From Pseudomonadota bacterium (GTDB lineage Bacteria > Pseudomonadota > Gammaproteobacteria > Pseudomonadales > Moraxellaceae), in assembly GCA_021781515.1 (NCBI GenBank), contig JAJXWR010000001.1, forward strand, positions 26,283-90,282: 64,000 nucleotides of DNA, written 5' to 3'. The number at the start of each line of letters is the position of its first letter. Position 1 is the stretch's first letter. A program made the position numbers and the translations under genes. Shown here in pieces: positions 1 through 64,000 of the stretch. A model generated the notes under the pieces. It ran no database searches. It worked only from the letters and a program-made list of their open reading frames with translations, and was not told the origin of the DNA.

Positions 1-80
1 CGGCTGGTATTGGGTGTTTCCTCTGTAAAAAGAGATGTTCGTAAATAATGTTGAATAATGTTGAATAGGGTTTATGAATA

Positions 81-617
81 ATGGCCAGACTGAGAGAAGT
101 CTATAAAAATGAGATTGCAGCCCGCTTAAAGCAGGAGCTGAATCTTGAAAATGTGATGGAAGTACCGCGTATTACTAAAATCACACTGAATATGGGAGTG
201 GGCAGTGCCGCCCAGGATCGTAAAATGATCGATGGCGCTGTGGCCGATATGCAGCTTATTTCTGGCCAGAAACCCGTGGTGACGCTGGCGCGTAAATCAA
301 TCGCCGGATTTAAGATTCGCGAAGGCTGGCCGATTGGCTGCAAAGTGACCATGCGCGGCGACCGCATGTATGAATTTCTTGACCGTTTGATCAATATGGC
401 AATTCCGCGAATTCGCGATTTTCGTGGTTTCAGCGCAAAAGCCTTTGACGGACGAGGTAATTACAGTCTAGGTTTGAAAGAACAGATTGTATTTCCTGAA
501 ATTGATTATGACAAAATTGATCGTGAGCGTGGGATGGACGTGACCATTACTACGACCGCTCGTACTGATGAAGAAGGTCGTGCTTTGCTGCGTGCCTTTA
601 ATTTCCCTTTTAAGTGA
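81..617 (+). CDS. rplE: 50S ribosomal protein L5
   Basis: ORF translation matches L5; spc operon context. Confidence 0.98.
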
Positions 618-626
618 GAATTTGTC

Positions 627-932
627 ATGGCTAAACTGAGCATGAAAAACCGTGAACTGAAGCGGCAGAAAACCGTGGCAAAATTCGCCGACAAACGGGA
701 AGCGCTAAAGAAAGTAATTAGCAGTTCTAAATCCACAGATGAAGAGAAGTGGGCAGCGATGTTGAAATTGCAGTCTTTGCCACGCAATGCCAATCCGGTG
801 CGTTTACGCAATCGTTGTGGAATTACCGGCAGACCGCATGGGTATTTCCGTAAATTTGGTCTGGGTCGTAACAAATTACGTGAGGCCGTCATGAATGGTG
901 ATGTGCCTGGCGTCGTTAAGGCCAGTTGGTGA
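627..932 (+). CDS. rpsN: 30S ribosomal protein S14
   Basis: Translation typical of S14 ([20 protein letters not shown]). Confidence 0.98.
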
Positions 933-942
933 GGTAAGAAAA

Positions 943-1338
943 ATGAGCATGCAAGATACAGTAGCGGATATGCTGACCCGCATCAGAAATGCCCAGCAGA
1001 CAAGAAAAGAACAGGTTTCCATGCCTTCTTCCAAGTTGAAGAAGTCCATCGCCGAATTATTGAAGACAGAAGGCTACATTGCCGGCTATGCGGTAGATGG
1101 CGAAGAAAACAAGCCGCAATTGACACTGGATCTCAAGTATTTTGAGGGTAAACCTGTCATTGAGGAAATTCATCGCATCAGTCGTCCGGGACTTCGGGTT
1201 TATCGCAGCAAAGATAAACTGCCGCGGATGAAACAAGGGCTGGGGATTGCCGTCGTTTCTACCAGTAAGGGGATTATGACAGATCGTGCAGCTCGAAAAG
1301 CCAACATGGGTGGTGAAGTGATCTGTGTGGTTGCCTAA
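943..1338 (+). CDS. rpsH: 30S ribosomal protein S8
   Basis: [18 protein letters not shown] start at ATG 943 inside the longer ORF. Confidence 0.98.
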
Positions 1339-1353
1339 GGGAAGGAGTAGGTC

Positions 1354-1887
1354 ATGTCGCGAGTAGCAAAAAATCCGATCACCTTGCCCAAGGGTGTAGA
1401 ATTTCAAAGAGATGGTTCCGTAGTTCAGATTAAAGGAACCAAGGGCACGCTGAGTCAGGTGATTAATCCCCTCGTTCAGGTATCGCTGGAAGATGGAACT
1501 GTGGTTGTAAAACCAATAATGGAATCGGTTGAATCCTGGATGCACGCCGGCACGGTGCGCGCCAATATCAATAACATGATTGTTGGGGTGACCCAGGGTT
1601 TTGAAAAGCGTTTGCAACTGGTAGGCGTGGGTTATAAAGCGCAGGCCAAGGGCAAAGTGTTGAACCTTGCCTTAGGTTATTCACACCCGGTGGATCATGA
1701 ATTGCCTGAAGGTGTGACTGCAGAGACACCTACGCCGACAGAGATTATTCTCAAGTCCGCCAATAAGCAGTTGTTGGGTCAGGTAGCGGCGAATGTGCGC
1801 GGTTATCGTCCGCCGGAACCTTATAAAGGCAAAGGTGTTAAATATTCCACTGAAACCGTGTTGCGCAAAGAAGCTAAAAAGAAATAA
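1354..1887 (+). CDS. rplF: 50S ribosomal protein L6
   Basis: L6 sequence and operon order. Confidence 0.98.
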   Translation: MSRVAKNPITLPKGVEFQRDGSVVQIKGTKGTLSQVINPLVQVSLEDGTVVVKPIMESVESWMHAGTVRANINNMIVGVTQGFEKRLQLVGVGYKAQAKGKVLNLALGYSHPVDHELPEGVTAETPTPTEIILKSANKQLLGQVAANVRGYRPPEPYKGKGVKYSTETVLRKEAKKK

Positions 1888-2056
1888 AAGTTAGAAAGAA
1901 ATAAACGAACGATACAGCAATCTGCGATCTGACGAGCGACTGCGCTGCAGTAGGCAGAGCAACGAACTAGTCAAAAGAGTGTCAGATTGCAGAAACTGAA
2001 ATTGCAATAAGTTGCAGTGTACAGATTTAAAATGATTCACACAGGAGACTGGAGTC

Positions 2057-2407
2057 ATGCACGTTAAAAAAGAAGCACGTTTACGTCGTGCACGGTCGGG
2101 GCGTTTACGCATTCGTCAGTTGGGTGCGGTTCGCTTATGTATTCATCGGACTCCGCAGCATATTTACGCACAGATCATTGCCGGTGACGGGGATGCAGTC
2201 ATTGCGGCCGCATCAACGGTAGAAAAGGTACTGCGTCAAGGGGGCACAGGCAATAAAGAAGCTGCAGCCAAAGTGGGATCGCTGATTGCTGAGCGGGCGC
2301 TCGCAGCGGGTGTGACGGCAGTGGCTTTTGATCGTTCTGGTTTTAAGTATCATGGTCGTGTCAAAGCATTGGCAGATGCAGCACGCGAAGCAGGTCTGGA
2401 ATTTTAA
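2057..2407 (+). CDS. rplR: 50S ribosomal protein L18
   Basis: [13 protein letters not shown] motif; operon order. Confidence 0.98.
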
Positions 2408-2416
2408 GAGGGCGTC

Positions 2417-2920
2417 ATGGCAAAGGCAGAACAGCAGCAGGCTGAAGGGTATATTGAAAAGCTGGTAGAAGTGAACCGGGTCGCCAAGGTAGTGAAAGGT
2501 GGTCGTATATTCTCGTTTACGGCACTGACCGTGGTTGGTGATGGCAATGGCAAGGTTGGTTTTGGACGGGGTAAGGCGCGAGAAGTGCCGGCTGCCATTC
2601 AAAAAGCGCTGGAATCAGCACGCAGAAACATGATTGCCGTTGATCTTAAGGGCACGACGTTGCAGCATCCAGTGACGGGAAGGCATGGAGCATCGCATGT
2701 GTATATGCAACCGGCTTCAGAAGGAACTGGGGTTATTGCTGGTGGGGCGATGCGTGCTGTTCTCGAAGTGGCAGGGATCAAGAACGTGCTGGCGAAATGT
2801 TATGGCTCGACTAATGCCTGTAACGTGGTACATGCCACTTTCAATGGCTTGAAGACCATGACCTCTATTGAAAAAATTGCAGAAAAACGCGGCTTGAGCG
2901 TTGCTGAAATTCTGGGGTAA
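2417..2920 (+). CDS. rpsE: 30S ribosomal protein S5
   Basis: S5 sequence. Confidence 0.98.
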
Positions 2921-2923
2921 ATC

Positions 2924-3109
2924 ATGACTGAACAAAAAAAAGTACGTCTGACTCAAATCAAGAGCCGGGCGCACCGCTTGCAAAAACACAAGGCAACGCT
3001 GGATGGATTGGGATTAAGGCGTATTGGTCACACTGTAGAATTGCTTGATACCCCAGAGGTTCGCGGCATGATCAACAGTGTGCATTTCCTCATCCGTGTG
3101 GAGAATTAA
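2924..3109 (+). CDS. rpmD: 50S ribosomal protein L30
   Basis: Short L30 ORF, operon order. Confidence 0.96.
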
Positions 3110-3110
3110 C

Positions 3111-3548
3111 ATGCGTCTTAATGAGTTGAGTCCTGCTGAAGGCTCGAAGAAAGCTGCACGTCGTGTAGGGCGTGGTATTGGTTCAGGCTTGGGGAAAACC
3201 GGGGGTAAAGGCGTCAAGGGCCAAACCTCGCGTGGCAAAGGGAAAGTCAGAGCTGGCTTTGAAGGCGGTCAGATGCCCATTTACCGGCGTTTGCCAAAAT
3301 TTGGTTTCACCTCCCTGCTGTCGCAGCAAACAGCTGAAGTGCGCTTGAGCGAACTGGCAAAAGTTGAAGGTGAAGCGGTAACGCTGGACACCTTGAAAGC
3401 GGCAGGTGTGGTTGTTAAAAGCATGAGAAGAGCCAAAATTGTGCTTTCAGGAAAAATTGACCGGGTCTATAAAATTTCAGGGGTAATGATCAGCGCTGGA
3501 GCACGGACGGCGGTTGAGGCTGCAGGTGGGCAGGTGGTTGAGGGGTAA
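3111..3548 (+). CDS. rplO: 50S ribosomal protein L15
   Basis: [34 protein letters not shown] at 3111. Confidence 0.98.
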
Positions 3549-3551
3549 GCG

Positions 3552-4895
3552 ATGAGTCGTTTAGAGACAGCGACCAAAAGGATTCAAAGTCCGAGCATGA
3601 AGGCCGGTTTGTCTGAACTGACAAGCCGGATCACCTTTTTGCTGATTGCTTTGCTGGTTTTTCGCTTGGGAACCCATATTCCGGTTCCGGGCATAAATCC
3701 GGAACGTCTGGCGCACATGTTTGAACAAAACAAAGATACGATTTTGTCGATGTTCAATATGTTCTCAGGCGGGGCGCTGCAACGAATGAGTATTCTGGCT
3801 TTAGGGATCATGCCTTATATCTCTGCGTCGATTATTGTGCAGTTAATGACCACGATCGTTCCGGAACTGGAAGCGATCAAAAAAGAAGGTGAGGCTGGTC
3901 GAAGGAAGATTAATCAGTACACTCGGCTTGGTACCGTAGGTCTGGCTTTGGTGCAGGCAGTAGGCATGTGTGCGGGTTTAGTAAGTCAGGGGATCACCAT
4001 GACCAGTGGTGCTACATTTTTCCTGCCGGCTGTAGTCAGTCTGGTTGCAGGTACGATGTTTCTCATGTGGTTAGGGGAACAGATTACAGAACGTGGCGTG
4101 GGTAACGGGATTTCCATGTTGATTTTTGCCGGTATCGTGGCAGGTCTTCCTGCGGCAATTGGACGTTCCCTAGAATCCGCTCGCCAAGGAGACATGAGTC
4201 CGCTGGTGTTGATTTTGCTGACCTTGCTGGCGGGTGGAGTGATCTTTGCAGTGGTCTTCATGGAGAGGGCTCAGCGTAAAATCACAGTAAATCATGCTAA
4301 ACGGCAGACCGGCAGAAAAGTTTATGCGGCACAACAGAGTCATTTGCCGCTGAAGATCAATATGTCTGGTGTGATACCCGCCATATTTGCCAGTTCGCTG
4401 TTATTGTTCCCGGCCAGTCTGGCGACGTGGTTTGCTCATTCAACACATCCGAATGCGATTCAACGGGTGTTGACTGACGTGTCGCTGGCGTTGTCACCTG
4501 GTCAACCGCTGTATCTGATTCTCTTTGCAATTTTGATTATGTTTTTCTGCTTCTTTTATACGGCATTAATGTTTAACCCTAAAGAAGTGGCTGATAACCT
4601 GAAAAAAAGTGGAGCGATTATTCCAGGCTTTCGCCCAGGTGAACAGACAACCCGTTACATTGATACAGTCATTGGCCGACTGACGTTGATTGGTGCATTA
4701 TATATGATCGCCGTCTGTCTGTTACCGATGATTCTGCAAATCAGCTTTCATGCGCCCTTCAGTTTTGGAGGCACATCATTGTTGATTGTGGTCGTGGTGG
4801 TGATGGATTTTATGGCACAGGTTCAGTCGCATTTGATGTCGCATCAATACGACACCTTGCTTAAAAAAGCCAATTTGAAAAATTATGGCAATTAA
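3552..4895 (+). CDS. secY: Preprotein translocase subunit SecY
   Basis: SecY sequence with multiple TM segments. Confidence 0.98.
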
Positions 4896-4925
4896 CTGGT
4901 TTTGTGTTTGTCAGGAGTTGACGAA

Positions 4926-5042
4926 GTGAAAGTACAGGCATCGGTAAAAAAAATCTGTGCATCGTGCAAAATTGTGCGACGTAATGGAGTAGTGCGGGTA
5001 ATTTGTAGTTCGGAGCCGCGCCATAAACAACGGCAAGGTTGA
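4926..5042 (+). CDS. rpmJ: 50S ribosomal protein L36 (GTG start)
   Basis: Manual translation [38 protein letters not shown]; not in the supplied ORF track; lies between secY and rpsM. Confidence 0.95.
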
Positions 5043-5127
5043 TTGGGCTTGATTTTTTTATGATCTAACGCTAGAATCCAGCGCTTTTCGCACTTGGCGT
5101 TATTCGAATGAAGTGGAGAGTAGGTGA

Positions 5128-5484
5128 ATGGCTCGTATAGCCGGTGTAAATATTCCTGATAACAAACATGTGGTCATTTCCCTGACCTATATTTTTGGTA
5201 TTGGCCGTCCGACATCATATGAAATTTTAGCCAAGGTAGGGGTTGTTCCCTCGACACGGGTTAAAGATTTGAATGATGTGCAATTAGATGCGATTCGTGC
5301 GGAAGTGGCAAAGATTTCTACGGAAGGTGATTTGCGGCGCGAAGTGATGATGAACATCAAACGTTTGATGGATCTGGGTTGCTATCGTGGCCTGAGACAT
5401 CGGCGTGGGCTGCCGGTACGCGGACAACGTACCAAGACAAATGCGCGTACTCGTAAAGGTCCGCGTAAAGCGATCAAAAAATAA
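5128..5484 (+). CDS. rpsM: 30S ribosomal protein S13
   Basis: S13 sequence. Confidence 0.98.
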
Positions 5485-5503
5485 TTGAACTGAGATAGAT
5501 GTT

Positions 5504-5890
5504 ATGGCAAAAGATACCCGAGTTCGTAAGAAAATCACCCGGACAGTTTCGGATGGTATTGCGCATATTCATGCATCCTTTAACAACACCATTGTGACGA
5601 TTACTGATCGTCAGGGGAATGCTCTGAGCTGGGCAACTTCCGGTGGTTCGGGCTTTCGCGGCTCGCGCAAATCTACGCCATTCGCAGCGCAGGTAGCGGC
5701 GGAAACTGCAGGTAAAGCAGCACAAGAATATGGTCTGAAAAATCTTGACGTGATGGTGAAAGGTCCAGGCCCTGGTCGTGAATCTGCTGTACGTGCCTTG
5801 AATTCCGTAGGGTACAAAATCAGCAGCATAACCGATGTGACGCCAATTCCGCATAACGGTTGCCGTCCCCCCAAAAAACGTCGTGTGTAA
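5504..5890 (+). CDS. rpsK: 30S ribosomal protein S11
   Basis: S11 sequence. Confidence 0.98.
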
Positions 5891-5908
5891 ATTGAGGTTT
5901 GACAGATT

Positions 5909-6538
5909 ATGGCTCGTTATTTAGGACCCAAGTGTAAACTGGCGCGGCGTGAAGGAACAGATCTGTTTCTTAAAAGTGGCGTCAAGTCTTTTGAACAAAA
6001 ATGCCGAAACCGTGCGGATGTACCGCCGGGTCAGCATGGCCCCACCAAAAAAGGCCGTGCTTCGGATTATGCCCAACAGTTAAGAGAAAAACAGAAAGTT
6101 CGGCGTATATACGGAGTGCTCGAACGTCAGTTTGTAAATTATTACAAAGAAGCTGCACGTCAGCAGGGAGCGACTGGAGAGTGTCTGTTACAGTTACTCG
6201 AAGGACGTCTCGATAATGTTGTCTACCGTATGGGCTTTGGGGCAACGCGGGCAGAGGCGAGGCAACTGGTATCGCACCGGAGTGTGATGCTGAATGGCAG
6301 ACGCGTAAGTATTCCTAGTCATCAGGTTCGGCCTAATGATGTGATTAGCATCCATGAAAGTGCTAAAAGCCAAGCGCGGGTTAAGAGTGCCATTGAACTG
6401 GCGGCTCAAAAAGGAATGCCAGGCTGGGTGCAGGTCGATACGGCCAAAATGGAGGGAGTACTTAAATCATTGCCTGAACGTAGCGATCTGTATCAGGAAA
6501 TCAATGAAAATCTGATTGTCGAACTCTACTCTAAGTAA
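5909..6538 (+). CDS. rpsD: 30S ribosomal protein S4
   Basis: S4 sequence. Confidence 0.98.
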
Positions 6539-6557
6539 TTCTGATGTTGAGGTGGTT

Positions 6558-7565
6558 ATGTCGAGTGTTGCTGAGTTTTTGACTCCCCGATCGATACAGG
6601 TGCAAGCCGTGTCGTCGAGTCATGCAAAAGTGGTACTGGAACCGCTAGAGCGTGGATTTGGTCACACCTTGGGAAATGCCTTGCGGCGTATCCTATTATC
6701 CAGTATGCCCGGGGCTGCCGTCATTGAAGTTGAAATTCAAGGGGTAGATCACGAATATGGTGCCATTGAAGGTGTTCAGGAAGATGTTATTGATATTCTC
6801 CTGAATCTTAAAGGCTTGGCGCTGGTGATGCATGATCATTCTGAAGGCTATATTGAAATTCACAAGAAGGGCGCTGGCGTGGTGACTGCCGCAGATATCC
6901 AATGCCCGCACTTTGTTGAAGTCATTAACCCGGCGCATGAAATTGCTCACCTGGGGCAGCAGGGTGAATTAAACATGCGCATGAAGGTCAGTCGCGGTCG
7001 CGGTTTTGAGCCGGCTGATTTGCGCTTTGCAGAATCGGAAACCCGTCCCATTGGTCGCTTGCAACTGGATGCTTCTTATAGTCCGGTAAAGCGTGTGGCT
7101 TATGTGGTAGAAAGTGCACGTGTAGAGCAGCGTACAGATCTGGACAAGCTGGTGATTGATCTGGAAACCAATGGAACTATTGAGCCCGAAGAAGCAATTC
7201 GCCGGGCTGCAACGATCCTGCAGCAACAGATTGCGGTTTTTGTAGATTTGCAACGGGATAAGATGCCGGAGCCGATATCGGAACGTGAAGAAGTAGCGCC
7301 AATTTTATTACGCCCTGTCGATGATCTGGAGTTGACGGTACGTTCAGCCAATTGTTTGAAAGCTGAAAATATTTACTATATTGGTGATCTTGTACAACGT
7401 ACTGAAGTTGAATTGCTGAAAACTCCGAATCTGGGTAAAAAATCCCTTACTGAAATTAAAGATGTGCTAGCTTCAAAAGGATTGTCGCTGGGCATGAGAC
7501 TGGAAAACTGGCCTCCAGCCAGCTTGCGCACGGATGATCGCCTCAGTAGTTTTCGTAATCGTTAG
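6558..7565 (+). CDS. rpoA: RNA polymerase subunit alpha
   Basis: RpoA NTD and CTD sequence; ATG 6558. Confidence 0.98.
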
Positions 7566-7742
7566 GGAAAACATAGGCTTGACGATTAGCTGGCGTGGTT
7601 AATCAGGCTTAGTTGGCAAGAGAATAAATTAGTGTGGAATGTTGTTGGGGGAATGTCGTCGGGTGATGGTCATCGGGTGATGGTCATCTGAACCCGATAT
7701 TAAGTTAATAATTGTTGATTGGTTTTTAAAGGCAGGCGGATC

Positions 7743-8105
7743 ATGCGTCATCGTAATAGTGGTGTGAAATTAGGGCGGAACAGTAGCCATCGGCATGCGA
7801 TGTTTCGTAATATGGCAGTGAGTTTATTTGAGCATGAGATCATCTGGACTACGTTGCCAAAAGCGAGGGAACTTCGTCGGGTGGCAGAGCCGTTGATTAC
7901 GTTGGCGAAGACAGATTCAGTGGCCAATCGTCGCTTGGCATTCTCGCGTACCCGCAGCGATGCTGCCGTTGGTAAGTTGTTTAAAGTGTTGGGGCCGCGT
8001 TATGTGCAGCGCCCTGGGGGATACCTGCGCATCATTAAAACGGAGCCTAGGAGTGGAGATAATGCGCCCATGGCCTATGTGGAACTGGTTGATCGTACTG
8101 TTTGA
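7743..8105 (+). CDS. rplQ: 50S ribosomal protein L17
   Basis: [24 protein letters not shown]. Confidence 0.98.
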
Positions 8106-8152
8106 AAGCGTCTCGATGTTTTAGTTTTAATTTTAGTTTTTTTATTTTTTAT

Positions 8153-8178
8153 AGGGATCCAGAACGGATCCCTTTTTT
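8153..8178 (+). terminator. Rho-independent terminator after rplQ
   Basis: agggatcc-agaac-ggatccct stem followed by a T run. Confidence 0.9.
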
Positions 8179-8353
8179 ACTTAAAAATTATTTGCCTCTA
8201 AAAAACATAATACTTAAAAACAAGGCGCTGAGCGAGCGTAAACCTGAATTTTGGCCTAGCATGTATAGGTGAATAAGGCGTAGAAGTGGATTTGTTGCCA
8301 AGTTTTATTGGTACGCTGCCTGGGTACACTTGAATGAGTGATTAGGGGGAGTT

Positions 8354-9295
8354 ATGAGCGGTTTATTGGAGACCGTGGATAAACGAACCCAGATGGTCGG
8401 TCAAAATCGTCTGGAGTTGCTGCTTTTTCGTTTAAATGGTGACCAGCAGTACGGCATCAACGTATTTAAGGTGCGTGAAGTTTTGCGTTGTCCAAAACTG
8501 ACTTCGCTACCCAAACGACATTCGGTGGTACGCGGAGTGGCGCATATTCGTGGCGGAACTATTCCGGTAATGGATATGTCGCTGGCGGTGGGTGGTCCCC
8601 CGATAGAAAATATAGATGACTGTTTTGTCATCATCACTGAATACAACATGAATATACAGGGGTTCATGGTACGTTCGGTGGAAAATATCATTAATACCAA
8701 TTGGGAAGATATACATCCACCACCCAAGGGGACTGGCAAGCAGAGCTATTTGACGGCGGTTACTCAGGTGGGTGACCGGTTGGTTGAGATTATTGATGTT
8801 GAAAAGATTCTCGCTGAAGTGTCTCCGATGCGGCATGAGGTGTCTGAAGGTATTGTTACTCAGGAAGTGATTAATGTCACCCAACAGCAGCAGTTGAATG
8901 TGCTGGTGGTGGATGATTCATCGGTGGCGCGCAAACAGGTCATTCGATGTCTCACTACAGTGGGTGTGCAGATTCATGAACTGAGTGATGGCATGCAGGC
9001 TATTCAGCATTTGCGTAAAATTGCGGATGAGGGTAAAGATGTTACCAAGGAATATATTCTGATTATTTCTGATATTGAGATGCCGGAAATGGATGGGTAT
9101 ACCCTGACCTCGGAAATTCGCAAGGATGAGCGGTTAAAAGGATTGTATGTGCTGTTGCATACCTCGCTCTCTGGTGTGTTTAATGAGGCACTGGTCAAGA
9201 AAGTAGGCGCTAATGACTTTCTTGCTAAATTCCGTCCGGATGATCTGGCGGCGAAGGTCTCTGAGCGGGTTCGAGTGTCTGTGCTGCCTAGATGA
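8354..9295 (+). CDS. cheV: Chemotaxis protein CheV (CheW domain plus receiver)
   Basis: N-terminal CheW-like domain, C-terminal REC (LVVDDSSVARKQ, IISDIEMPEMDGY). Confidence 0.93.
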   Translation: MSGLLETVDKRTQMVGQNRLELLLFRLNGDQQYGINVFKVREVLRCPKLTSLPKRHSVVRGVAHIRGGTIPVMDMSLAVGGPPIENIDDCFVIITEYNMNIQGFMVRSVENIINTNWEDIHPPPKGTGKQSYLTAVTQVGDRLVEIIDVEKILAEVSPMRHEVSEGIVTQEVINVTQQQQLNVLVVDDSSVARKQVIRCLTTVGVQIHELSDGMQAIQHLRKIADEGKDVTKEYILIISDIEMPEMDGYTLTSEIRKDERLKGLYVLLHTSLSGVFNEALVKKVGANDFLAKFRPDDLAAKVSERVRVSVLPR

Positions 9296-9361
9296 GTATA
9301 GGGCATGGTATTAGTGTGTTGGCATGCATCAGTTGCATACAAATCTTTGATGGTCGCCTTT

Positions 9362-9387
9362 AAAAAGGAAGTATTTACTTCCTTTTT
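9362..9387 (+). terminator. Rho-independent terminator after cheV
   Basis: aaaaaggaagta-tt-tacttccttttt hairpin. Confidence 0.85.
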
Positions 9388-9540
9388 AATTTCCCTTTTG
9401 ACGGTACAATTGCGGCAAGGATCTTCCAATTTACTGCCTGCTGCTGTAGAATGCGTGGCTTTCTGAAAGCCAAACTCGGGGTATTCCGGTTTTTTGCTTT
9501 TTTGTGATCGATAATTTACTTTAATTGAGGTACTAGGTTC

Positions 9541-9780
9541 ATGGTAACCATTCGTCTGGCTCGTGGCGGCGCCAAAAAAAGACCTTTTTATCATTTGGTG
9601 GTCACCGATAGTCGTAACGCTCGTGATGGACGTTTTATTGAACGGCTCGGCTTCTTCAATCCCATTGCAGCAGGTGCTGAAGAGCGTTTGCGTATCAATC
9701 AGGAACGCCTGAAATACTGGGTGAGTCATGGGGCTCAGCCTTCAGAACGGGTAGCGCACCTGATACTTGAAGCTCAATGA
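9541..9780 (+). CDS. rpsP: 30S ribosomal protein S16
   Basis: [31 protein letters not shown]. Confidence 0.98.
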
Positions 9781-9887
9781 GCGGATCATGGTTATTTGCT
9801 TTTTGGCAACCACAGGGTGTTAATACCAGGGTGGAAGGCGATAAAAAGTAAATTGAAGGTTTTGTTGGTTGTCTATAGAGAGTTGTT

Positions 9888-10427
9888 GTGGATAAAATTC
9901 TTGAACCGTCTGTTGACTGGTTGTGTGCAGGTCGTGTGGGTGCGGCACATGGCATCAAGGGTATGTTCTGGATACATTCACTGACCGATCCTTATGATAA
10001 TATTTTCAACTATGAGCCTTGGCAGTTGTGTCTGGGGTCTGAACAACTGCCAGTAAAAGTTGAAACATGGCGGCAACAATCTAAAGGATGGGTCGTTAAA
10101 CTGCTGGGTTTTGATGATCGTAATGCCATAGAGGCCTGGGTCGGTGCGGACATTCTTATCCGGCGCGAGGTGATGCGTCAGGCACTGCAGGGTGAATCTT
10201 TATGGTCTGATCTTAAAGGAATGCGGGTGTGTACGTTGCAGGGTCAGGATTATGGTGTGGTTTCGGCGTTGATGGAAACCGGTGCTAACGATGTGCTGAT
10301 CGTACAAGGAGACGCCCGTAGTGTTGATCAAAGAGAACATCTGGTGCCGTGGATAGTTCCTCAGGTCATCTGCAATGTTGACTCGGTGACTGGTAAAATT
10401 GTAGTGGATTGGGATTTTGATTTTTAA
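9888..10427 (+). CDS. rimM: Ribosome maturation factor RimM
   Basis: RimM sequence; rpsP-rimM-trmD-rplS order. Confidence 0.95.
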   Translation: MDKILEPSVDWLCAGRVGAAHGIKGMFWIHSLTDPYDNIFNYEPWQLCLGSEQLPVKVETWRQQSKGWVVKLLGFDDRNAIEAWVGADILIRREVMRQALQGESLWSDLKGMRVCTLQGQDYGVVSALMETGANDVLIVQGDARSVDQREHLVPWIVPQVICNVDSVTGKIVVDWDFDF

Positions 10428-10459
10428 ATCTGATTCATGAATGGTTGAAAGGCAAAATC

Positions 10460-11221
10460 ATGTGGTTGGGCGTTGTCTCTGTATTCCCGGAAATGTTCAG
10501 TGCATTGACCGGGTTTGGGGTAACCGGGCGAGCGTTCAGGCAACAGCAGCTATCCCTGCACTGTTTTAATCCTCGGGATTATGGGGAGTCTGTCTCTCGA
10601 CGGGTTGATGACCGTCCCTATGGCGGGGGGCCTGGAATGGTTATGCAGATTGACCCCTTAAGAAAATGTATTCAGGCGGCTCGGCAGCAGGCGGTTGATG
10701 CGGGTTTTATTGATGTACCGGTGCATGGTTTGAGTCCGCAGGGGCAACCGGTAAAACAGGCGGCCATTCAGGAATTGGCTACATTGCCCGCTATTATTTT
10801 TTTGTGCGGACGTTACGAAGGTATTGATGAACGTTTGCTGCAATTGGAAGTGGATCAGGAATGGTCGGTGGGCGATTTTGTAGTTTCAGGTGGTGAATTG
10901 CCGGCCATGATGTTGATGGATGCCTTGATACGCTTGCAACCTGGGGTCTTGGGTTGTGGGCTCTCGGCAGCGCAGGACTCGTTTGCTGGTGAAGGCTTGC
11001 TGGATTGCCCGCATTATACGCGGCCCCCGGTGTATGCGGGACAGTCGGTTCCTGAGGTGTTGCTGTCGGGCGACCATCAGGCGATTGCTGACTGGCGTTA
11101 TCAGCAGCAATTGCAAAGAACGGCTGAGCGGCGACCTGATTTATGGCAGCAATGGTTGCTACGTGCATCAGACAAGGTCAGAATAAAATATTCTGGAGAG
11201 AATATTGCTGGGAACGAATAG
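10460..11221 (+). CDS. trmD: tRNA (guanine37-N1)-methyltransferase
   Basis: MWLGVVSVFPEMF..RPYGGGPGMVM..CGRYEGIDERL. Confidence 0.97.
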   Translation: MWLGVVSVFPEMFSALTGFGVTGRAFRQQQLSLHCFNPRDYGESVSRRVDDRPYGGGPGMVMQIDPLRKCIQAARQQAVDAGFIDVPVHGLSPQGQPVKQAAIQELATLPAIIFLCGRYEGIDERLLQLEVDQEWSVGDFVVSGGELPAMMLMDALIRLQPGVLGCGLSAAQDSFAGEGLLDCPHYTRPPVYAGQSVPEVLLSGDHQAIADWRYQQQLQRTAERRPDLWQQWLLRASDKVRIKYSGENIAGNE

Positions 11222-11248
11222 TGTGATTTAGCCGTTTGTGCGTTGTAC

Positions 11249-11284
11249 CTTGTAATTGCTCTTGTAATTGCTCTTGTAATTGCT
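11249..11284. repeat. Tandem repeat, 3 x 12 bp (cttgtaattgct)
   Basis: Three exact copies in the trmD-rplS spacer. Confidence 0.97.
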
Positions 11285-11495
11285 AAGGATACTAGGCGCA
11301 AACTGCCGGGTTTCAGTATCGTGCTGAAGTGCTGCACAGGACGTGCGATGAGTAGGCAACACTATGTTATCACCGCTACTTTGGTGGATGACGATATGAG
11401 ACATGGCATTTAAAAAGTACAGACAGTAACTGTCTGTCAACAACCAGTGCTGTATGCGACTATTAGCCTCTGCAGCCGATTTGAGGAGTGTGATT

Positions 11496-11864
11496 GTGAG
11501 TGGTAAACATCCCCTGATTCAGGCGATTGAAGCGCGTCAGATGAAACAGAACCTGCCCGCCATGGCACCAGGTGACACGGTCGTGGTGCAGGTTAAAGTG
11601 AAAGAAGGTGACCGGGAACGGTTGCAGGCCTATGAAGGCATTGTTATTGCGATCAAGAATCGAGGCTTGAATTCGGCATTTACGGTTCGCAAGATGTCCA
11701 ATGGTGTTGGTGTTGAGCGGTGTTTTCAAACCCATTCACCATTGGTAGAGTCTGTGACAGTGAAGCGCCGCGGTGCGGTGCGACGGGCAAAGTTGTATTA
11801 TCTGCGTGATCGTACTGGAAAAGCGGCACGTATTCGCGAAAAACTTACCCCCCGTCAAGGTTGA
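11496..11864 (+). CDS. rplS: 50S ribosomal protein L19
   Basis: L19 sequence; GTG 11496 preceded by a gaggag SD, shorter than the ORF-track start at 11454. Confidence 0.93.
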
Positions 11865-11879
11865 TTTTCCTTTTTTCTG

Positions 11880-12752
11880 ATGGCGTTGGATCTCAGTCTG
11901 TTCATGAATTATTTAGCCATGCAAGGCATGGCTAAATTAACGCAGCAAGCTTATCAAAGTGATTTATTGATTTTTAGCACCCTGTTACCTGAGGTGGTGT
12001 TGCACAATGCTTCGACAGATCAATTACAGGATCTGTTGCAGCGCTATTGTGCAAGTGGCCACTCGGCACGTAGTCAGGCCCGGTTGTTGTCGGCAGTGCG
12101 TCGTTATTTCTCTTTTTTGGTGATTAGTGGGCAGCGCCTGGATAACCCGGCAAAATTGCTGGTATCTCCGCATGTTGGTCGTTCGTTGCCTACGGTGTTG
12201 TCGGAGTTGCACGTCGAAACATTGCTGGATGCGCCGGATGACAGTCTTTTGGGTCGTCGCGACCGGGTAATGCTGGAGTTGCTTTATGCCTGTGGCTTAC
12301 GGGTGTCAGAGGTAGTGGCGTTGCGGTTGAGCCGGGTGAGTATGCGTCAGGGAGTGCTGCGGGTACATGGCAAAGGCGACAAGACGCGTCTGGTGCCGTT
12401 GGGGCAGGTGGCTTTGGAATTACTCCCTGCGTATCTGCAGGAAGTACGCCCACAATTAATGGGTCAGCAGCTGAGTGATGTTTTGTTTCCTGGCAGGAAT
12501 GGCGACACGCTGAGTCGGCAGGCATTCTGGTACCGGGTTAAACATTGGGCGTTGGTTGCCGGTATTGACCGGGCGATCTCCCCACATACCCTGCGCCATG
12601 CGTTTGCAACCCATCTGCTTAATCATGGGGCTGACTTACGTTCGGTACAATTACTGCTCGGGCATGCCGACCTTTCGACGACGCAGATTTATACCCATGT
12701 AGCACGGGCACGTCTTCAGGCTTTGCATGCGGCACATCATCCTCGGGCCTGA
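11880..12752 (+). CDS. xerD: Tyrosine recombinase XerD
   Basis: Integrase catalytic region HTLRHAFATHLL..LLGHADLSTTQIYTHV. Confidence 0.9.
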   Translation: MALDLSLFMNYLAMQGMAKLTQQAYQSDLLIFSTLLPEVVLHNASTDQLQDLLQRYCASGHSARSQARLLSAVRRYFSFLVISGQRLDNPAKLLVSPHVGRSLPTVLSELHVETLLDAPDDSLLGRRDRVMLELLYACGLRVSEVVALRLSRVSMRQGVLRVHGKGDKTRLVPLGQVALELLPAYLQEVRPQLMGQQLSDVLFPGRNGDTLSRQAFWYRVKHWALVAGIDRAISPHTLRHAFATHLLNHGADLRSVQLLLGHADLSTTQIYTHVARARLQALHAAHHPRA

Positions 12753-14226
12753 TGCTGATGTCGGTACCTGCCTGAATATTCTCGAAGGCCACGGTTCGGT
12801 TGCGTCCTTGGTGTTTGGCGACGTACAGGGCATTGTCGGCGCGTTTATAACAGACGTCGATGGATGAATCGTGGGGAGATAACAGCGTGGTGCCGGCACT
12901 AAAGGTGAATTTTGGCATTCGTGCCTGACGGGTTAATTCACGTTGCAGATAAACGCTGATTCGCTGTGTCACTAGTCCGGGATGATCGCCATCTTCGATC
13001 AGAATCGCAAATTCCTCACCGCCTAGCCGTGCCACAATGTCCGTTTCACGTAGACTGGCTCGCATGGTATCGGCGAAAAGGCTGAGCACCCGATCGCCGG
13101 AGTCGTGGCCAAAGCGGTCATTGATGGCCTTGAAATGATCCAGATCAATGGCAATTAAGGCCCCCCGTTGGCTGCTATGTCGGCGTAAACGGGCAAGAAT
13201 GCGCTCGGACGCATCATAAAAATGCCGACGGTTATACAGGCCCGTCAGCGGATCCTGTAGCGCCAGTACCCGTAGTTTTTGTGCCTGGTCTTCGCGTTCG
13301 CGTAACAGGGAGGCCAGTACCCCTGAGCTCAGCATGACGCCCAGTACCAGTATATTGATAAATTCCAGCTGCGCTTCTGCATCACCTAGCTGTACTAGTG
13401 GAGAATGCCCATGGTGCATGGCATATTGCGTAAAAGACAGCAAAATGATATTGCCACACATGGCACCGAGCATCCCCATTCGACTGGCCATCAACAAAGT
13501 GCCCAAATAGGCGGCTGAAATGATATGCAACAGATTGAGCCAGCCCGCATCGGCACGAAACAGGAGCAAACAGCTCCAAGTCGCAATAGTCAGCAGTATT
13601 ACTAATTCTGCAATGTAGCGAATTTTCAGGAAATGCCGATAAAAATCGTAGAGTGAGAGGACAAAGGCGGTTACCGCAATATCACAGGTCGCTTCTTCCA
13701 GTAGCCAGAAACTTCTGAAGTCAAGCACATCGGTCCAGGATAGCTGATTATCCGGATCAATCAGCCAGAGGATAAGACGTCCAAAAATACGCACCACCGG
13801 TTGCAGGACCACGGCCTCCACCATGATCATTAACAGGTAATCCCGACTGCGTGCCAGGGAGGGGTTGAATTCCAGTAAACGTAAGCACAAGGTGCCAAGC
13901 AGCATGACCAGACCGTTGGCCAGCGTTGTCAATCCATTGAGAAACAGGGGGAGGTGTTGAATGAATCCCAGTGTGCACTGACCACAACAGATGATTAGCC
14001 AGGTGGGGAGTATCCCCAGCATTAAACCACAGGCAAGAGCAAATCCTTCGGGTAAAAACAGGTTTTCAGACAGTGCATCATTGATTTGCGACAGATCATA
14101 GGAGGCTTTGCCGAGCAGTATATAAATGAGCACTGCTACACCCAGAACTACCGACTTGATGCGTAGATCGGTAATTCCCAGAAAGGCTCGCTCCATCAAA
14201 ACGACTCCAGAGAGGTGAAGATCCAA
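12619..14226 (-). CDS. Diguanylate cyclase, MASE1-like membrane sensor plus GGDEF
   Basis: N-terminal TM segments; GGEEF active site (ARLGGEEFAIL); start may be ATG 14196. Confidence 0.9.
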   Translation of the reverse strand: MDLHLSGVVLMERAFLGITDLRIKSVVLGVAVLIYILLGKASYDLSQINDALSENLFLPEGFALACGLMLGILPTWLIICCGQCTLGFIQHLPLFLNGLTTLANGLVMLLGTLCLRLLEFNPSLARSRDYLLMIMVEAVVLQPVVRIFGRLILWLIDPDNQLSWTDVLDFRSFWLLEEATCDIAVTAFVLSLYDFYRHFLKIRYIAELVILLTIATWSCLLLFRADAGWLNLLHIISAAYLGTLLMASRMGMLGAMCGNIILLSFTQYAMHHGHSPLVQLGDAEAQLEFINILVLGVMLSSGVLASLLREREDQAQKLRVLALQDPLTGLYNRRHFYDASERILARLRRHSSQRGALIAIDLDHFKAINDRFGHDSGDRVLSLFADTMRASLRETDIVARLGGEEFAILIEDGDHPGLVTQRISVYLQRELTRQARMPKFTFSAGTTLLSPHDSSIDVCYKRADNALYVAKHQGRNRTVAFENIQAGTDISIRPEDDVPHAKPEDVPVLHGYKSASSKGRHARAVIVPNVSQPHD

Positions 14227-14453
14227 CTACAACACAGGCGCACATCCATTGTTAAAACGGTATGCGGCCAGTTAATAGACCAACATCAAGAAATCGGGCG
14301 AATTACAGGTCGCTGTCACAGCATTTTAACTATTATTTAATCATAACGCTATTGTTAGGTGTTATCTTTATTTTCTTGAGAAGGTAGTCCATATTTCACC
14401 ACTAATTCTAGTGTAGCCCAGCCGCAGTATCCGGTAGAATATTTTCGCACCTT

Positions 14454-14494
14454 GGTTCTTGAAATAACAGGTTCTTGAAATAACAGGTTCTTGA
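14454..14494. repeat. Tandem repeat, about 2.6 x 16 bp (ggttcttgaaataaca)
   Basis: Direct reading of sequence. Confidence 0.95.
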
Positions 14495-14526
14495 ACAGGC
14501 ATCGTGCTATCCACGCTGCGTGCGTG

Positions 14527-14889
14527 TCAGAAGCTTCTCGATGTTCTGGAGGCCGCAGCAGTTGCTTTAGCCAGTTTATCTTCGACCAACTGCAACTGCT
14601 TTTGCGTCAGTCGCAGTTGCAGTTGTCCGATGATGTGTAGATAACGTTGTTCACGCCAAAAAAACAGGCTTAGCAGTACTATGTTACCAAGGAGCAGCCC
14701 GGATTGCATCAGCCATTGTGGGGTAATGGTGAGTGGATGACGATCAAGGGCATAGATGAACAGCAGCACAGGAATGCTGGTGAACAACAGTAGGGTTGGG
14801 TAGATGTAGTGCTGGATTATACTGGCCTGTGCCAGGAATCGACGATCAGCTGCTTGCAGTGAGGGGGTTGGCAGTTGGGGAATGTTCAT
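14527..14889 (-). CDS. Small membrane protein, unknown function
   Basis: Two hydrophobic segments; overlaps the upstream M48 peptidase gene by 4 bp. Confidence 0.7.
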   Translation of the reverse strand: MNIPQLPTPSLQAADRRFLAQASIIQHYIYPTLLLFTSIPVLLFIYALDRHPLTITPQWLMQSGLLLGNIVLLSLFFWREQRYLHIIGQLQLRLTQKQLQLVEDKLAKATAAASRTSRSF

Positions 14890-16421
14890 TGGTTTTTAAG
14901 ATCCTGGTGTCCTTGAATCATCGCATTGAGGCGGTTTTCAAAACGAGCCCGTTCGGGATAGTTATTGCCGGCTGCCTGTAGGCCAAAGTGCATCTGTTGC
15001 AGTGCGTGGGTATCATCGCCTTGCAGGTAGTATAGTTCTGCTTTGGCCCGGAACAGATCCACCGCATCTCCAGAACCTGACCACGCATCGGCCAGTCTAT
15101 TCCAGACATCCGGGTCATCAGGGCGGTGTTCTTGCAAGAACTGTAACTGGGTAATGGCTTTCTGGTACTGGTGATCAGCTATCAGTGCGTCTGCATCGAG
15201 AAGTTCCAGGGCGAGATTGTCGGTACTCAATGCCAGTTCATGATCCAGCAATTGTACGGCTTCTTTGTTTTTCTTTTCCTGGAGCAGGGTTTCTCCCAGC
15301 AAATACACCCAGGCGATGCGATGTGGATCCTGTTGCAGTAACTGCCTTGCCAGTGGTTCCGCTGAGGCGGGCTGATCAAGTTTTTGATACAGGCAGATGG
15401 CGTATACCCGGGTCAGTGTCAATGGATTGGTGGCATTAAGTTCCTGCTCCGGATGTGCCGTAGGGCCCAAAGGGTTGGCCGATGCGGGATTGCATTCGCT
15501 ACAGGCGATATGCGTGGGTAATTGCCCCAGTGCCGGAAGAATTTTTTTTAAGGTGGCCTTTGGATCACGATTATAAAAGGCCTGTGTGCGCAGACGCATG
15601 ACCTGGAATTCTGTACTGTCATCGGGAAAGTGCACCGGGTATTGTGCCGCCCGTGAGGCGGTGTCGGCAATTCGCGATGCGGTGAGCGGGTGGTCCTGTA
15701 AATACGCCGGAATATTGATGCCTCCGGCGGTGGCTTCCAGCAGACGCTGGAAAAACCGCGGCATGGCATTAGGATCAATATGGGCATTGACCAGGGTCTG
15801 CAGACCAATCCGATCCGCTTCCTGCTCATACTGGCGGCTGTAATGCAACTGATTTTGTGCCATTGCTGCCTGAGTCGTGGCAATGGCTCCCATGCCCGCA
15901 TCACCGTTGCCCCGGGCCGACAGTGCGATGGCTGCGGCCATGGCGGCCAGATACCACCACATGTCGTGCTTACTGGCGGCCATCATGCGCGCATAATGCC
16001 GTTGTTTAAGGTGGCCCAGTTCGTGAGCCAGTACGGAGGCCAGTTCGCCTTCAGTCTCGGCATACAGAAAGACGCCGGCATTGAGGCCGACAAAGCCACC
16101 GGGAACCGCAAAGGCATTGATGTCCGTGCTGTCGATCAGCAAAATACTCAGATCCAGATCAGTGATGGGGGTATTAAACGCCAGACGATAGATCAAGTGT
16201 TCAATATAATCTTGTACCAGTGGATCACTTAATGTGGGGACGGAACCGCGGAATGAACGTTCATACGCCCGCCCCATTCTAAACTCACTTTGGGGGCTGA
16301 GTGCCGCCGTTTGATCGCCAAGTTCAGGCAAAGCATTCTCATTATCGGCCTTTGCGAGCGTAAAACCTAAAATAAGACAGGCAGTTAACAGCCAGAGGTG
16401 TGACGAGCGGGCTAAACGCAT
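14886..16421 (-). CDS. M48 family metallopeptidase with TPR region (BepA-like)
   Basis: Signal peptide; HELGH zinc motif (LAHELGHLKQRH); C-terminal TPR-like region. Confidence 0.9.
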   Translation of the reverse strand: MRLARSSHLWLLTACLILGFTLAKADNENALPELGDQTAALSPQSEFRMGRAYERSFRGSVPTLSDPLVQDYIEHLIYRLAFNTPITDLDLSILLIDSTDINAFAVPGGFVGLNAGVFLYAETEGELASVLAHELGHLKQRHYARMMAASKHDMWWYLAAMAAAIALSARGNGDAGMGAIATTQAAMAQNQLHYSRQYEQEADRIGLQTLVNAHIDPNAMPRFFQRLLEATAGGINIPAYLQDHPLTASRIADTASRAAQYPVHFPDDSTEFQVMRLRTQAFYNRDPKATLKKILPALGQLPTHIACSECNPASANPLGPTAHPEQELNATNPLTLTRVYAICLYQKLDQPASAEPLARQLLQQDPHRIAWVYLLGETLLQEKKNKEAVQLLDHELALSTDNLALELLDADALIADHQYQKAITQLQFLQEHRPDDPDVWNRLADAWSGSGDAVDLFRAKAELYYLQGDDTHALQQMHFGLQAAGNNYPERARFENRLNAMIQGHQDLKNQ

Positions 16422-16830
16422 AAAAATATCACGTCAATTCAGTCGAAGGAAGGTAGGCTATCATATCATGAACCGCTAAGTGTTGAGTTGAGCGAACGGT
16501 GAACGTAACTACCTGGATTCACCCATAGGGTTCCGCCTGCTGTGATTTCTGCAACGTGTTATGGACAGGTCGGAATAGGTGAACATTGCACACTATTAAG
16601 CGATGACCGTATTACCACAGCGGATAGCCGTGGTTGATTTGGTGCATTGCAGGCAGATGTGCCTTGGAATGTTAGCTGATTTTGTAAAATTATCAGGGAA
16701 TTTACGCTGGAAACCGGAAGGGTTCTTGACCTGAAGCGCATAAGGTAGCAAGATACGCCCTTTTAGGTTTAAGTCGGGGGAGGTAATCCCCCGGGTGTTG
16801 CGATTTAACGTGAACTGAGGTTGAGATTCC

Positions 16831-17580
16831 ATGAAGGCATTGGTGGCGGTGAAGCGTGTTGTCGATTATAACGTCAAGGTTCGGGTCAAGCCGGACCATA
16901 GCGGTATCGAACTGGCCAACGTTAAAATGGCGATGAACCCCTTTTGTGAGATTGCCGTAGAAGAAGCGGTGCGTCTGAAAGAAAAAGGGGTAGTCACTGA
17001 AATTGTGGTGGTTACTGTCGGTCCGCAGGCGGCGCAGGAGCAGTTGAGAACGGCACTGGCACTGGGTGCCGACCGTGCCATTCTGGTGCAAACAGATGAG
17101 GAAATGCAACCCTTGGCGGTCGCCAGGATTCTCAAAGCCATTGCTGAAATCGAGCAGGCGCAGATTATGCTGCTGGGAAAACAGGCCATTGATGGAGATA
17201 ACAACCAGACCGGCCAGATGTTAGCGGCATTAGGGGGGTGGAGTCAGGGGACTTTTGCCTCGGTACTGAAGCTGGAAGATGGCAAGGCACTGGTGACCCG
17301 GGAAATTGACGGCGGTTTGCAGACCCTGGAACTAAGCTTGCCGGTGGTTGTTACGACGGATTTACGACTGAATGAACCGCGTTTTGCGTCGTTGCCGAAC
17401 ATTATGAAGGCCAAGAAAAAGCCGCTGGATATCAAGACACCGGTTGATCTGGGTGTAGTGGTAACGCCAACGATCAAAACCCTGAAAGTGGAGCCACCGA
17501 AAGAACGTCAGGCGGGTATCGTGGTCAAGTCGGTAGAAGAACTGTTACAGCGTCTGAAACAGGAAGCCAAGGTTATTTGA
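16831..17580 (+). CDS. etfB: Electron transfer flavoprotein subunit beta
   Basis: [22 protein letters not shown]. Confidence 0.96.
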
Positions 17581-17596
17581 GCGGGAGTGGGTGTCT

Positions 17597-18526
17597 ATGA
17601 GTATTCTTGTTATTGCAGAACACGATAATCAGGTGTTGCGTCCAGCAACGTTGAACACTGTAACTGCCGCTTTGGCCATCGGTTCGCCGGTGCATGTACT
17701 GGTTGCCGGTGCTGGATGTGCGGGGGTTGCCGAGGCGGCGGCGCAGATTTCCGGGGTTAGCAAGGTGGTGTTGGCCAATGCGGAATCCTATGCCCATCAG
17801 CTGGCAGAAAATCTGGCCGGGCTGGTCGTTGAACTGGGTCAGTCGTATAGCCATATTCTGGCAGCGGCAACGACCACGGGCAAGAATTTTATGCCACGAG
17901 TCGCTGCGTTGCTGGGCGTCAACCAGATTTCTGAAATCTCCCGGGTGGTGGATGCGCATACATTTGAACGACCGGTTTATGCAGGCAATGCCATTGCCAC
18001 CGTTCAGTCGGCCGATCCCATTAAAGTGATCACTGTGCGCACTACTGCCTTTGATGCAGCCATTGCCCAAGGTGGAGCGGCGGCTGTGGAAGCTACGGGC
18101 ATTGTGGTTGATTTGCCGGTGGCCCGTTTTGTCAGTGAAGAAGTGGCAAAATCAGAACGTCCGGAACTGACTGCAGCTAAAATTGTGATTTCCGGTGGGC
18201 GCGGGATGGGGAATGGTGAGAACTTCAAAATTCTCTATTCGCTGGCCGACAAACTCGGTGCAGCGGTGGGGGCTTCCCGTGCGGCGGTTGACGCAGGTTT
18301 TGTACCAAACGATATGCAGGTGGGTCAGACCGGTAAGGTAGTAGCTCCGCAGTTATACGTGGCTGTGGGTATTTCCGGTGCTATTCAGCATTTGGCAGGA
18401 ATGAAAGATTCCAAAGTGATTGTGGCGATTAATAAAGACCAGGAAGCCCCGATTTTTCAGGTGGCCGATTATGGTCTGGTCGCTGATCTGTTTGAGGCAG
18501 TTCCTCAACTGGAGGGGTTGCTCTGA
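17597..18526 (+). CDS. etfA: Electron transfer flavoprotein subunit alpha
   Basis: SGRGMGNGENF and GISGAIQHLAGMKDSKVIVAINKD motifs. Confidence 0.96.
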   Translation: MSILVIAEHDNQVLRPATLNTVTAALAIGSPVHVLVAGAGCAGVAEAAAQISGVSKVVLANAESYAHQLAENLAGLVVELGQSYSHILAAATTTGKNFMPRVAALLGVNQISEISRVVDAHTFERPVYAGNAIATVQSADPIKVITVRTTAFDAAIAQGGAAAVEATGIVVDLPVARFVSEEVAKSERPELTAAKIVISGGRGMGNGENFKILYSLADKLGAAVGASRAAVDAGFVPNDMQVGQTGKVVAPQLYVAVGISGAIQHLAGMKDSKVIVAINKDQEAPIFQVADYGLVADLFEAVPQLEGLL

Positions 18527-18697
18527 GTAAATTTTCGGCGGCGTCAGGCTAAGGGGCCGGCTTTTAAGGGAAAGGGTACTGTCGGATTGCACCGCTGCTG
18601 ACGGCAGTGTCGTCGACAGCGGTGATAGTATTGGACGTTGCCATTACGGTAAAATTATACCCAATAATTCATTGGGTTTTTGTTTTGTGAGGAAGTT

Positions 18698-20065
18698 ATG
18701 CAGGAATTACAGGAATCGTTGTCTTCAGGCCAGGTACGCATTTCGCTGAAAGTTACTCCCGAGGTGATCAATGCTGCAATGTTAAAGAAATTGATGCAGC
18801 AGCAGCATTCGGTTCGGCTGAATGGTTTTCGTCCGGGTAAGGTTCCCCTTTCGTTGATCGTCAAACGCTTTGGCGCAGCGGTCCGTCAAGAAGAGGCGCA
18901 ACGGTTGGTTTATGAAGCGTTGACTGTGGAAATCAGCAATAAGCAGATGGATTTGTTGTATATGCCGCAGGTCGAGTCGCTGACGGATACACTGGAAGAT
19001 GGTGTGACAGCGGTGTTCTTGTGTGAGGTCTTTCCGGAAATTGATTTAGGGTCGGTCTCTTCGTTGCAGCTAAAACACCCAAAAGTTGAAATAGATGACG
19101 CCGCTCTCGACGAAATGATTTTAACCTTAAGGCGTCAGAGTGCTACGTGGTCCGAAGTCGCACGCCCTGCGGTTCAGGGAGACAGAATCTCTATTCGTTA
19201 TCTGAACCAGACGAAAGCAGATAATGGAGACGGCAAGGAAATTGACTGGTCCAAAGCGGTAGCTGATCAATGGATACTGACAGACTCCCTTCCGGCCATG
19301 CAAGGCATGGAGCAGTTGATCGGTATGACGACAGGTGAACACAGGACGGTGCGGTTCCTGTTCAGTGAATACGTCTTTGAAACAGAATCTGTGCAAAGCG
19401 TAGAGCAAATGTTTACACTACGCATTGAAAAAATCGAGGAAGCCTCTTTGCCGGAGGTGGATCAGAAATTTATTGCCCAGTTCATGGATGCTGAAGAAAA
19501 TGAGGATCAGGATGCAGAGCGTAGTATGGAAAGTTTTCGCTCGACGCTGATCAATGTCATGCGTATGGAGTGCGATAAAGCAATCTCTCGCTTGACGCAA
19601 CGGAGCGCACCATTGAAAGTAGCTGCATCGATTGCCGATATCAATATTCCTGAAACGCTGTTTAATTATAAACTGGAGCAGGTACGTGCGGCATTGGGAA
19701 AATTACGCGGGATGGAAGCCTTGCGCTGGAGCGGCTTGTCTGAGGAGCAAAAGACGCAGCGGCAAACCAAAGAGGCGCAACAGTTGTCCCTGATGGCGGT
19801 GGTTCTGCGTGCCACAGTGCGTAAATACGCATTGGCGGTGACGCCGGAAATGGTACAGGCGGAGGCTTCATCCTTGGCCATGATGTATGAGAATCCGATG
19901 GAAGCCTATAATTCGTTGATCAATAACAATGAAGTCAAAGCAAAACTGGAAACGGGGATCGCTGATCGCCTGGCGCAGTTGAAATTGCTTGAATTAATGC
20001 AAACAGAGGATGAACCACTTAGTTATCGAGAACTTTTTGCCCGTGTCGGTAGCCTGATTGGCTGA
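18698..20065 (+). CDS. tig: Trigger factor
   Basis: Ribosome-binding region (GFRPGKVPLSLIVKRFG); upstream of clpP-clpX-lon. Confidence 0.93.
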   Translation: MQELQESLSSGQVRISLKVTPEVINAAMLKKLMQQQHSVRLNGFRPGKVPLSLIVKRFGAAVRQEEAQRLVYEALTVEISNKQMDLLYMPQVESLTDTLEDGVTAVFLCEVFPEIDLGSVSSLQLKHPKVEIDDAALDEMILTLRRQSATWSEVARPAVQGDRISIRYLNQTKADNGDGKEIDWSKAVADQWILTDSLPAMQGMEQLIGMTTGEHRTVRFLFSEYVFETESVQSVEQMFTLRIEKIEEASLPEVDQKFIAQFMDAEENEDQDAERSMESFRSTLINVMRMECDKAISRLTQRSAPLKVAASIADINIPETLFNYKLEQVRAALGKLRGMEALRWSGLSEEQKTQRQTKEAQQLSLMAVVLRATVRKYALAVTPEMVQAEASSLAMMYENPMEAYNSLINNNEVKAKLETGIADRLAQLKLLELMQTEDEPLSYRELFARVGSLIG

Positions 20066-20164
20066 ATGGAGCCTTGACAGCCGGTTTTTAGATGCGCATC
20101 ATGTTTAATCTAGGCCTTCTTTGAGGAAGGCTTCCTGTTGTTTTATCGGAATGGAGTTTGAGCC

Positions 20165-20812
20165 ATGTTTATACCTCCCCAATTTAACCCTGTGGGTAGT
20201 TTTGCATCAGTGCCAGTGACTGGTGTCGGCGGACTGGTTCCCATGGTGGTAGAACAATCGTCGCGGGGAGAACGCGCTTTTGATATTTACTCGCGCCTGT
20301 TGCGTGAGCGTGTGGTCTTTATAGTCGGGCCGATTGAAGATCATATGGCTAATCTGGTGGTGGCACAACTTTTGTATCTGGAATCTGAAAACCCCGACAA
20401 GGATATCCACCTGTATATCAATTCTCCAGGGGGGTCTGTGACTTCTGGCATGGCGATATTTGATACGATGCGTTTTATCAGGCCGGATGTGTCGACCATG
20501 TGTATCGGTATGGCGGCTAGTATGGGGGCTTTTCTTCTGTGTTCGGGTGCGCAGGGTAAACGTTATTGTTTGCCAAACTCAAGGGTAATGATTCATCAAC
20601 CCTTGGGCGGTTTTCAGGGGCAAGCGGCGGATATAGCAATTCATGCACAGGAAATTCTGAAAATCCGTGATACCTTAAATGCAATTATGGCGGAAAATTG
20701 TCATCAGCCGATTGAAAGGATGGAAAAAGACACGGATCGTGACAATTTTATGAATGCTGAGGAAGCCAAGGCGTATGGTCTGGTGGATCACGTACTGGAA
20801 AGACGACAATAA
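20165..20812 (+). CDS. clpP: ATP-dependent Clp protease proteolytic subunit
   Basis: [11 protein letters not shown] and [13 protein letters not shown]. Confidence 0.98.
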
Positions 20813-20839
20813 ACCTGAATAAAGGGTGAGGTTAAACGA

Positions 20840-22135
<1,296 letters not shown>

Positions 22136-22297
22136 GCCAAGTGTTTTTCAGGTAAATGCTGTGCATTAGGTGGTGGCACATCTTGAACAGGGACTGTGCT
22201 GCCTCCATATAGCTGAAACTGGCTAATGAATCCTGCGATTGCCCGCATGCAGTATATAATGAAGGCATAGTGGGGTTTTCCTGAAACCTGACCGGAA

Positions 22298-24733
22298 ATG
22301 CACATGACCAATCCCTTATTGAATATGCCGCTGCTGCCGCTGCGTGATGTTGTCATTTATCCTCATATGGTCATCCCGCTTTTTGTAGGCCGGGACAAAT
22401 CTATCATGGCGCTGGAATCAGCCATGGAGCAGGACCGAAAGATTTTTCTGGTTGCACAAAAAGATGCCACGATTGATGATCCGGATGTGGCGGAATTATA
22501 CCATGTGGGCACCATTGCTAAAATCTTGCAACTGCTAAAGCTTCCGGATGGGACGGTCAAGGTACTAGTGGAAGGTGAGGTGCGGGCACATCTGGTGTCT
22601 GTAACCGTTACTGCGGCTTATTCACTGGCAGCGGTTCAGGTGGTTCCTGATACCAATGAAGATCCGGAAACCAGGGAAAGCATAGTGCTCAAACGCACCT
22701 TGCTGAACCAGTTTGAAAATTACGTTAAATTTTCTAGAAAAGTGGCTCCGGAAGTATTGACTTCGGTGTCGGCGATTTCTCAAGTGCAGCGGTTGGCTGA
22801 TACCATTGCGGCGCATTTACCGTTGAAGATCAGTGATCGTCAGGTGATATTGGAGTTGACGAATCTTAATGAACAGGTGGAGTTTCTCATTGGGTTAATG
22901 GAAGGAGAAATGGATATCCTGCGTGTTGAGAAACGGATTCGTGGCCGGGTTAAAAAACAGATGGAGAAGACCCAGCGCGAGTATTACCTGAACGAGCAGA
23001 TGAAAGCCATCCAGAAAGAGTTGGGTGAACTGGATGAGGTGCATAATGAAGCCGTAGAACTGCAAAAACGGGTTGAAGACAGTGGCATGCCACCGGAGGC
23101 CCGGCGTAAAGTGGATGCAGAACTACGCAAACTGCGGATGATGTCGCCGATGTCGGCAGAGGCTACCGTGGTTCGTGGTTACATTGACTGGATGTTGCAG
23201 GTTCCATGGAAAAAACGCAGCAAAGTGCGTATTGATCTGCAAAAAGCCAGAGAGTTGCTGGATCGGGATCATTTTGGTCTGGAAGAGGTGAAAGAAAGAA
23301 TCCTCGAATATCTGGCGGTACAAAGCCGGGTAAAACGCTTACAGGGCCCGATACTCTGTCTGGTGGGGCCGCCGGGTGTAGGTAAGACTTCCTTAGGGCA
23401 ATCGATTGCACAGGCGACTGGTCGGCAGTTTGTGCGGATGTCTTTGGGCGGCGTGCGTGATGAAGCGGAAATCCGTGGGCATCGGCGTACTTACATTGGC
23501 TCAATGCCGGGTAAACTGATTCAGCGCCTCAGCAAGGTGGGGGTAAAAAATCCGCTGTTGTTGCTGGATGAAGTCGACAAGATGGGCGTGGATATGCGGG
23601 GTGATCCGGCCTCTGCATTGCTGGAAGTTCTTGATCCAGAACAGAACAAAACTTTTAATGACCATTATCTGGAAGTGGATTACGATTTATCTGAAGTGAT
23701 GTTTATCTGTACCTCCAACTCTATGAATATTCCGGGTCCTTTATTGGATCGTATGGAGATTATCCGGATACCAGGTTACACCGAAGATGAAAAAATCAAC
23801 ATTGGCAGACAATACTTGTTGCCCAAACAGATGGAACGGCATGGCTTGCGCTCAGATGAACTGGAACTGGCCGATGACGTGCTTCGGGATATTATCCGTT
23901 ATTACACGCGAGAGGCGGGTGTTCGTAGCCTTGAGAGGGAAATTTCCAGAATTTGTCGTAAAGTGGTGAAACAGGCGGTAATGAGTGGATCAGCCGTTCC
24001 TGTGGTTATCACAGCCAGTGCCCTTGAAGATTATGCCGGAGTCCGTAAATTCAGCTTTGGCAAGGCGGAGGCGAAAGATCAGATTGGTCTGGTCACCGGA
24101 TTGGCATGGACATCGGTGGGTGGTGATATTCTGACCATTGAAGCGGTGGCTGTCCCCGGCAAGGGGCGTGTGAGCAAGACCGGCTCATTGGGTGGGGTGA
24201 TGCAGGAATCTATTGCGGCGGCAATGACCGTTGTACGTGCGCGATCCCAGTCTTTGGGAATCCAGAACTCAATATTTGAACAAAAAGATGTGCATGTGCA
24301 TATACCCGAAGGAGCCACTCCCAAAGACGGTCCCAGTGCGGGCATCGGGATTTGTACGGCGATCATTTCGGTATTGACTGGTATAGCTGTGCATGCTGAT
24401 CTAGCGATGACGGGCGAGATTACCTTGCGCGGACAGATATTACCTATCGGTGGATTAAAAGAGAAGTTGTTGGCGGCACACCGGGGAGGTATCCGGACGG
24501 TACTGATTCCTGAGGAAAATTTACGTGATCTCAAGGAAGTTCCTGACAATATCAAAGGCGCTTTACAGATTATTCCCGTGCAGTGGATTGATCAGGTGCT
24601 GGAATATGCTCTGGTACGGCCTTTATCTCCGTTGGCTGTAGAACTGCAGGGTGTTGGTGGTACGGTGGAGGAAGATCCGCTGATTACGGTACCGGTCGAT
24701 CCGGATGATGATGACCGAGTGAACACCCATTGA
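22298..24733 (+). CDS. lon: Endopeptidase La (Lon)
   Basis: GPPGVGKTSLGQSIA; catalytic PKDGPSAGIG; alternate ATG at 22304. Confidence 0.98.
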   Translation: MHMTNPLLNMPLLPLRDVVIYPHMVIPLFVGRDKSIMALESAMEQDRKIFLVAQKDATIDDPDVAELYHVGTIAKILQLLKLPDGTVKVLVEGEVRAHLVSVTVTAAYSLAAVQVVPDTNEDPETRESIVLKRTLLNQFENYVKFSRKVAPEVLTSVSAISQVQRLADTIAAHLPLKISDRQVILELTNLNEQVEFLIGLMEGEMDILRVEKRIRGRVKKQMEKTQREYYLNEQMKAIQKELGELDEVHNEAVELQKRVEDSGMPPEARRKVDAELRKLRMMSPMSAEATVVRGYIDWMLQVPWKKRSKVRIDLQKARELLDRDHFGLEEVKERILEYLAVQSRVKRLQGPILCLVGPPGVGKTSLGQSIAQATGRQFVRMSLGGVRDEAEIRGHRRTYIGSMPGKLIQRLSKVGVKNPLLLLDEVDKMGVDMRGDPASALLEVLDPEQNKTFNDHYLEVDYDLSEVMFICTSNSMNIPGPLLDRMEIIRIPGYTEDEKINIGRQYLLPKQMERHGLRSDELELADDVLRDIIRYYTREAGVRSLEREISRICRKVVKQAVMSGSAVPVVITASALEDYAGVRKFSFGKAEAKDQIGLVTGLAWTSVGGDILTIEAVAVPGKGRVSKTGSLGGVMQESIAAAMTVVRARSQSLGIQNSIFEQKDVHVHIPEGATPKDGPSAGIGICTAIISVLTGIAVHADLAMTGEITLRGQILPIGGLKEKLLAAHRGGIRTVLIPEENLRDLKEVPDNIKGALQIIPVQWIDQVLEYALVRPLSPLAVELQGVGGTVEEDPLITVPVDPDDDDRVNTH

Positions 24734-25028
24734 GCGGTTCGTACTGCCTCTCGGGGTATGATCCTGGGGCAGGTGGGGATGTGGGGAGCAGCATGCGAAC
24801 CAGGTCTTCTGCCAGATCATAGACCAAGATGTAATTCCGATGCGCCACCAACTTGCGGGTGCCGACAACGCACCCAGGCCGGCCTTGGCCTGGGTGATCT
24901 ACCAAGCGAGCCTCCTTCTCTGAAAACATCTCATCGAGGGCCATCGCAGCAGCCGGATTGTCGGCCTCGATATGGTCATAGATGTCGTTGCGGTCTTGTA
25001 TCGCCTCTGGTGTTCAGAACAGTTTCAT
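24684..25028 (-). pseudogene. RelE/ParE-type toxin remnant with in-frame TGA
   Basis: Minus-strand reading MKLF(TGA)TPEAIQDRNDIYDHIEADNPAAAMALDEMFSEKEARLVDHPGQGRPG..GTRKLVAHRNYILVYDL; TGA at 25014-25016; C-terminus looks out of frame. Confidence 0.82.
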
Positions 25029-25159
25029 CATTCGGAGTCTTCAAGTCGGCGCTGCGTGGCCGCTCGCTTGGCCGCAAACCTGGCCCCCACCTCGGCTGCT
25101 GGAATCAGGTTGCCGGCATTGGCCGAATCCATACCTGCACCTGGCGATAAAACACTCAT
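25028..25159 (-). CDS. Truncated RelB/DinJ-like antitoxin remnant
   Basis: Manual translation MSVLSPGAGMDSANAGNLIPAAEVGARFAAKRAATQRRLEDSE*; TGATG overlap with the toxin start. Confidence 0.6.
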   Translation of the reverse strand: MSVLSPGAGMDSANAGNLIPAAEVGARFAAKRAATQRRLEDSE

Positions 25160-25503
25160 ATTATCGTGCCGCCATGTGAACTGGCCCGGCACTTCGTTGC
25201 CTGTGCATGCAAGGTAGCAATCATGTGCTGAAATACTATAAACCAGACGCTCGCCGCAAAATCAGCAGCGAGTGTTTTGCTTGTCCTTCCCTATACGCCA
25301 GCAAACCATCCTTAACCGTGAAAATAGAACCATCAACTTAGCTGTTCCTGCCTACCAATGGGGCACCAAACCAGAGGGTATTTGCAGGAACAGGTGACAT
25401 TACAGTTCGATTGGTAAGGAACGGCATTCTTGTACATAGTACAATTATGTTTGAAATGCACTTGATTGTTATTACGAATTAAATACGTAAATGCATTCGC
25501 TCA

Positions 25504-25524
25504 CCCCATGGCTAAAGCCAAGGG
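25504..25524. mobile_element. IS200/IS605-type end hairpin (solo remnant)
   Basis: ccccatggctaaagccaaggg; shares ccccatggctaaagcca with 52953-52969. Confidence 0.5.
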
Positions 25525-25737
25525 CTTACGCTCACACTTTGGTCAAAATTATGCGGATGATTGGCTGTCAGGGTAGTCGTTGAGCGTGTATAATGACTTC
25601 CTTTAAAATAAGGCAGTAGGGTGCAGTGTGTCTTCTGTTGGAGTGAGGTGTTCGAGCGATAGCCGTCGAATCCTGGGTGAACAGATGACAATGGCATTTT
25701 GGAGAGTATAACGGCAAGCGTATACAAGGGGTGGAAG

Positions 25738-26058
25738 GTGAATAAATCAGAGTTGATTGACAGCATCGCGAATGGAACAGGGTTGAGTAAAAATAAAGCC
25801 GGACAAGCGTTGGATTCGGTATTATCTGCGATAACGGAAGCACTTAAGTCTGGAGATACAGTGACTCTGGTGGGATTTGGTGCTTTTTCCGTAAAAGAAA
25901 GAACGGGTCGCCTGGGGCGCAATCCATCGTCTGGAGAAGAAATTCAGATTCCAGCCAGAAAAGTTCCTGGATTCAAGCCCGGAAAGCTCCTGAAAATTGC
26001 AGTAAATGGTTCGGATGAGATGGATTCTGACGCTGAGTCGGATAATGACGCCGAATAG
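25738..26058 (+). CDS. hupB: DNA-binding protein HU-beta with acidic C-terminal extension
   Basis: [18 protein letters not shown]..; GTG 25738; C-terminal [16 protein letters not shown]. Confidence 0.93.
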
Positions 26059-26343
26059 AACAAAACAGGGAAAATGAATAGGAAAAGGTGCATAAGTATC
26101 TGCATAGATAGAAAGTTGATGCCTGTCCAGTAAATCTGTTCGGCAGTTGGTGTTGATTTTTTACAGTGGGTTACGGCGCTTGACAGCTACTTACTGATGC
26201 GATAGCAAAAAACATTAATAGATCAGATAAAGGAGACTGACGAGGTCTTGTCCCGTTTTTTCTCTGGATAGCATCTGGTCGTGGTCCTTAAAAATGGTAG
26301 TGGTGTGATCTGGATGCGTCTGGAAACACAGGAGATGAGGTTG

Positions 26344-28272
26344 ATGGAAAAATTTCGGGACATGGTGCATGGCTGGCTGGGAACGGTGTTGCTGGTGCTG
26401 TTGCTGGTTCCTTTTGTTTTTTTTGGCATTGAAAGTTATTTTAGTGGGGGCGGTCATTCGCTGGCGCTGGCGACAGTCAATGGCCAGGAAATCACTCAGC
26501 CTGAATTTGAACGTACATTTACGGCAGAGCGTCAGCAGGCGCTGAGTCAGGCCGGAGCGGATGCGGATCCGTCGCAAATTGATTTGCAGCAATTGCGGCA
26601 TAAGGTCATGGACAGTCTGATAAACCGGGAAATTGAACGGCAGGCGGCAGAGCAGATGGGGCTGGTGTTCCCCGAGGCACAAATCTGGCCGTTGATTGCT
26701 CAGGTGCCCGCTTTTCAGGGAGAAGATGGCAAGTTTGATCCCAGTCGGTTTCAGAATTTTTTACGGCAAAGGAATTTGACGGAAGCCTCTCTGGTTCGGG
26801 ATCTCAAGGTGGGCGGTCAGTTGCAGCAAGTGGAATTCGCCATGAGTACGGCTTTTGATACGTCTGATCAGGTGCAACGTCTGCTGAAACTGGACGGGCA
26901 AGTGCGTGATGTGGGTTACACGGTGGTGCCGGCTACGGCGCTGGCCAGCAAGATTACGATTGGTGATGCGGATGTCGCTGCCTGGTACAAGGCGCATGCG
27001 GCGCAATTGATGGTACCGGAACAGGTCGCTGTCGATTATCTGGAATTTAAACAAGATGATTTGTTGCCACAGGTGACGGTCAGTGATGAAGACATTGACA
27101 AGGCGTATCAGGAGGCAGTGAAAGCGATCAGTGCCCAGGAGCAGCGGCATGCCGAACATATCCTGATCAAAGTTGGTGCAGGCGTCACTGCAGCGGCAGC
27201 GCAGGCAAAAATTGTGGAGATTTCCCGGCAGATCAAGCCGGATGGCAGTAATTTTGCCGATCTGGCTAAAAAATACTCCCAGGATGAAGGTTCGGCCGCT
27301 GCGGGTGGTGATTTGGGCTTTGCTGCCAGAGGACAGTTTGTTCCGGCGTTTGAACAGGTACTGTTTGCTTTGAAACCTGGAGAAATTTCGGCACCGGTAC
27401 AGACTAATTTTGGATTTCACCTTATCCGGCTGTTGGAAATCAGGCAACCACAAATTCCAGACCGGGCCAGTCTGCATGATCAACTGGTGCAAAGTGTCAA
27501 GCAGCAAAAAGTGCAGCAGTTGTTTGCGGATCGGGTGAATGGTGTCAATGATGCCATGTATGAGGCTACTGATCTGAAAGAGCAGGCGGCCAAACTGCAT
27601 GAACCCGTTCAGACATCGGCGCTGTTCTCTGCGGCAACGGGGACGGGTCTGGCGGCTCAGGCAAAGTTCCGGGCGATGGCATTTAGTGATGATGTGCTGC
27701 GCGATGGAAAAAATTCGGCAGTGGTTGAACTGGCTAAAGGCGATGTGGTATGGATGCATCTGCACAGTCATAATCCGTCCCGTGCGGAATCCCTGGCAGA
27801 GGCACGGCCCGCTATCGTGTCGGTGTTATTACACGAACGGGAAATGGCGCTGGCCAAAAACCAGTTGCAGCAGGCGCAACAGTCGATTGCTGCTGGGCAA
27901 GATCCTCAGGCGGTGTTGCATGCACTGGGGCTGCAATGGACGGTCGCCAGAGTGAGTCGGTCGACAACGACGTTTCCGGATCCGCAGTTACTGAAAACCG
28001 TGTTCTGGATGCCTAGACCCACTGCTACAACCAGAAGTTTGCAGGTACTGGATCTGCCGCAAGGCGTGGCACTGCTGGAATTGACGTCGGTTCATGAGGG
28101 GGCGGCAGATGCCTCGCGAATTCCGCCGGCACAGGCGGCGACCATGCTCAATCAGGTGCGGGCTGGTCAATACGAAGCGGATTATGTACAGGCGATTAAG
28201 TCCCATGCAAAGGTAAAAATGACACCTTTGGGTACGGAAACGCTTCAGGGCAAGACAGTGGAAGGTTCTTGA
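26344..28272 (+). CDS. ppiD: Peptidylprolyl isomerase PpiD (SurA-type, membrane anchored)
   Basis: MEKFRDMVHGWLGTVLLVLLLVPFVFFGIESYF; parvulin domain; lon-hupB-ppiD order. Confidence 0.92.
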   Translation: MEKFRDMVHGWLGTVLLVLLLVPFVFFGIESYFSGGGHSLALATVNGQEITQPEFERTFTAERQQALSQAGADADPSQIDLQQLRHKVMDSLINREIERQAAEQMGLVFPEAQIWPLIAQVPAFQGEDGKFDPSRFQNFLRQRNLTEASLVRDLKVGGQLQQVEFAMSTAFDTSDQVQRLLKLDGQVRDVGYTVVPATALASKITIGDADVAAWYKAHAAQLMVPEQVAVDYLEFKQDDLLPQVTVSDEDIDKAYQEAVKAISAQEQRHAEHILIKVGAGVTAAAAQAKIVEISRQIKPDGSNFADLAKKYSQDEGSAAAGGDLGFAARGQFVPAFEQVLFALKPGEISAPVQTNFGFHLIRLLEIRQPQIPDRASLHDQLVQSVKQQKVQQLFADRVNGVNDAMYEATDLKEQAAKLHEPVQTSALFSAATGTGLAAQAKFRAMAFSDDVLRDGKNSAVVELAKGDVVWMHLHSHNPSRAESLAEARPAIVSVLLHEREMALAKNQLQQAQQSIAAGQDPQAVLHALGLQWTVARVSRSTTTFPDPQLLKTVFWMPRPTATTRSLQVLDLPQGVALLELTSVHEGAADASRIPPAQAATMLNQVRAGQYEADYVQAIKSHAKVKMTPLGTETLQGKTVEGS

Positions 28273-28294
28273 AGTGGCTTGAGTCTTCTATAGT

Positions 28295-28978
28295 ATGGGT
28301 GCTCGCCGGGTTTATTTTGTGTGCGGTACTGACACTGGCGTGGGAAAAACCTGTGTGTCGGTGGCACTGTTGTGTGCCGCCGCCGCATGCGGCAAGCAAA
28401 CACTCGGACTGAAACCGCTAGCCAGTGGAGGTCTATGGCAAGATGGAGTGTTGGTCAATGAAGATGCCTTGCAACTCATGCAGGCCAGTACGGTCAAATT
28501 GCCCTATGCCCAGGTGAATCCGTTATGCCTGCCCTTGGCGGTGGCTCCGCATATTGCTGCTGCACATGCCGGGCGAACTTTGTCGTTACCGCCGCTGCTG
28601 GGTCGAGTGCGAGGAGCCTTGGCAACACCTGCGGATTTGGTATTGATTGAAGGGGCAGGAGGCTGGCGGGTTCCCTTAAATGAACAATCGGGTTTGTGCC
28701 TGAGTGCGTTGCCCCAGGCGCTGGCCTGTCCGGTGATTATGGTCGTAGGGTTGCGACTGGGTTGCCTCAATCATGCGTTATTGACGGCCAGTGCCATTGC
28801 GGCTGACGGGTTGTCGCTGGTCGGGTGGATTGGTTCGACGCTGGATCCGGCGATGCAGGCTCTGGAAGAAAATATAGCGGCGTTACACCGTTTATTGTCA
28901 GCTCCCTGTATGGGTATTTTGCCATGGGCGTTGCCGCCACACGCGGGTGCACTGGCAATTGAACGTCTGCTTGGGTGA
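28295..28978 (+). CDS. bioD: Dethiobiotin synthase
   Basis: VYFVCGTDTGVGKTCVSVALL; GLKPLASG. Confidence 0.93.
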   Translation: MGARRVYFVCGTDTGVGKTCVSVALLCAAAACGKQTLGLKPLASGGLWQDGVLVNEDALQLMQASTVKLPYAQVNPLCLPLAVAPHIAAAHAGRTLSLPPLLGRVRGALATPADLVLIEGAGGWRVPLNEQSGLCLSALPQALACPVIMVVGLRLGCLNHALLTASAIAADGLSLVGWIGSTLDPAMQALEENIAALHRLLSAPCMGILPWALPPHAGALAIERLLG

Positions 28979-29080
28979 CGGACTGGCAAAATAATGCCGG
29001 TGGTCGGAAAAAACTTTCCTGATACGGTTAAAGCATGGTAGGGTAATTCTAAATCCGTCTTAATGTTATGGAGGTGCATC

Positions 29081-29308
29081 GTGGTCTCTTCTCTGGCTTC
29101 GGTGGGCAGTACGGCGCTGATGCGGTCTTATTCATCGCTGCAGAAAAATGCTCAGCAAATAGCATCATCTACAACGAATCAAAGTTCCTCTACTCTCAGT
29201 TCTGGCATCACGGCACAGCAGGCTGTTTTTAATCAGGCGATGGCGGATGTGCAACTGGTAACTACTGCTGAAAAAATGCTGGGTACAGTGATTGATACGC
29301 GTGCCTGA
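29081..29308 (+). CDS. Small protein of unknown function
   Basis: GTG 29081 preceded by a ggagg SD; Ser/Thr/Gln-rich, ends TTAEKMLGTVIDTRA. Confidence 0.6.
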   Translation: MVSSLASVGSTALMRSYSSLQKNAQQIASSTTNQSSSTLSSGITAQQAVFNQAMADVQLVTTAEKMLGTVIDTRA

Positions 29309-29355
29309 AATACCTCTGCGTTGGCTGTTGCAGTGAGTGTTCTGTTCGGGTACGT

Positions 29356-30429
29356 ATGGGTCGATTAATCAATCAGATAGAACCGGATGCGTTGGTGTCG
29401 GCTTTTGCTCGGTGGTTGCCTGTGGGGTTTCATGGGATAGATGATCCCTTGGGTATTCCGATGTTTGTGGCAGATTTTGATCTCCTGACGACAGTGGATT
29501 CGGCGCTGCAGAATAAACTGCGTCGTTGGGCGCAGCGTTTGGGTGTGGAACGGTTTTTAACAGTGCGTACTTTGTTTGTAGGGACCACGGTCACGGAATA
29601 TGCGTTGCTGAATACGGATGAGCCGGTATCTGCATTACAGCGCATTGTTGAGCGTTATGCCCGCCAATATCTGTTCATTATCATCAAGGATTTACCGGTG
29701 GTTTCTCCACTGTTAGCCGATTCGGAAAATGCGTTGACAAGCGCTTGGTTGCAGGCGGGCAAGTCATTGGGTTGGGTGGAACTGGACGGTCAGGCCTTAG
29801 CGTGGGTGCCGGTGGCTCCGGGTAATGATGAGGCGTACTGGATGCAGCAATTTTCCAGATCCCGGCGTAAGGATTTCCGGCGAAAATTGCGCAGTCGTGA
29901 ACAGTTGCTTATCCGGGAAGTGCGCTCAGGTGATGCGTGTTTCCAGTCAGAGGTCTTGCTGAGGGAATGGTATACGCTTTATCAGGCGGTCTATGCGCAA
30001 AGCGAGATGCATTTCGATCTGTTGACTCCGGAATTTTTTAAACAAATCCTGCAACAGGACAGCGGTGCGGTGATATTTGTTTATGAACAGGCGGATCAAT
30101 TAATCGGTTATAACCTGTGTTTTGAGCAGGACGGGCTGCTGATCGATAAATATATCGGTCTGCGTTATCCACAGGCGCAGCAACTTAATTTGTATTTTGT
30201 CAGTTGGTTTCATAATCTTGCTTATGCCGAGAAAAAAGGGTTACGGGCTTATGTGGCTGGCTGGACTGATCCTGATGTCAAACTTTCGCTCGGCGCTTCG
30301 TTCAGCCTGACACGCCATCTGGTGTATATTCGACCTTTCTGGTTGCGATGGATACTTAAACCGTTGCGGGTACTCTTTGAGTCGGATGCGCAGGTAATGG
30401 CGGTGCAGGAGAGACCGGGTGCCGTTTAG
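29356..30429 (+). CDS. GNAT/FemAB-like acyltransferase
   Basis: Acetyltransf_6-like C-terminal half (GAVIFVYEQADQLIGYNLCFEQDGLLIDKYIGLRYP). Confidence 0.7.
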   Translation: MGRLINQIEPDALVSAFARWLPVGFHGIDDPLGIPMFVADFDLLTTVDSALQNKLRRWAQRLGVERFLTVRTLFVGTTVTEYALLNTDEPVSALQRIVERYARQYLFIIIKDLPVVSPLLADSENALTSAWLQAGKSLGWVELDGQALAWVPVAPGNDEAYWMQQFSRSRRKDFRRKLRSREQLLIREVRSGDACFQSEVLLREWYTLYQAVYAQSEMHFDLLTPEFFKQILQQDSGAVIFVYEQADQLIGYNLCFEQDGLLIDKYIGLRYPQAQQLNLYFVSWFHNLAYAEKKGLRAYVAGWTDPDVKLSLGASFSLTRHLVYIRPFWLRWILKPLRVLFESDAQVMAVQERPGAV

Positions 30430-31309
30430 TAGCCCTGTTGTCCTGGATATTGATGGTTCATGTGGCTATTTACCTGGAGAGCAGCGCCTGCAATTACGTA
30501 ACTGGCAGGAGCGTTTGCGTTATTCTTGCCGCAAAAGCGATCTGGATGCGTTGCAGGCGCAGGTGGGTGAGGGGCTGCTGAGGCAATCCGGGCCATTCTT
30601 TTTGGGTAGCGGCGATTTTCATCACCTTAGTTTGCCGATAATTGCGGCGCATGCCCGTACCCGCTTGCTGGATGTGGTGGTTTTGGATAATCATCCGGAC
30701 AATATGCGCTTTCCTTTTGCCATTCATTGCGGCTCCTGGGTTCGGCAGGTGGCGGCACTGCCGGGTGTGCGCCGGGTCCATGTGGTGGGTATTCATTCGC
30801 AGGATATTGCATGGCCGCACTTCTGGGAAAATAACTGGTGGCCATTGTATAGTGGGCGCGTGCATTATTGGTCCGTTCAGGTGGATGTGCGTTATGTCCG
30901 ATGTTTAGGGCTATCCCAGATGTTTCATGGATTTAACGAGATTGATGCGTTACTTGATGCATTGAAGGCGCAGCTGGAGCCGGATTTTCCGCTTTATCTG
31001 AGTATAGACAAAGATGTATTGGCCGCTGAGGCAGTACGGACCAACTGGGATCAAGGAATGATGCAGTTGCCACAGATGTATGCTTTTGTCGCCGCTTGCC
31101 GCACACGGTTGACAGGGTGTGATGTGACTGGGGATATTTCTTTTTACCAGTATCAACAGTTGTTAAAACGCCTGTTAAGCCGGCTTGACGGGCAGGAGAC
31201 GCAGGAGGTTCCTCCTGCGCTAAAAGACTGGCAGTTGCAACAACATCAGGTTAATTTGCAACTGTGCCGGTTACTTGCTAGCACCGTGCCTGAAGCTCGT
31301 TTGGACTGA
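30419..31309 (+). CDS. Arginase-family-like protein
   Basis: GSGDFHHLS, VVLDNHPDN, YLSIDKDVL and GCDVTGD metal-site-like motifs; GTG start overlapping the upstream gene. Confidence 0.65.
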   Translation: MPFSSPVVLDIDGSCGYLPGEQRLQLRNWQERLRYSCRKSDLDALQAQVGEGLLRQSGPFFLGSGDFHHLSLPIIAAHARTRLLDVVVLDNHPDNMRFPFAIHCGSWVRQVAALPGVRRVHVVGIHSQDIAWPHFWENNWWPLYSGRVHYWSVQVDVRYVRCLGLSQMFHGFNEIDALLDALKAQLEPDFPLYLSIDKDVLAAEAVRTNWDQGMMQLPQMYAFVAACRTRLTGCDVTGDISFYQYQQLLKRLLSRLDGQETQEVPPALKDWQLQQHQVNLQLCRLLASTVPEARLD

Positions 31310-31329
31310 TGGGGGGGAGTGTTGGGCTA

Positions 31330-31707
31330 TCAGGGAATGGCTTCTGTTTCACCTTTGGCCAGGCAGAGAATGCCGCCGATGATCAGGGCCACGCCGAGCA
31401 ACTGCGTTCGGGTGATATGTTCATGGAACAACCAGACGGAGCAGAACAGTACACTAATGACTTCCAGGTAGGAAGCGGCGAACGCCGGCCCGATGGGCGC
31501 TCGTCGCAGCAGCGTGACCCAGGTAAAAAAGGAGCCGATATAACCAAGAATAGCCACATATACCCAGGGTTGACTGAGTATGCGCTGCACCCAGGCCAGA
31601 TTGGCGGCCAGTGGCAGGGAGTGCATTGCCGTCATTTTAAAGCTCACCTGTGCCAAGGTGTCAAATACCATCAGAACGAAAAAACCAGTCAGATAAAACA
31701 GGCGCAT
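31330..31707 (-). CDS. Small EamA/SMR-type transporter subunit
   Basis: About four TM segments, EmrE/ArnE-F-like. Confidence 0.75.
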   Translation of the reverse strand: MRLFYLTGFFVLMVFDTLAQVSFKMTAMHSLPLAANLAWVQRILSQPWVYVAILGYIGSFFTWVTLLRRAPIGPAFAASYLEVISVLFCSVWLFHEHITRTQLLGVALIIGGILCLAKGETEAIP

Positions 31708-32063
31708 TAAATGATCCCCACCAGTGCCACCCCCAGTGCCACTAGACTCATGCCGGTCAACCGCCAGGCTGTCAATCGTTCCTGAAACAAAAAGTGGCCG
31801 CCCAGCATTAATGTCACAATATTGATGGATCCAAGGATGACCCCTTGCGATAGGGGGACGATCGAAAGGAAAGCCAGCCAGAGCAAAAATTCTGCGATGT
31901 AGCAGAGAATACCGGTTTGAATGAACGGATGTTTCAGGATAAACAGCCAGTAGGATAGCCCGGAATCAGGATGTTCCTGGCGTGCCGCTGCCTTGAAGGC
32001 CAACTGCCCCCCACTGTCCAGAGCGATATTAGCCAACCACAGGAGAAAAATGTTCAGAGACAT
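31707..32063 (-). CDS. Small EamA/SMR-type transporter subunit
   Basis: About four TM segments; overlaps the next gene by 1 nt. Confidence 0.75.
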   Translation of the reverse strand: MSLNIFLLWLANIALDSGGQLAFKAAARQEHPDSGLSYWLFILKHPFIQTGILCYIAEFLLWLAFLSIVPLSQGVILGSINIVTLMLGGHFLFQERLTAWRLTGMSLVALGVALVGII

Positions 32064-32223
32064 TAAGTATTGCCTTCAGGAAAAACCGGAGGAAGTACTG
32101 ATTGGCCCTATTCTACCTTGAGCGTTGTTGAAAACAAATTAAACTCGAAGATTGTGCCAGATGCAAAGCGAAGCGTGTTTAGTTGGTGATATAATCGCTA
32201 CGCATAAATTTGAGGAAATAACC

Positions 32224-33174
32224 ATGTCTCAAGAGACCAGTGAACTGTTAAATCATTTTGATGAGGCAGGTTGGGAACTCCACACCATCCGGGATTTTAT
32301 TCGTTTTAGCGTCAGTGTGATGAATTCCAGTGATATCTTTCTTGGGCATGGTACCGATGATGTGTTTGCGGAAGCCACTGCACTGGTGATGCATAATCTG
32401 AATCTGGTCTGGGATGCAGATGAAGAAATCATGGATGCCCGTTTGCTGAGCATTGAGAAAAAAGCGGTGTTGGCCATGCTCAAACGCCGTGTTGTAGAAC
32501 GTATTCCTGTGGCGTACCTCACTAATGTGGTGTATTTCTGTGAGATGCCGTTTTATGTGGATGCCCGGGTGCTCATCCCTCGCTCACCGATTGCGGAACT
32601 GATTCGCGATCAGTTTGAGCCATGGATTGAAGAAGCGCCTGAAACGATTCTGGATTTGTGTACGGGCAGTGGTTGTATTGCCATTGCGTTGGCGGAAACC
32701 TTTGATGATGCCATGGTCGATGCGGTGGATATCTCCGGTGAGGCACTGGAGGTTGCACAACTGAATGTTGAAACTCATGAAGTCGACGATCGGGTGATGT
32801 TGATTCAATCGGATCTGTTCGCTCAGATCGGGGATCAGTCCTATGATCTGATTGTCTGTAATCCTCCTTATGTTAGTTCAGGCTCTATGGCGGAATTGCC
32901 GCAGGAATATTCCTACGAACCTGATCTGGCGCTGGAAGGTGGGCGGGACGGTCTGGATCTGATCCGGCGTATTCTGGCAGAGGCGGCTGATCACTTGAAT
33001 GAAGGGGGATCACTGGTGCTGGAAGTGGGGGAGTCGCGCTGGAGCCTGGAGCAGGAGTTTCCGGATTTTGAATTTAACTGGCTTCTACTCGAAAGTGATG
33101 CGGAAGGGGTGGTTATTCTCTCGGTCGAGGACTTGCTTCTCCTGCGTACACAACTGTCGAGAAAGCGACGCTGA
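32224..33174 (+). CDS. prmB: Ribosomal protein L3 N5-glutamine methyltransferase
   Basis: ILDLCTGSGCIAIALA, CNPPYV; upstream of aroC. Confidence 0.93.
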   Translation: MSQETSELLNHFDEAGWELHTIRDFIRFSVSVMNSSDIFLGHGTDDVFAEATALVMHNLNLVWDADEEIMDARLLSIEKKAVLAMLKRRVVERIPVAYLTNVVYFCEMPFYVDARVLIPRSPIAELIRDQFEPWIEEAPETILDLCTGSGCIAIALAETFDDAMVDAVDISGEALEVAQLNVETHEVDDRVMLIQSDLFAQIGDQSYDLIVCNPPYVSSGSMAELPQEYSYEPDLALEGGRDGLDLIRRILAEAADHLNEGGSLVLEVGESRWSLEQEFPDFEFNWLLLESDAEGVVILSVEDLLLLRTQLSRKRR

Positions 33175-33221
33175 TCTCCAGGTAACTGAGGGCTTAAGCA
33201 ACAGGGGAGGGGGGGGACGAC

Positions 33222-34355
33222 ATGGCAGGAAATTCAATCGGTGAACTGTTTCGGGTCACCACCTTTGGTGAATCGCATGGGCCGGCACTGGGGGCTATCG
33301 TTGATGGTTGTCCCCCTGGCCTGGAACTGAGTGTTGACGATTTGCAGCCGGATCTGGATCGACGTAAACCCGGCACTTCGCCATATACCACACAGCGGCG
33401 TGAAGCAGATCGGGTCGAGATTCTTTCAGGGGTGTTTGAAGGAAAGACAACGGGCACACCAATCGGACTACTGATTCCGAATATTGACCAGAAATCCCGT
33501 GATTATCAGGCGATTGCTCAAGTGTTTCGTCCGGGCCATGCCGACTACACCTACCTCTGCAAGTACGGACGGCGGGACTATCGGGGAGGTGGCCGGTCAT
33601 CCGCCCGGGAAACGGCCATGCGTGTAGCGGCGGGTGCCATTGCCAAAAAATACCTGCGCTCCCGGTTAGGGATTCAGATCCGTGGGCATTTGCAGCAGAT
33701 GGGGCCAATTGTTGCAGAAACGCTGGATTGGGAGGCGGTATCGCAGAATCCTTTTTTTTGTGGTGATGTGGCGGTGTTGCCGGCCATGCAGCAGTTGATT
33801 GAGCAGTTGCGGCGTGAAGGCAGCAGTTGTGGCGCTAAATTGCGAATTGTTGCCGAGCGGGTTCCGGTTGGTTTTGGGGAACCGGTTTTTGACCGGCTGG
33901 ATGCGGATATTGCCCATGCCATGATGAGCATCAATGCGGTAAAAGCGGTCGCCATCGGGGATGGATTTGCAGTGGTTAACCAACGTGGACATATTCATCG
34001 GGACGAGATGACGCATCAGGGATTTACCGCCAATCATGCTGGTGGGGTGCTGGGAGGCATCAGTTCGGGTCAGGATCTGGTGGTAACCATCGCATTGAAG
34101 CCAACCTCAAGTATCATGAGTCCCGGACGTAGCCTGAATGAACAAGGCGAGGTGGTGGATGTGGTGACTCGGGGTCGCCACGATCCCTGTGTCGGTGTGC
34201 GGGCGACGCCGATCGCTGAGGCGATGCTGGCTATAGTATTAATGGATCATTTTCTCAGGAATAGAGCACAGAATGCCGATGTTCAGCCGCCGTTGGCAGG
34301 TGTGTTCCCTGGGGGGGGCGGCACCGGAACAACCACTTTTGCGGGGGAAGACTGA
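33222..34355 (+). CDS. aroC: Chorismate synthase
   Basis: [33 protein letters not shown]. Confidence 0.98.
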
Positions 34356-35479
34356 AGTATCTCGATACAGTGGTGAATTAGTTGGGGAGTCAACGAACCG
34401 ACGGTGGTATTGGTATTCAGGGGTTGCAGGATATCATCGGCAGAATGCCGATGTTGTAGCACCTGTCGGAGTAAATCAGGATGGCATAACTGCGGCTGCT
34501 CATTGAGCAAGGTATCGAGCCATTGCTGTTGTTTGTTCGTGTTTTGCTGCTCGGCGCTGGCTTGTTCATCCTGCAAGTGCTGTAGCAAGCGTTGACGTTC
34601 ACTGGTATACTGGGCGTCAATCTGCTGACGCTCTTGTTCAAGAGACTGTAGTTCTGGAGAAGACAGTATATTTTGCGTTTCCTGAGCCAGAACGGCTTGC
34701 AGTTCCGTTAGTTGTTTATCGGTGGCCTGCGTCGGCAGCGCCTGAATCCAGAAGCCGTCAGCGCGGGTGGCGGAGGGCTGTTCGCCCAATAAGGCCAGCG
34801 GCGGTGCGACCAGGGTGTTCCAACTGAGTTGCAGCAGAGGGATGATGCTTCCCGGCAGGAGTACATTATAGCCGGCTTCAACAGAAGGCAACAGCCATTC
34901 AGTAACGGGCCATAGCGTCGGGCCTAGCACCCCAATGACGATCCCGGCGGAGGTGCCTGCCACACTGCGCAGGGCGGTTTCAGTGCTTAGTTCAACGAAT
35001 GCCCAAGGGTAGGCCAGCCACCAGCCAAATACTCGGCGTTGGGTGCGTTCCTGCGCTGTTTTCAGGGCATCAACCCAGTCGTTGCGAATGCCATGCACTA
35101 AAAATTCGCCAAAGACCTGATGTTGGTCAAACTCCAGGATGTGGTGCGTATGCTGAGCAATCGATCGGTAAAATTGAGGATCGCCATAATCACGCATCCG
35201 GTTACCAGCGTTACCCCAGTGAAGCGTGGCATCGTGCAGCGGTGGCAGGTAACCCGGCACAATCCATACTTGGTAAAGCACCTGATCTTCGCCGGTAATC
35301 TGACCTGTGAGAATCAGTTCGCTACGCTGACTGGCGTGCAGAAAATAGTCGGCACGCACCGTCAGTGTTGTGCTGAATCCGAGTAATGCGGTGACGATCA
35401 ATACGGTCTGACTGAGGCGTTTTGCAGGGAATTCCAGGGGTGACAGTGCTGAAATTTTTTGGTAAATCCGCTTGTGCAT
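34283..35479 (-). CDS. Membrane-associated protein with coiled-coil C-terminus, unknown function
   Basis: Signal/TM N-terminus, hydrophobic middle, Gln/Glu-rich coiled coil; ATG 35479 chosen inside the longer ORF. Confidence 0.7.
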
Positions 35480-35605
35480 GAGTATCAATCTTTCTTTATG
35501 GGAAATGAGGGCGGATCTGCGGGCCGTGTTACGGGAACCCATCGTGGTGTAACTATTCGTGTAACTATAGCATTCAGGTGGCGATCTGTGACCGCTATTG
35601 ATTAA

Positions 35606-35623
35606 CGCATTTGATCAAATGCG
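35606..35623. promoter_or_regulatory. 18-bp perfect palindrome cgcatttgatcaaatgcg
   Basis: Read directly; in the divergent spacer between the 34283 gene and the MCP. Confidence 0.5.
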
Positions 35624-35782
35624 GGTCGAAAATACTTGATTTTTTTGAGAGGCCGTTAGAAAAAATCAATCTGTTTCGCTTGTTGTGCCTCATTCGGTTT
35701 AATACCTGAGCGAAATTTCTTTGCTCCTCCTTCCATGTTAATATGCCGCATTGTTAACTATCGAATCAGGATTTTTTCAGAG

Positions 35783-37432
35783 ATGCTCAGAGTGTCTGCG
35801 ACAACCATCAGCCGTCAGGTGATGGTCATGTTCTTTTCGGTGTTTTTGTTGTTGGCTTGCACGGTGACAGGTCTGTTTTTCTGGATGGACAGAGGGTATC
35901 TGGGGGATCTGCAGCAGGTGTTGCAGACGGAAGCCTTAGAAAAAAATACGCTGGCGATGCAAGTACGCTTCAAAATGCAGGTGCAGGAATGGAAAGATGT
36001 GCTGTTGTGCGGCAAGGATCCGCTGGAAATGCAGCGATACTGGCGGAATTTTACGACGGATGAGGCGCAGGTGCAGCAGCAGGCGGGGTGGTTGCGGTCG
36101 CAGTTGGCGGCAGGGACGGCGCTTGAATTGCTGGATCAGTTTGTGGCGGCACAACAGGAGATGGGACAACATTACCGGGAAGGACTGGCGGCGTTTCAGC
36201 ACAGTGGTGGAGACAGCCATGTTGCTGATGTACTGGTGGCGGGACAGGACCGTCCGCCGACGGCACTGTTGACCCGTCTGATGGCACAAATCGGCCAAGA
36301 GGCAGCTGGGCAACGTTCGCAGGTGGAAAGTCAGCGGCAGCGGGTCGAATGGGTGCTGCTGTTGCTGCTGTTGCTGTTATTTTCCGGGTGTGCCGGTTTT
36401 TACTACCGTTTTGTGCGGGTAAAAGTGGCTACACCGCTGGAATCCATGGCGAATATTATCAATGCCATGACTCGGGAGAAAAATCTGGCACGGCATTTCG
36501 AGTTTGCTGAAAGTAGTGAACTGATGCAGGTGGCGAACAGTCTGAATGAATTGCTGATCAGCCTGTCACAGGCTTTTTCCCGGGTGGGTCAGCAGGTGAG
36601 TCAGATGGAAAACAAGGCACGTGCCATGAGTTCAGGGGAAAGTGCCCTGGCTCGCAGTAGTGCGGTGCAGGGAGAGGCGTTGACGCAGACGGTGGCGGCG
36701 ATGGAAGAATTAACGACAAGCCTGCATTCGACGACCCAGTCGGCAGAGACCACCCAGAGTATTGCCCATCGGTCGGAGGAAGCCTCGCGTCAGGGGGCTC
36801 AGCGACTGCAGGCGATGGTTCAGGGAATTACCGCAGTGGCAGAGGCACTGGGTTCCATGTCCGATGATGTGCAGGCCTTGGGTGCGGTTTCATCGCAGAT
36901 CGAATCGATGGTGTCGGTGATCAAATCAGTGGCAGATCAAACGAATCTGTTGGCTCTTAATGCGGCGATAGAAGCGGCCCGGGCCGGTGCACACGGACGG
37001 GGGTTTGCAGTGGTGGCGGATGAAGTGCGTAATCTGGCAGGGCGAACCGCACAATCGACCACAGAAATTCAGCGGATGACCGATGGTATTTCTTCGAGTG
37101 TTAAAAATGTGCTGAGCCGTACGGAACAGCTGTCGCAGCGTCTGGCGGACAGTCAAACACATGCTCGGGCGGCGCAGGAGGTCATGCAGTTGATTTCGTT
37201 GGTGAATACACAGACGTTGACGGAGGTCAGTCAACTGGCACTCGCAGTTCGTGAGCAAAGTCAGGCCTGTCAGCTGGTCAGCAGAGAAGTCGAGGTGTTG
37301 GCTGAATCCAATGAGCAACAGGAAGAAGTGTTAAAGGAAGCTGAATTTCTGCTGACACTGGCGGGAAATACCCGGCAGGCCTTGCAGGAGTTTACCGTGG
37401 GAGCAGGAGTGGGTGAGGTCGACCTGTTTTAA
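35783..37432 (+). CDS. Methyl-accepting chemotaxis protein
   Basis: Signalling hairpin [37 protein letters not shown]. Confidence 0.95.
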
Positions 37433-37497
37433 CTGCTGACGAATTTTTCAGGGCAGGGTACACTGTGTATTCTCTATCAGGCCAAGGACTGTGCTTA

Positions 37498-38550
37498 ATG
37501 ACCGATAATACCGTGTCTCAGGAAAACGTGTTTAAAGGAAAGATTTCTCCTGGATTTTACCGGTTCTTTCTGTTTTTTCTGGTATTTTCTCTCACTTTGG
37601 GGTTGATTGCTGCTGGTTTTACGGTGTTGATTCTTGCAGGAATGTTGTCTTTTACTGTCATGGATGCTTTGCAACGCAGCCGTTTTGGTCAGTCGCATGG
37701 TCGTAGTGCCCTGGGTGTCTTCTTTTTTATACTGCTCGCCTTGATGTTGTTATTTCTGGTAGCGGCGGGGGTGAATGCCCTGTTGGGCAGTTGGGCACGT
37801 TTTGGCGAAATGATGGTGCATGTCAGTGCAATTTTGCAATCATTGCGGACGCATATCCCGGATAATCTGGCGGAGCTGTTGCCGCAACAACAGGATTTGA
37901 TGGCGGTCATGGCACGCGGTGTGGGTACGCATGCTGGAGAAATCGGTGCCTGGGGCATCGGTACCTTGAAACAGTTAGGCTATCTTTTTATTGGCTTGCT
38001 CATCGGTCTGCTGATGGCACTGGATGGGCGTCGCTTGGGGCGGGAGCAACAAATCGGTTTGCGTTCGTTGTTACTGCTGGAGCAATGTCATCAGTTGCGC
38101 CTCAGCTTTTCCCGGATTGCGGTGGCCCAGGTACGTATTGCCTCAATCAATACGCTACTGACGGTTGCGTATCTGTTGATTGCCTTGCCCATTGCCGGAA
38201 TTCATCTGCCTTTTGCGAAGACGCTGGTGCTGGTGACGTTTTTTGGGGGGATGATTCCTATTCTGGGAAATCTCATCTCCAATACGGTGATTCTGGTGCT
38301 GAGTCTGAGCGTTTCCCCGTCCTTGTCTCTGGTGTCTCTGGGGTTTTTGGTGGCTATTCATAAGCTGGAGTATTTTGTAAATGCACGGATTATGGGAACC
38401 CGTATCCATTCCAAGGTATGGGAAATGTTATTGGCAATGATAGTGCTGGAACGTCTCCTTGGATTGCCAGGAGTGGTGATGGCTCCCATTTTATACGCAT
38501 GGCTCAGGGACGAATGGTTGTGTTTTGAGCAGCGTTGCCCTTCTGCATGA
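37498..38550 (+). CDS. AI-2E family transporter (PerM-like)
   Basis: Polytopic membrane protein with AI-2E exporter family features. Confidence 0.8.
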   Translation: MTDNTVSQENVFKGKISPGFYRFFLFFLVFSLTLGLIAAGFTVLILAGMLSFTVMDALQRSRFGQSHGRSALGVFFFILLALMLLFLVAAGVNALLGSWARFGEMMVHVSAILQSLRTHIPDNLAELLPQQQDLMAVMARGVGTHAGEIGAWGIGTLKQLGYLFIGLLIGLLMALDGRRLGREQQIGLRSLLLLEQCHQLRLSFSRIAVAQVRIASINTLLTVAYLLIALPIAGIHLPFAKTLVLVTFFGGMIPILGNLISNTVILVLSLSVSPSLSLVSLGFLVAIHKLEYFVNARIMGTRIHSKVWEMLLAMIVLERLLGLPGVVMAPILYAWLRDEWLCFEQRCPSA

Positions 38551-39721
38551 GTAACCAGGCGGAGCTGCGTTGCATTAGCATCAGGCTGGCAATCAAAGTT
38601 GATGAATTGACTGGGAACGGGGTATAGCTGAGTACCCCCTGCACCCAGCTGCTGTCGTCTGGCTGGGTACTGATGCTAAGTTCACTATGGGTTGTTTTTC
38701 CTGAAGCGGCCAGTTGCCAGTTGCCGTGCACGGGATGCTTGAGTTCGTCCATCCCGTCGAACCACAGAATGGATCCGGAGCGGTGCAGCCGCATCCAGTA
38801 GCTGCGGTGTAAACTGAGCGGTCCGAGATGCAGGGTGAGTATCCATTGACTCAAGGTGTAGCCCGGAAATGCCTGTAAACTGACTTTTTGCAGGGTGGGA
38901 ATAAACTCATGGTAGCGTTGGATGAGCATTAGTCGGCGCTGCGTAAAGCCAAGGGGAAATGGATAATCCCAACTCAGGTGGAGTTGGGTTTGACTGGCCT
39001 CTTGATGTAACCGTATCCATCCACTAGGATCACTGATGTCGTTTCGGGCAGGGGGCGGTATCCTGTCCTTTTCCGCAATAGAATAATAACGGGCTTGCAG
39101 GTACTGCAGATAGCTGCTTGCGGTCAGCCATGGCAGATAATGGCTGATTGCTCCAAGCGCTTTGGGAAAGAGGCGCATTAACCAGAACTCTGGATCGGCC
39201 TGTACCTCAATTCGGTAAATCAGCAGAGTGTGCTGGGCATCCAGAGCATAAAGTTCGGTCCGGGTCTGCAATTTTTGCAGATCGCCTTGGCGCATGATGT
39301 TTTCCCAACGGTAGATTTCCGGAAAATCAGTGTGTTGCACCGGCGATTGTTGCATCTGTAACAATAAATGCAAATGCCACATGGGCAGGGGGATCTGTAC
39401 TTCTTGCTGATAGTAACCAACGCTAGCCTCGGAGTGCCAGTGGCTGGAACGTAGATGGATGCGTTGCCCGATGCTGGTATTCAGTGGAGGGTACAGTTCC
39501 TGGAATAACTGCGGCGCACGGCGAGGAATGACCAGCAGGCCGACCACTTCATTCGCCTCCTGGCTGAGCAAAATATCTGACCCGGCCCACTCGGCAGCGG
39601 CGGCAGCGGGCAGGCGCAGAGGATTGCCAGATGCTGCTGATGCAGAGAATGCTGCCGCATAGGCAGGGAGGGGGACCAGGCTCGACAGACAGAACAACAG
39701 CAAGAGCAACAGGATTTGCAT
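38504..39721 (-). CDS. Exported protein, possibly CsiV-like
   Basis: Signal peptide; CsiV assignment is a weak resemblance only. Confidence 0.6.
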   Translation of the reverse strand: MQILLLLLLFCLSSLVPLPAYAAAFSASAASGNPLRLPAAAAAEWAGSDILLSQEANEVVGLLVIPRRAPQLFQELYPPLNTSIGQRIHLRSSHWHSEASVGYYQQEVQIPLPMWHLHLLLQMQQSPVQHTDFPEIYRWENIMRQGDLQKLQTRTELYALDAQHTLLIYRIEVQADPEFWLMRLFPKALGAISHYLPWLTASSYLQYLQARYYSIAEKDRIPPPARNDISDPSGWIRLHQEASQTQLHLSWDYPFPLGFTQRRLMLIQRYHEFIPTLQKVSLQAFPGYTLSQWILTLHLGPLSLHRSYWMRLHRSGSILWFDGMDELKHPVHGNWQLAASGKTTHSELSISTQPDDSSWVQGVLSYTPFPVNSSTLIASLMLMQRSSAWLLMQKGNAAQNTTIRP

Positions 39722-39733
39722 ACTGGATTCGCT

Positions 39734-40912
39734 TTAGTGATTGACGACCAGATCCGCCAGGGGTTGCACCGGATTCAGATCGAGAAATTCGAGCAACTCC
39801 GCCTGACGGCTACGGCCGTCAATATACCCCAGTTCAATCAACGCCTGGCAATACTCTGCTTCAAACAGCAAATAACTGAGGACACCGGCTCCGGAGCGTT
39901 GGGTGGCACCAGAGCCGGTTACGAACATGCGGATGGTCGACGGCAGTGCATCGACATGACGTAAGGCCATTCTTTCCACGACTTGGGACGGTGGGGAAAT
40001 GTTGAGAACCTGCACTGATTTGAGCTGAAATTCCGCACGTTGGCGCACTTCTTCGGGGATCAGGCTGATGGTGCGATTCACCCGGTTCAGACGTTCCAGG
40101 TCGCCTTCCAGCGAGTCAACAAAGGAACTGGCCATGACATGGCCGATGATCTGCGCAATGCTGGGATAGTGGCTGACCTGTTCCCGGGTGCGTCGAGGGC
40201 TTTGCGAACCGGCGCCAATCACCAGCACCCGATCGGCACCCAGATGCAAGGCGGGGCTGATCGGGGCCAGTTGGCGTACGGCGCCGTCACCAAAGAATTC
40301 CCGGTTAATGCGCACGGCAGGAAAAATGACCGGAATGGCGGCAGAGGCCATCAGATGTTCAATATCCAGTTGCGTGCGTACGCCAACCCGACGCGAACGT
40401 TGCCAGCCTTGTAAATGCGCTTTTCCCTGAAAGAAACTGACCGATTCGCCGGAGGTATAGCCGGAGGCGCTGATGGCCAGTGCATCCAGATAATCACTGC
40501 TGAGCATACTGTCAAGCCGTTCCAGTGCGAGGTGGGTTTGCAGCAAGTGCCGCAAGGGGCGGTTATCCAGCAGCGACACCCCTTGAGATCGGCCCAGCCG
40601 GCCGATCAGCAGTGTGGCCACGAATTTCAGGGCACAGGCCCAGACACCAGGCAAGTCGGTGCGGTAGACTTGGCGTGTACGGAAATTAGCCCATATATGT
40701 TCCAGTTGATGTACCGCCGATTTAAGGTTATCGGCATTTATGGCTACGCCCGCTGCATTTAAGCCGCCGGCTGAGGTACCACAGATAATACGAAAAGGGG
40801 TCGGTGCATTGGCGGGCAGAAGCTCGGCGAGGGCTTTGAGGACACCGACCTGGTAGGCCGCACGGGCGCCACCCCCGGACAGCAATAAGGCCCGACACGG
40901 CTCCTGATTCAT
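39734..40912 (-). CDS. Patatin-like phospholipase
   Basis: GGGARAAYQVGVL oxyanion motif, GTSAG serine motif, DGA dyad. Confidence 0.93.
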   Translation of the reverse strand: MNQEPCRALLLSGGGARAAYQVGVLKALAELLPANAPTPFRIICGTSAGGLNAAGVAINADNLKSAVHQLEHIWANFRTRQVYRTDLPGVWACALKFVATLLIGRLGRSQGVSLLDNRPLRHLLQTHLALERLDSMLSSDYLDALAISASGYTSGESVSFFQGKAHLQGWQRSRRVGVRTQLDIEHLMASAAIPVIFPAVRINREFFGDGAVRQLAPISPALHLGADRVLVIGAGSQSPRRTREQVSHYPSIAQIIGHVMASSFVDSLEGDLERLNRVNRTISLIPEEVRQRAEFQLKSVQVLNISPPSQVVERMALRHVDALPSTIRMFVTGSGATQRSGAGVLSYLLFEAEYCQALIELGYIDGRSRQAELLEFLDLNPVQPLADLVVNH

Positions 40913-41073
40913 CGGATACTCTGTCCGCTGGCAATGATCTGCAATGAGAATGACATTGGTGCTGCCTGTGCTCGACTATGAATTATATTGTAGGTGATGC
41001 AAGAATTTTAGTTCGCTACATCATTGCGTCAAACGTTGCGTCAAACGACACTGGCCAGATGGTCGCAAAAGTA

Positions 41074-41775
41074 TCAGCTTTCCGTGCGATGTTGCTCTTT
41101 TTGCATTTCAAGAGAAAACCGGGTGAGGAGTTTCTGGTCTGAACTTTTGATTTGCGAAAAGCATAATCCCAGTATTGACTGATTTTTGCGTCGGTCATAA
41201 TGATAATTTTTGACCTCCGCCTCGAAAGGGATGGCCGGTAATCCCGGCAATTGCAACTCGCCGCGGGTGAGGACTTCCCCAACACCCAGATCCATCATGA
41301 TTTGTGGTACGGCGATACGCATGCCGGAATTAGAGATATCAAGGGGTCTGCCACGATTTTTGCCATCGGCAGGTCTGAAAAAACTGACCTGGGCGGCGAC
41401 ATAACTTTTTATGGTGGCACGGTATTCTTTACGCTGTTGGCTATATTCAATTTTTTTTGGCAGTTGCAGCAGCAGCAAGGAATCCCCACCGTGGTAATCC
41501 TGTTCCAGCCCGATGACGCTTGTGCGGAAATTCCAGCGGATGCCGTTGTGTTTGCCCTGCAATAACACTACATTGCCTGGTTTAAGTTCATGCTGCACTT
41601 GTATCGGGGTCAATGAATCGAGCAACAGCGCTGCTGGGCGAACTTCAAGCATCAGGGAACTGGCTTGCTGGCTGCCGATACTTAAAGTCAGCAGCCCCCG
41701 GTCGTCCTGAATGGCGTTCAGAATCTTACGATCCGGGTTGTTGGCTGGTTCCGGTTTTTTTTGCCAGAAAAACAC
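41074..41775 (-). CDS. PilZ-domain flagellar brake protein (YcgR-like)
   Basis: RKEYRATI..PLDISNSGMRIA PilZ-type motifs; adjacent to flgN. Confidence 0.85.
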   Translation of the reverse strand: MFFWQKKPEPANNPDRKILNAIQDDRGLLTLSIGSQQASSLMLEVRPAALLLDSLTPIQVQHELKPGNVVLLQGKHNGIRWNFRTSVIGLEQDYHGGDSLLLLQLPKKIEYSQQRKEYRATIKSYVAAQVSFFRPADGKNRGRPLDISNSGMRIAVPQIMMDLGVGEVLTRGELQLPGLPAIPFEAEVKNYHYDRRKNQSILGLCFSQIKSSDQKLLTRFSLEMQKEQHRTES

Positions 41776-42224
41776 TATGCACTTCCATAGACACGGGATA
41801 ATTTACCGTTGAAGTGTAAACCATTTTGGCGATACGTTGTAACAGAAGATTGTCCGGTAATGATTTCCAGTAGCCGTTGGGTGTTACGACCGGCACGGTT
41901 GATGACCAGACCATTAATGTTATTCAGATCGCGGATGACTTTAAGTGTGGCATGTATCTGGTGCCAGAGCGTCTGGCTGAAGCGCTGACGTTCCAGCCAG
42001 GCAAGAATGCCATTCTGATCCATCTGAAAACCTTGACGCCCGAGTTGTTCTTTAAGTTCCAGTTCCATTTGCAGCAGTTGCTGAACACATTCTTCTTTCT
42101 GGGAGAGCAGATGTCCCAGTGTGGTAATATGGTTGTTTTCAAGGGCTTGACGTTCTTGCAGCAGCAGATCAAGCAGGCAGGTACTTTGTTGACTCAACCG
42201 ATTGAGTGGATGAGGGAAATTCAT
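41775..42224 (-). CDS. flgN: Flagellar chaperone FlgN
   Basis: FlgN-like helical protein; flgA-flgM-flgN order. Confidence 0.85.
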   Translation of the reverse strand: MNFPHPLNRLSQQSTCLLDLLLQERQALENNHITTLGHLLSQKEECVQQLLQMELELKEQLGRQGFQMDQNGILAWLERQRFSQTLWHQIHATLKVIRDLNNINGLVINRAGRNTQRLLEIITGQSSVTTYRQNGLHFNGKLSRVYGSA

Positions 42225-42313
42225 GATAACCTCCGTTACACCGTATTCAGACTGTTAACGAAGCTTATGCAAAAAAAACGCCATGATTCGCAGATGCAAC
42301 AGGCCTGATGATT

Positions 42314-42661
42314 TTAGTGAGGCGTAGGCATCTGCTCATCGGCTGACAGGAGTTTTTCGGCAATCCGCTCCGGATTGATGGTGTAGGTATTGTTGGCAAT
42401 AGCCTGTTTGATCTGGGTCACCCGGGACTGATTGACAGGTGGATCCTTCAGTTGCTGCGCCAGTTTCTGCATGGTCTGCGCTTCGGAACTGATATACACA
42501 CCACTACCAGGTTCCGGGGTATTGGCAGGTGTAACCGTGGTCTGTCCCTGATTCGCTACAGGCAATGGTGAACCCGAGTTCGGTTTGCCCGTTGGGGGAT
42601 TTGTGTTTACCGTATTGGAAACACTGGCATTTCTGCCTGAGTTGTTAATGTCCATGACCAT
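42314..42661 (-). CDS. flgM: Anti-sigma-28 factor FlgM
   Basis: C-terminal VNQSRVTQIKQAIANNTYTINPERIAEKLL. Confidence 0.93.
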   Translation of the reverse strand: MVMDINNSGRNASVSNTVNTNPPTGKPNSGSPLPVANQGQTTVTPANTPEPGSGVYISSEAQTMQKLAQQLKDPPVNQSRVTQIKQAIANNTYTINPERIAEKLLSADEQMPTPH

Positions 42662-42704
42662 GATGTGTCATCCTCGCAATACCTGATTAAAACTCTTACC
42701 TAGG

Positions 42705-42731
42705 TTTTCGGCAGTAATCCGGAAAACTTGA
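42705..42731 (-). promoter_or_regulatory. Sigma-28 (FliA) promoter upstream of flgM
   Basis: Minus strand TCAAGTTT-N11-GCCGAAAA versus consensus TAAAGTTT-N11-GCCGATAA. Confidence 0.85.
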
Positions 42732-42821
42732 GCAATAATTTTCCGCTGGCGGCAGTCTGGCGGAAAAATATAGCCTCGCCGCAGTAGTATAAAAAAATAA
42801 TAAAAAATTCGCAGCAGCGCC

Positions 42822-43559
42822 TCATAAGGGAATTTGCACCACGTCGTGGCCGATAGCGAATCCCTGGACGATTTTGCCGGATTTCTGGTGCTGAATGCGT
42901 ACCGTTTCGCCACGTGCGGCGTCATTAAGTGCAATGCCTACGTCACTCACTGTCAAACTTCCGGCAGTTGCTTCAATGATCACCTGGTCGCCCCGGTGCA
43001 CCAGTAGCGGGGGAGCAATATCCTGAGGTCCAACCAGCGTGCCCATACTCAAGTCTCGCCGGGCGGTGCTGTCAGCCACAGCGGCGATAGCGGAAAAATA
43101 ATTGCCGTGCAGCCAGGTAATATCTTCGGTTTTTAGTATCAGATTTTCAGCGGGAATATTTGCATGGCTACGAACTGGCACTTGAATGACCACAACGGGC
43201 GCTTTGACCTGAATGAGTACGCCTGCTCCACGTCGTCCGGGTATGCCCGGGCAGCGCAGATTCAGGGTGCTGCGTCCTGGTGTTGGGGTGAGTGTGGAAA
43301 ATTCCGGTTGCCATTCGGTAGGGCAGGGAGGCAAGGTGCTCAGATTGCCCAAAAAATGGATTTCGATCTGTGCTCCTGAAGGAAAATCAGCCGACTGTTG
43401 CAACTGATTGCGAAGCTGATTCTCCAGTGTTGTCGTTACGGAGGGGGGGGTGGGTGGGGCGTTGGCCATGTTGGGAGCGTTGTCCGCTGTTGCAGGGTGC
43501 GTTGCGACGAGCACATTGAGGAGAATGGCAATCAGGGTCGGGTATCGTGTTCGGATCAT
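42822..43559 (-). CDS. flgA: Flagellar P-ring assembly protein FlgA
   Basis: Signal peptide; SAF-type C-terminus (GAIVGPQDIAPPLLVHRGDQVIIEA-like); next to flgM. Confidence 0.92.
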   Translation of the reverse strand: MIRTRYPTLIAILLNVLVATHPATADNAPNMANAPPTPPSVTTTLENQLRNQLQQSADFPSGAQIEIHFLGNLSTLPPCPTEWQPEFSTLTPTPGRSTLNLRCPGIPGRRGAGVLIQVKAPVVVIQVPVRSHANIPAENLILKTEDITWLHGNYFSAIAAVADSTARRDLSMGTLVGPQDIAPPLLVHRGDQVIIEATAGSLTVSDVGIALNDAARGETVRIQHQKSGKIVQGFAIGHDVVQIPL

Positions 43560-43870
43560 TGGGAAGTGGCTGGCCGTCAGGAAAAATAATTCAAGTATTG
43601 CAGAAAATGCGACAAATTGCGGGGATGAGTCATAATAAATGAATTTTTACAACCCCCTTTTACGGTAAAACTCAGCATTTGCCTAGTGAATTTTGTGCCA
43701 GCTGGTAAAAAATCATTTCAAAAATACTGGAATGTGCAAGAAAGTGATGGTAAGATACGCCTCGCCGATGTTTCGGGTGCCATTATTTGCCTTGTGGTGA
43801 ATTTCCGGTAACGGTTTTTTGGGTGCCCGGCTTGGTTAACGTTAACTGGTTACTTGAGAGACTTTACATC

Positions 43871-44173
43871 ATGCAGATCAAGAAGATTGCGATCTCCGCC
43901 GCTATTGTTGCCACGTTGGCCATGGCTGGCTGCGCTAAGAAAGACGACGCCGCTGCTCCCGCTGCTGACGCTGCTGCTCCAGCACCTGCTGCTGACGCTG
44001 CTGCTGCTGCTCCGGCTGCTGCTCCTGCTGCTCCTGCTGCTGCTCCGGCCGCTGCACCGGCTGCTGCTCCTGCCGCTGGTGCTGCACCGGCTGCTGACGC
44101 AGCTGCTGCTCCTGCTCCAGCTGCTCCTGCCGCTGACGCTGCTGCTCCGGCTGCTCCTGCTGCACCAAAGTAA
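43871..44173 (+). CDS. Ala/Pro-rich low-complexity lipoprotein
   Basis: Lipobox LAMAGC; remainder almost entirely Ala/Pro/Asp; followed by a terminator. Confidence 0.85.
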   Translation: MQIKKIAISAAIVATLAMAGCAKKDDAAAPAADAAAPAPAADAAAAAPAAAPAAPAAAPAAAPAAAPAAGAAPAADAAAAPAPAAPAADAAAPAAPAAPK

Positions 44174-44192
44174 TCGACTTCTGTCGGTTCAG

Positions 44193-44220
44193 AAAAAGGG
44201 CACTTTGTGCCCTTTTTTTT
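44193..44220 (+). terminator. Rho-independent terminator
   Basis: aaaaagggcac-ttt-gtgcccttttt followed by a T run. Confidence 0.9.
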
Positions 44221-44251
44221 GTCTTTTTTGTCTGAATTTTCAAATCCTATT

Positions 44252-45019
44252 ATGGAAAAATCATCCAAGTCACGCTGGAAAGAGGTGGTTAATCCGCAGG
44301 GCAGGGTGTTGCCAGTGCGGGTATTACGCCATGCAGGCAAGCGAATGATCAAGATGCGCTCAACGGCAGAGGGGATTGAAATCCGTATGCCACATGGGGC
44401 TGTTGAAAAAGAACTGTTCCCCATGCTGTTTCATCACTGGCCCTTATTAGAGCAAGGTTATGATAATGCCAGGGCCGCTCGGGTAAAAACCGGCCAACGA
44501 CCGGACTATGTTTATTATCAGGGGGAGCGGTATGTGGCGGAGATGGTACCGGACACCCGGTCTTTTGTGGATCTTGGGGCTCAGAAAATAATTTTCCATA
44601 TGGAACAGCCGTCGCCTGAGGCGTTGTTTGCGCTCTGGAAGCAGTGGTGCGCTGCCCGAGCGCAGGCTGAGTTGCCCGAGCGCTTCTGGGGGTTGGTGCA
44701 TTCCCTGCAGGCGGCCGGACTGGTTCCGCAGAAACTGGTGCTCAAAAAAATGCGGGCCAGTTGGGGACGCTGCGACAGCAATGGACAAATCGCATTGGCG
44801 CAGAGCCTGATTTGTGTGCCGGTGCTCTTGCAGCAGTATGTGATGATACATGAACTGTGTCATCTGCGGCATTTGAATCACGGCAAGGATTTTTATCGGT
44901 TGCTTGAGCAACTCCTCCCGGAATGGCGTGTTCAGCGTCAGTGTTTAGGTCACTGGCGCTACAGTGAGTTTTTGTTGGTCGATTTTGTCGGCCAAGGTGG
45001 CGGGGGGGCTGAAAATTAG
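44252..45019 (+). CDS. YgjP-like (DUF45) metal-dependent hydrolase
   Basis: HELCHLRHLNHGKDFY zinc motif. Confidence 0.9.
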   Translation: MEKSSKSRWKEVVNPQGRVLPVRVLRHAGKRMIKMRSTAEGIEIRMPHGAVEKELFPMLFHHWPLLEQGYDNARAARVKTGQRPDYVYYQGERYVAEMVPDTRSFVDLGAQKIIFHMEQPSPEALFALWKQWCAARAQAELPERFWGLVHSLQAAGLVPQKLVLKKMRASWGRCDSNGQIALAQSLICVPVLLQQYVMIHELCHLRHLNHGKDFYRLLEQLLPEWRVQRQCLGHWRYSEFLLVDFVGQGGGGAEN

Positions 45020-45049
45020 AGTAATTGCTCTGGAGTAATTACTCTAATT
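45014..45049. repeat. 13-bp perfect inverted repeat, 10-nt loop
   Basis: aattagagtaatt ... aattactctaatt, spanning the YgjP-like stop codon. Confidence 0.95.
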
Positions 45050-45186
45050 CAATGATTTAATTAAATAAAAGTAAAATAAAACCACTTTGGCTCTAGCAAT
45101 TTGTACGATAGACGTTACACTGTAGCACATGCCTGCACGGAGGGTGTGCGGTACTGAATGCAGATCAACAAGAGGGAGCCGTAGCG

Positions 45187-47172
45187 ATGCAATATCTGGT
45201 GACTGGAGCAACCGGGTTTATCGGGAAATTTCTGGTAGAAAAACTGTTGGCCCGGGGTGGTGAGGTATATGTGCTGGTTCGTTCTGGCAGCGCCGCTAAA
45301 TTTAATCAGCTCAGGCAGCGTTGTCTGAATGATGCGGATCGATTACATATTGTCTCTGGTGATATCTCCCAGCCTTATCTGGGACTGTCAGAGGCAGACC
45401 GGGATGCGCTGGAAGGAAAAATTGATCATTTTTTTCATCTGGCGGCGATTTATGACATCAAGGCCAGTGAAGAAGCGCAGGTGGCGGCCAATGTATTGGG
45501 CACCAAATATGTCTTGCAGGCGGCAGAAGCGCTGAAGGTCAAACATTTGCACTATACCAGTTCGATTGCCGTTGCCGGGTTGTATCAGGGGACGTGGCGT
45601 GAAGACATGTTTGATGAGGCTGAAAAACTGATTAATCCGTATCTGCGCACCAAACACGAAGCAGAGCGGATGGTTCGGGAAACTTGCACTGTGCCTTATC
45701 AGATTTATCGTCCTGGTATGGTGGTGGGGCATTCTAAAACCGGAGAAATTGATAAAATTGATGGGCCGTATTATTTCATGCGTCTCATTAAAAAATTACG
45801 TTCTGCCCTGCCTCCCTGGGTGCCGATGCTGGGGGTTGAAGGCGGGCGGTTGAATATAGTACCGGTCGATTATGTGGTCGATGCCATGGATTATCTGGCG
45901 CATCGGGAAGGACTGGATGGGCAGGTTTTTCATCTGACGGATCCCAAGCCTTTCAAGGTGGGCGAGGTGATGAATCTTTTTGCCGATGCGGCGGGTGCTC
46001 CCAAGTTTACCATGCGTATTGATGCACGGATGGCTGCATTTATTCCAAAGTCAATTACTGGGCCTGTGGGTAAATTGCCACCGGTGCGGCGGCTGCGTCA
46101 GCAGTTTCTTAAGGATTTGCAGATTCCCGAAGAGGCCTTGGGTTTTCTTACCTACCCGACAAAGTTTGACTGTCGGGACACGCAAAGGGAACTGAAAGAC
46201 TCGGGAATCAGTTGTCCCCCACTCAATACTTATGCGGGGGTGCTCTGGGATTACTGGTTGCGCAATCTGGATCCGGACTTGTTTGTGGATCGGACACTGG
46301 CCGGTAACATGGCCAACAAGGTGGTGGTCATCACGGGTGCCTCTTCGGGTATCGGGAAAGCCACGGCCTTGCGTCTGGCAGAAACGACGGCCCGAATTGT
46401 GCTGGTGGCCCGTGATCCGGAAAAACTGCAATCGACGCGTGCGGAAATTGAAGCATTGGGTGGTAAGGCGTGGCAGTACAGTGCTGATGTCTCCAGTATG
46501 GAGGATTGTGACCGGTTGATTGCGGAGATTCTGGGTGAACATGGCCAGGTCGATGTGTTGATCAACAATGCCGGTCGGTCCATTCGTCGGGGCGTGTCGG
46601 CGGCCTATGAACGCTTCCATGACTATGAGCGGACCATGCAACTGAATTATTTCGGGGCACTGCGGCTGATCATGCGGTTGATGCCGCATTTTGAGGCGCG
46701 TCATTCCGGTCATGTGATTAATATTTCGTCGATCGGTGTGTTGACCAATGCGCCCAGGTTCTCGGCTTATGTCGCCTCGAAGGCGGCGCTGGATGCGTTT
46801 TCCCGTTGTGCTGCATCGGAGTTTTCTGATCAGGGAATTCACTTTACGACGATCAACATGCCCTTGGTGCGTACGCCGATGATCGCGCCGACGAAAATTT
46901 ACGATCATGTGCCAGCCATCAGTCCGGAAGAAGCCGCCGATATGATTTGTGATGCAATGATCAGTCGCAAGAAGCGAATTGCGACTCGTCTGGGGATTTT
47001 TGGTCAGGTGCTGCATTTTATTATGCCGAAAACCACAGAAATCATCATGAATACCGGGTTTAAGATGTTCCCGGATTCGGATGCGGCACGGAGTGGCAAA
47101 AGCACAGAACCGACCCCCCCGACGACAGAACAGATGGCCTTTGCGTATCTGATGAAGGGGATTCACTGGTAA
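45187..47172 (+). CDS. Fatty acyl-CoA/ACP reductase, two-domain alcohol-forming type
   Basis: 661 aa; N-terminal NAD-binding reductase domain (TGATGFIGKFLVEKLL) plus C-terminal SDR (TGASSGIG, YVASK); closely resembles Marinobacter Maqu_2507 as recalled. Confidence 0.9.
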   Translation: MQYLVTGATGFIGKFLVEKLLARGGEVYVLVRSGSAAKFNQLRQRCLNDADRLHIVSGDISQPYLGLSEADRDALEGKIDHFFHLAAIYDIKASEEAQVAANVLGTKYVLQAAEALKVKHLHYTSSIAVAGLYQGTWREDMFDEAEKLINPYLRTKHEAERMVRETCTVPYQIYRPGMVVGHSKTGEIDKIDGPYYFMRLIKKLRSALPPWVPMLGVEGGRLNIVPVDYVVDAMDYLAHREGLDGQVFHLTDPKPFKVGEVMNLFADAAGAPKFTMRIDARMAAFIPKSITGPVGKLPPVRRLRQQFLKDLQIPEEALGFLTYPTKFDCRDTQRELKDSGISCPPLNTYAGVLWDYWLRNLDPDLFVDRTLAGNMANKVVVITGASSGIGKATALRLAETTARIVLVARDPEKLQSTRAEIEALGGKAWQYSADVSSMEDCDRLIAEILGEHGQVDVLINNAGRSIRRGVSAAYERFHDYERTMQLNYFGALRLIMRLMPHFEARHSGHVINISSIGVLTNAPRFSAYVASKAALDAFSRCAASEFSDQGIHFTTINMPLVRTPMIAPTKIYDHVPAISPEEAADMICDAMISRKKRIATRLGIFGQVLHFIMPKTTEIIMNTGFKMFPDSDAARSGKSTEPTPPTTEQMAFAYLMKGIHW

Positions 47173-47312
47173 TCGTTGGTGTTTGGCTAGAATATTGCAA
47201 CCCACCATACTTTAGTCTGAGACTGAAGTCTGGTGGGCTCTGGCAAGTCTTTCGTTGGTATTCGTTCTGCGGAACTAGAAGTTCCGCTTCATGATGCACA
47301 ATTCACGACAAA

Positions 47313-48494
47313 TCAGGACAGCGACTTACGTAGCCGTTCAAGGGCCTGCTGCAGGATGGCGTTAGAAGTGGCATAGGAAATCCGCATATGTCCGTCCAGA
47401 CCGAAAGCAGATCCAGGAACGACCGCAATACCGGCTTCATTGAGCAGGTATTCTGAAAATTTGAGGTCGTTCTCCAGCTTCAGTGAATCAATGGCTCCCT
47501 GAACATTTGCAAAGGCGTAAAAAGCCCCATCGGCTTTCGAGCAACTGATTCCTGGAATGTGGTTCAGTGCTTCCACCACAAAATCGTGACGCTCCTTAAA
47601 CGCTTGCACCATGGGCAGCAGGACGTCCTGAGGACCGTTCAGGGCCGCTTCGGCAGCCACCTGGGAGATGGATGTGGGATTGGAAGTGGATTGGGACTGG
47701 ACGTTTTTCATGGCATTGATTAAGGGTTTCGGTCCGGCACAATAGCCAATCCGCCAGCCCGTCATGGCATAGGCTTTAGAAACGCCATTGAGGACAATGC
47801 TCCGGTCGTACAGATCAGGAGCGACCGTTACGATATTTTCAAATTTTTCGGCACTCCAGATAATATGTTCGTACATGTCATCGGTGGCAATCAATACCTG
47901 TGGGTGTTTGCGCAGTACATTCGCCAGTTGTAAAAGTTCCTCGCGGCTGTAGACCATTCCGGTGGGGTTGGAAGGGGAGTTGAGCACCAGCAGACGTGTT
48001 TTTGGAGTAATGGCCGCTTCCAGCTGGCTGGCGGTCATTTTATACTGTTGTTCCTGCGGACAGATGACTGGCACCGGAACACCATCGGCAATCAGCACCA
48101 TGTCGGGATAAGAGACCCAGTACGGTGCAGGAATAATGACTTCATCACCCGGATTAAGCAGCGCCAGAGCGAGGTTGAAGAAACTTTGTTTGCCACCACA
48201 GGACACCAGAATTTGCGCCGGGTCATAATCCAGTCCTTGGTCGCGTTTGAATTTGGCAATAATCGCTTTTTTCAGGCTGGGCGTCCCATCTACTGCTGTA
48301 TAGCGGGTAAACCCTTGATGAATCGCCTGGATGGCTGCTGTTTTGATATGTTCAGGGGTTTCAAAGTCCGGTTCACCAGCACCAAGACCAATGATATCCT
48401 TGCCAGCAGCTTTTAGTTCCGCCGCACGGTTGGTCACTGCCAGTGTGGGAGAGGGTTTGATGGCCTGTACACGTCGGGAAAGAATAATACTCAC
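47313..48494 (-). CDS. Aspartate/aromatic aminotransferase, class I
   Basis: GAGEPDFETP; NGVSKAYAMTGWRIGY PLP lysine region; GTG 48494. Confidence 0.95.
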   Translation of the reverse strand: MSIILSRRVQAIKPSPTLAVTNRAAELKAAGKDIIGLGAGEPDFETPEHIKTAAIQAIHQGFTRYTAVDGTPSLKKAIIAKFKRDQGLDYDPAQILVSCGGKQSFFNLALALLNPGDEVIIPAPYWVSYPDMVLIADGVPVPVICPQEQQYKMTASQLEAAITPKTRLLVLNSPSNPTGMVYSREELLQLANVLRKHPQVLIATDDMYEHIIWSAEKFENIVTVAPDLYDRSIVLNGVSKAYAMTGWRIGYCAGPKPLINAMKNVQSQSTSNPTSISQVAAEAALNGPQDVLLPMVQAFKERHDFVVEALNHIPGISCSKADGAFYAFANVQGAIDSLKLENDLKFSEYLLNEAGIAVVPGSAFGLDGHMRISYATSNAILQQALERLRKSLS

Positions 48495-48659
48495 AGCAGT
48501 TACCTCGCTCAGAAGCGTTGAAGAGGGGGACGAAAGTGGTCTGGCCAACCGGCAAACGCAATCTGATCGTTATGCGCAGCAACGTTTAGCACGCAATTAT
48601 GATATACCCTGACCGAATAGATGTCACTAATTGCGTAGTCGAATCAGGAGAGGCGGTGG

Positions 48660-50660
48660 ATGAAAGATTTTTTTCAGTTACATAGTCACTATGCGCTGGC
48701 TGGCGATCAGCCGCAAGCAGTGCGTCGATTGCTGGAGGGCTTGCATGCAGGGATGCGGCATCAGACCTTGCTGGGAGTAACGGGGTCAGGCAAGACCTTT
48801 ACGATGGCCAATGTCATTGCGGCAATGCAACGCCCGACCTTGGTCATGGCGCACAATAAAACGCTGGCAGCACAGTTGTATGGAGAACTACGCAGTTTTT
48901 TTCCGGACAATGCCGTCGAGTATTTCGTGTCTTACTACGATTATTATCAACCAGAGGCCTATGTACCGTCTTCGGACACATATATTGAAAAAGATGCGTC
49001 GGTCAATGCGCATATTGAACAGATGCGGCTGTCAGCGACCCGGGCCCTGCTGGAACGGCGCGATGCAATAATTGTGGCGACGGTGTCTGCCATCTACGGC
49101 CTTGGGGATCCTGAGGCGTATCTGAAAATGTTACTCCACATTTCCCGGGGTGATCGGATGGATCATCGAGCTATTCTTCGTCGGCTGGCGGAAATGCAGT
49201 ACACCCGCAATGATGTGGATCTGGTGCGTGGCTCCTATCGGGTACGCGGCGATGTCATTGATGTATTTCCGGCGGATTCTGAGGCAGAAGCGGTCAGGTT
49301 GGAACTGTTTGATGAGGAAGTGGAATCGATTCGCTGGTTTGATCCGTTGACAGGAAAAGTGCTACGTTCCATGCCACGGGTAACGTTATATCCGAAATCG
49401 CATTACGTGACACCGGCGGAGCGGATTCATAAGGCGATTCCCCAAATCCAGGACGAATTGAAGGCACGGCTGGCGTATTTCAGGGGCCTCGATAAACGGG
49501 TTGAAGAACAGCGCCTGGAACAGCGAACCTGTTTTGATATTGAGATGTTGCAACAGTTGGGTTATTGCACCGGTATCGAGAATTATTCACGGTTTTTATC
49601 GGGGCGTTTACCGGGTGAGCCGCCGCCGACTTTGTTTGACTATGTGCCTCCGGATGCGCTGTTGTTTCTGGATGAATCACATGTAACGGTGCCGCAGATC
49701 GGAGCGATGTATAAAGGCGATCGTTCCCGCAAGGAAAATCTGGTTAATTTTGGTTTTCGCCTACCTTCGGCGCTGGATAACCGACCCATGCAATTTCAGG
49801 AATGGGAGAAAATTGCGCCACAGTGCATTTTTGTTTCTGCCACCCCAGGGAGTTATGAAGCAGAGCATGCCTTACAGGTTGTTGAACAGGTGGTACGGCC
49901 CACTGGATTGCTGGATCCTTTAGTAGAAGTTCGTCCGGCATCGACACAGGTTGATGATCTGCTCGGAGAAATTCGCAACAGTGTGGCACTCCAGGAACGG
50001 GTGCTGGTGACGACGCTGACGAAACGACTGGCCGAGCATCTGACGGAATTTCTTCTGGAACAGGGGGTTAAGGCGCGCTATCTGCATTCAGACATAGAAA
50101 CGGTTGAACGCGTTGAAATTATCCGGGATTTGCGTATGGGCGTGCTGGATGTTCTAGTGGGAATCAACCTGCTGCGAGAAGGGCTGGATATGCCGGAAGT
50201 GGCGCTGGTCGCCATTCTGGATGCGGATAAGGAAGGATTCCTGCGCTCGGAACGGTCGCTGGTTCAAACCATGGGCCGGGCAGCGCGACATTTGCACGGA
50301 CGAGCTATCCTGTATGCGGACAAGGTGACCGGTTCGATGCAGCGAGCCATGGATGAAACCCATCGACGCCGCCTTATACAACAGTCCTTTAATGAAACAC
50401 ACGGTATTGTGCCGCAGGGAGTGCATCGGCCGATACTGGATATTCTGGAGGGGGCTGTCCGGAATGCCCCGGATGCTGTAGCCGTTCCGCTAAACGAAGC
50501 GACAGAAAATTCTGGGTGTTACGATCCCTTGCAGGCGCTACAGCAAATCCGGGTACTGGAGGCACAAATGCTGGATAAAGCCAGAGCACTGGAGTTTGAG
50601 GCAGCGGCGCAGTTGCGTGATAAAATCCGTATATTGAAGGAAAAGGCCTTTATCAGCTGA
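48660..50660 (+). CDS. uvrB: Excinuclease ABC subunit B
   Basis: UvrB helicase motifs; C-terminal UVR domain. Confidence 0.98.
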
Positions 50661-50786
50661 GGGGGTGCGGGGTTGAGTGATAGCCCGGTTGAATGATGCT
50701 GCAGGTAATTCGTGTTTTTTTGCAGGGTTGGGCGCATAATATACAGGATGTTTTTTCGGTGCAGCTTCAGTGCAGGTTGGTGTCCA

Positions 50787-52268
50787 ATGCAGACAGTACG
50801 TACCCGGATAGCCCCCTCTCCCACGGGTGATCCTCATGTGGGAACCGCATATATTGCGCTTTTTAATTTGTGTTTTGCCCGTCAGCATGGCGGTCAGTTT
50901 ATCCTGCGGATCGAAGATACCGATCAGGTACGTTCGACGGCGGCCTCAGAACAGCAGATTTTGCAGGCATTGCGCTGGGCGGGACTGGAATGGGATGAGG
51001 GGCCGGATGTTGGCGGTCCTTATGGGCCATACCGACAGAGCGAACGTAGCGCAATCTATCGGCAGTACACGCAGGAGTTGATTGAGCGTGGCCACGCATT
51101 TCACTGTTTCTGTAGCGCTGAACGGCTGGATCAGTTGCGTAATGAGCAAATGATGTTGGGGCAAAATCCGGGCTATGACGGTTATTGTCTGCAACTGTCG
51201 CAACAGGAAGTATCGGAACGTCTGGCATCGGCTCAACCGCATGTCGTGCGCCTCAAAGTGCCGGTGGATGGTACTTGTGTAATTGATGATCTGTTGCGCG
51301 GGCGCATAGAAATCCCTTGGTCGCAGGTGGATATGCAGGTGTTGATGAAAGCAGACGGGCTACCGACGTATCATCTGGCCAATGTGGTGGATGATCATCT
51401 GATGCAGATCACGCATGTTTTGCGTGGGGAAGAATGGATTAGCTCCGCCCCCAAACATCAACTGATCTATCAGTACCTGGGCTGGAATATGCCGATGCTG
51501 TGTCATATGCCACTGTTACGCAATCCCGATAAAAGTAAATTATCCAAACGTAAAAATCCGACGTCCATTTTGTATTACCAAAGTATGGGGTATTTGCCGC
51601 AGGCGATGTTGAATTACCTGGGACGGATGGGCTGGTCCATGCCGGATGAACGTGAAAAATTCACGTTACAGGAAATGATTGATGCCTTTGATCTGTCGCG
51701 GGTGTCGCTGGGAGGGCCTGTATTTGATGTGGAAAAGCTGGATTGGCTGAATGCCTTGTGGTTGCGTGAAATGTCGCCGTCGGCGTTAATGCAGGCCTTT
51801 GTGGAGTGGAAAATGCACACAGCGTATGTGGCGCGTGTGTTGTCGCAAATACAGCCGCGTATCCAGCGTCTGTCCGATGCGGCAGATTGGGCAGCTTTCT
51901 TTTTTAGTGGACAAGTTGCTGTTCGTCCCGATAGTTTTTTGCATAAACGCCTGACGGAAACGCAGGTGCGGCAAATTTTGCAATGGATGTTGTGGGCGGC
52001 TGAACAAATCCAACCGTGGGATAGTGCGGCGGTGGAGCGGATTTGTGGTGCAGGGGCACAGGCGCTGGAGTTGAAATTACGTGACTTTATGGCACCGGTG
52101 TTTGTGGCTGTTTCGGGTAAAACATCGAGTACGCCGGTAATGGAAGCCATGGTGATTCTGGGGGCAGATCTGGTGCGGGCGCGTTTGCGTCACGCATTGC
52201 AGGTACTGGGAGGGATGGATGCGCCTGGAATGGCGACGTTACAGAAGTTATGGCAGCCGCATTCCTGA
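50787..52268 (+). CDS. gltX: Glutamyl-tRNA synthetase
   Basis: [24 protein letters not shown]. Confidence 0.97.
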
Positions 52269-52390
52269 ATAGATGACCTGAAAATAGACGACCTGAAACC
52301 CAGTTTTTTGCAGCAAAGGGAGTTGACAAGTAACGGCGCTCTGCATAAAATGCGCCCCTCAACGATGATTGGCTCAGGTCGTCATTGAAG

Positions 52391-52465
<75 letters not shown>

Positions 52466-52580
52466 ACGTGTGGTTGCAATCTTGAGACTATCTTGATGCA
52501 AAACAGCACGTCAGGATGTTTGAACAGTAATCGATTGTGGTTTTACTGTTCACCTGGAACCTGAGCAAGAAGTAACTGTT

Positions 52581-52656
52581 GTCCCCATCGTCTAGAGGCC
52601 TAGGACATCGCCCTTTCACGGCGGTAACCGGGGTTCGAATCCCCGTGGGGACGCCA
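52581..52656 (+). tRNA. tRNA-Glu (TTC), CCA encoded
   Basis: GTCCCCATCGTCTAGAGGCC.. anticodon loop CTTTCAC; GTGGGGACGCCA end. Confidence 0.97.
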
Positions 52657-52951
52657 TTTTTCTGTGGTTTGTAGCTTGCGTAGTGCGGTTGCAGTAAAAC
52701 CACTGTCAGTGTATGGTCGGGTGTTGCCACCTGTCAGGATATTCAGGTCTATCCTCTGGTGTTCTCTTGCGCATCCTGCTGGGGCAGGTGCCTTACTTTG
52801 CAAATCAGTCGAGTTTGCAACCAGGGGGATGAATTTCTCTCCGTCCCTGATTGATCCCCTCTTTCTTTGTCGCTTTCCAGAAAAAAATTAAGTGCTCTTC
52901 GGATAAGATTCTTTTGGGCTTAAATTGCTTTTGGTAGATTGCTCTGACACT

Positions 52952-52974
52952 CCCCATGGCTAAAGCCAGGGGGT
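52952..52974. mobile_element. IS200/IS605-type end hairpin (solo remnant)
   Basis: ccccatggctaaagccaggggg; tggct/agcca plus cccc/gggg stem; same core as 25504-25524. Confidence 0.55.
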
Positions 52975-53249
52975 TCTCTGTTTATTTTGGGGCATAGGAT
53001 ATTACTCCTACTCAGACCAAGCAGAGAACTTTTGACGCCAACTGCTCCTGAGCAGGAAACTTCGGTACCCCTGGTCAGCAAACCCTAAACAGGGCAGCGT
53101 TATTCTGGTGATTCTACTTACTGAATGTATTGGCAATTGATTTATTGGTGCTGAAACTATCACGCATTTCCCTAGGGTAAAAATGGTATTGCGTCCAGAA
53201 CTGGCTATAATCAGCTCATTCACCACCATGGCAGTAAACGGGCTGATCT

Positions 53250-54665
53250 ATGGCATTTCAAAATATAACGCAGGAAGCGATGGTGGTTTTCTGGGGCGAA
53301 CAGCAGATTGAGAAAGTGCTGCTGTGGCCGGATTTTCAGGCGTGTCTGGATAATTATGTTCCCCTTTCGCAATGGTCTGATCAAAAACGCCGGGCGGCCT
53401 ATGTAACGCTAGATGCTGACGCTCATCTGCGTCTGGTGGTGTTTTTTAATATCGCTTTTGACCGACAGGGTTTTATTGAACGTAAATGGAATCTGCCTTT
53501 ATTGCATATGGGTGAAATTGCTGGGCCCGGGCCGGATTTGGGGCAGGGGCCGATCCGTCTGGTCTGTCGTAGTCAATGTCCCATTTCCTGGCATACGGCG
53601 CAACTGTGGGATCCGTTGTTAAGTCAGGGGATTGATGAATTTGTTCAGATTCATGCAGCGGTGCTGACGCAGTTGCGTCGCTTGGGCTGGAAACCAGGCA
53701 GTGTAGCTTCTGCGGGAGCAGCGACTGGAAATGTCGCTGGGAAACGCCAGGTTGCAGGAGAGACCGAACTGCCGCCGCAAACCGCTGCTGCGGCGTTGGT
53801 ACAACAGGAGGCGCTTAACCGTAAACTGGAGCAGATGGAGCTACAGTTCAAGGTCAAAGAACGGGAGACGCATGAGCTACGGGTGCGTGAACAGTTTGAA
53901 CATGAACAATCCCTGGCGATTCTGAATGCTCAGCGCACCAAGTTGCTGGGGCAGTGCAAGTGGTTGCAGCAGCAGAATGAAGCCGTGCGTGAGCAGATGT
54001 CCGTGTTGCAGATGCAGATCAGTCATTACCAGGAAATGGAAGTACGTTCGGGGCATCAGCAGGAGGCCATTGAAGAGCGGCATCGGCAACGGGTGGCTGA
54101 ACTGGAAAAAAACACGCAGGCGCAATTAGCGTTGCAGCAACAGGCGTTCGCAGCGCAACTGGAGATGGAACGGGCGCGGAACCGGGAACAAGAGGCGGTC
54201 AATCAGGAACGACTGCATGCCTTACAGGGACAACTGCAAGGCAAAGAGGAAAAAATTCATGAGTTGAATACCCGCACGCAGCAGTTGAGTGAGCATTCTG
54301 CCGAGCAGTTTTTACTGCGATTGCGGGATGTTGGTATGAACTTTCTGGTATTCCATCCGGGAGCCGGGCATCTTTCGGTTCCTGTTGAAGAATTGCCTGC
54401 CTACGTGGATAATCCGGTGGCTTATGCAGCACGCAAGTGTTACGTGGATACGGATCGGTATCTGGCGTGGTTGAAGCACTATCAGGAACCTCGCTGTATG
54501 GCGGCGCTGCCTGATGGAACAGTTTGTGGTGTTCGAATTATCCGCATTGATAGCCCGACACGGTTTGCCCCCGGAGAATCTGACCGTTGTTCCCGGCATC
54601 CCAGTGATCGAAGTATTGATGCGGTGTTGCAATTTAGGCCCATTGATCCCCCTGGGAGGTCTTGA
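53250..54665 (+). CDS. Coiled-coil protein of unknown function
   Basis: Long Gln/Glu-rich helical middle region between globular ends. Confidence 0.75.
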   Translation: MAFQNITQEAMVVFWGEQQIEKVLLWPDFQACLDNYVPLSQWSDQKRRAAYVTLDADAHLRLVVFFNIAFDRQGFIERKWNLPLLHMGEIAGPGPDLGQGPIRLVCRSQCPISWHTAQLWDPLLSQGIDEFVQIHAAVLTQLRRLGWKPGSVASAGAATGNVAGKRQVAGETELPPQTAAAALVQQEALNRKLEQMELQFKVKERETHELRVREQFEHEQSLAILNAQRTKLLGQCKWLQQQNEAVREQMSVLQMQISHYQEMEVRSGHQQEAIEERHRQRVAELEKNTQAQLALQQQAFAAQLEMERARNREQEAVNQERLHALQGQLQGKEEKIHELNTRTQQLSEHSAEQFLLRLRDVGMNFLVFHPGAGHLSVPVEELPAYVDNPVAYAARKCYVDTDRYLAWLKHYQEPRCMAALPDGTVCGVRIIRIDSPTRFAPGESDRCSRHPSDRSIDAVLQFRPIDPPGRS

Positions 54666-55799
54666 GTGAATATACCCGGTGTACGTCGAGAGTTACTGGA
54701 AACTTTTGTACCGCTCAATACCTTGCCAGAAGAGCGTCTGGACTATTTGTTGCGTGATGTCAGTATTGTCACCTTGTTGCCCGAACAAACTTTGCCCATG
54801 CGGGTGGATGACAGTGACAAAACGGTCTATCTCTTGAGTGGGATTCTGGAATTTCATGATGGCGCAGAAGATGAAATGGCGGGATCGGCTAAAAATCCGC
54901 GACCGGTACGGCCTGTCCGGCAGTTATCTGCCGGAGAAACACAGAGTTGGTATCCGGTGGCTGCTTCGAACTCCTGTCGGGTAGTGGCGAGGACGACCGT
55001 CAATTGCATCATGATAGATAAAGACCGTTTAGATCGGGTATTGTCCTGGGAGCAAACGGCACGTTATTTTGAAGCGGATCTGGCGTTTGAACTGGGTCTT
55101 GAAGACAGTCGCTGGCTGAGAAAACTCTTAAAAGCACCGATGTTTTACCATATGCCGGCGGTTAATATCCGTGCCATGTTCCAGAAGATGATTCCGGTGC
55201 GCGTGGTGGCTGGCGAGGCGGTTGTGCGTTTGGGAGGGGAAGCCGATGCCTGTTATTTTATTCGTCAGGGGCAGGCCTTGGTGAACGTGCCACCGGTCAA
55301 TGTGCTGGAGGATCCAGGACTGGAAATTTGTGTGGCAGTGCTTGGGCCGGGGCAGTATTTTGGGGAAGAGGGTTTACTCTACTCGGGAAAACGTAATGCG
55401 ACTGTACGTATGGCGACCGATGGAGAATTATTGCGTCTGGAACGTGTGGATTTTGATGCATTGATAAAGGCACCGGTGGTGTCGATGGTGACGGCTGCGG
55501 AGGTCGTGCAGCGAGGAATGACAGACTGGTTGTGTCTGGATGTTCGCTTGGCAGAAGAATGTCAGAACGGGATGTTGCCTGGAGCGATCAATATTCCTTT
55601 ACAGAGTTTACGCTCAAGAATGGCTTTACTGGAAAAGCCGCGTCGCTACCTGATTTATTGTGATACCGGGAGGCGCAGTAGTGCAGCGGCATTCTTGCTC
55701 AATGGGCACGGGTTTCTTTGTGATGTGCTGGAAGGCGGTATACAGGGAGTGAGCGAAGCTCAGTGGCAACAACTGCTGCACCCCGGGACTGTAGCATGA
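54666..55799 (+). CDS. Cyclic-nucleotide-binding-like plus rhodanese protein
   Basis: cNMP-binding features (GEADACYFIRQGQALV..FGEEGLLYSGKRNATVRM); rhodanese YCDTGRRS. Confidence 0.85.
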   Translation: MNIPGVRRELLETFVPLNTLPEERLDYLLRDVSIVTLLPEQTLPMRVDDSDKTVYLLSGILEFHDGAEDEMAGSAKNPRPVRPVRQLSAGETQSWYPVAASNSCRVVARTTVNCIMIDKDRLDRVLSWEQTARYFEADLAFELGLEDSRWLRKLLKAPMFYHMPAVNIRAMFQKMIPVRVVAGEAVVRLGGEADACYFIRQGQALVNVPPVNVLEDPGLEICVAVLGPGQYFGEEGLLYSGKRNATVRMATDGELLRLERVDFDALIKAPVVSMVTAAEVVQRGMTDWLCLDVRLAEECQNGMLPGAINIPLQSLRSRMALLEKPRRYLIYCDTGRRSSAAAFLLNGHGFLCDVLEGGIQGVSEAQWQQLLHPGTVA

Positions 55800-56674
55800 C
55801 CGGGGCTTTTCGGCATGTGGGTATCGTTGCCCGTCCGGGGCGGGATTCAGTGGTTACTACGTTGCAGGATTTACTGAAAATACTCCATGGGTTTTTGGTG
55901 CATGTGGTGCTTGAAGAAGAAACGGCTGATCTGATTGGCTATAGTGGTCAGAGAGCCAGTTTAGGGATGCTGGGTGAAATCACCGATATGGTCATGGTGG
56001 TGGGTGGTGATGGCAGTCTCTTGCGAGTGGCAAGGGCCATGGCCCGCTACCACTGTCCCGTGTTGGGAATTAACCGCGGTCGGCTGGGCTTTCTGACGGA
56101 CGTTGCTGCACAGGCGCTGCAGGAAGGCGTAGAGGCTGTTGTGTACGGGAATTACACCATTGAACTGCGTTTTTTGTTTGAATGTTTTATCAAATCGGAA
56201 GGTGATCAGATCCAGCAGGGGCTGGCTCTGAATGATGTGGTGCTCTACTCGGGTAAAACGCTGCACATGGTTGAGTTTGAATTGTTTATTGAGGGACACT
56301 TCGTCTATCGTCTGCACGCCGATGGCCTTATTGTGGCCACGCCAACGGGCTCAACGGCCTATGCGTTGTCTGGTGGGGGGCCGATATTGCATCCCCGTAT
56401 GGATGCCATGGTGCTGGTGCCCATGCACCCGCATTCACTCAACAGTCGACCGTTGGTTGTTGATGGGAACAGTGAAATCAAGATTCGCGTACTCTCCCGG
56501 GAATTTCAGCCGATGGTGAGCTGTGATGGTCAGGAGGGCCGAAGCCTGGCTGCGGGTGACTGGATTTATGTGCGAAAATATCCGCATAGATTACAGCTGT
56601 TACATCCGCCACAGCATGATTTTTATAAAACCTTGCGGACAAAAATGGGCTGGACGAACACGCAGCCATCCTGA
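55796..56674 (+). CDS. nadK: NAD kinase
   Basis: GGDGSLLRVAR; ATPTGSTAYALSGGGPI; ATGA overlap with the upstream gene. Confidence 0.95.
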   Translation: MTGAFRHVGIVARPGRDSVVTTLQDLLKILHGFLVHVVLEEETADLIGYSGQRASLGMLGEITDMVMVVGGDGSLLRVARAMARYHCPVLGINRGRLGFLTDVAAQALQEGVEAVVYGNYTIELRFLFECFIKSEGDQIQQGLALNDVVLYSGKTLHMVEFELFIEGHFVYRLHADGLIVATPTGSTAYALSGGGPILHPRMDAMVLVPMHPHSLNSRPLVVDGNSEIKIRVLSREFQPMVSCDGQEGRSLAAGDWIYVRKYPHRLQLLHPPQHDFYKTLRTKMGWTNTQPS

Positions 56675-56877
56675 TGATTGACATAATACGTTGGTTGGGT
56701 TCTATTTCAATGACCTTTGCTTTGCCTGAGGGCCTACACCGCTCTGTGCTACAGCATCAAGACCGGTGCAACACAACAAACCGTCAACACCGACACCTTT
56801 GTGGATTCTACTCAATTTACTGGATAGTGCCAGAGTACTATAGTATCAAGTGGCTAACTTCTTATGTCTTTTTTGAT

Positions 56878-57690
56878 CTATACAACGGCTGTTTGCATGA
56901 GATTGGCATCAGGATGGCAACTCACCAAGAAGGCCATCATATCAGTGGCATCTTTGCTCACATAGAATTCAGACATCTTCTGGTTGTATTCCAGGCGACG
57001 AGCAGCAGGAACAGTGATAGCATCAATGCCATGACTAATTAGAATCCCATTCATCATCAAACGGGAAGTTCGTTTGTTACCATCATAGAAGAACTGGCTC
57101 ATTGCACCAAACAATGAATAGGCCAGTCCTTGTTCAAAAGGAGGGAGTTTCCTTAATTGTTCAGCACCATTTTCAAACAGGTCAATGAGATTCTGACCGC
57201 CTTTTTCGGTTTTTGGTGGATGGTATCTTTGACCGTTAGGAAGGCTCACACTGACATCTGTGATAACCTCACCTTCACCACGGAAAAATCCAGCATCAAA
57301 AGCTTGTTTCTCCGCAACGATGGCATGAAGAGAGGTGACTGTTTTTCTATCAAACGTGAATTTCCCATCCCTCAACAATTTAATAGCTTCTTCTGTGCTA
57401 CCGATAAGACCAAGAACCTCCTGTTCATCTGAAAGCTTGTGACCACCCACAGTGATGCCGTCAATAAGAGTCTGCACTTCAGGGAATGTGAAGGGGTTCC
57501 CCTCCAACATACTTGCATTCCATACATACTCTGCCAACATTTTTCCAAAGCGAAAATTGGCACGCTTTACATCATGGACAGGAACATTGTCAGGAAAAGC
57601 TGAACGATCCCACTGGAATCCCAATGCACTGAATAACTCTGAATTATCTTGTGCTTTATCCTGACTCATAACCATATCCTCTTTACTCAT
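56878..57690 (-). CDS. Fic/DOC family protein with variant active-site motif (QFFYDGNKRTSR)
   Basis: Fic core; EGN segment NASMLEGNPFT; canonical motif His replaced by Gln. Confidence 0.88.
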   Translation of the reverse strand: MSKEDMVMSQDKAQDNSELFSALGFQWDRSAFPDNVPVHDVKRANFRFGKMLAEYVWNASMLEGNPFTFPEVQTLIDGITVGGHKLSDEQEVLGLIGSTEEAIKLLRDGKFTFDRKTVTSLHAIVAEKQAFDAGFFRGEGEVITDVSVSLPNGQRYHPPKTEKGGQNLIDLFENGAEQLRKLPPFEQGLAYSLFGAMSQFFYDGNKRTSRLMMNGILISHGIDAITVPAARRLEYNQKMSEFYVSKDATDMMAFLVSCHPDANLMQTAVV

Positions 57691-57727
57691 TAAATTTTAT
57701 CATTATTTTATCAGTTTGTGCCTAAAA

Positions 57728-57748
57728 CTCCGCCATGCATGACGGGGA
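57728..57748. mobile_element. IS605-type left-end hairpin
   Basis: ctccgccatgcatgacgggga imperfect palindrome about 70 bp upstream of the TnpB remnant. Confidence 0.5.
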
Positions 57749-57816
57749 TATCAGCATGCAGTTGCTTGTTGTTTGAATGATATCTATAATATCAGTATAA
57801 GCAGAGGGTTGAGCTA

Positions 57817-58247
57817 TTGGCGACGACAACCTTAACAGTCCGGTTGCGTGACAAGCACGCCAATCTTTTTGTGATGCAAGCGATGGCGGTGAACTTTGTC
57901 TGGAACTATCGGAATAAAATATCCAGTCGCAGCATTCGGGAACGAGGTCACTTTCTTTCCGCTTTCGATCTGCACGCCTACACCACAGGCGCTTTCAAAG
58001 AACCGGGACTCTATTCACAAACGGTTCAGTTCATTGCCGCTGAATACCTGATCCGCCGCAAACTGTTCTCAAGAAAGCATGTCTGGCATGGTGCAAGTTC
58101 TCCGGTTCGCCCCGCTCGCCGGGCTGGATGCCGTTCAATACGGGCGCATCCCAGTGGAAGCATGGCCAGATCTATTTCAACGGCACGTACAAGGTTCGGG
58201 ATAGCTACTTCAATGTGGAGGCACCCCATCGCCACAAGGCTTGTTAA
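57817..58247 (+). pseudogene. TnpB (IS605 OrfB) remnant, frameshifted and internally deleted
   Basis: N-terminus LTVRLRDKHANLFVMQAMAVNFVWNYRNKISSRSIRERGHFLSAFDLH..; another frame then reads WMPFNTGASQWKHGQIYFNGTYKVRDSYFNVEAPHRHKAC*. Confidence 0.85.
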
Positions 58248-58273
58248 GGATAGTTTAAACAGGAGAAAATGCT

Positions 58274-58626
58274 ATGTCCGTCTTTGTCGTTGAAAAAAAG
58301 CTGCATTGTGTGATCGGACGCCGGTGGTGTTGGTCAGGTATACTAAGTGTCGTGTGGTGAAAGCAATGGTTCCCTCAGGCAAGAAGGCTGTTGTCTATCA
58401 GGGCAAAGTCGCTATTTGTGCTTTAGGTGGTTTTCACATCACCACCGTGTATGGGGGGGGTCAAGGGGTATCTCATCGGCATTGTCAGCAAGTACAGCGA
58501 GCCGATGGATACAGTGACGTTAACGTGGCCAAAAGGGAACGTGATCAGGTACGCCACACAGCAAAGAACGCTGTACGTTCTGCGCTCTGCCTCATCGGCA
58601 TAAATGCCGATGTCTCACGTGTTTAA
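58274..58626 (+). pseudogene. IscB-like (RRXRR/HNH) nuclease remnant: N-terminus joined to C-terminus
   Basis: MSVFVVEKK start after an aggag SD; another frame reads CRVVKAMVPSGKKAVVYQGKVAICALGGFHITTVYGGGQGVSHRHCQQVQRADGYS, typical of IscB C-termini. Confidence 0.75.
58593..58612. repeat. Perfect hairpin catcggcat-aa-atgccgatg, putative element right end
   Basis: 9-bp perfect stem at the end of the IscB remnant. Confidence 0.7.
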
Positions 58627-58916
58627 TGATGAGTGTAGAACCGGAAGTGGCCGCAGATAAATTGCAAAAAATCCTGCGGCATGCGGTATCGCTGGATGAG
58701 GAAATGATTACGTCTTTTCGTCAAGCCATTGAACTAGGGCGATTTCCAGAAGGACGTCGGTTGGTGTCTGAAGAACTGGCGCTGTGTATTCAGGTGGTTA
58801 TCGCCTGGGAAGCGGTGCATTTACCGGAACAGCAGAGAACTGCCTATATTGACCGTGGTACTAAAATGGAAGGTGAACGTTGTGAGACTGAGGCCCAGTC
58901 CGTTCTACTGCGTTGA
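58626..58916 (+). CDS. DUF1315 (YeaC) family protein
   Basis: AIELGRFPEGRRLVSEELALCIQVVIAWEAVHLPEQQRTAYIDRG. Confidence 0.85.
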   Translation: MMSVEPEVAADKLQKILRHAVSLDEEMITSFRQAIELGRFPEGRRLVSEELALCIQVVIAWEAVHLPEQQRTAYIDRGTKMEGERCETEAQSVLLR

Positions 58917-59002
58917 TCTCTGGAGTCAGTGGCCCAGAAAATTTGTACTGGTGTATGATTTAAATATTCGGGTTATTGATTAATCCAGAGTTAGATGATT
59001 GT

Positions 59003-59896
59003 ATGGGTAAAATGTCTACAAAGGTGGTCAGGGTTTTTGAAAGAGAACTTCGGCAAAAAATACTTGATTCGGATAAATTAGCAACTATTGATTATCACTC
59101 TATCCTGGGTATGAGTACCGTGGAGTTAAAGCAGAGAATGCTCGAGGAAGGCATCGCCTGTCAGCATAATTTTTATGTAGAAATGCTTAATCTTGCACAG
59201 CTTTTTCTAGAAGCAGTTCTTGGATTGGCCGCTTTTCGTCAAGTGAATAATTTTATTGCAAAATGGCAGGATATTTATGACCCATCTTATCCACCGTTCA
59301 GTCCGATCACGCTATCTTGTTTTAATACGTGGTCAATGTTTGATGTGACCTTTGGTAGCGATAAGGAAACATTAGGTGGCTGTTTTTTAGCTATTGCCAG
59401 TCAATTGTCTCTTAATGAAATTTATTTACAGATTGCCAGGAATCTCGATAAATCACGGTTAGGGATTTATCTGGTGCTGGGAGGTGATGGACGTTCTGTA
59501 AATCTTTGTGAACTGGTGACAAACAGAGTGATAGTCGCCGACTGTGTTTCTGGTTATAAAGCGGTGCCAGGTGATCTTCTGTTAGTTCGACTGGTTCCTC
59601 AGGTGTTGGCGCAGTCAACACGTTATGTGATGCTGACTACTCCTTATCAACTCATCAGACAAAAACCGCAGGAATGGCTTCAGTATTTTGCACGTCATGC
59701 AATTATTCCCGATCAGATGTCGTCAGAGGAAAAACTGTACCGCCATATGAAATATGGCAAAAATCCAATGTACTGGATTGAATTTATTTTTTATGGATAC
59801 TGCAATTACCGTGAGGAAGTTATTTTTATGACCGGTTTTCCCGATCAGACGCATACGCAGCCGGCACATAATGATTACCAGAAAAAGCTGAGATAA
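59003..59896 (+). CDS. Hypothetical protein
   Basis: Single long ORF (track start TTG 58976; ATG 59003 in frame); no family recognised. Confidence 0.65.
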   Translation: MGKMSTKVVRVFERELRQKILDSDKLATIDYHSILGMSTVELKQRMLEEGIACQHNFYVEMLNLAQLFLEAVLGLAAFRQVNNFIAKWQDIYDPSYPPFSPITLSCFNTWSMFDVTFGSDKETLGGCFLAIASQLSLNEIYLQIARNLDKSRLGIYLVLGGDGRSVNLCELVTNRVIVADCVSGYKAVPGDLLLVRLVPQVLAQSTRYVMLTTPYQLIRQKPQEWLQYFARHAIIPDQMSSEEKLYRHMKYGKNPMYWIEFIFYGYCNYREEVIFMTGFPDQTHTQPAHNDYQKKLR

Positions 59897-59957
59897 GCTG
59901 CTGGCTGGATGACTGGGGGTGTGCCGTTGCGGTTGCACGTAGAAGGCAAGGAGTGGC

Positions 59958-60416
59958 TCACCAGCGAAATTTGTTCCATTGTTCTGGATTGGCCCAGTAG
60001 CTGGAATTGAGCCAGGTCGGAACGTCCCGGTAACTGAAAATCGAGTATCCCCAGAGGAGATATGCCTCCTCGGTCCCGGTGCCTGGCTGCGGATCTTGCA
60101 GCAACCTGCTGAACCCCAGTGCCCGCAGGTTGATCGGTGTGTTTTCCGGAAGTAGCGCCAGCACCTGTTGTGCCCGGATATCGCGGGCCTGTGCCAGACG
60201 TTGCTGGATTTCTGTCGTGGTGAGCGTCTTGCCACTCGTGAGAATCGCCAGATGAAAGCGTGGATGTTGTGCCGGAATATGGTCGAAAAGTACCATGTCC
60301 TCCGGCTTGAACGGAATGACCGAAACGTCTGGCCGCTGTCGGTCAAGAATCAACAATGGCAAAGGTGGGCACAACGACTGGAGATAGTTCATAATACCGG
60401 TATGCTCTTTATGCAT
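59958..60416 (-). CDS. DUF6231-like protein
   Basis: C-terminal YRDVPTWLNSSYWANPEQWNKFRW resembles the DUF6231 signature as recalled. Confidence 0.7.
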   Translation of the reverse strand: MHKEHTGIMNYLQSLCPPLPLLILDRQRPDVSVIPFKPEDMVLFDHIPAQHPRFHLAILTSGKTLTTTEIQQRLAQARDIRAQQVLALLPENTPINLRALGFSRLLQDPQPGTGTEEAYLLWGYSIFSYRDVPTWLNSSYWANPEQWNKFRW

Positions 60417-60439
60417 GGCAAGCGCTATTTCAGATCGAG

Positions 60440-61282
60440 ATGGAGATTATGTTGGGAGTACGGCTGCAAGGGACATTGTCCAGACTCAAGGCGTATTCAA
60501 CCACCGCCCTTGGGGGAGAGGTGCGCTATGAATGTGTGGTGGGATCGCAATCCGTACCGTTAACCCCTGGCAGTCAACTGCGGATTATACCGGAGGGGGG
60601 TATTGTTTGTCAGCATTGCCAACGGCCCACCCGAAAAAGTTATCAACAGGGGTATTGTTATCCTTGTTTCACCCGTTTGGCTGCCTGTGATCTTTGTGTA
60701 CTGAAACCAGAGCAATGTCATTATGCGGAGGGAACCTGCAGAGAACCTGCGTGGGGTGAACAGCATTGCATGGTGCCACATTGGGTGTATCTGGCGAACT
60801 CGACTGGGGTCAAGGTGGGGATTACTCGCAAATCACAGGGCATACTGCGCTGGATGGATCAGGGGGCCGTGGCTGCTTTGCCGGTGTTTGAAGTCAGTTC
60901 TAGGTACTACTCGGGTCTGATTGAAGTGGCGATGGCGGAGTATGTGCCAGACAAGACTCAATGGCGGGCATTGTTGCGCGGCGCACCGGCAGCCGTGGAT
61001 TTGCTGGCTGTGCGCGATGAATTGCTGCAACGCTGTGCAGCGACGTTGTCGGCACTGGACTTGCGTTTTCCCGGAGGACGACTGCGAATGGATTCCCCGG
61101 TCTGTCACTTCGAGTATCCAGTGCAAAAATATCCGGAAAAAATCAAGGCACTGTCGCTGGATAATCACAATACCGTCGAGGGGGAACTGTGGGGGATCAA
61201 GGGGCAGTACCTGCTATTGAGTACGGGTGTTTTTAATGTACGCAATTTTTCAGCTTATCAGGTGACTCTGGAGGTTTTTTGA
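60440..61282 (+). CDS. DUF2797 family protein
   Basis: Cys-rich CQHCQRPTRKSYQQGYCYPCF; HWVYLANSTGVKVGITR; upstream of pepN. Confidence 0.88.
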   Translation: MEIMLGVRLQGTLSRLKAYSTTALGGEVRYECVVGSQSVPLTPGSQLRIIPEGGIVCQHCQRPTRKSYQQGYCYPCFTRLAACDLCVLKPEQCHYAEGTCREPAWGEQHCMVPHWVYLANSTGVKVGITRKSQGILRWMDQGAVAALPVFEVSSRYYSGLIEVAMAEYVPDKTQWRALLRGAPAAVDLLAVRDELLQRCAATLSALDLRFPGGRLRMDSPVCHFEYPVQKYPEKIKALSLDNHNTVEGELWGIKGQYLLLSTGVFNVRNFSAYQVTLEVF

Positions 61283-63819
61283 TGCAGAAGGAAATTTTTC
61301 TCAGCGATTATCGGGCACCAGCCTGGCGTATCAGTACAATTGATCTGGTGCTGGATATCCATGACGGTTATACCGAGGTGGAGTCTACACTGCAGGTGAT
61401 TCGCTGTGATCCGACGGTAAATCTGTTGGTATTACAGGGAGAGTCGCTGGAATTATTGTGGCTGGAGCGCGATGGACAACGATTGTCAGCATCGGAGTAT
61501 GTCGTTTTGCCCGACGGTCTGGCGTTGCCGTTTACTGCGGATCAAGGAGTGGTTCGCAGTGTGGTACGGATTGATCCTGCGCATAATACGACGCTGGAGG
61601 GATTTTACGCCTCCGGACCTATATTGTGTACCCAATGTGAACCTGAAGGGTTCCGGCACATTACCTGGTTTATTGATCGCCCTGATCAGTTAGCCCGTTT
61701 TACGACCACACTAAAAGCGGATCAGCAACGTTACCCGGTGTTATTGGCCAATGGCAACCGGATTGCCGCAGGAACACTGGATGGTGGACGGCATTTTGCG
61801 ACATTTAGCGATCCCACACTCAAACCTTCTTATCTGTTTGCGGCGGTAGCTGCTGACCTGAAGGTGCGGCTGGATGAGTTTGTAACGCAAAGCGGTCGGC
61901 GGGTGCAACTGGAGATTTATGCGGAGTCCAGAGATATAGGGCAGTGTGCCTTCGCCTTGAATTCATTAAAAACAGCCATGCGCTGGGATGAAGTGCGCTA
62001 TGGTCGGGAATATGATCTTGATGTTTATGTGATTGTTGCAGTCAGCTATTTCAATATGGGGGCGATGGAAAACAAAGGACTGAATATTTTTAATACGGCC
62101 TGTGTGCTGGCAGACCCGCAGTTGACGACTGATGCGGGTTTTTATCGGGTAGAATCAGTTATTGCCCATGAATATTTGCACAACTGGACAGGGAATCGGG
62201 TGACGTGTCGGGACTGGTTTCAGCTGTGTCTGAAAGAAGGACTGACGGTGTTTCGTGATCAGCAGTTTTCTGCGGAACAGCATTCTCAGGCGGTGCAGCG
62301 TATTGATCAGCTATCGATGTTGAAAACTGTGCAGTTTGCGGAAGATGCTGGGCCGCGCTCGCATCCCGTACGCCCTTCCAGTTATAAGGAAATCAATAAT
62401 TTTTATACGGCCACGGTGTATGAAAAAGGCGCTGAGATTGTGCGTATGCTGCATTGGCGACTAGGGTCTGAGGCTTTTCGCCAAGGTATGGATTGTTATT
62501 TTTCCCGGCATGACGGACAGGCGGTCACCGTTGAAGATTTTATGCAGGCGTTATCCGATGGCTCAGGTATTGATATTAAAGAATTTATGCCATGGTACGA
62601 AATTGCGGGTACACCGGTTATTCAGGTAGAAGAACGTTGGCATGCACAGACGTCTTCCTTTGTACTTAGGTTAACGCAGAGTCAAGCGACATTACTGCCG
62701 GTGCCTTTTCGCCTGGGATTTCTCGATCAGTCCGGACAGCCACTGGCCTGGCATTCTTCGGCTTTTTGCCGGGACGATGCGGTGCTTTTGCGTGAGCGGG
62801 TGACGGAGATCAGTGTGGAGGCAGTAAAGGCAGCACCGGTTCCGGTGTTGCTCAAGGGGTTTTCGGCTCCTGTGCGTCTAGAACGGGTCTGGAAAGAGGC
62901 TGAACTGCGCACGGTGATTATGTATGAGACGGATCCAGTGAGTCGCTGGCTCGCCATACAGGATTGGTGGGTGCTGTTGCTGCACCAACAATTGCAGGCC
63001 AGAGAGAGCAGTTTTGGGGTGTCGGTGGTACAGGTTGCTCATGCGGTATTGCAACAGGCGGAACACGATCCGGCCTGGGTATCGCGGATGTTTCAGTTGC
63101 CGGCTTTTGCGGTGGTTGCTCTTGGACGGTCCCCGGTTGACCCACTCGATTTTTATGCCGTCCGCAGAAAATTGTTGCAGCATCTTGGACGGGCCTTGAA
63201 CTGGAGTCCGTGGTTAGCGGAATTACAGAGTGAGCAGGCGTGTCGCCGAGCGTTGGCAGAAGTGGCATGGACGTTTTATGCAGCGGCCAGTGGCATGTCA
63301 TTCAGTGCTGAGTTGGTGAAAGCTTATGCACAGGCACCGACCATGACCGCCCGTCAGGCCTGTATCGCTCCTTTGTATCATTTGCAGGGAGTCGCTGCCT
63401 CCTGGGTGCGGCAGGACTGGAGCGAACGATATGCAGCGCATCCACTGGTAATGGATCGCTGGTTCAGTATGCAGGCAGGGCACGCAGAAACTACACTGGA
63501 GCAAGTAAAGGCGTTGCTGGACCATCCACAATTTGACTGGAATAACCCGAACCGGGTTCGTTCGGTGCTGGTGAGTCTGGCGCAATCCAATCCGCAGTTT
63601 CATCGCAAAGACGCGGCGGGGTATCAACTCTTGGCCGCCGCTGTCGTGCGATTGGATCGAAGTAATCCACAACTGGCGGCACGGTTATTGTCCATGTGGG
63701 ACACGGTCATGTTGATGCCTGTTGATTATCAGGAACGGGTGCGGCGTACCGCCAGAGAATGTCTGGGGCAATGTCGATCGGCGGATGTCATGGAAATGCG
63801 CGATAAATGGTTGTCGTGA
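61282..63819 (+). CDS. pepN: Aminopeptidase N
   Basis: GAMENKGLNIFN, HEYLHNWTGNRVT zinc motif; TGATG overlap with the DUF2797 gene. Confidence 0.97.
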   Translation: MQKEIFLSDYRAPAWRISTIDLVLDIHDGYTEVESTLQVIRCDPTVNLLVLQGESLELLWLERDGQRLSASEYVVLPDGLALPFTADQGVVRSVVRIDPAHNTTLEGFYASGPILCTQCEPEGFRHITWFIDRPDQLARFTTTLKADQQRYPVLLANGNRIAAGTLDGGRHFATFSDPTLKPSYLFAAVAADLKVRLDEFVTQSGRRVQLEIYAESRDIGQCAFALNSLKTAMRWDEVRYGREYDLDVYVIVAVSYFNMGAMENKGLNIFNTACVLADPQLTTDAGFYRVESVIAHEYLHNWTGNRVTCRDWFQLCLKEGLTVFRDQQFSAEQHSQAVQRIDQLSMLKTVQFAEDAGPRSHPVRPSSYKEINNFYTATVYEKGAEIVRMLHWRLGSEAFRQGMDCYFSRHDGQAVTVEDFMQALSDGSGIDIKEFMPWYEIAGTPVIQVEERWHAQTSSFVLRLTQSQATLLPVPFRLGFLDQSGQPLAWHSSAFCRDDAVLLRERVTEISVEAVKAAPVPVLLKGFSAPVRLERVWKEAELRTVIMYETDPVSRWLAIQDWWVLLLHQQLQARESSFGVSVVQVAHAVLQQAEHDPAWVSRMFQLPAFAVVALGRSPVDPLDFYAVRRKLLQHLGRALNWSPWLAELQSEQACRRALAEVAWTFYAAASGMSFSAELVKAYAQAPTMTARQACIAPLYHLQGVAASWVRQDWSERYAAHPLVMDRWFSMQAGHAETTLEQVKALLDHPQFDWNNPNRVRSVLVSLAQSNPQFHRKDAAGYQLLAAAVVRLDRSNPQLAARLLSMWDTVMLMPVDYQERVRRTARECLGQCRSADVMEMRDKWLS

Positions 63820-64000
63820 TCGTTGGTGGTCGAGGAGCAATTAACTGATGCTTGATATTTGCTCATACCTATATATAACTCAAGTTTCGGAGTTCATTTT
63901 CTCATAAAAATTGGCTCTAAGTCGCTTCAGACGTGGCTTCCAGGCGTAGTGTGAAACTGTCCATTTGCATGACTTGCACAAAATAGTCTTTTACTTTTTG

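What the first reader, a model, noticed from the sequence alone, without database searches (positions are those of the whole stretch)
57720..58626. Adjacent decayed TnpB and IscB: an OMEGA-nuclease graveyard between nadK and DUF1315
A TnpB N-terminus with frameshift and internal deletion is followed 26 bp later by an IscB-type start (SD plus MSVFVVEKK) joined directly to an IscB C-terminal segment (VKAMVPSGKKA..GVSHRHCQQVQRADGYS). An IS605-like left-end hairpin precedes TnpB and a perfect 9-bp hairpin ends the IscB piece. Two distinct RNA-guided nuclease families therefore landed at or near one site and were deleted. Their omega-RNA or guide regions may survive only in part.
Basis: partly seen in the sequence, partly recalled or inferred. 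Interest (0 to 1): 0.62.

Follow-up and report, generated by a model that had tools for sequence, protein, structure and literature searches.

The report
IscB transposon remnant now leads DUF1315
Two dead RNA-guided transposons really do lie here, but the surprise is that the right end of one survives as a folded RNA leader joined to the next gene's start codon, and similar leaders precede at least two dozen genes in this genome, including core ones, where they probably carry the ribosome-binding site.

Summary
Window 57817-58220 is a frameshifted, internally deleted TnpB N-terminus. Window 58226-58626 is an IscB remnant: the last ~25 nt of its omega-RNA, its start codon, then directly its C-terminus and right-end hairpin.

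The unexpected part is the IscB right end. It stops at the DUF1315 start codon and keeps a ~107-nt module: a Shine-Dalgarno (SD) inside helix P1, helix P2 beside it, the right-end hairpin, and the partner strand of P2 just before the ATG. The same module ends intact IscB elements, and without recognisable IscB it precedes many genes. All 24 copies found in this genome, and all 21 matches from a model that had not seen them, abut a start codon (rpoD, glmU, eno, mucD). Over 58 copies, 8 of 12 pairs show compensatory changes (0/500 shuffles). The SD lies 61-91 nt from the ATG in sequence, about 11 nt if P2 forms.

Best reading: IscB transposons insert before ATGA start codons and carry a pseudoknotted split ribosome-binding site, which hosts kept. 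No Rfam family matches. Translation is untested.

The parts
55763..56674 (+). nadK, left flank of the insertion
   Evidence: 50-78% identical NAD kinase next to DUF1315 in the relatives examined
56675..58625 (.). about 1.95 kb inserted between nadK and DUF1315 (limits approximate on the left)
   Evidence: absent in all relatives examined
56878..57690 (-). Fic-domain gene inside the insertion
   Evidence: Pfam Fic, E 1.9e-6, 29 bits against a cut-off of 24
57707..57769 (+). left end of a TnpB (IS200/IS605-type) element with hairpin at about 57728-57748
   Evidence: aligned with the left end of L002
57817..58220 (+). TnpB relic: N-terminus, frameshift near 58065, internal deletions
58226..58250 (+). 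3' tip of the IscB omega-RNA (HEARO)
   Evidence: profile hit 58226-58295, E 2.2e-4
58274..58300 (+). iscB start (MSVFVVEKK); the bulk of iscB is deleted after it
   Evidence: and direct reading
58354..58626 (+). IscB C-terminal remnant, still one open frame, stop overlapping the DUF1315 ATG
   Evidence: tblastn E 1e-15
58525..58631 (+). right-end leader module: P1 58525-58529/58553-58557, SD-like 58531-58538, P2 58539-58544/58615-58620, hairpin 1 58566-58570/58576-58580
   Evidence: coordinates (hairpin 1 read); R3, built without the window, finds it at E 0.0027; R2 E 1.9e-22, trained with it
58593..58612 (+). IscB right-end hairpin, 9 bp perfect
58626..58916 (+). DUF1315 gene; starts at the conserved right-flank ATGA (58626 or 58629)
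   Evidence: Pfam DUF1315 E 9e-17

Best explanation
An IscB (HEARO/ISC) element inserted directly upstream of an ATGA that is the DUF1315 start codon, splitting the nadK-DUF1315 pair. A TnpB element and a Fic gene came to lie on its left side, and both nuclease genes were deleted down to stubs. The IscB right end was kept, and this is best explained by function: as RNA it forms a pseudoknot (helix P1 around the SD, helix P2 between bases next to the SD and bases just before the ATG). P2 brings an SD that lies 61-91 nt away in sequence to about 11 nt from the start codon, so the transposon end acts as a split ribosome-binding site for the host gene it displaced. Intact IscB elements carry the same module, so it would make insertion at a start codon harmless. 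In this lineage many such ends remain as stand-alone leaders of host genes. Shown here: the relics, the insertion, right ends at start codons, covariation, SD positions. Inferred: that the pseudoknot forms in RNA, that it initiates translation, and the order of events.
For: Relics. Insertion absent in relatives. Right ends abut host start codons: 18 of 18 in this genome with R2 and 21 of 21 sites not used in building R3; chance about 0.107 per ATGA site. Downstream gene annotated to start there in 7 of 9 annotated plasmid IscB elements with this end. Covariation: 58 copies, 96.6% of cells paired, 8 of 12 pairs and 30 cells with changes on both sides, 0 of 500 shuffles, slid versions far lower; P1 was not in the alignment model. 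SD-like 0-4 nt before P2 in 58 of 58, P2 ends 6-12 nt before the ATG, no SD-like 4-mer within 18 nt of the ATG in 58 of 58. Gain by insertion: rpoD in five relatives lacks it. Retention at orthologous genes: eno, FKBP, proA, rnfB, mucD, fkpA-like.
Against: No experiment. The window copy has a weak SD (AAAAGGGA), and P2 is poorly supported on the small subtype alignment A3, partly through misalignment. MFE energies are not unusual (z from +0.1 to -2.1), and nested folding shows either P1 or P2. The absence of a local SD is partly built into the motif. For most stand-alone leaders the descent from IscB rests on similarity to IscB right ends only. P2 in A4 was part of the model used to align.
Confidence: 0.6

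Rival explanations
1. The module is kept only as the DNA end that the Y1 transposase binds; it lies at start codons because the ATGA target is often a start codon. It has no RNA role and the copies are passive relics.
For: The hairpin is the right end of intact elements; IsrB relatives need an NTGA-type TAM (PMC9581776); the genome holds two intact-looking Y1 transposases.
Against: Copies without detectable left end or IscB keep SD, P1 and P2 at orthologous genes of several species with compensatory changes. Chance placement at start codons is about 0.1 per ATGA.
Confidence: 0.2
2. Downstream genes are translated by termination-reinitiation: the IscB frame ends on the start codon (TAATG or TGATG).
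For: One-base overlap in the window and in several intact elements.
Against: The stand-alone leaders show no IscB coding sequence, and in some intact elements iscB stops about 50 nt earlier, yet SD and P2 are kept.
Confidence: 0.12
3. The leader is an old host regulatory RNA (a switch with SD exposed or hidden) that IscB elements captured, not the other way round.
For: The near-invariant CCC next to P1 could pair with the SD as an OFF state (inference); one small-protein leader is shared between two families.
Against: The module ends in the right-end hairpin and terminal bases of intact IscB elements from beta- and gammaproteobacteria; it is missing at nadK-DUF1315 and rpoD in close relatives; only 8 of 199 family genomes have it at E 0.01 (strict filters); several copies keep IscB coding or left-end pieces beside it.
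Confidence: 0.08

Closest known systems
IscB / ISC transposons with HEARO omega-RNA (Rfam RF02033)
   Same: C-terminus, right-end hairpin, ATGA right flank, omega-RNA 3' tip
   Different: Window copy has no guide, scaffold, RuvC or HNH; the right-end RNA module is not part of RF02033, which covers the other end
TnpB of IS200/IS605-type elements
   Same: Left-end hairpin and N-terminus, 76% DNA identity to an open copy in the same genome
   Different: Frameshifted, no RuvC core, no right end, no omega-RNA
Structured translation-initiation leaders (ribosomal protein mRNA pseudoknots; looped Shine-Dalgarno as in phage T4 gene 38), from general knowledge
   Same: RNA folding sets the distance between SD and start codon
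   Different: Here the leader is a transposon end, sits before many unrelated genes, and the SD is 61-91 nt from the ATG in sequence

Membership tests
IscB | C-terminal target-adjacent-motif domain | tested here: met
   tblastn E 1e-15 to annotated iscB
IscB | N-terminal start region preceded by omega-RNA | tested here: met
   only the first ~9 codons and ~25 nt of RNA; profile E 2.2e-4
IscB | RuvC and HNH domains | tested here: not met
   deleted; no Pfam match in the relic; no RRXRR in the genome (control weak). So a relic, not a working IscB; IsrB (no HNH) cannot be excluded as source
IscB | full HEARO omega-RNA | tested here: not met
   no Rfam match at the locus; positive controls ring
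TnpB | N-terminal homology with IS200/IS605-type left end | tested here: met
TnpB | RuvC core and zinc ribbon | tested here: not met
   deleted
Structured ribosome-binding leader | covarying helices around SD and start codon | tested here: met
Structured ribosome-binding leader | translation depends on the fold | not testable with these tools
   needs reporter assays or probing
Any Rfam 15 family | match to a curated covariance model at the module | tested here: not met
   no significant match at the module in the loci scanned while HEARO rang in controls

The most novel reading that the evidence does not exclude
A structured RNA class, absent from Rfam 15, in which IscB transposon right ends serve as pseudoknotted split ribosome-binding sites, let the element insert harmlessly at start codons, and have been domesticated as leaders of housekeeping genes.
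Probability: 0.5. Interest if true: 0.87.

Novelty: new variant of a known kind. Interest (0 to 1): 0.72.

Why it matters
It would explain how IscB transposons, kin of Cas9's ancestors, can insert at gene starts without silencing the gene, and would show transposon ends becoming translation signals of core genes such as rpoD, glmU and eno. It turns a note about dead elements into a candidate RNA family with a sharp prediction: breaking P2 should silence the gene and a compensating swap should restore it.

Tried and rejected
PDB sequence searches of both relic fragments gave only chance hits, and Pfam and NCBIfam did not recognise either relic; tblastn against annotated plasmids was needed. RRXRR searches found no intact IscB in the genome and only one fragment in 349 family genomes (no control genome contains the family). 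RNAalifold on the right ends picked only a small stem, so the hairpin was given by hand. Many weaker R2 matches are TnpB ends with a similar hairpin, or repeats in G018, and were not counted as IscB leaders. Chance as the cause of the start-codon fit was rejected. Plain MFE folding does not settle the pseudoknot. No paper describing this right-end leader was found in the library; the ids tried for the 2009 HEARO paper and the 2016 ISC paper are not held, so earlier notice of insertion at ATGA sites or start codons could not be checked and, from memory, is likely.

Full report
Observation. The claim was two decayed OMEGA nucleases side by side between nadK and DUF1315. Both are real. The frame at 57817 encodes a TnpB N-terminus (E 2e-26 against TnpB family proteins on plasmids), and the same genome holds an open tnpB 76% identical in DNA (L002). 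Aligned to that copy, the relic shows a left-end hairpin, a 2-bp frameshift near 58065, a 58-bp deletion, and loss of everything after about 58220. The frame ending at 58626 is an IscB C-terminus (E 1e-15). A profile of the last part of the omega-RNA plus the iscB start, built from plasmid elements, hits 58226-58295 with E 2.2e-4, far ahead of the next hit in the window. So the start codon and the 3' tip of the omega-RNA survive, while the guide, the scaffold and the nuclease domains are gone.

Setting. In the relatives examined nadK and DUF1315 are neighbours with no insert. The window carries about 1.95 kb between them, which also includes an open, oppositely oriented Fic-domain gene. The right end of the IscB remnant coincides with the DUF1315 start codon, and the stop of its frame overlaps the ATG by one base.

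Right ends sit at start codons. IscB elements on plasmids of Cupriavidus, Polaromonas, Methylobacter and Pseudomonas, and a truncated one of Thiomicrorhabdus, end with a comparable pair of hairpins and a tail like TTTCTCGCGCAAA-TGATGA. In 7 of the 9 annotated elements inspected with this kind of end, the ATG is the annotated start of the next gene. A relative, IsrB, needs an NTGA-type TAM (PMC9581776), so ATGA as the right flank is expected; that it is so often a start codon is the notable part. A covariance model of these ends (R2) finds 17 further copies in this genome, and with the window all 18 abut a host start codon: fixH, an lplT-like gene, folK, an aroG-like gene, rpoD, asd, ccmE, gspC, a fumarase, glmU, a parA homologue, a thiolase, purU and others. 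Four of these (window, C113, C74, C84) were in the training set. A generous chance rate is 0.107 per ATGA site. A second model (R3), built from one subtype, then found 21 sites not used in building it. All 21 abut a start codon: six new ones in this genome (metH, erpA, a dnaK-like gene, an FKBP and two more), and eno, FKBP, rpiA, rnfB, mucD, fkpA-like and lipoprotein genes in relatives. That makes at least 24 in this genome. Several are orthologous across species, so the 21 are about 13 independent genes. Gene names are read from the translated starts and were not each tested against a family library.

A folded module. The last ~105 nt share one architecture. GATAGC pairs with GCTATC (P1; GTGGC with GCCAC in the window's subtype) around a Shine-Dalgarno. 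The bases right after the SD (GCGAGA; ACGTGA in the window) pair with bases just before the ATG (TCTCGC; TCACGT), giving P2. P1 and P2 interlock, which makes a pseudoknot, and the right-end hairpin lies inside. Over 58 copies 96.6% of cells pair, 8 of 12 pairs have changes on both sides, and none of 500 shuffles matches this; sliding the partners destroys it. P1 was not part of the model used to align them. In all 58 an SD-like sequence lies 0-4 nt before P2, P2 ends 6-12 nt before the ATG, the SD is 61-91 nt from the ATG in sequence, and none has an SD-like 4-mer near the ATG, against 18 of 42 long ORFs in the window. The last point is partly built in, since the motif occupies that stretch.

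History. Close relatives lack the module at nadK-DUF1315 and at rpoD; in G003 rpoD starts with ATGAGC, an ATGA site. So these leaders were gained, most simply by insertion. Others are kept at orthologous genes: proA (two species), eno (two), an FKBP gene (three), rnfB (two), mucD (three), fkpA-like (three), and one small-protein gene in two families with a compensatory P2 change. Apart from an intact element (L214) and a few copies with pieces, no left end or IscB frame was found upstream of the stand-alone leaders.

Interpretation. The simplest account is that IscB elements insert before ATGA start codons, and their right end, as RNA, restores a ribosome-binding site by folding; after decay of the element the host keeps the leader. 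The translation step is inferred. The DUF1315 copy has a weak SD and may be fading. Termination-reinitiation from the IscB frame is possible in the window but cannot explain leaders without that frame. Conservation for transposase binding alone does not explain retention after loss of the left end.

Limits. Everything is from sequence. The genome search scores only part of the candidates. Literature access was partial, and the primary HEARO and ISC papers could not be read.

Noticed in passing
56878-57690 (-): Fic-domain gene inside the insertion, convergent with nadK; nadK-DUF1315 relatives lack it at this place.
   Followed up: partly
56675-56877: About 200 bp of unexplained sequence after the nadK stop; no IscB left end was recognised there by eye.
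   Followed up: no
58976-59896 (+): 306-aa ORF after DUF1315 with no Pfam or NCBIfam match above cut-off; in several relatives another gene follows DUF1315 much more closely.
   Followed up: no
L002, 882-1907 (-), contig C134: Open 341-aa tnpB with left and right ends; two intact-looking Y1 transposases elsewhere in the genome, so IS200/IS605-type mobility may be alive.
   Followed up: partly
L201-L213 (other families of the order): Single leaders of the same kind, mostly before ORFs (one before an slmA-like gene) and mostly without IscB nearby.
   Followed up: partly
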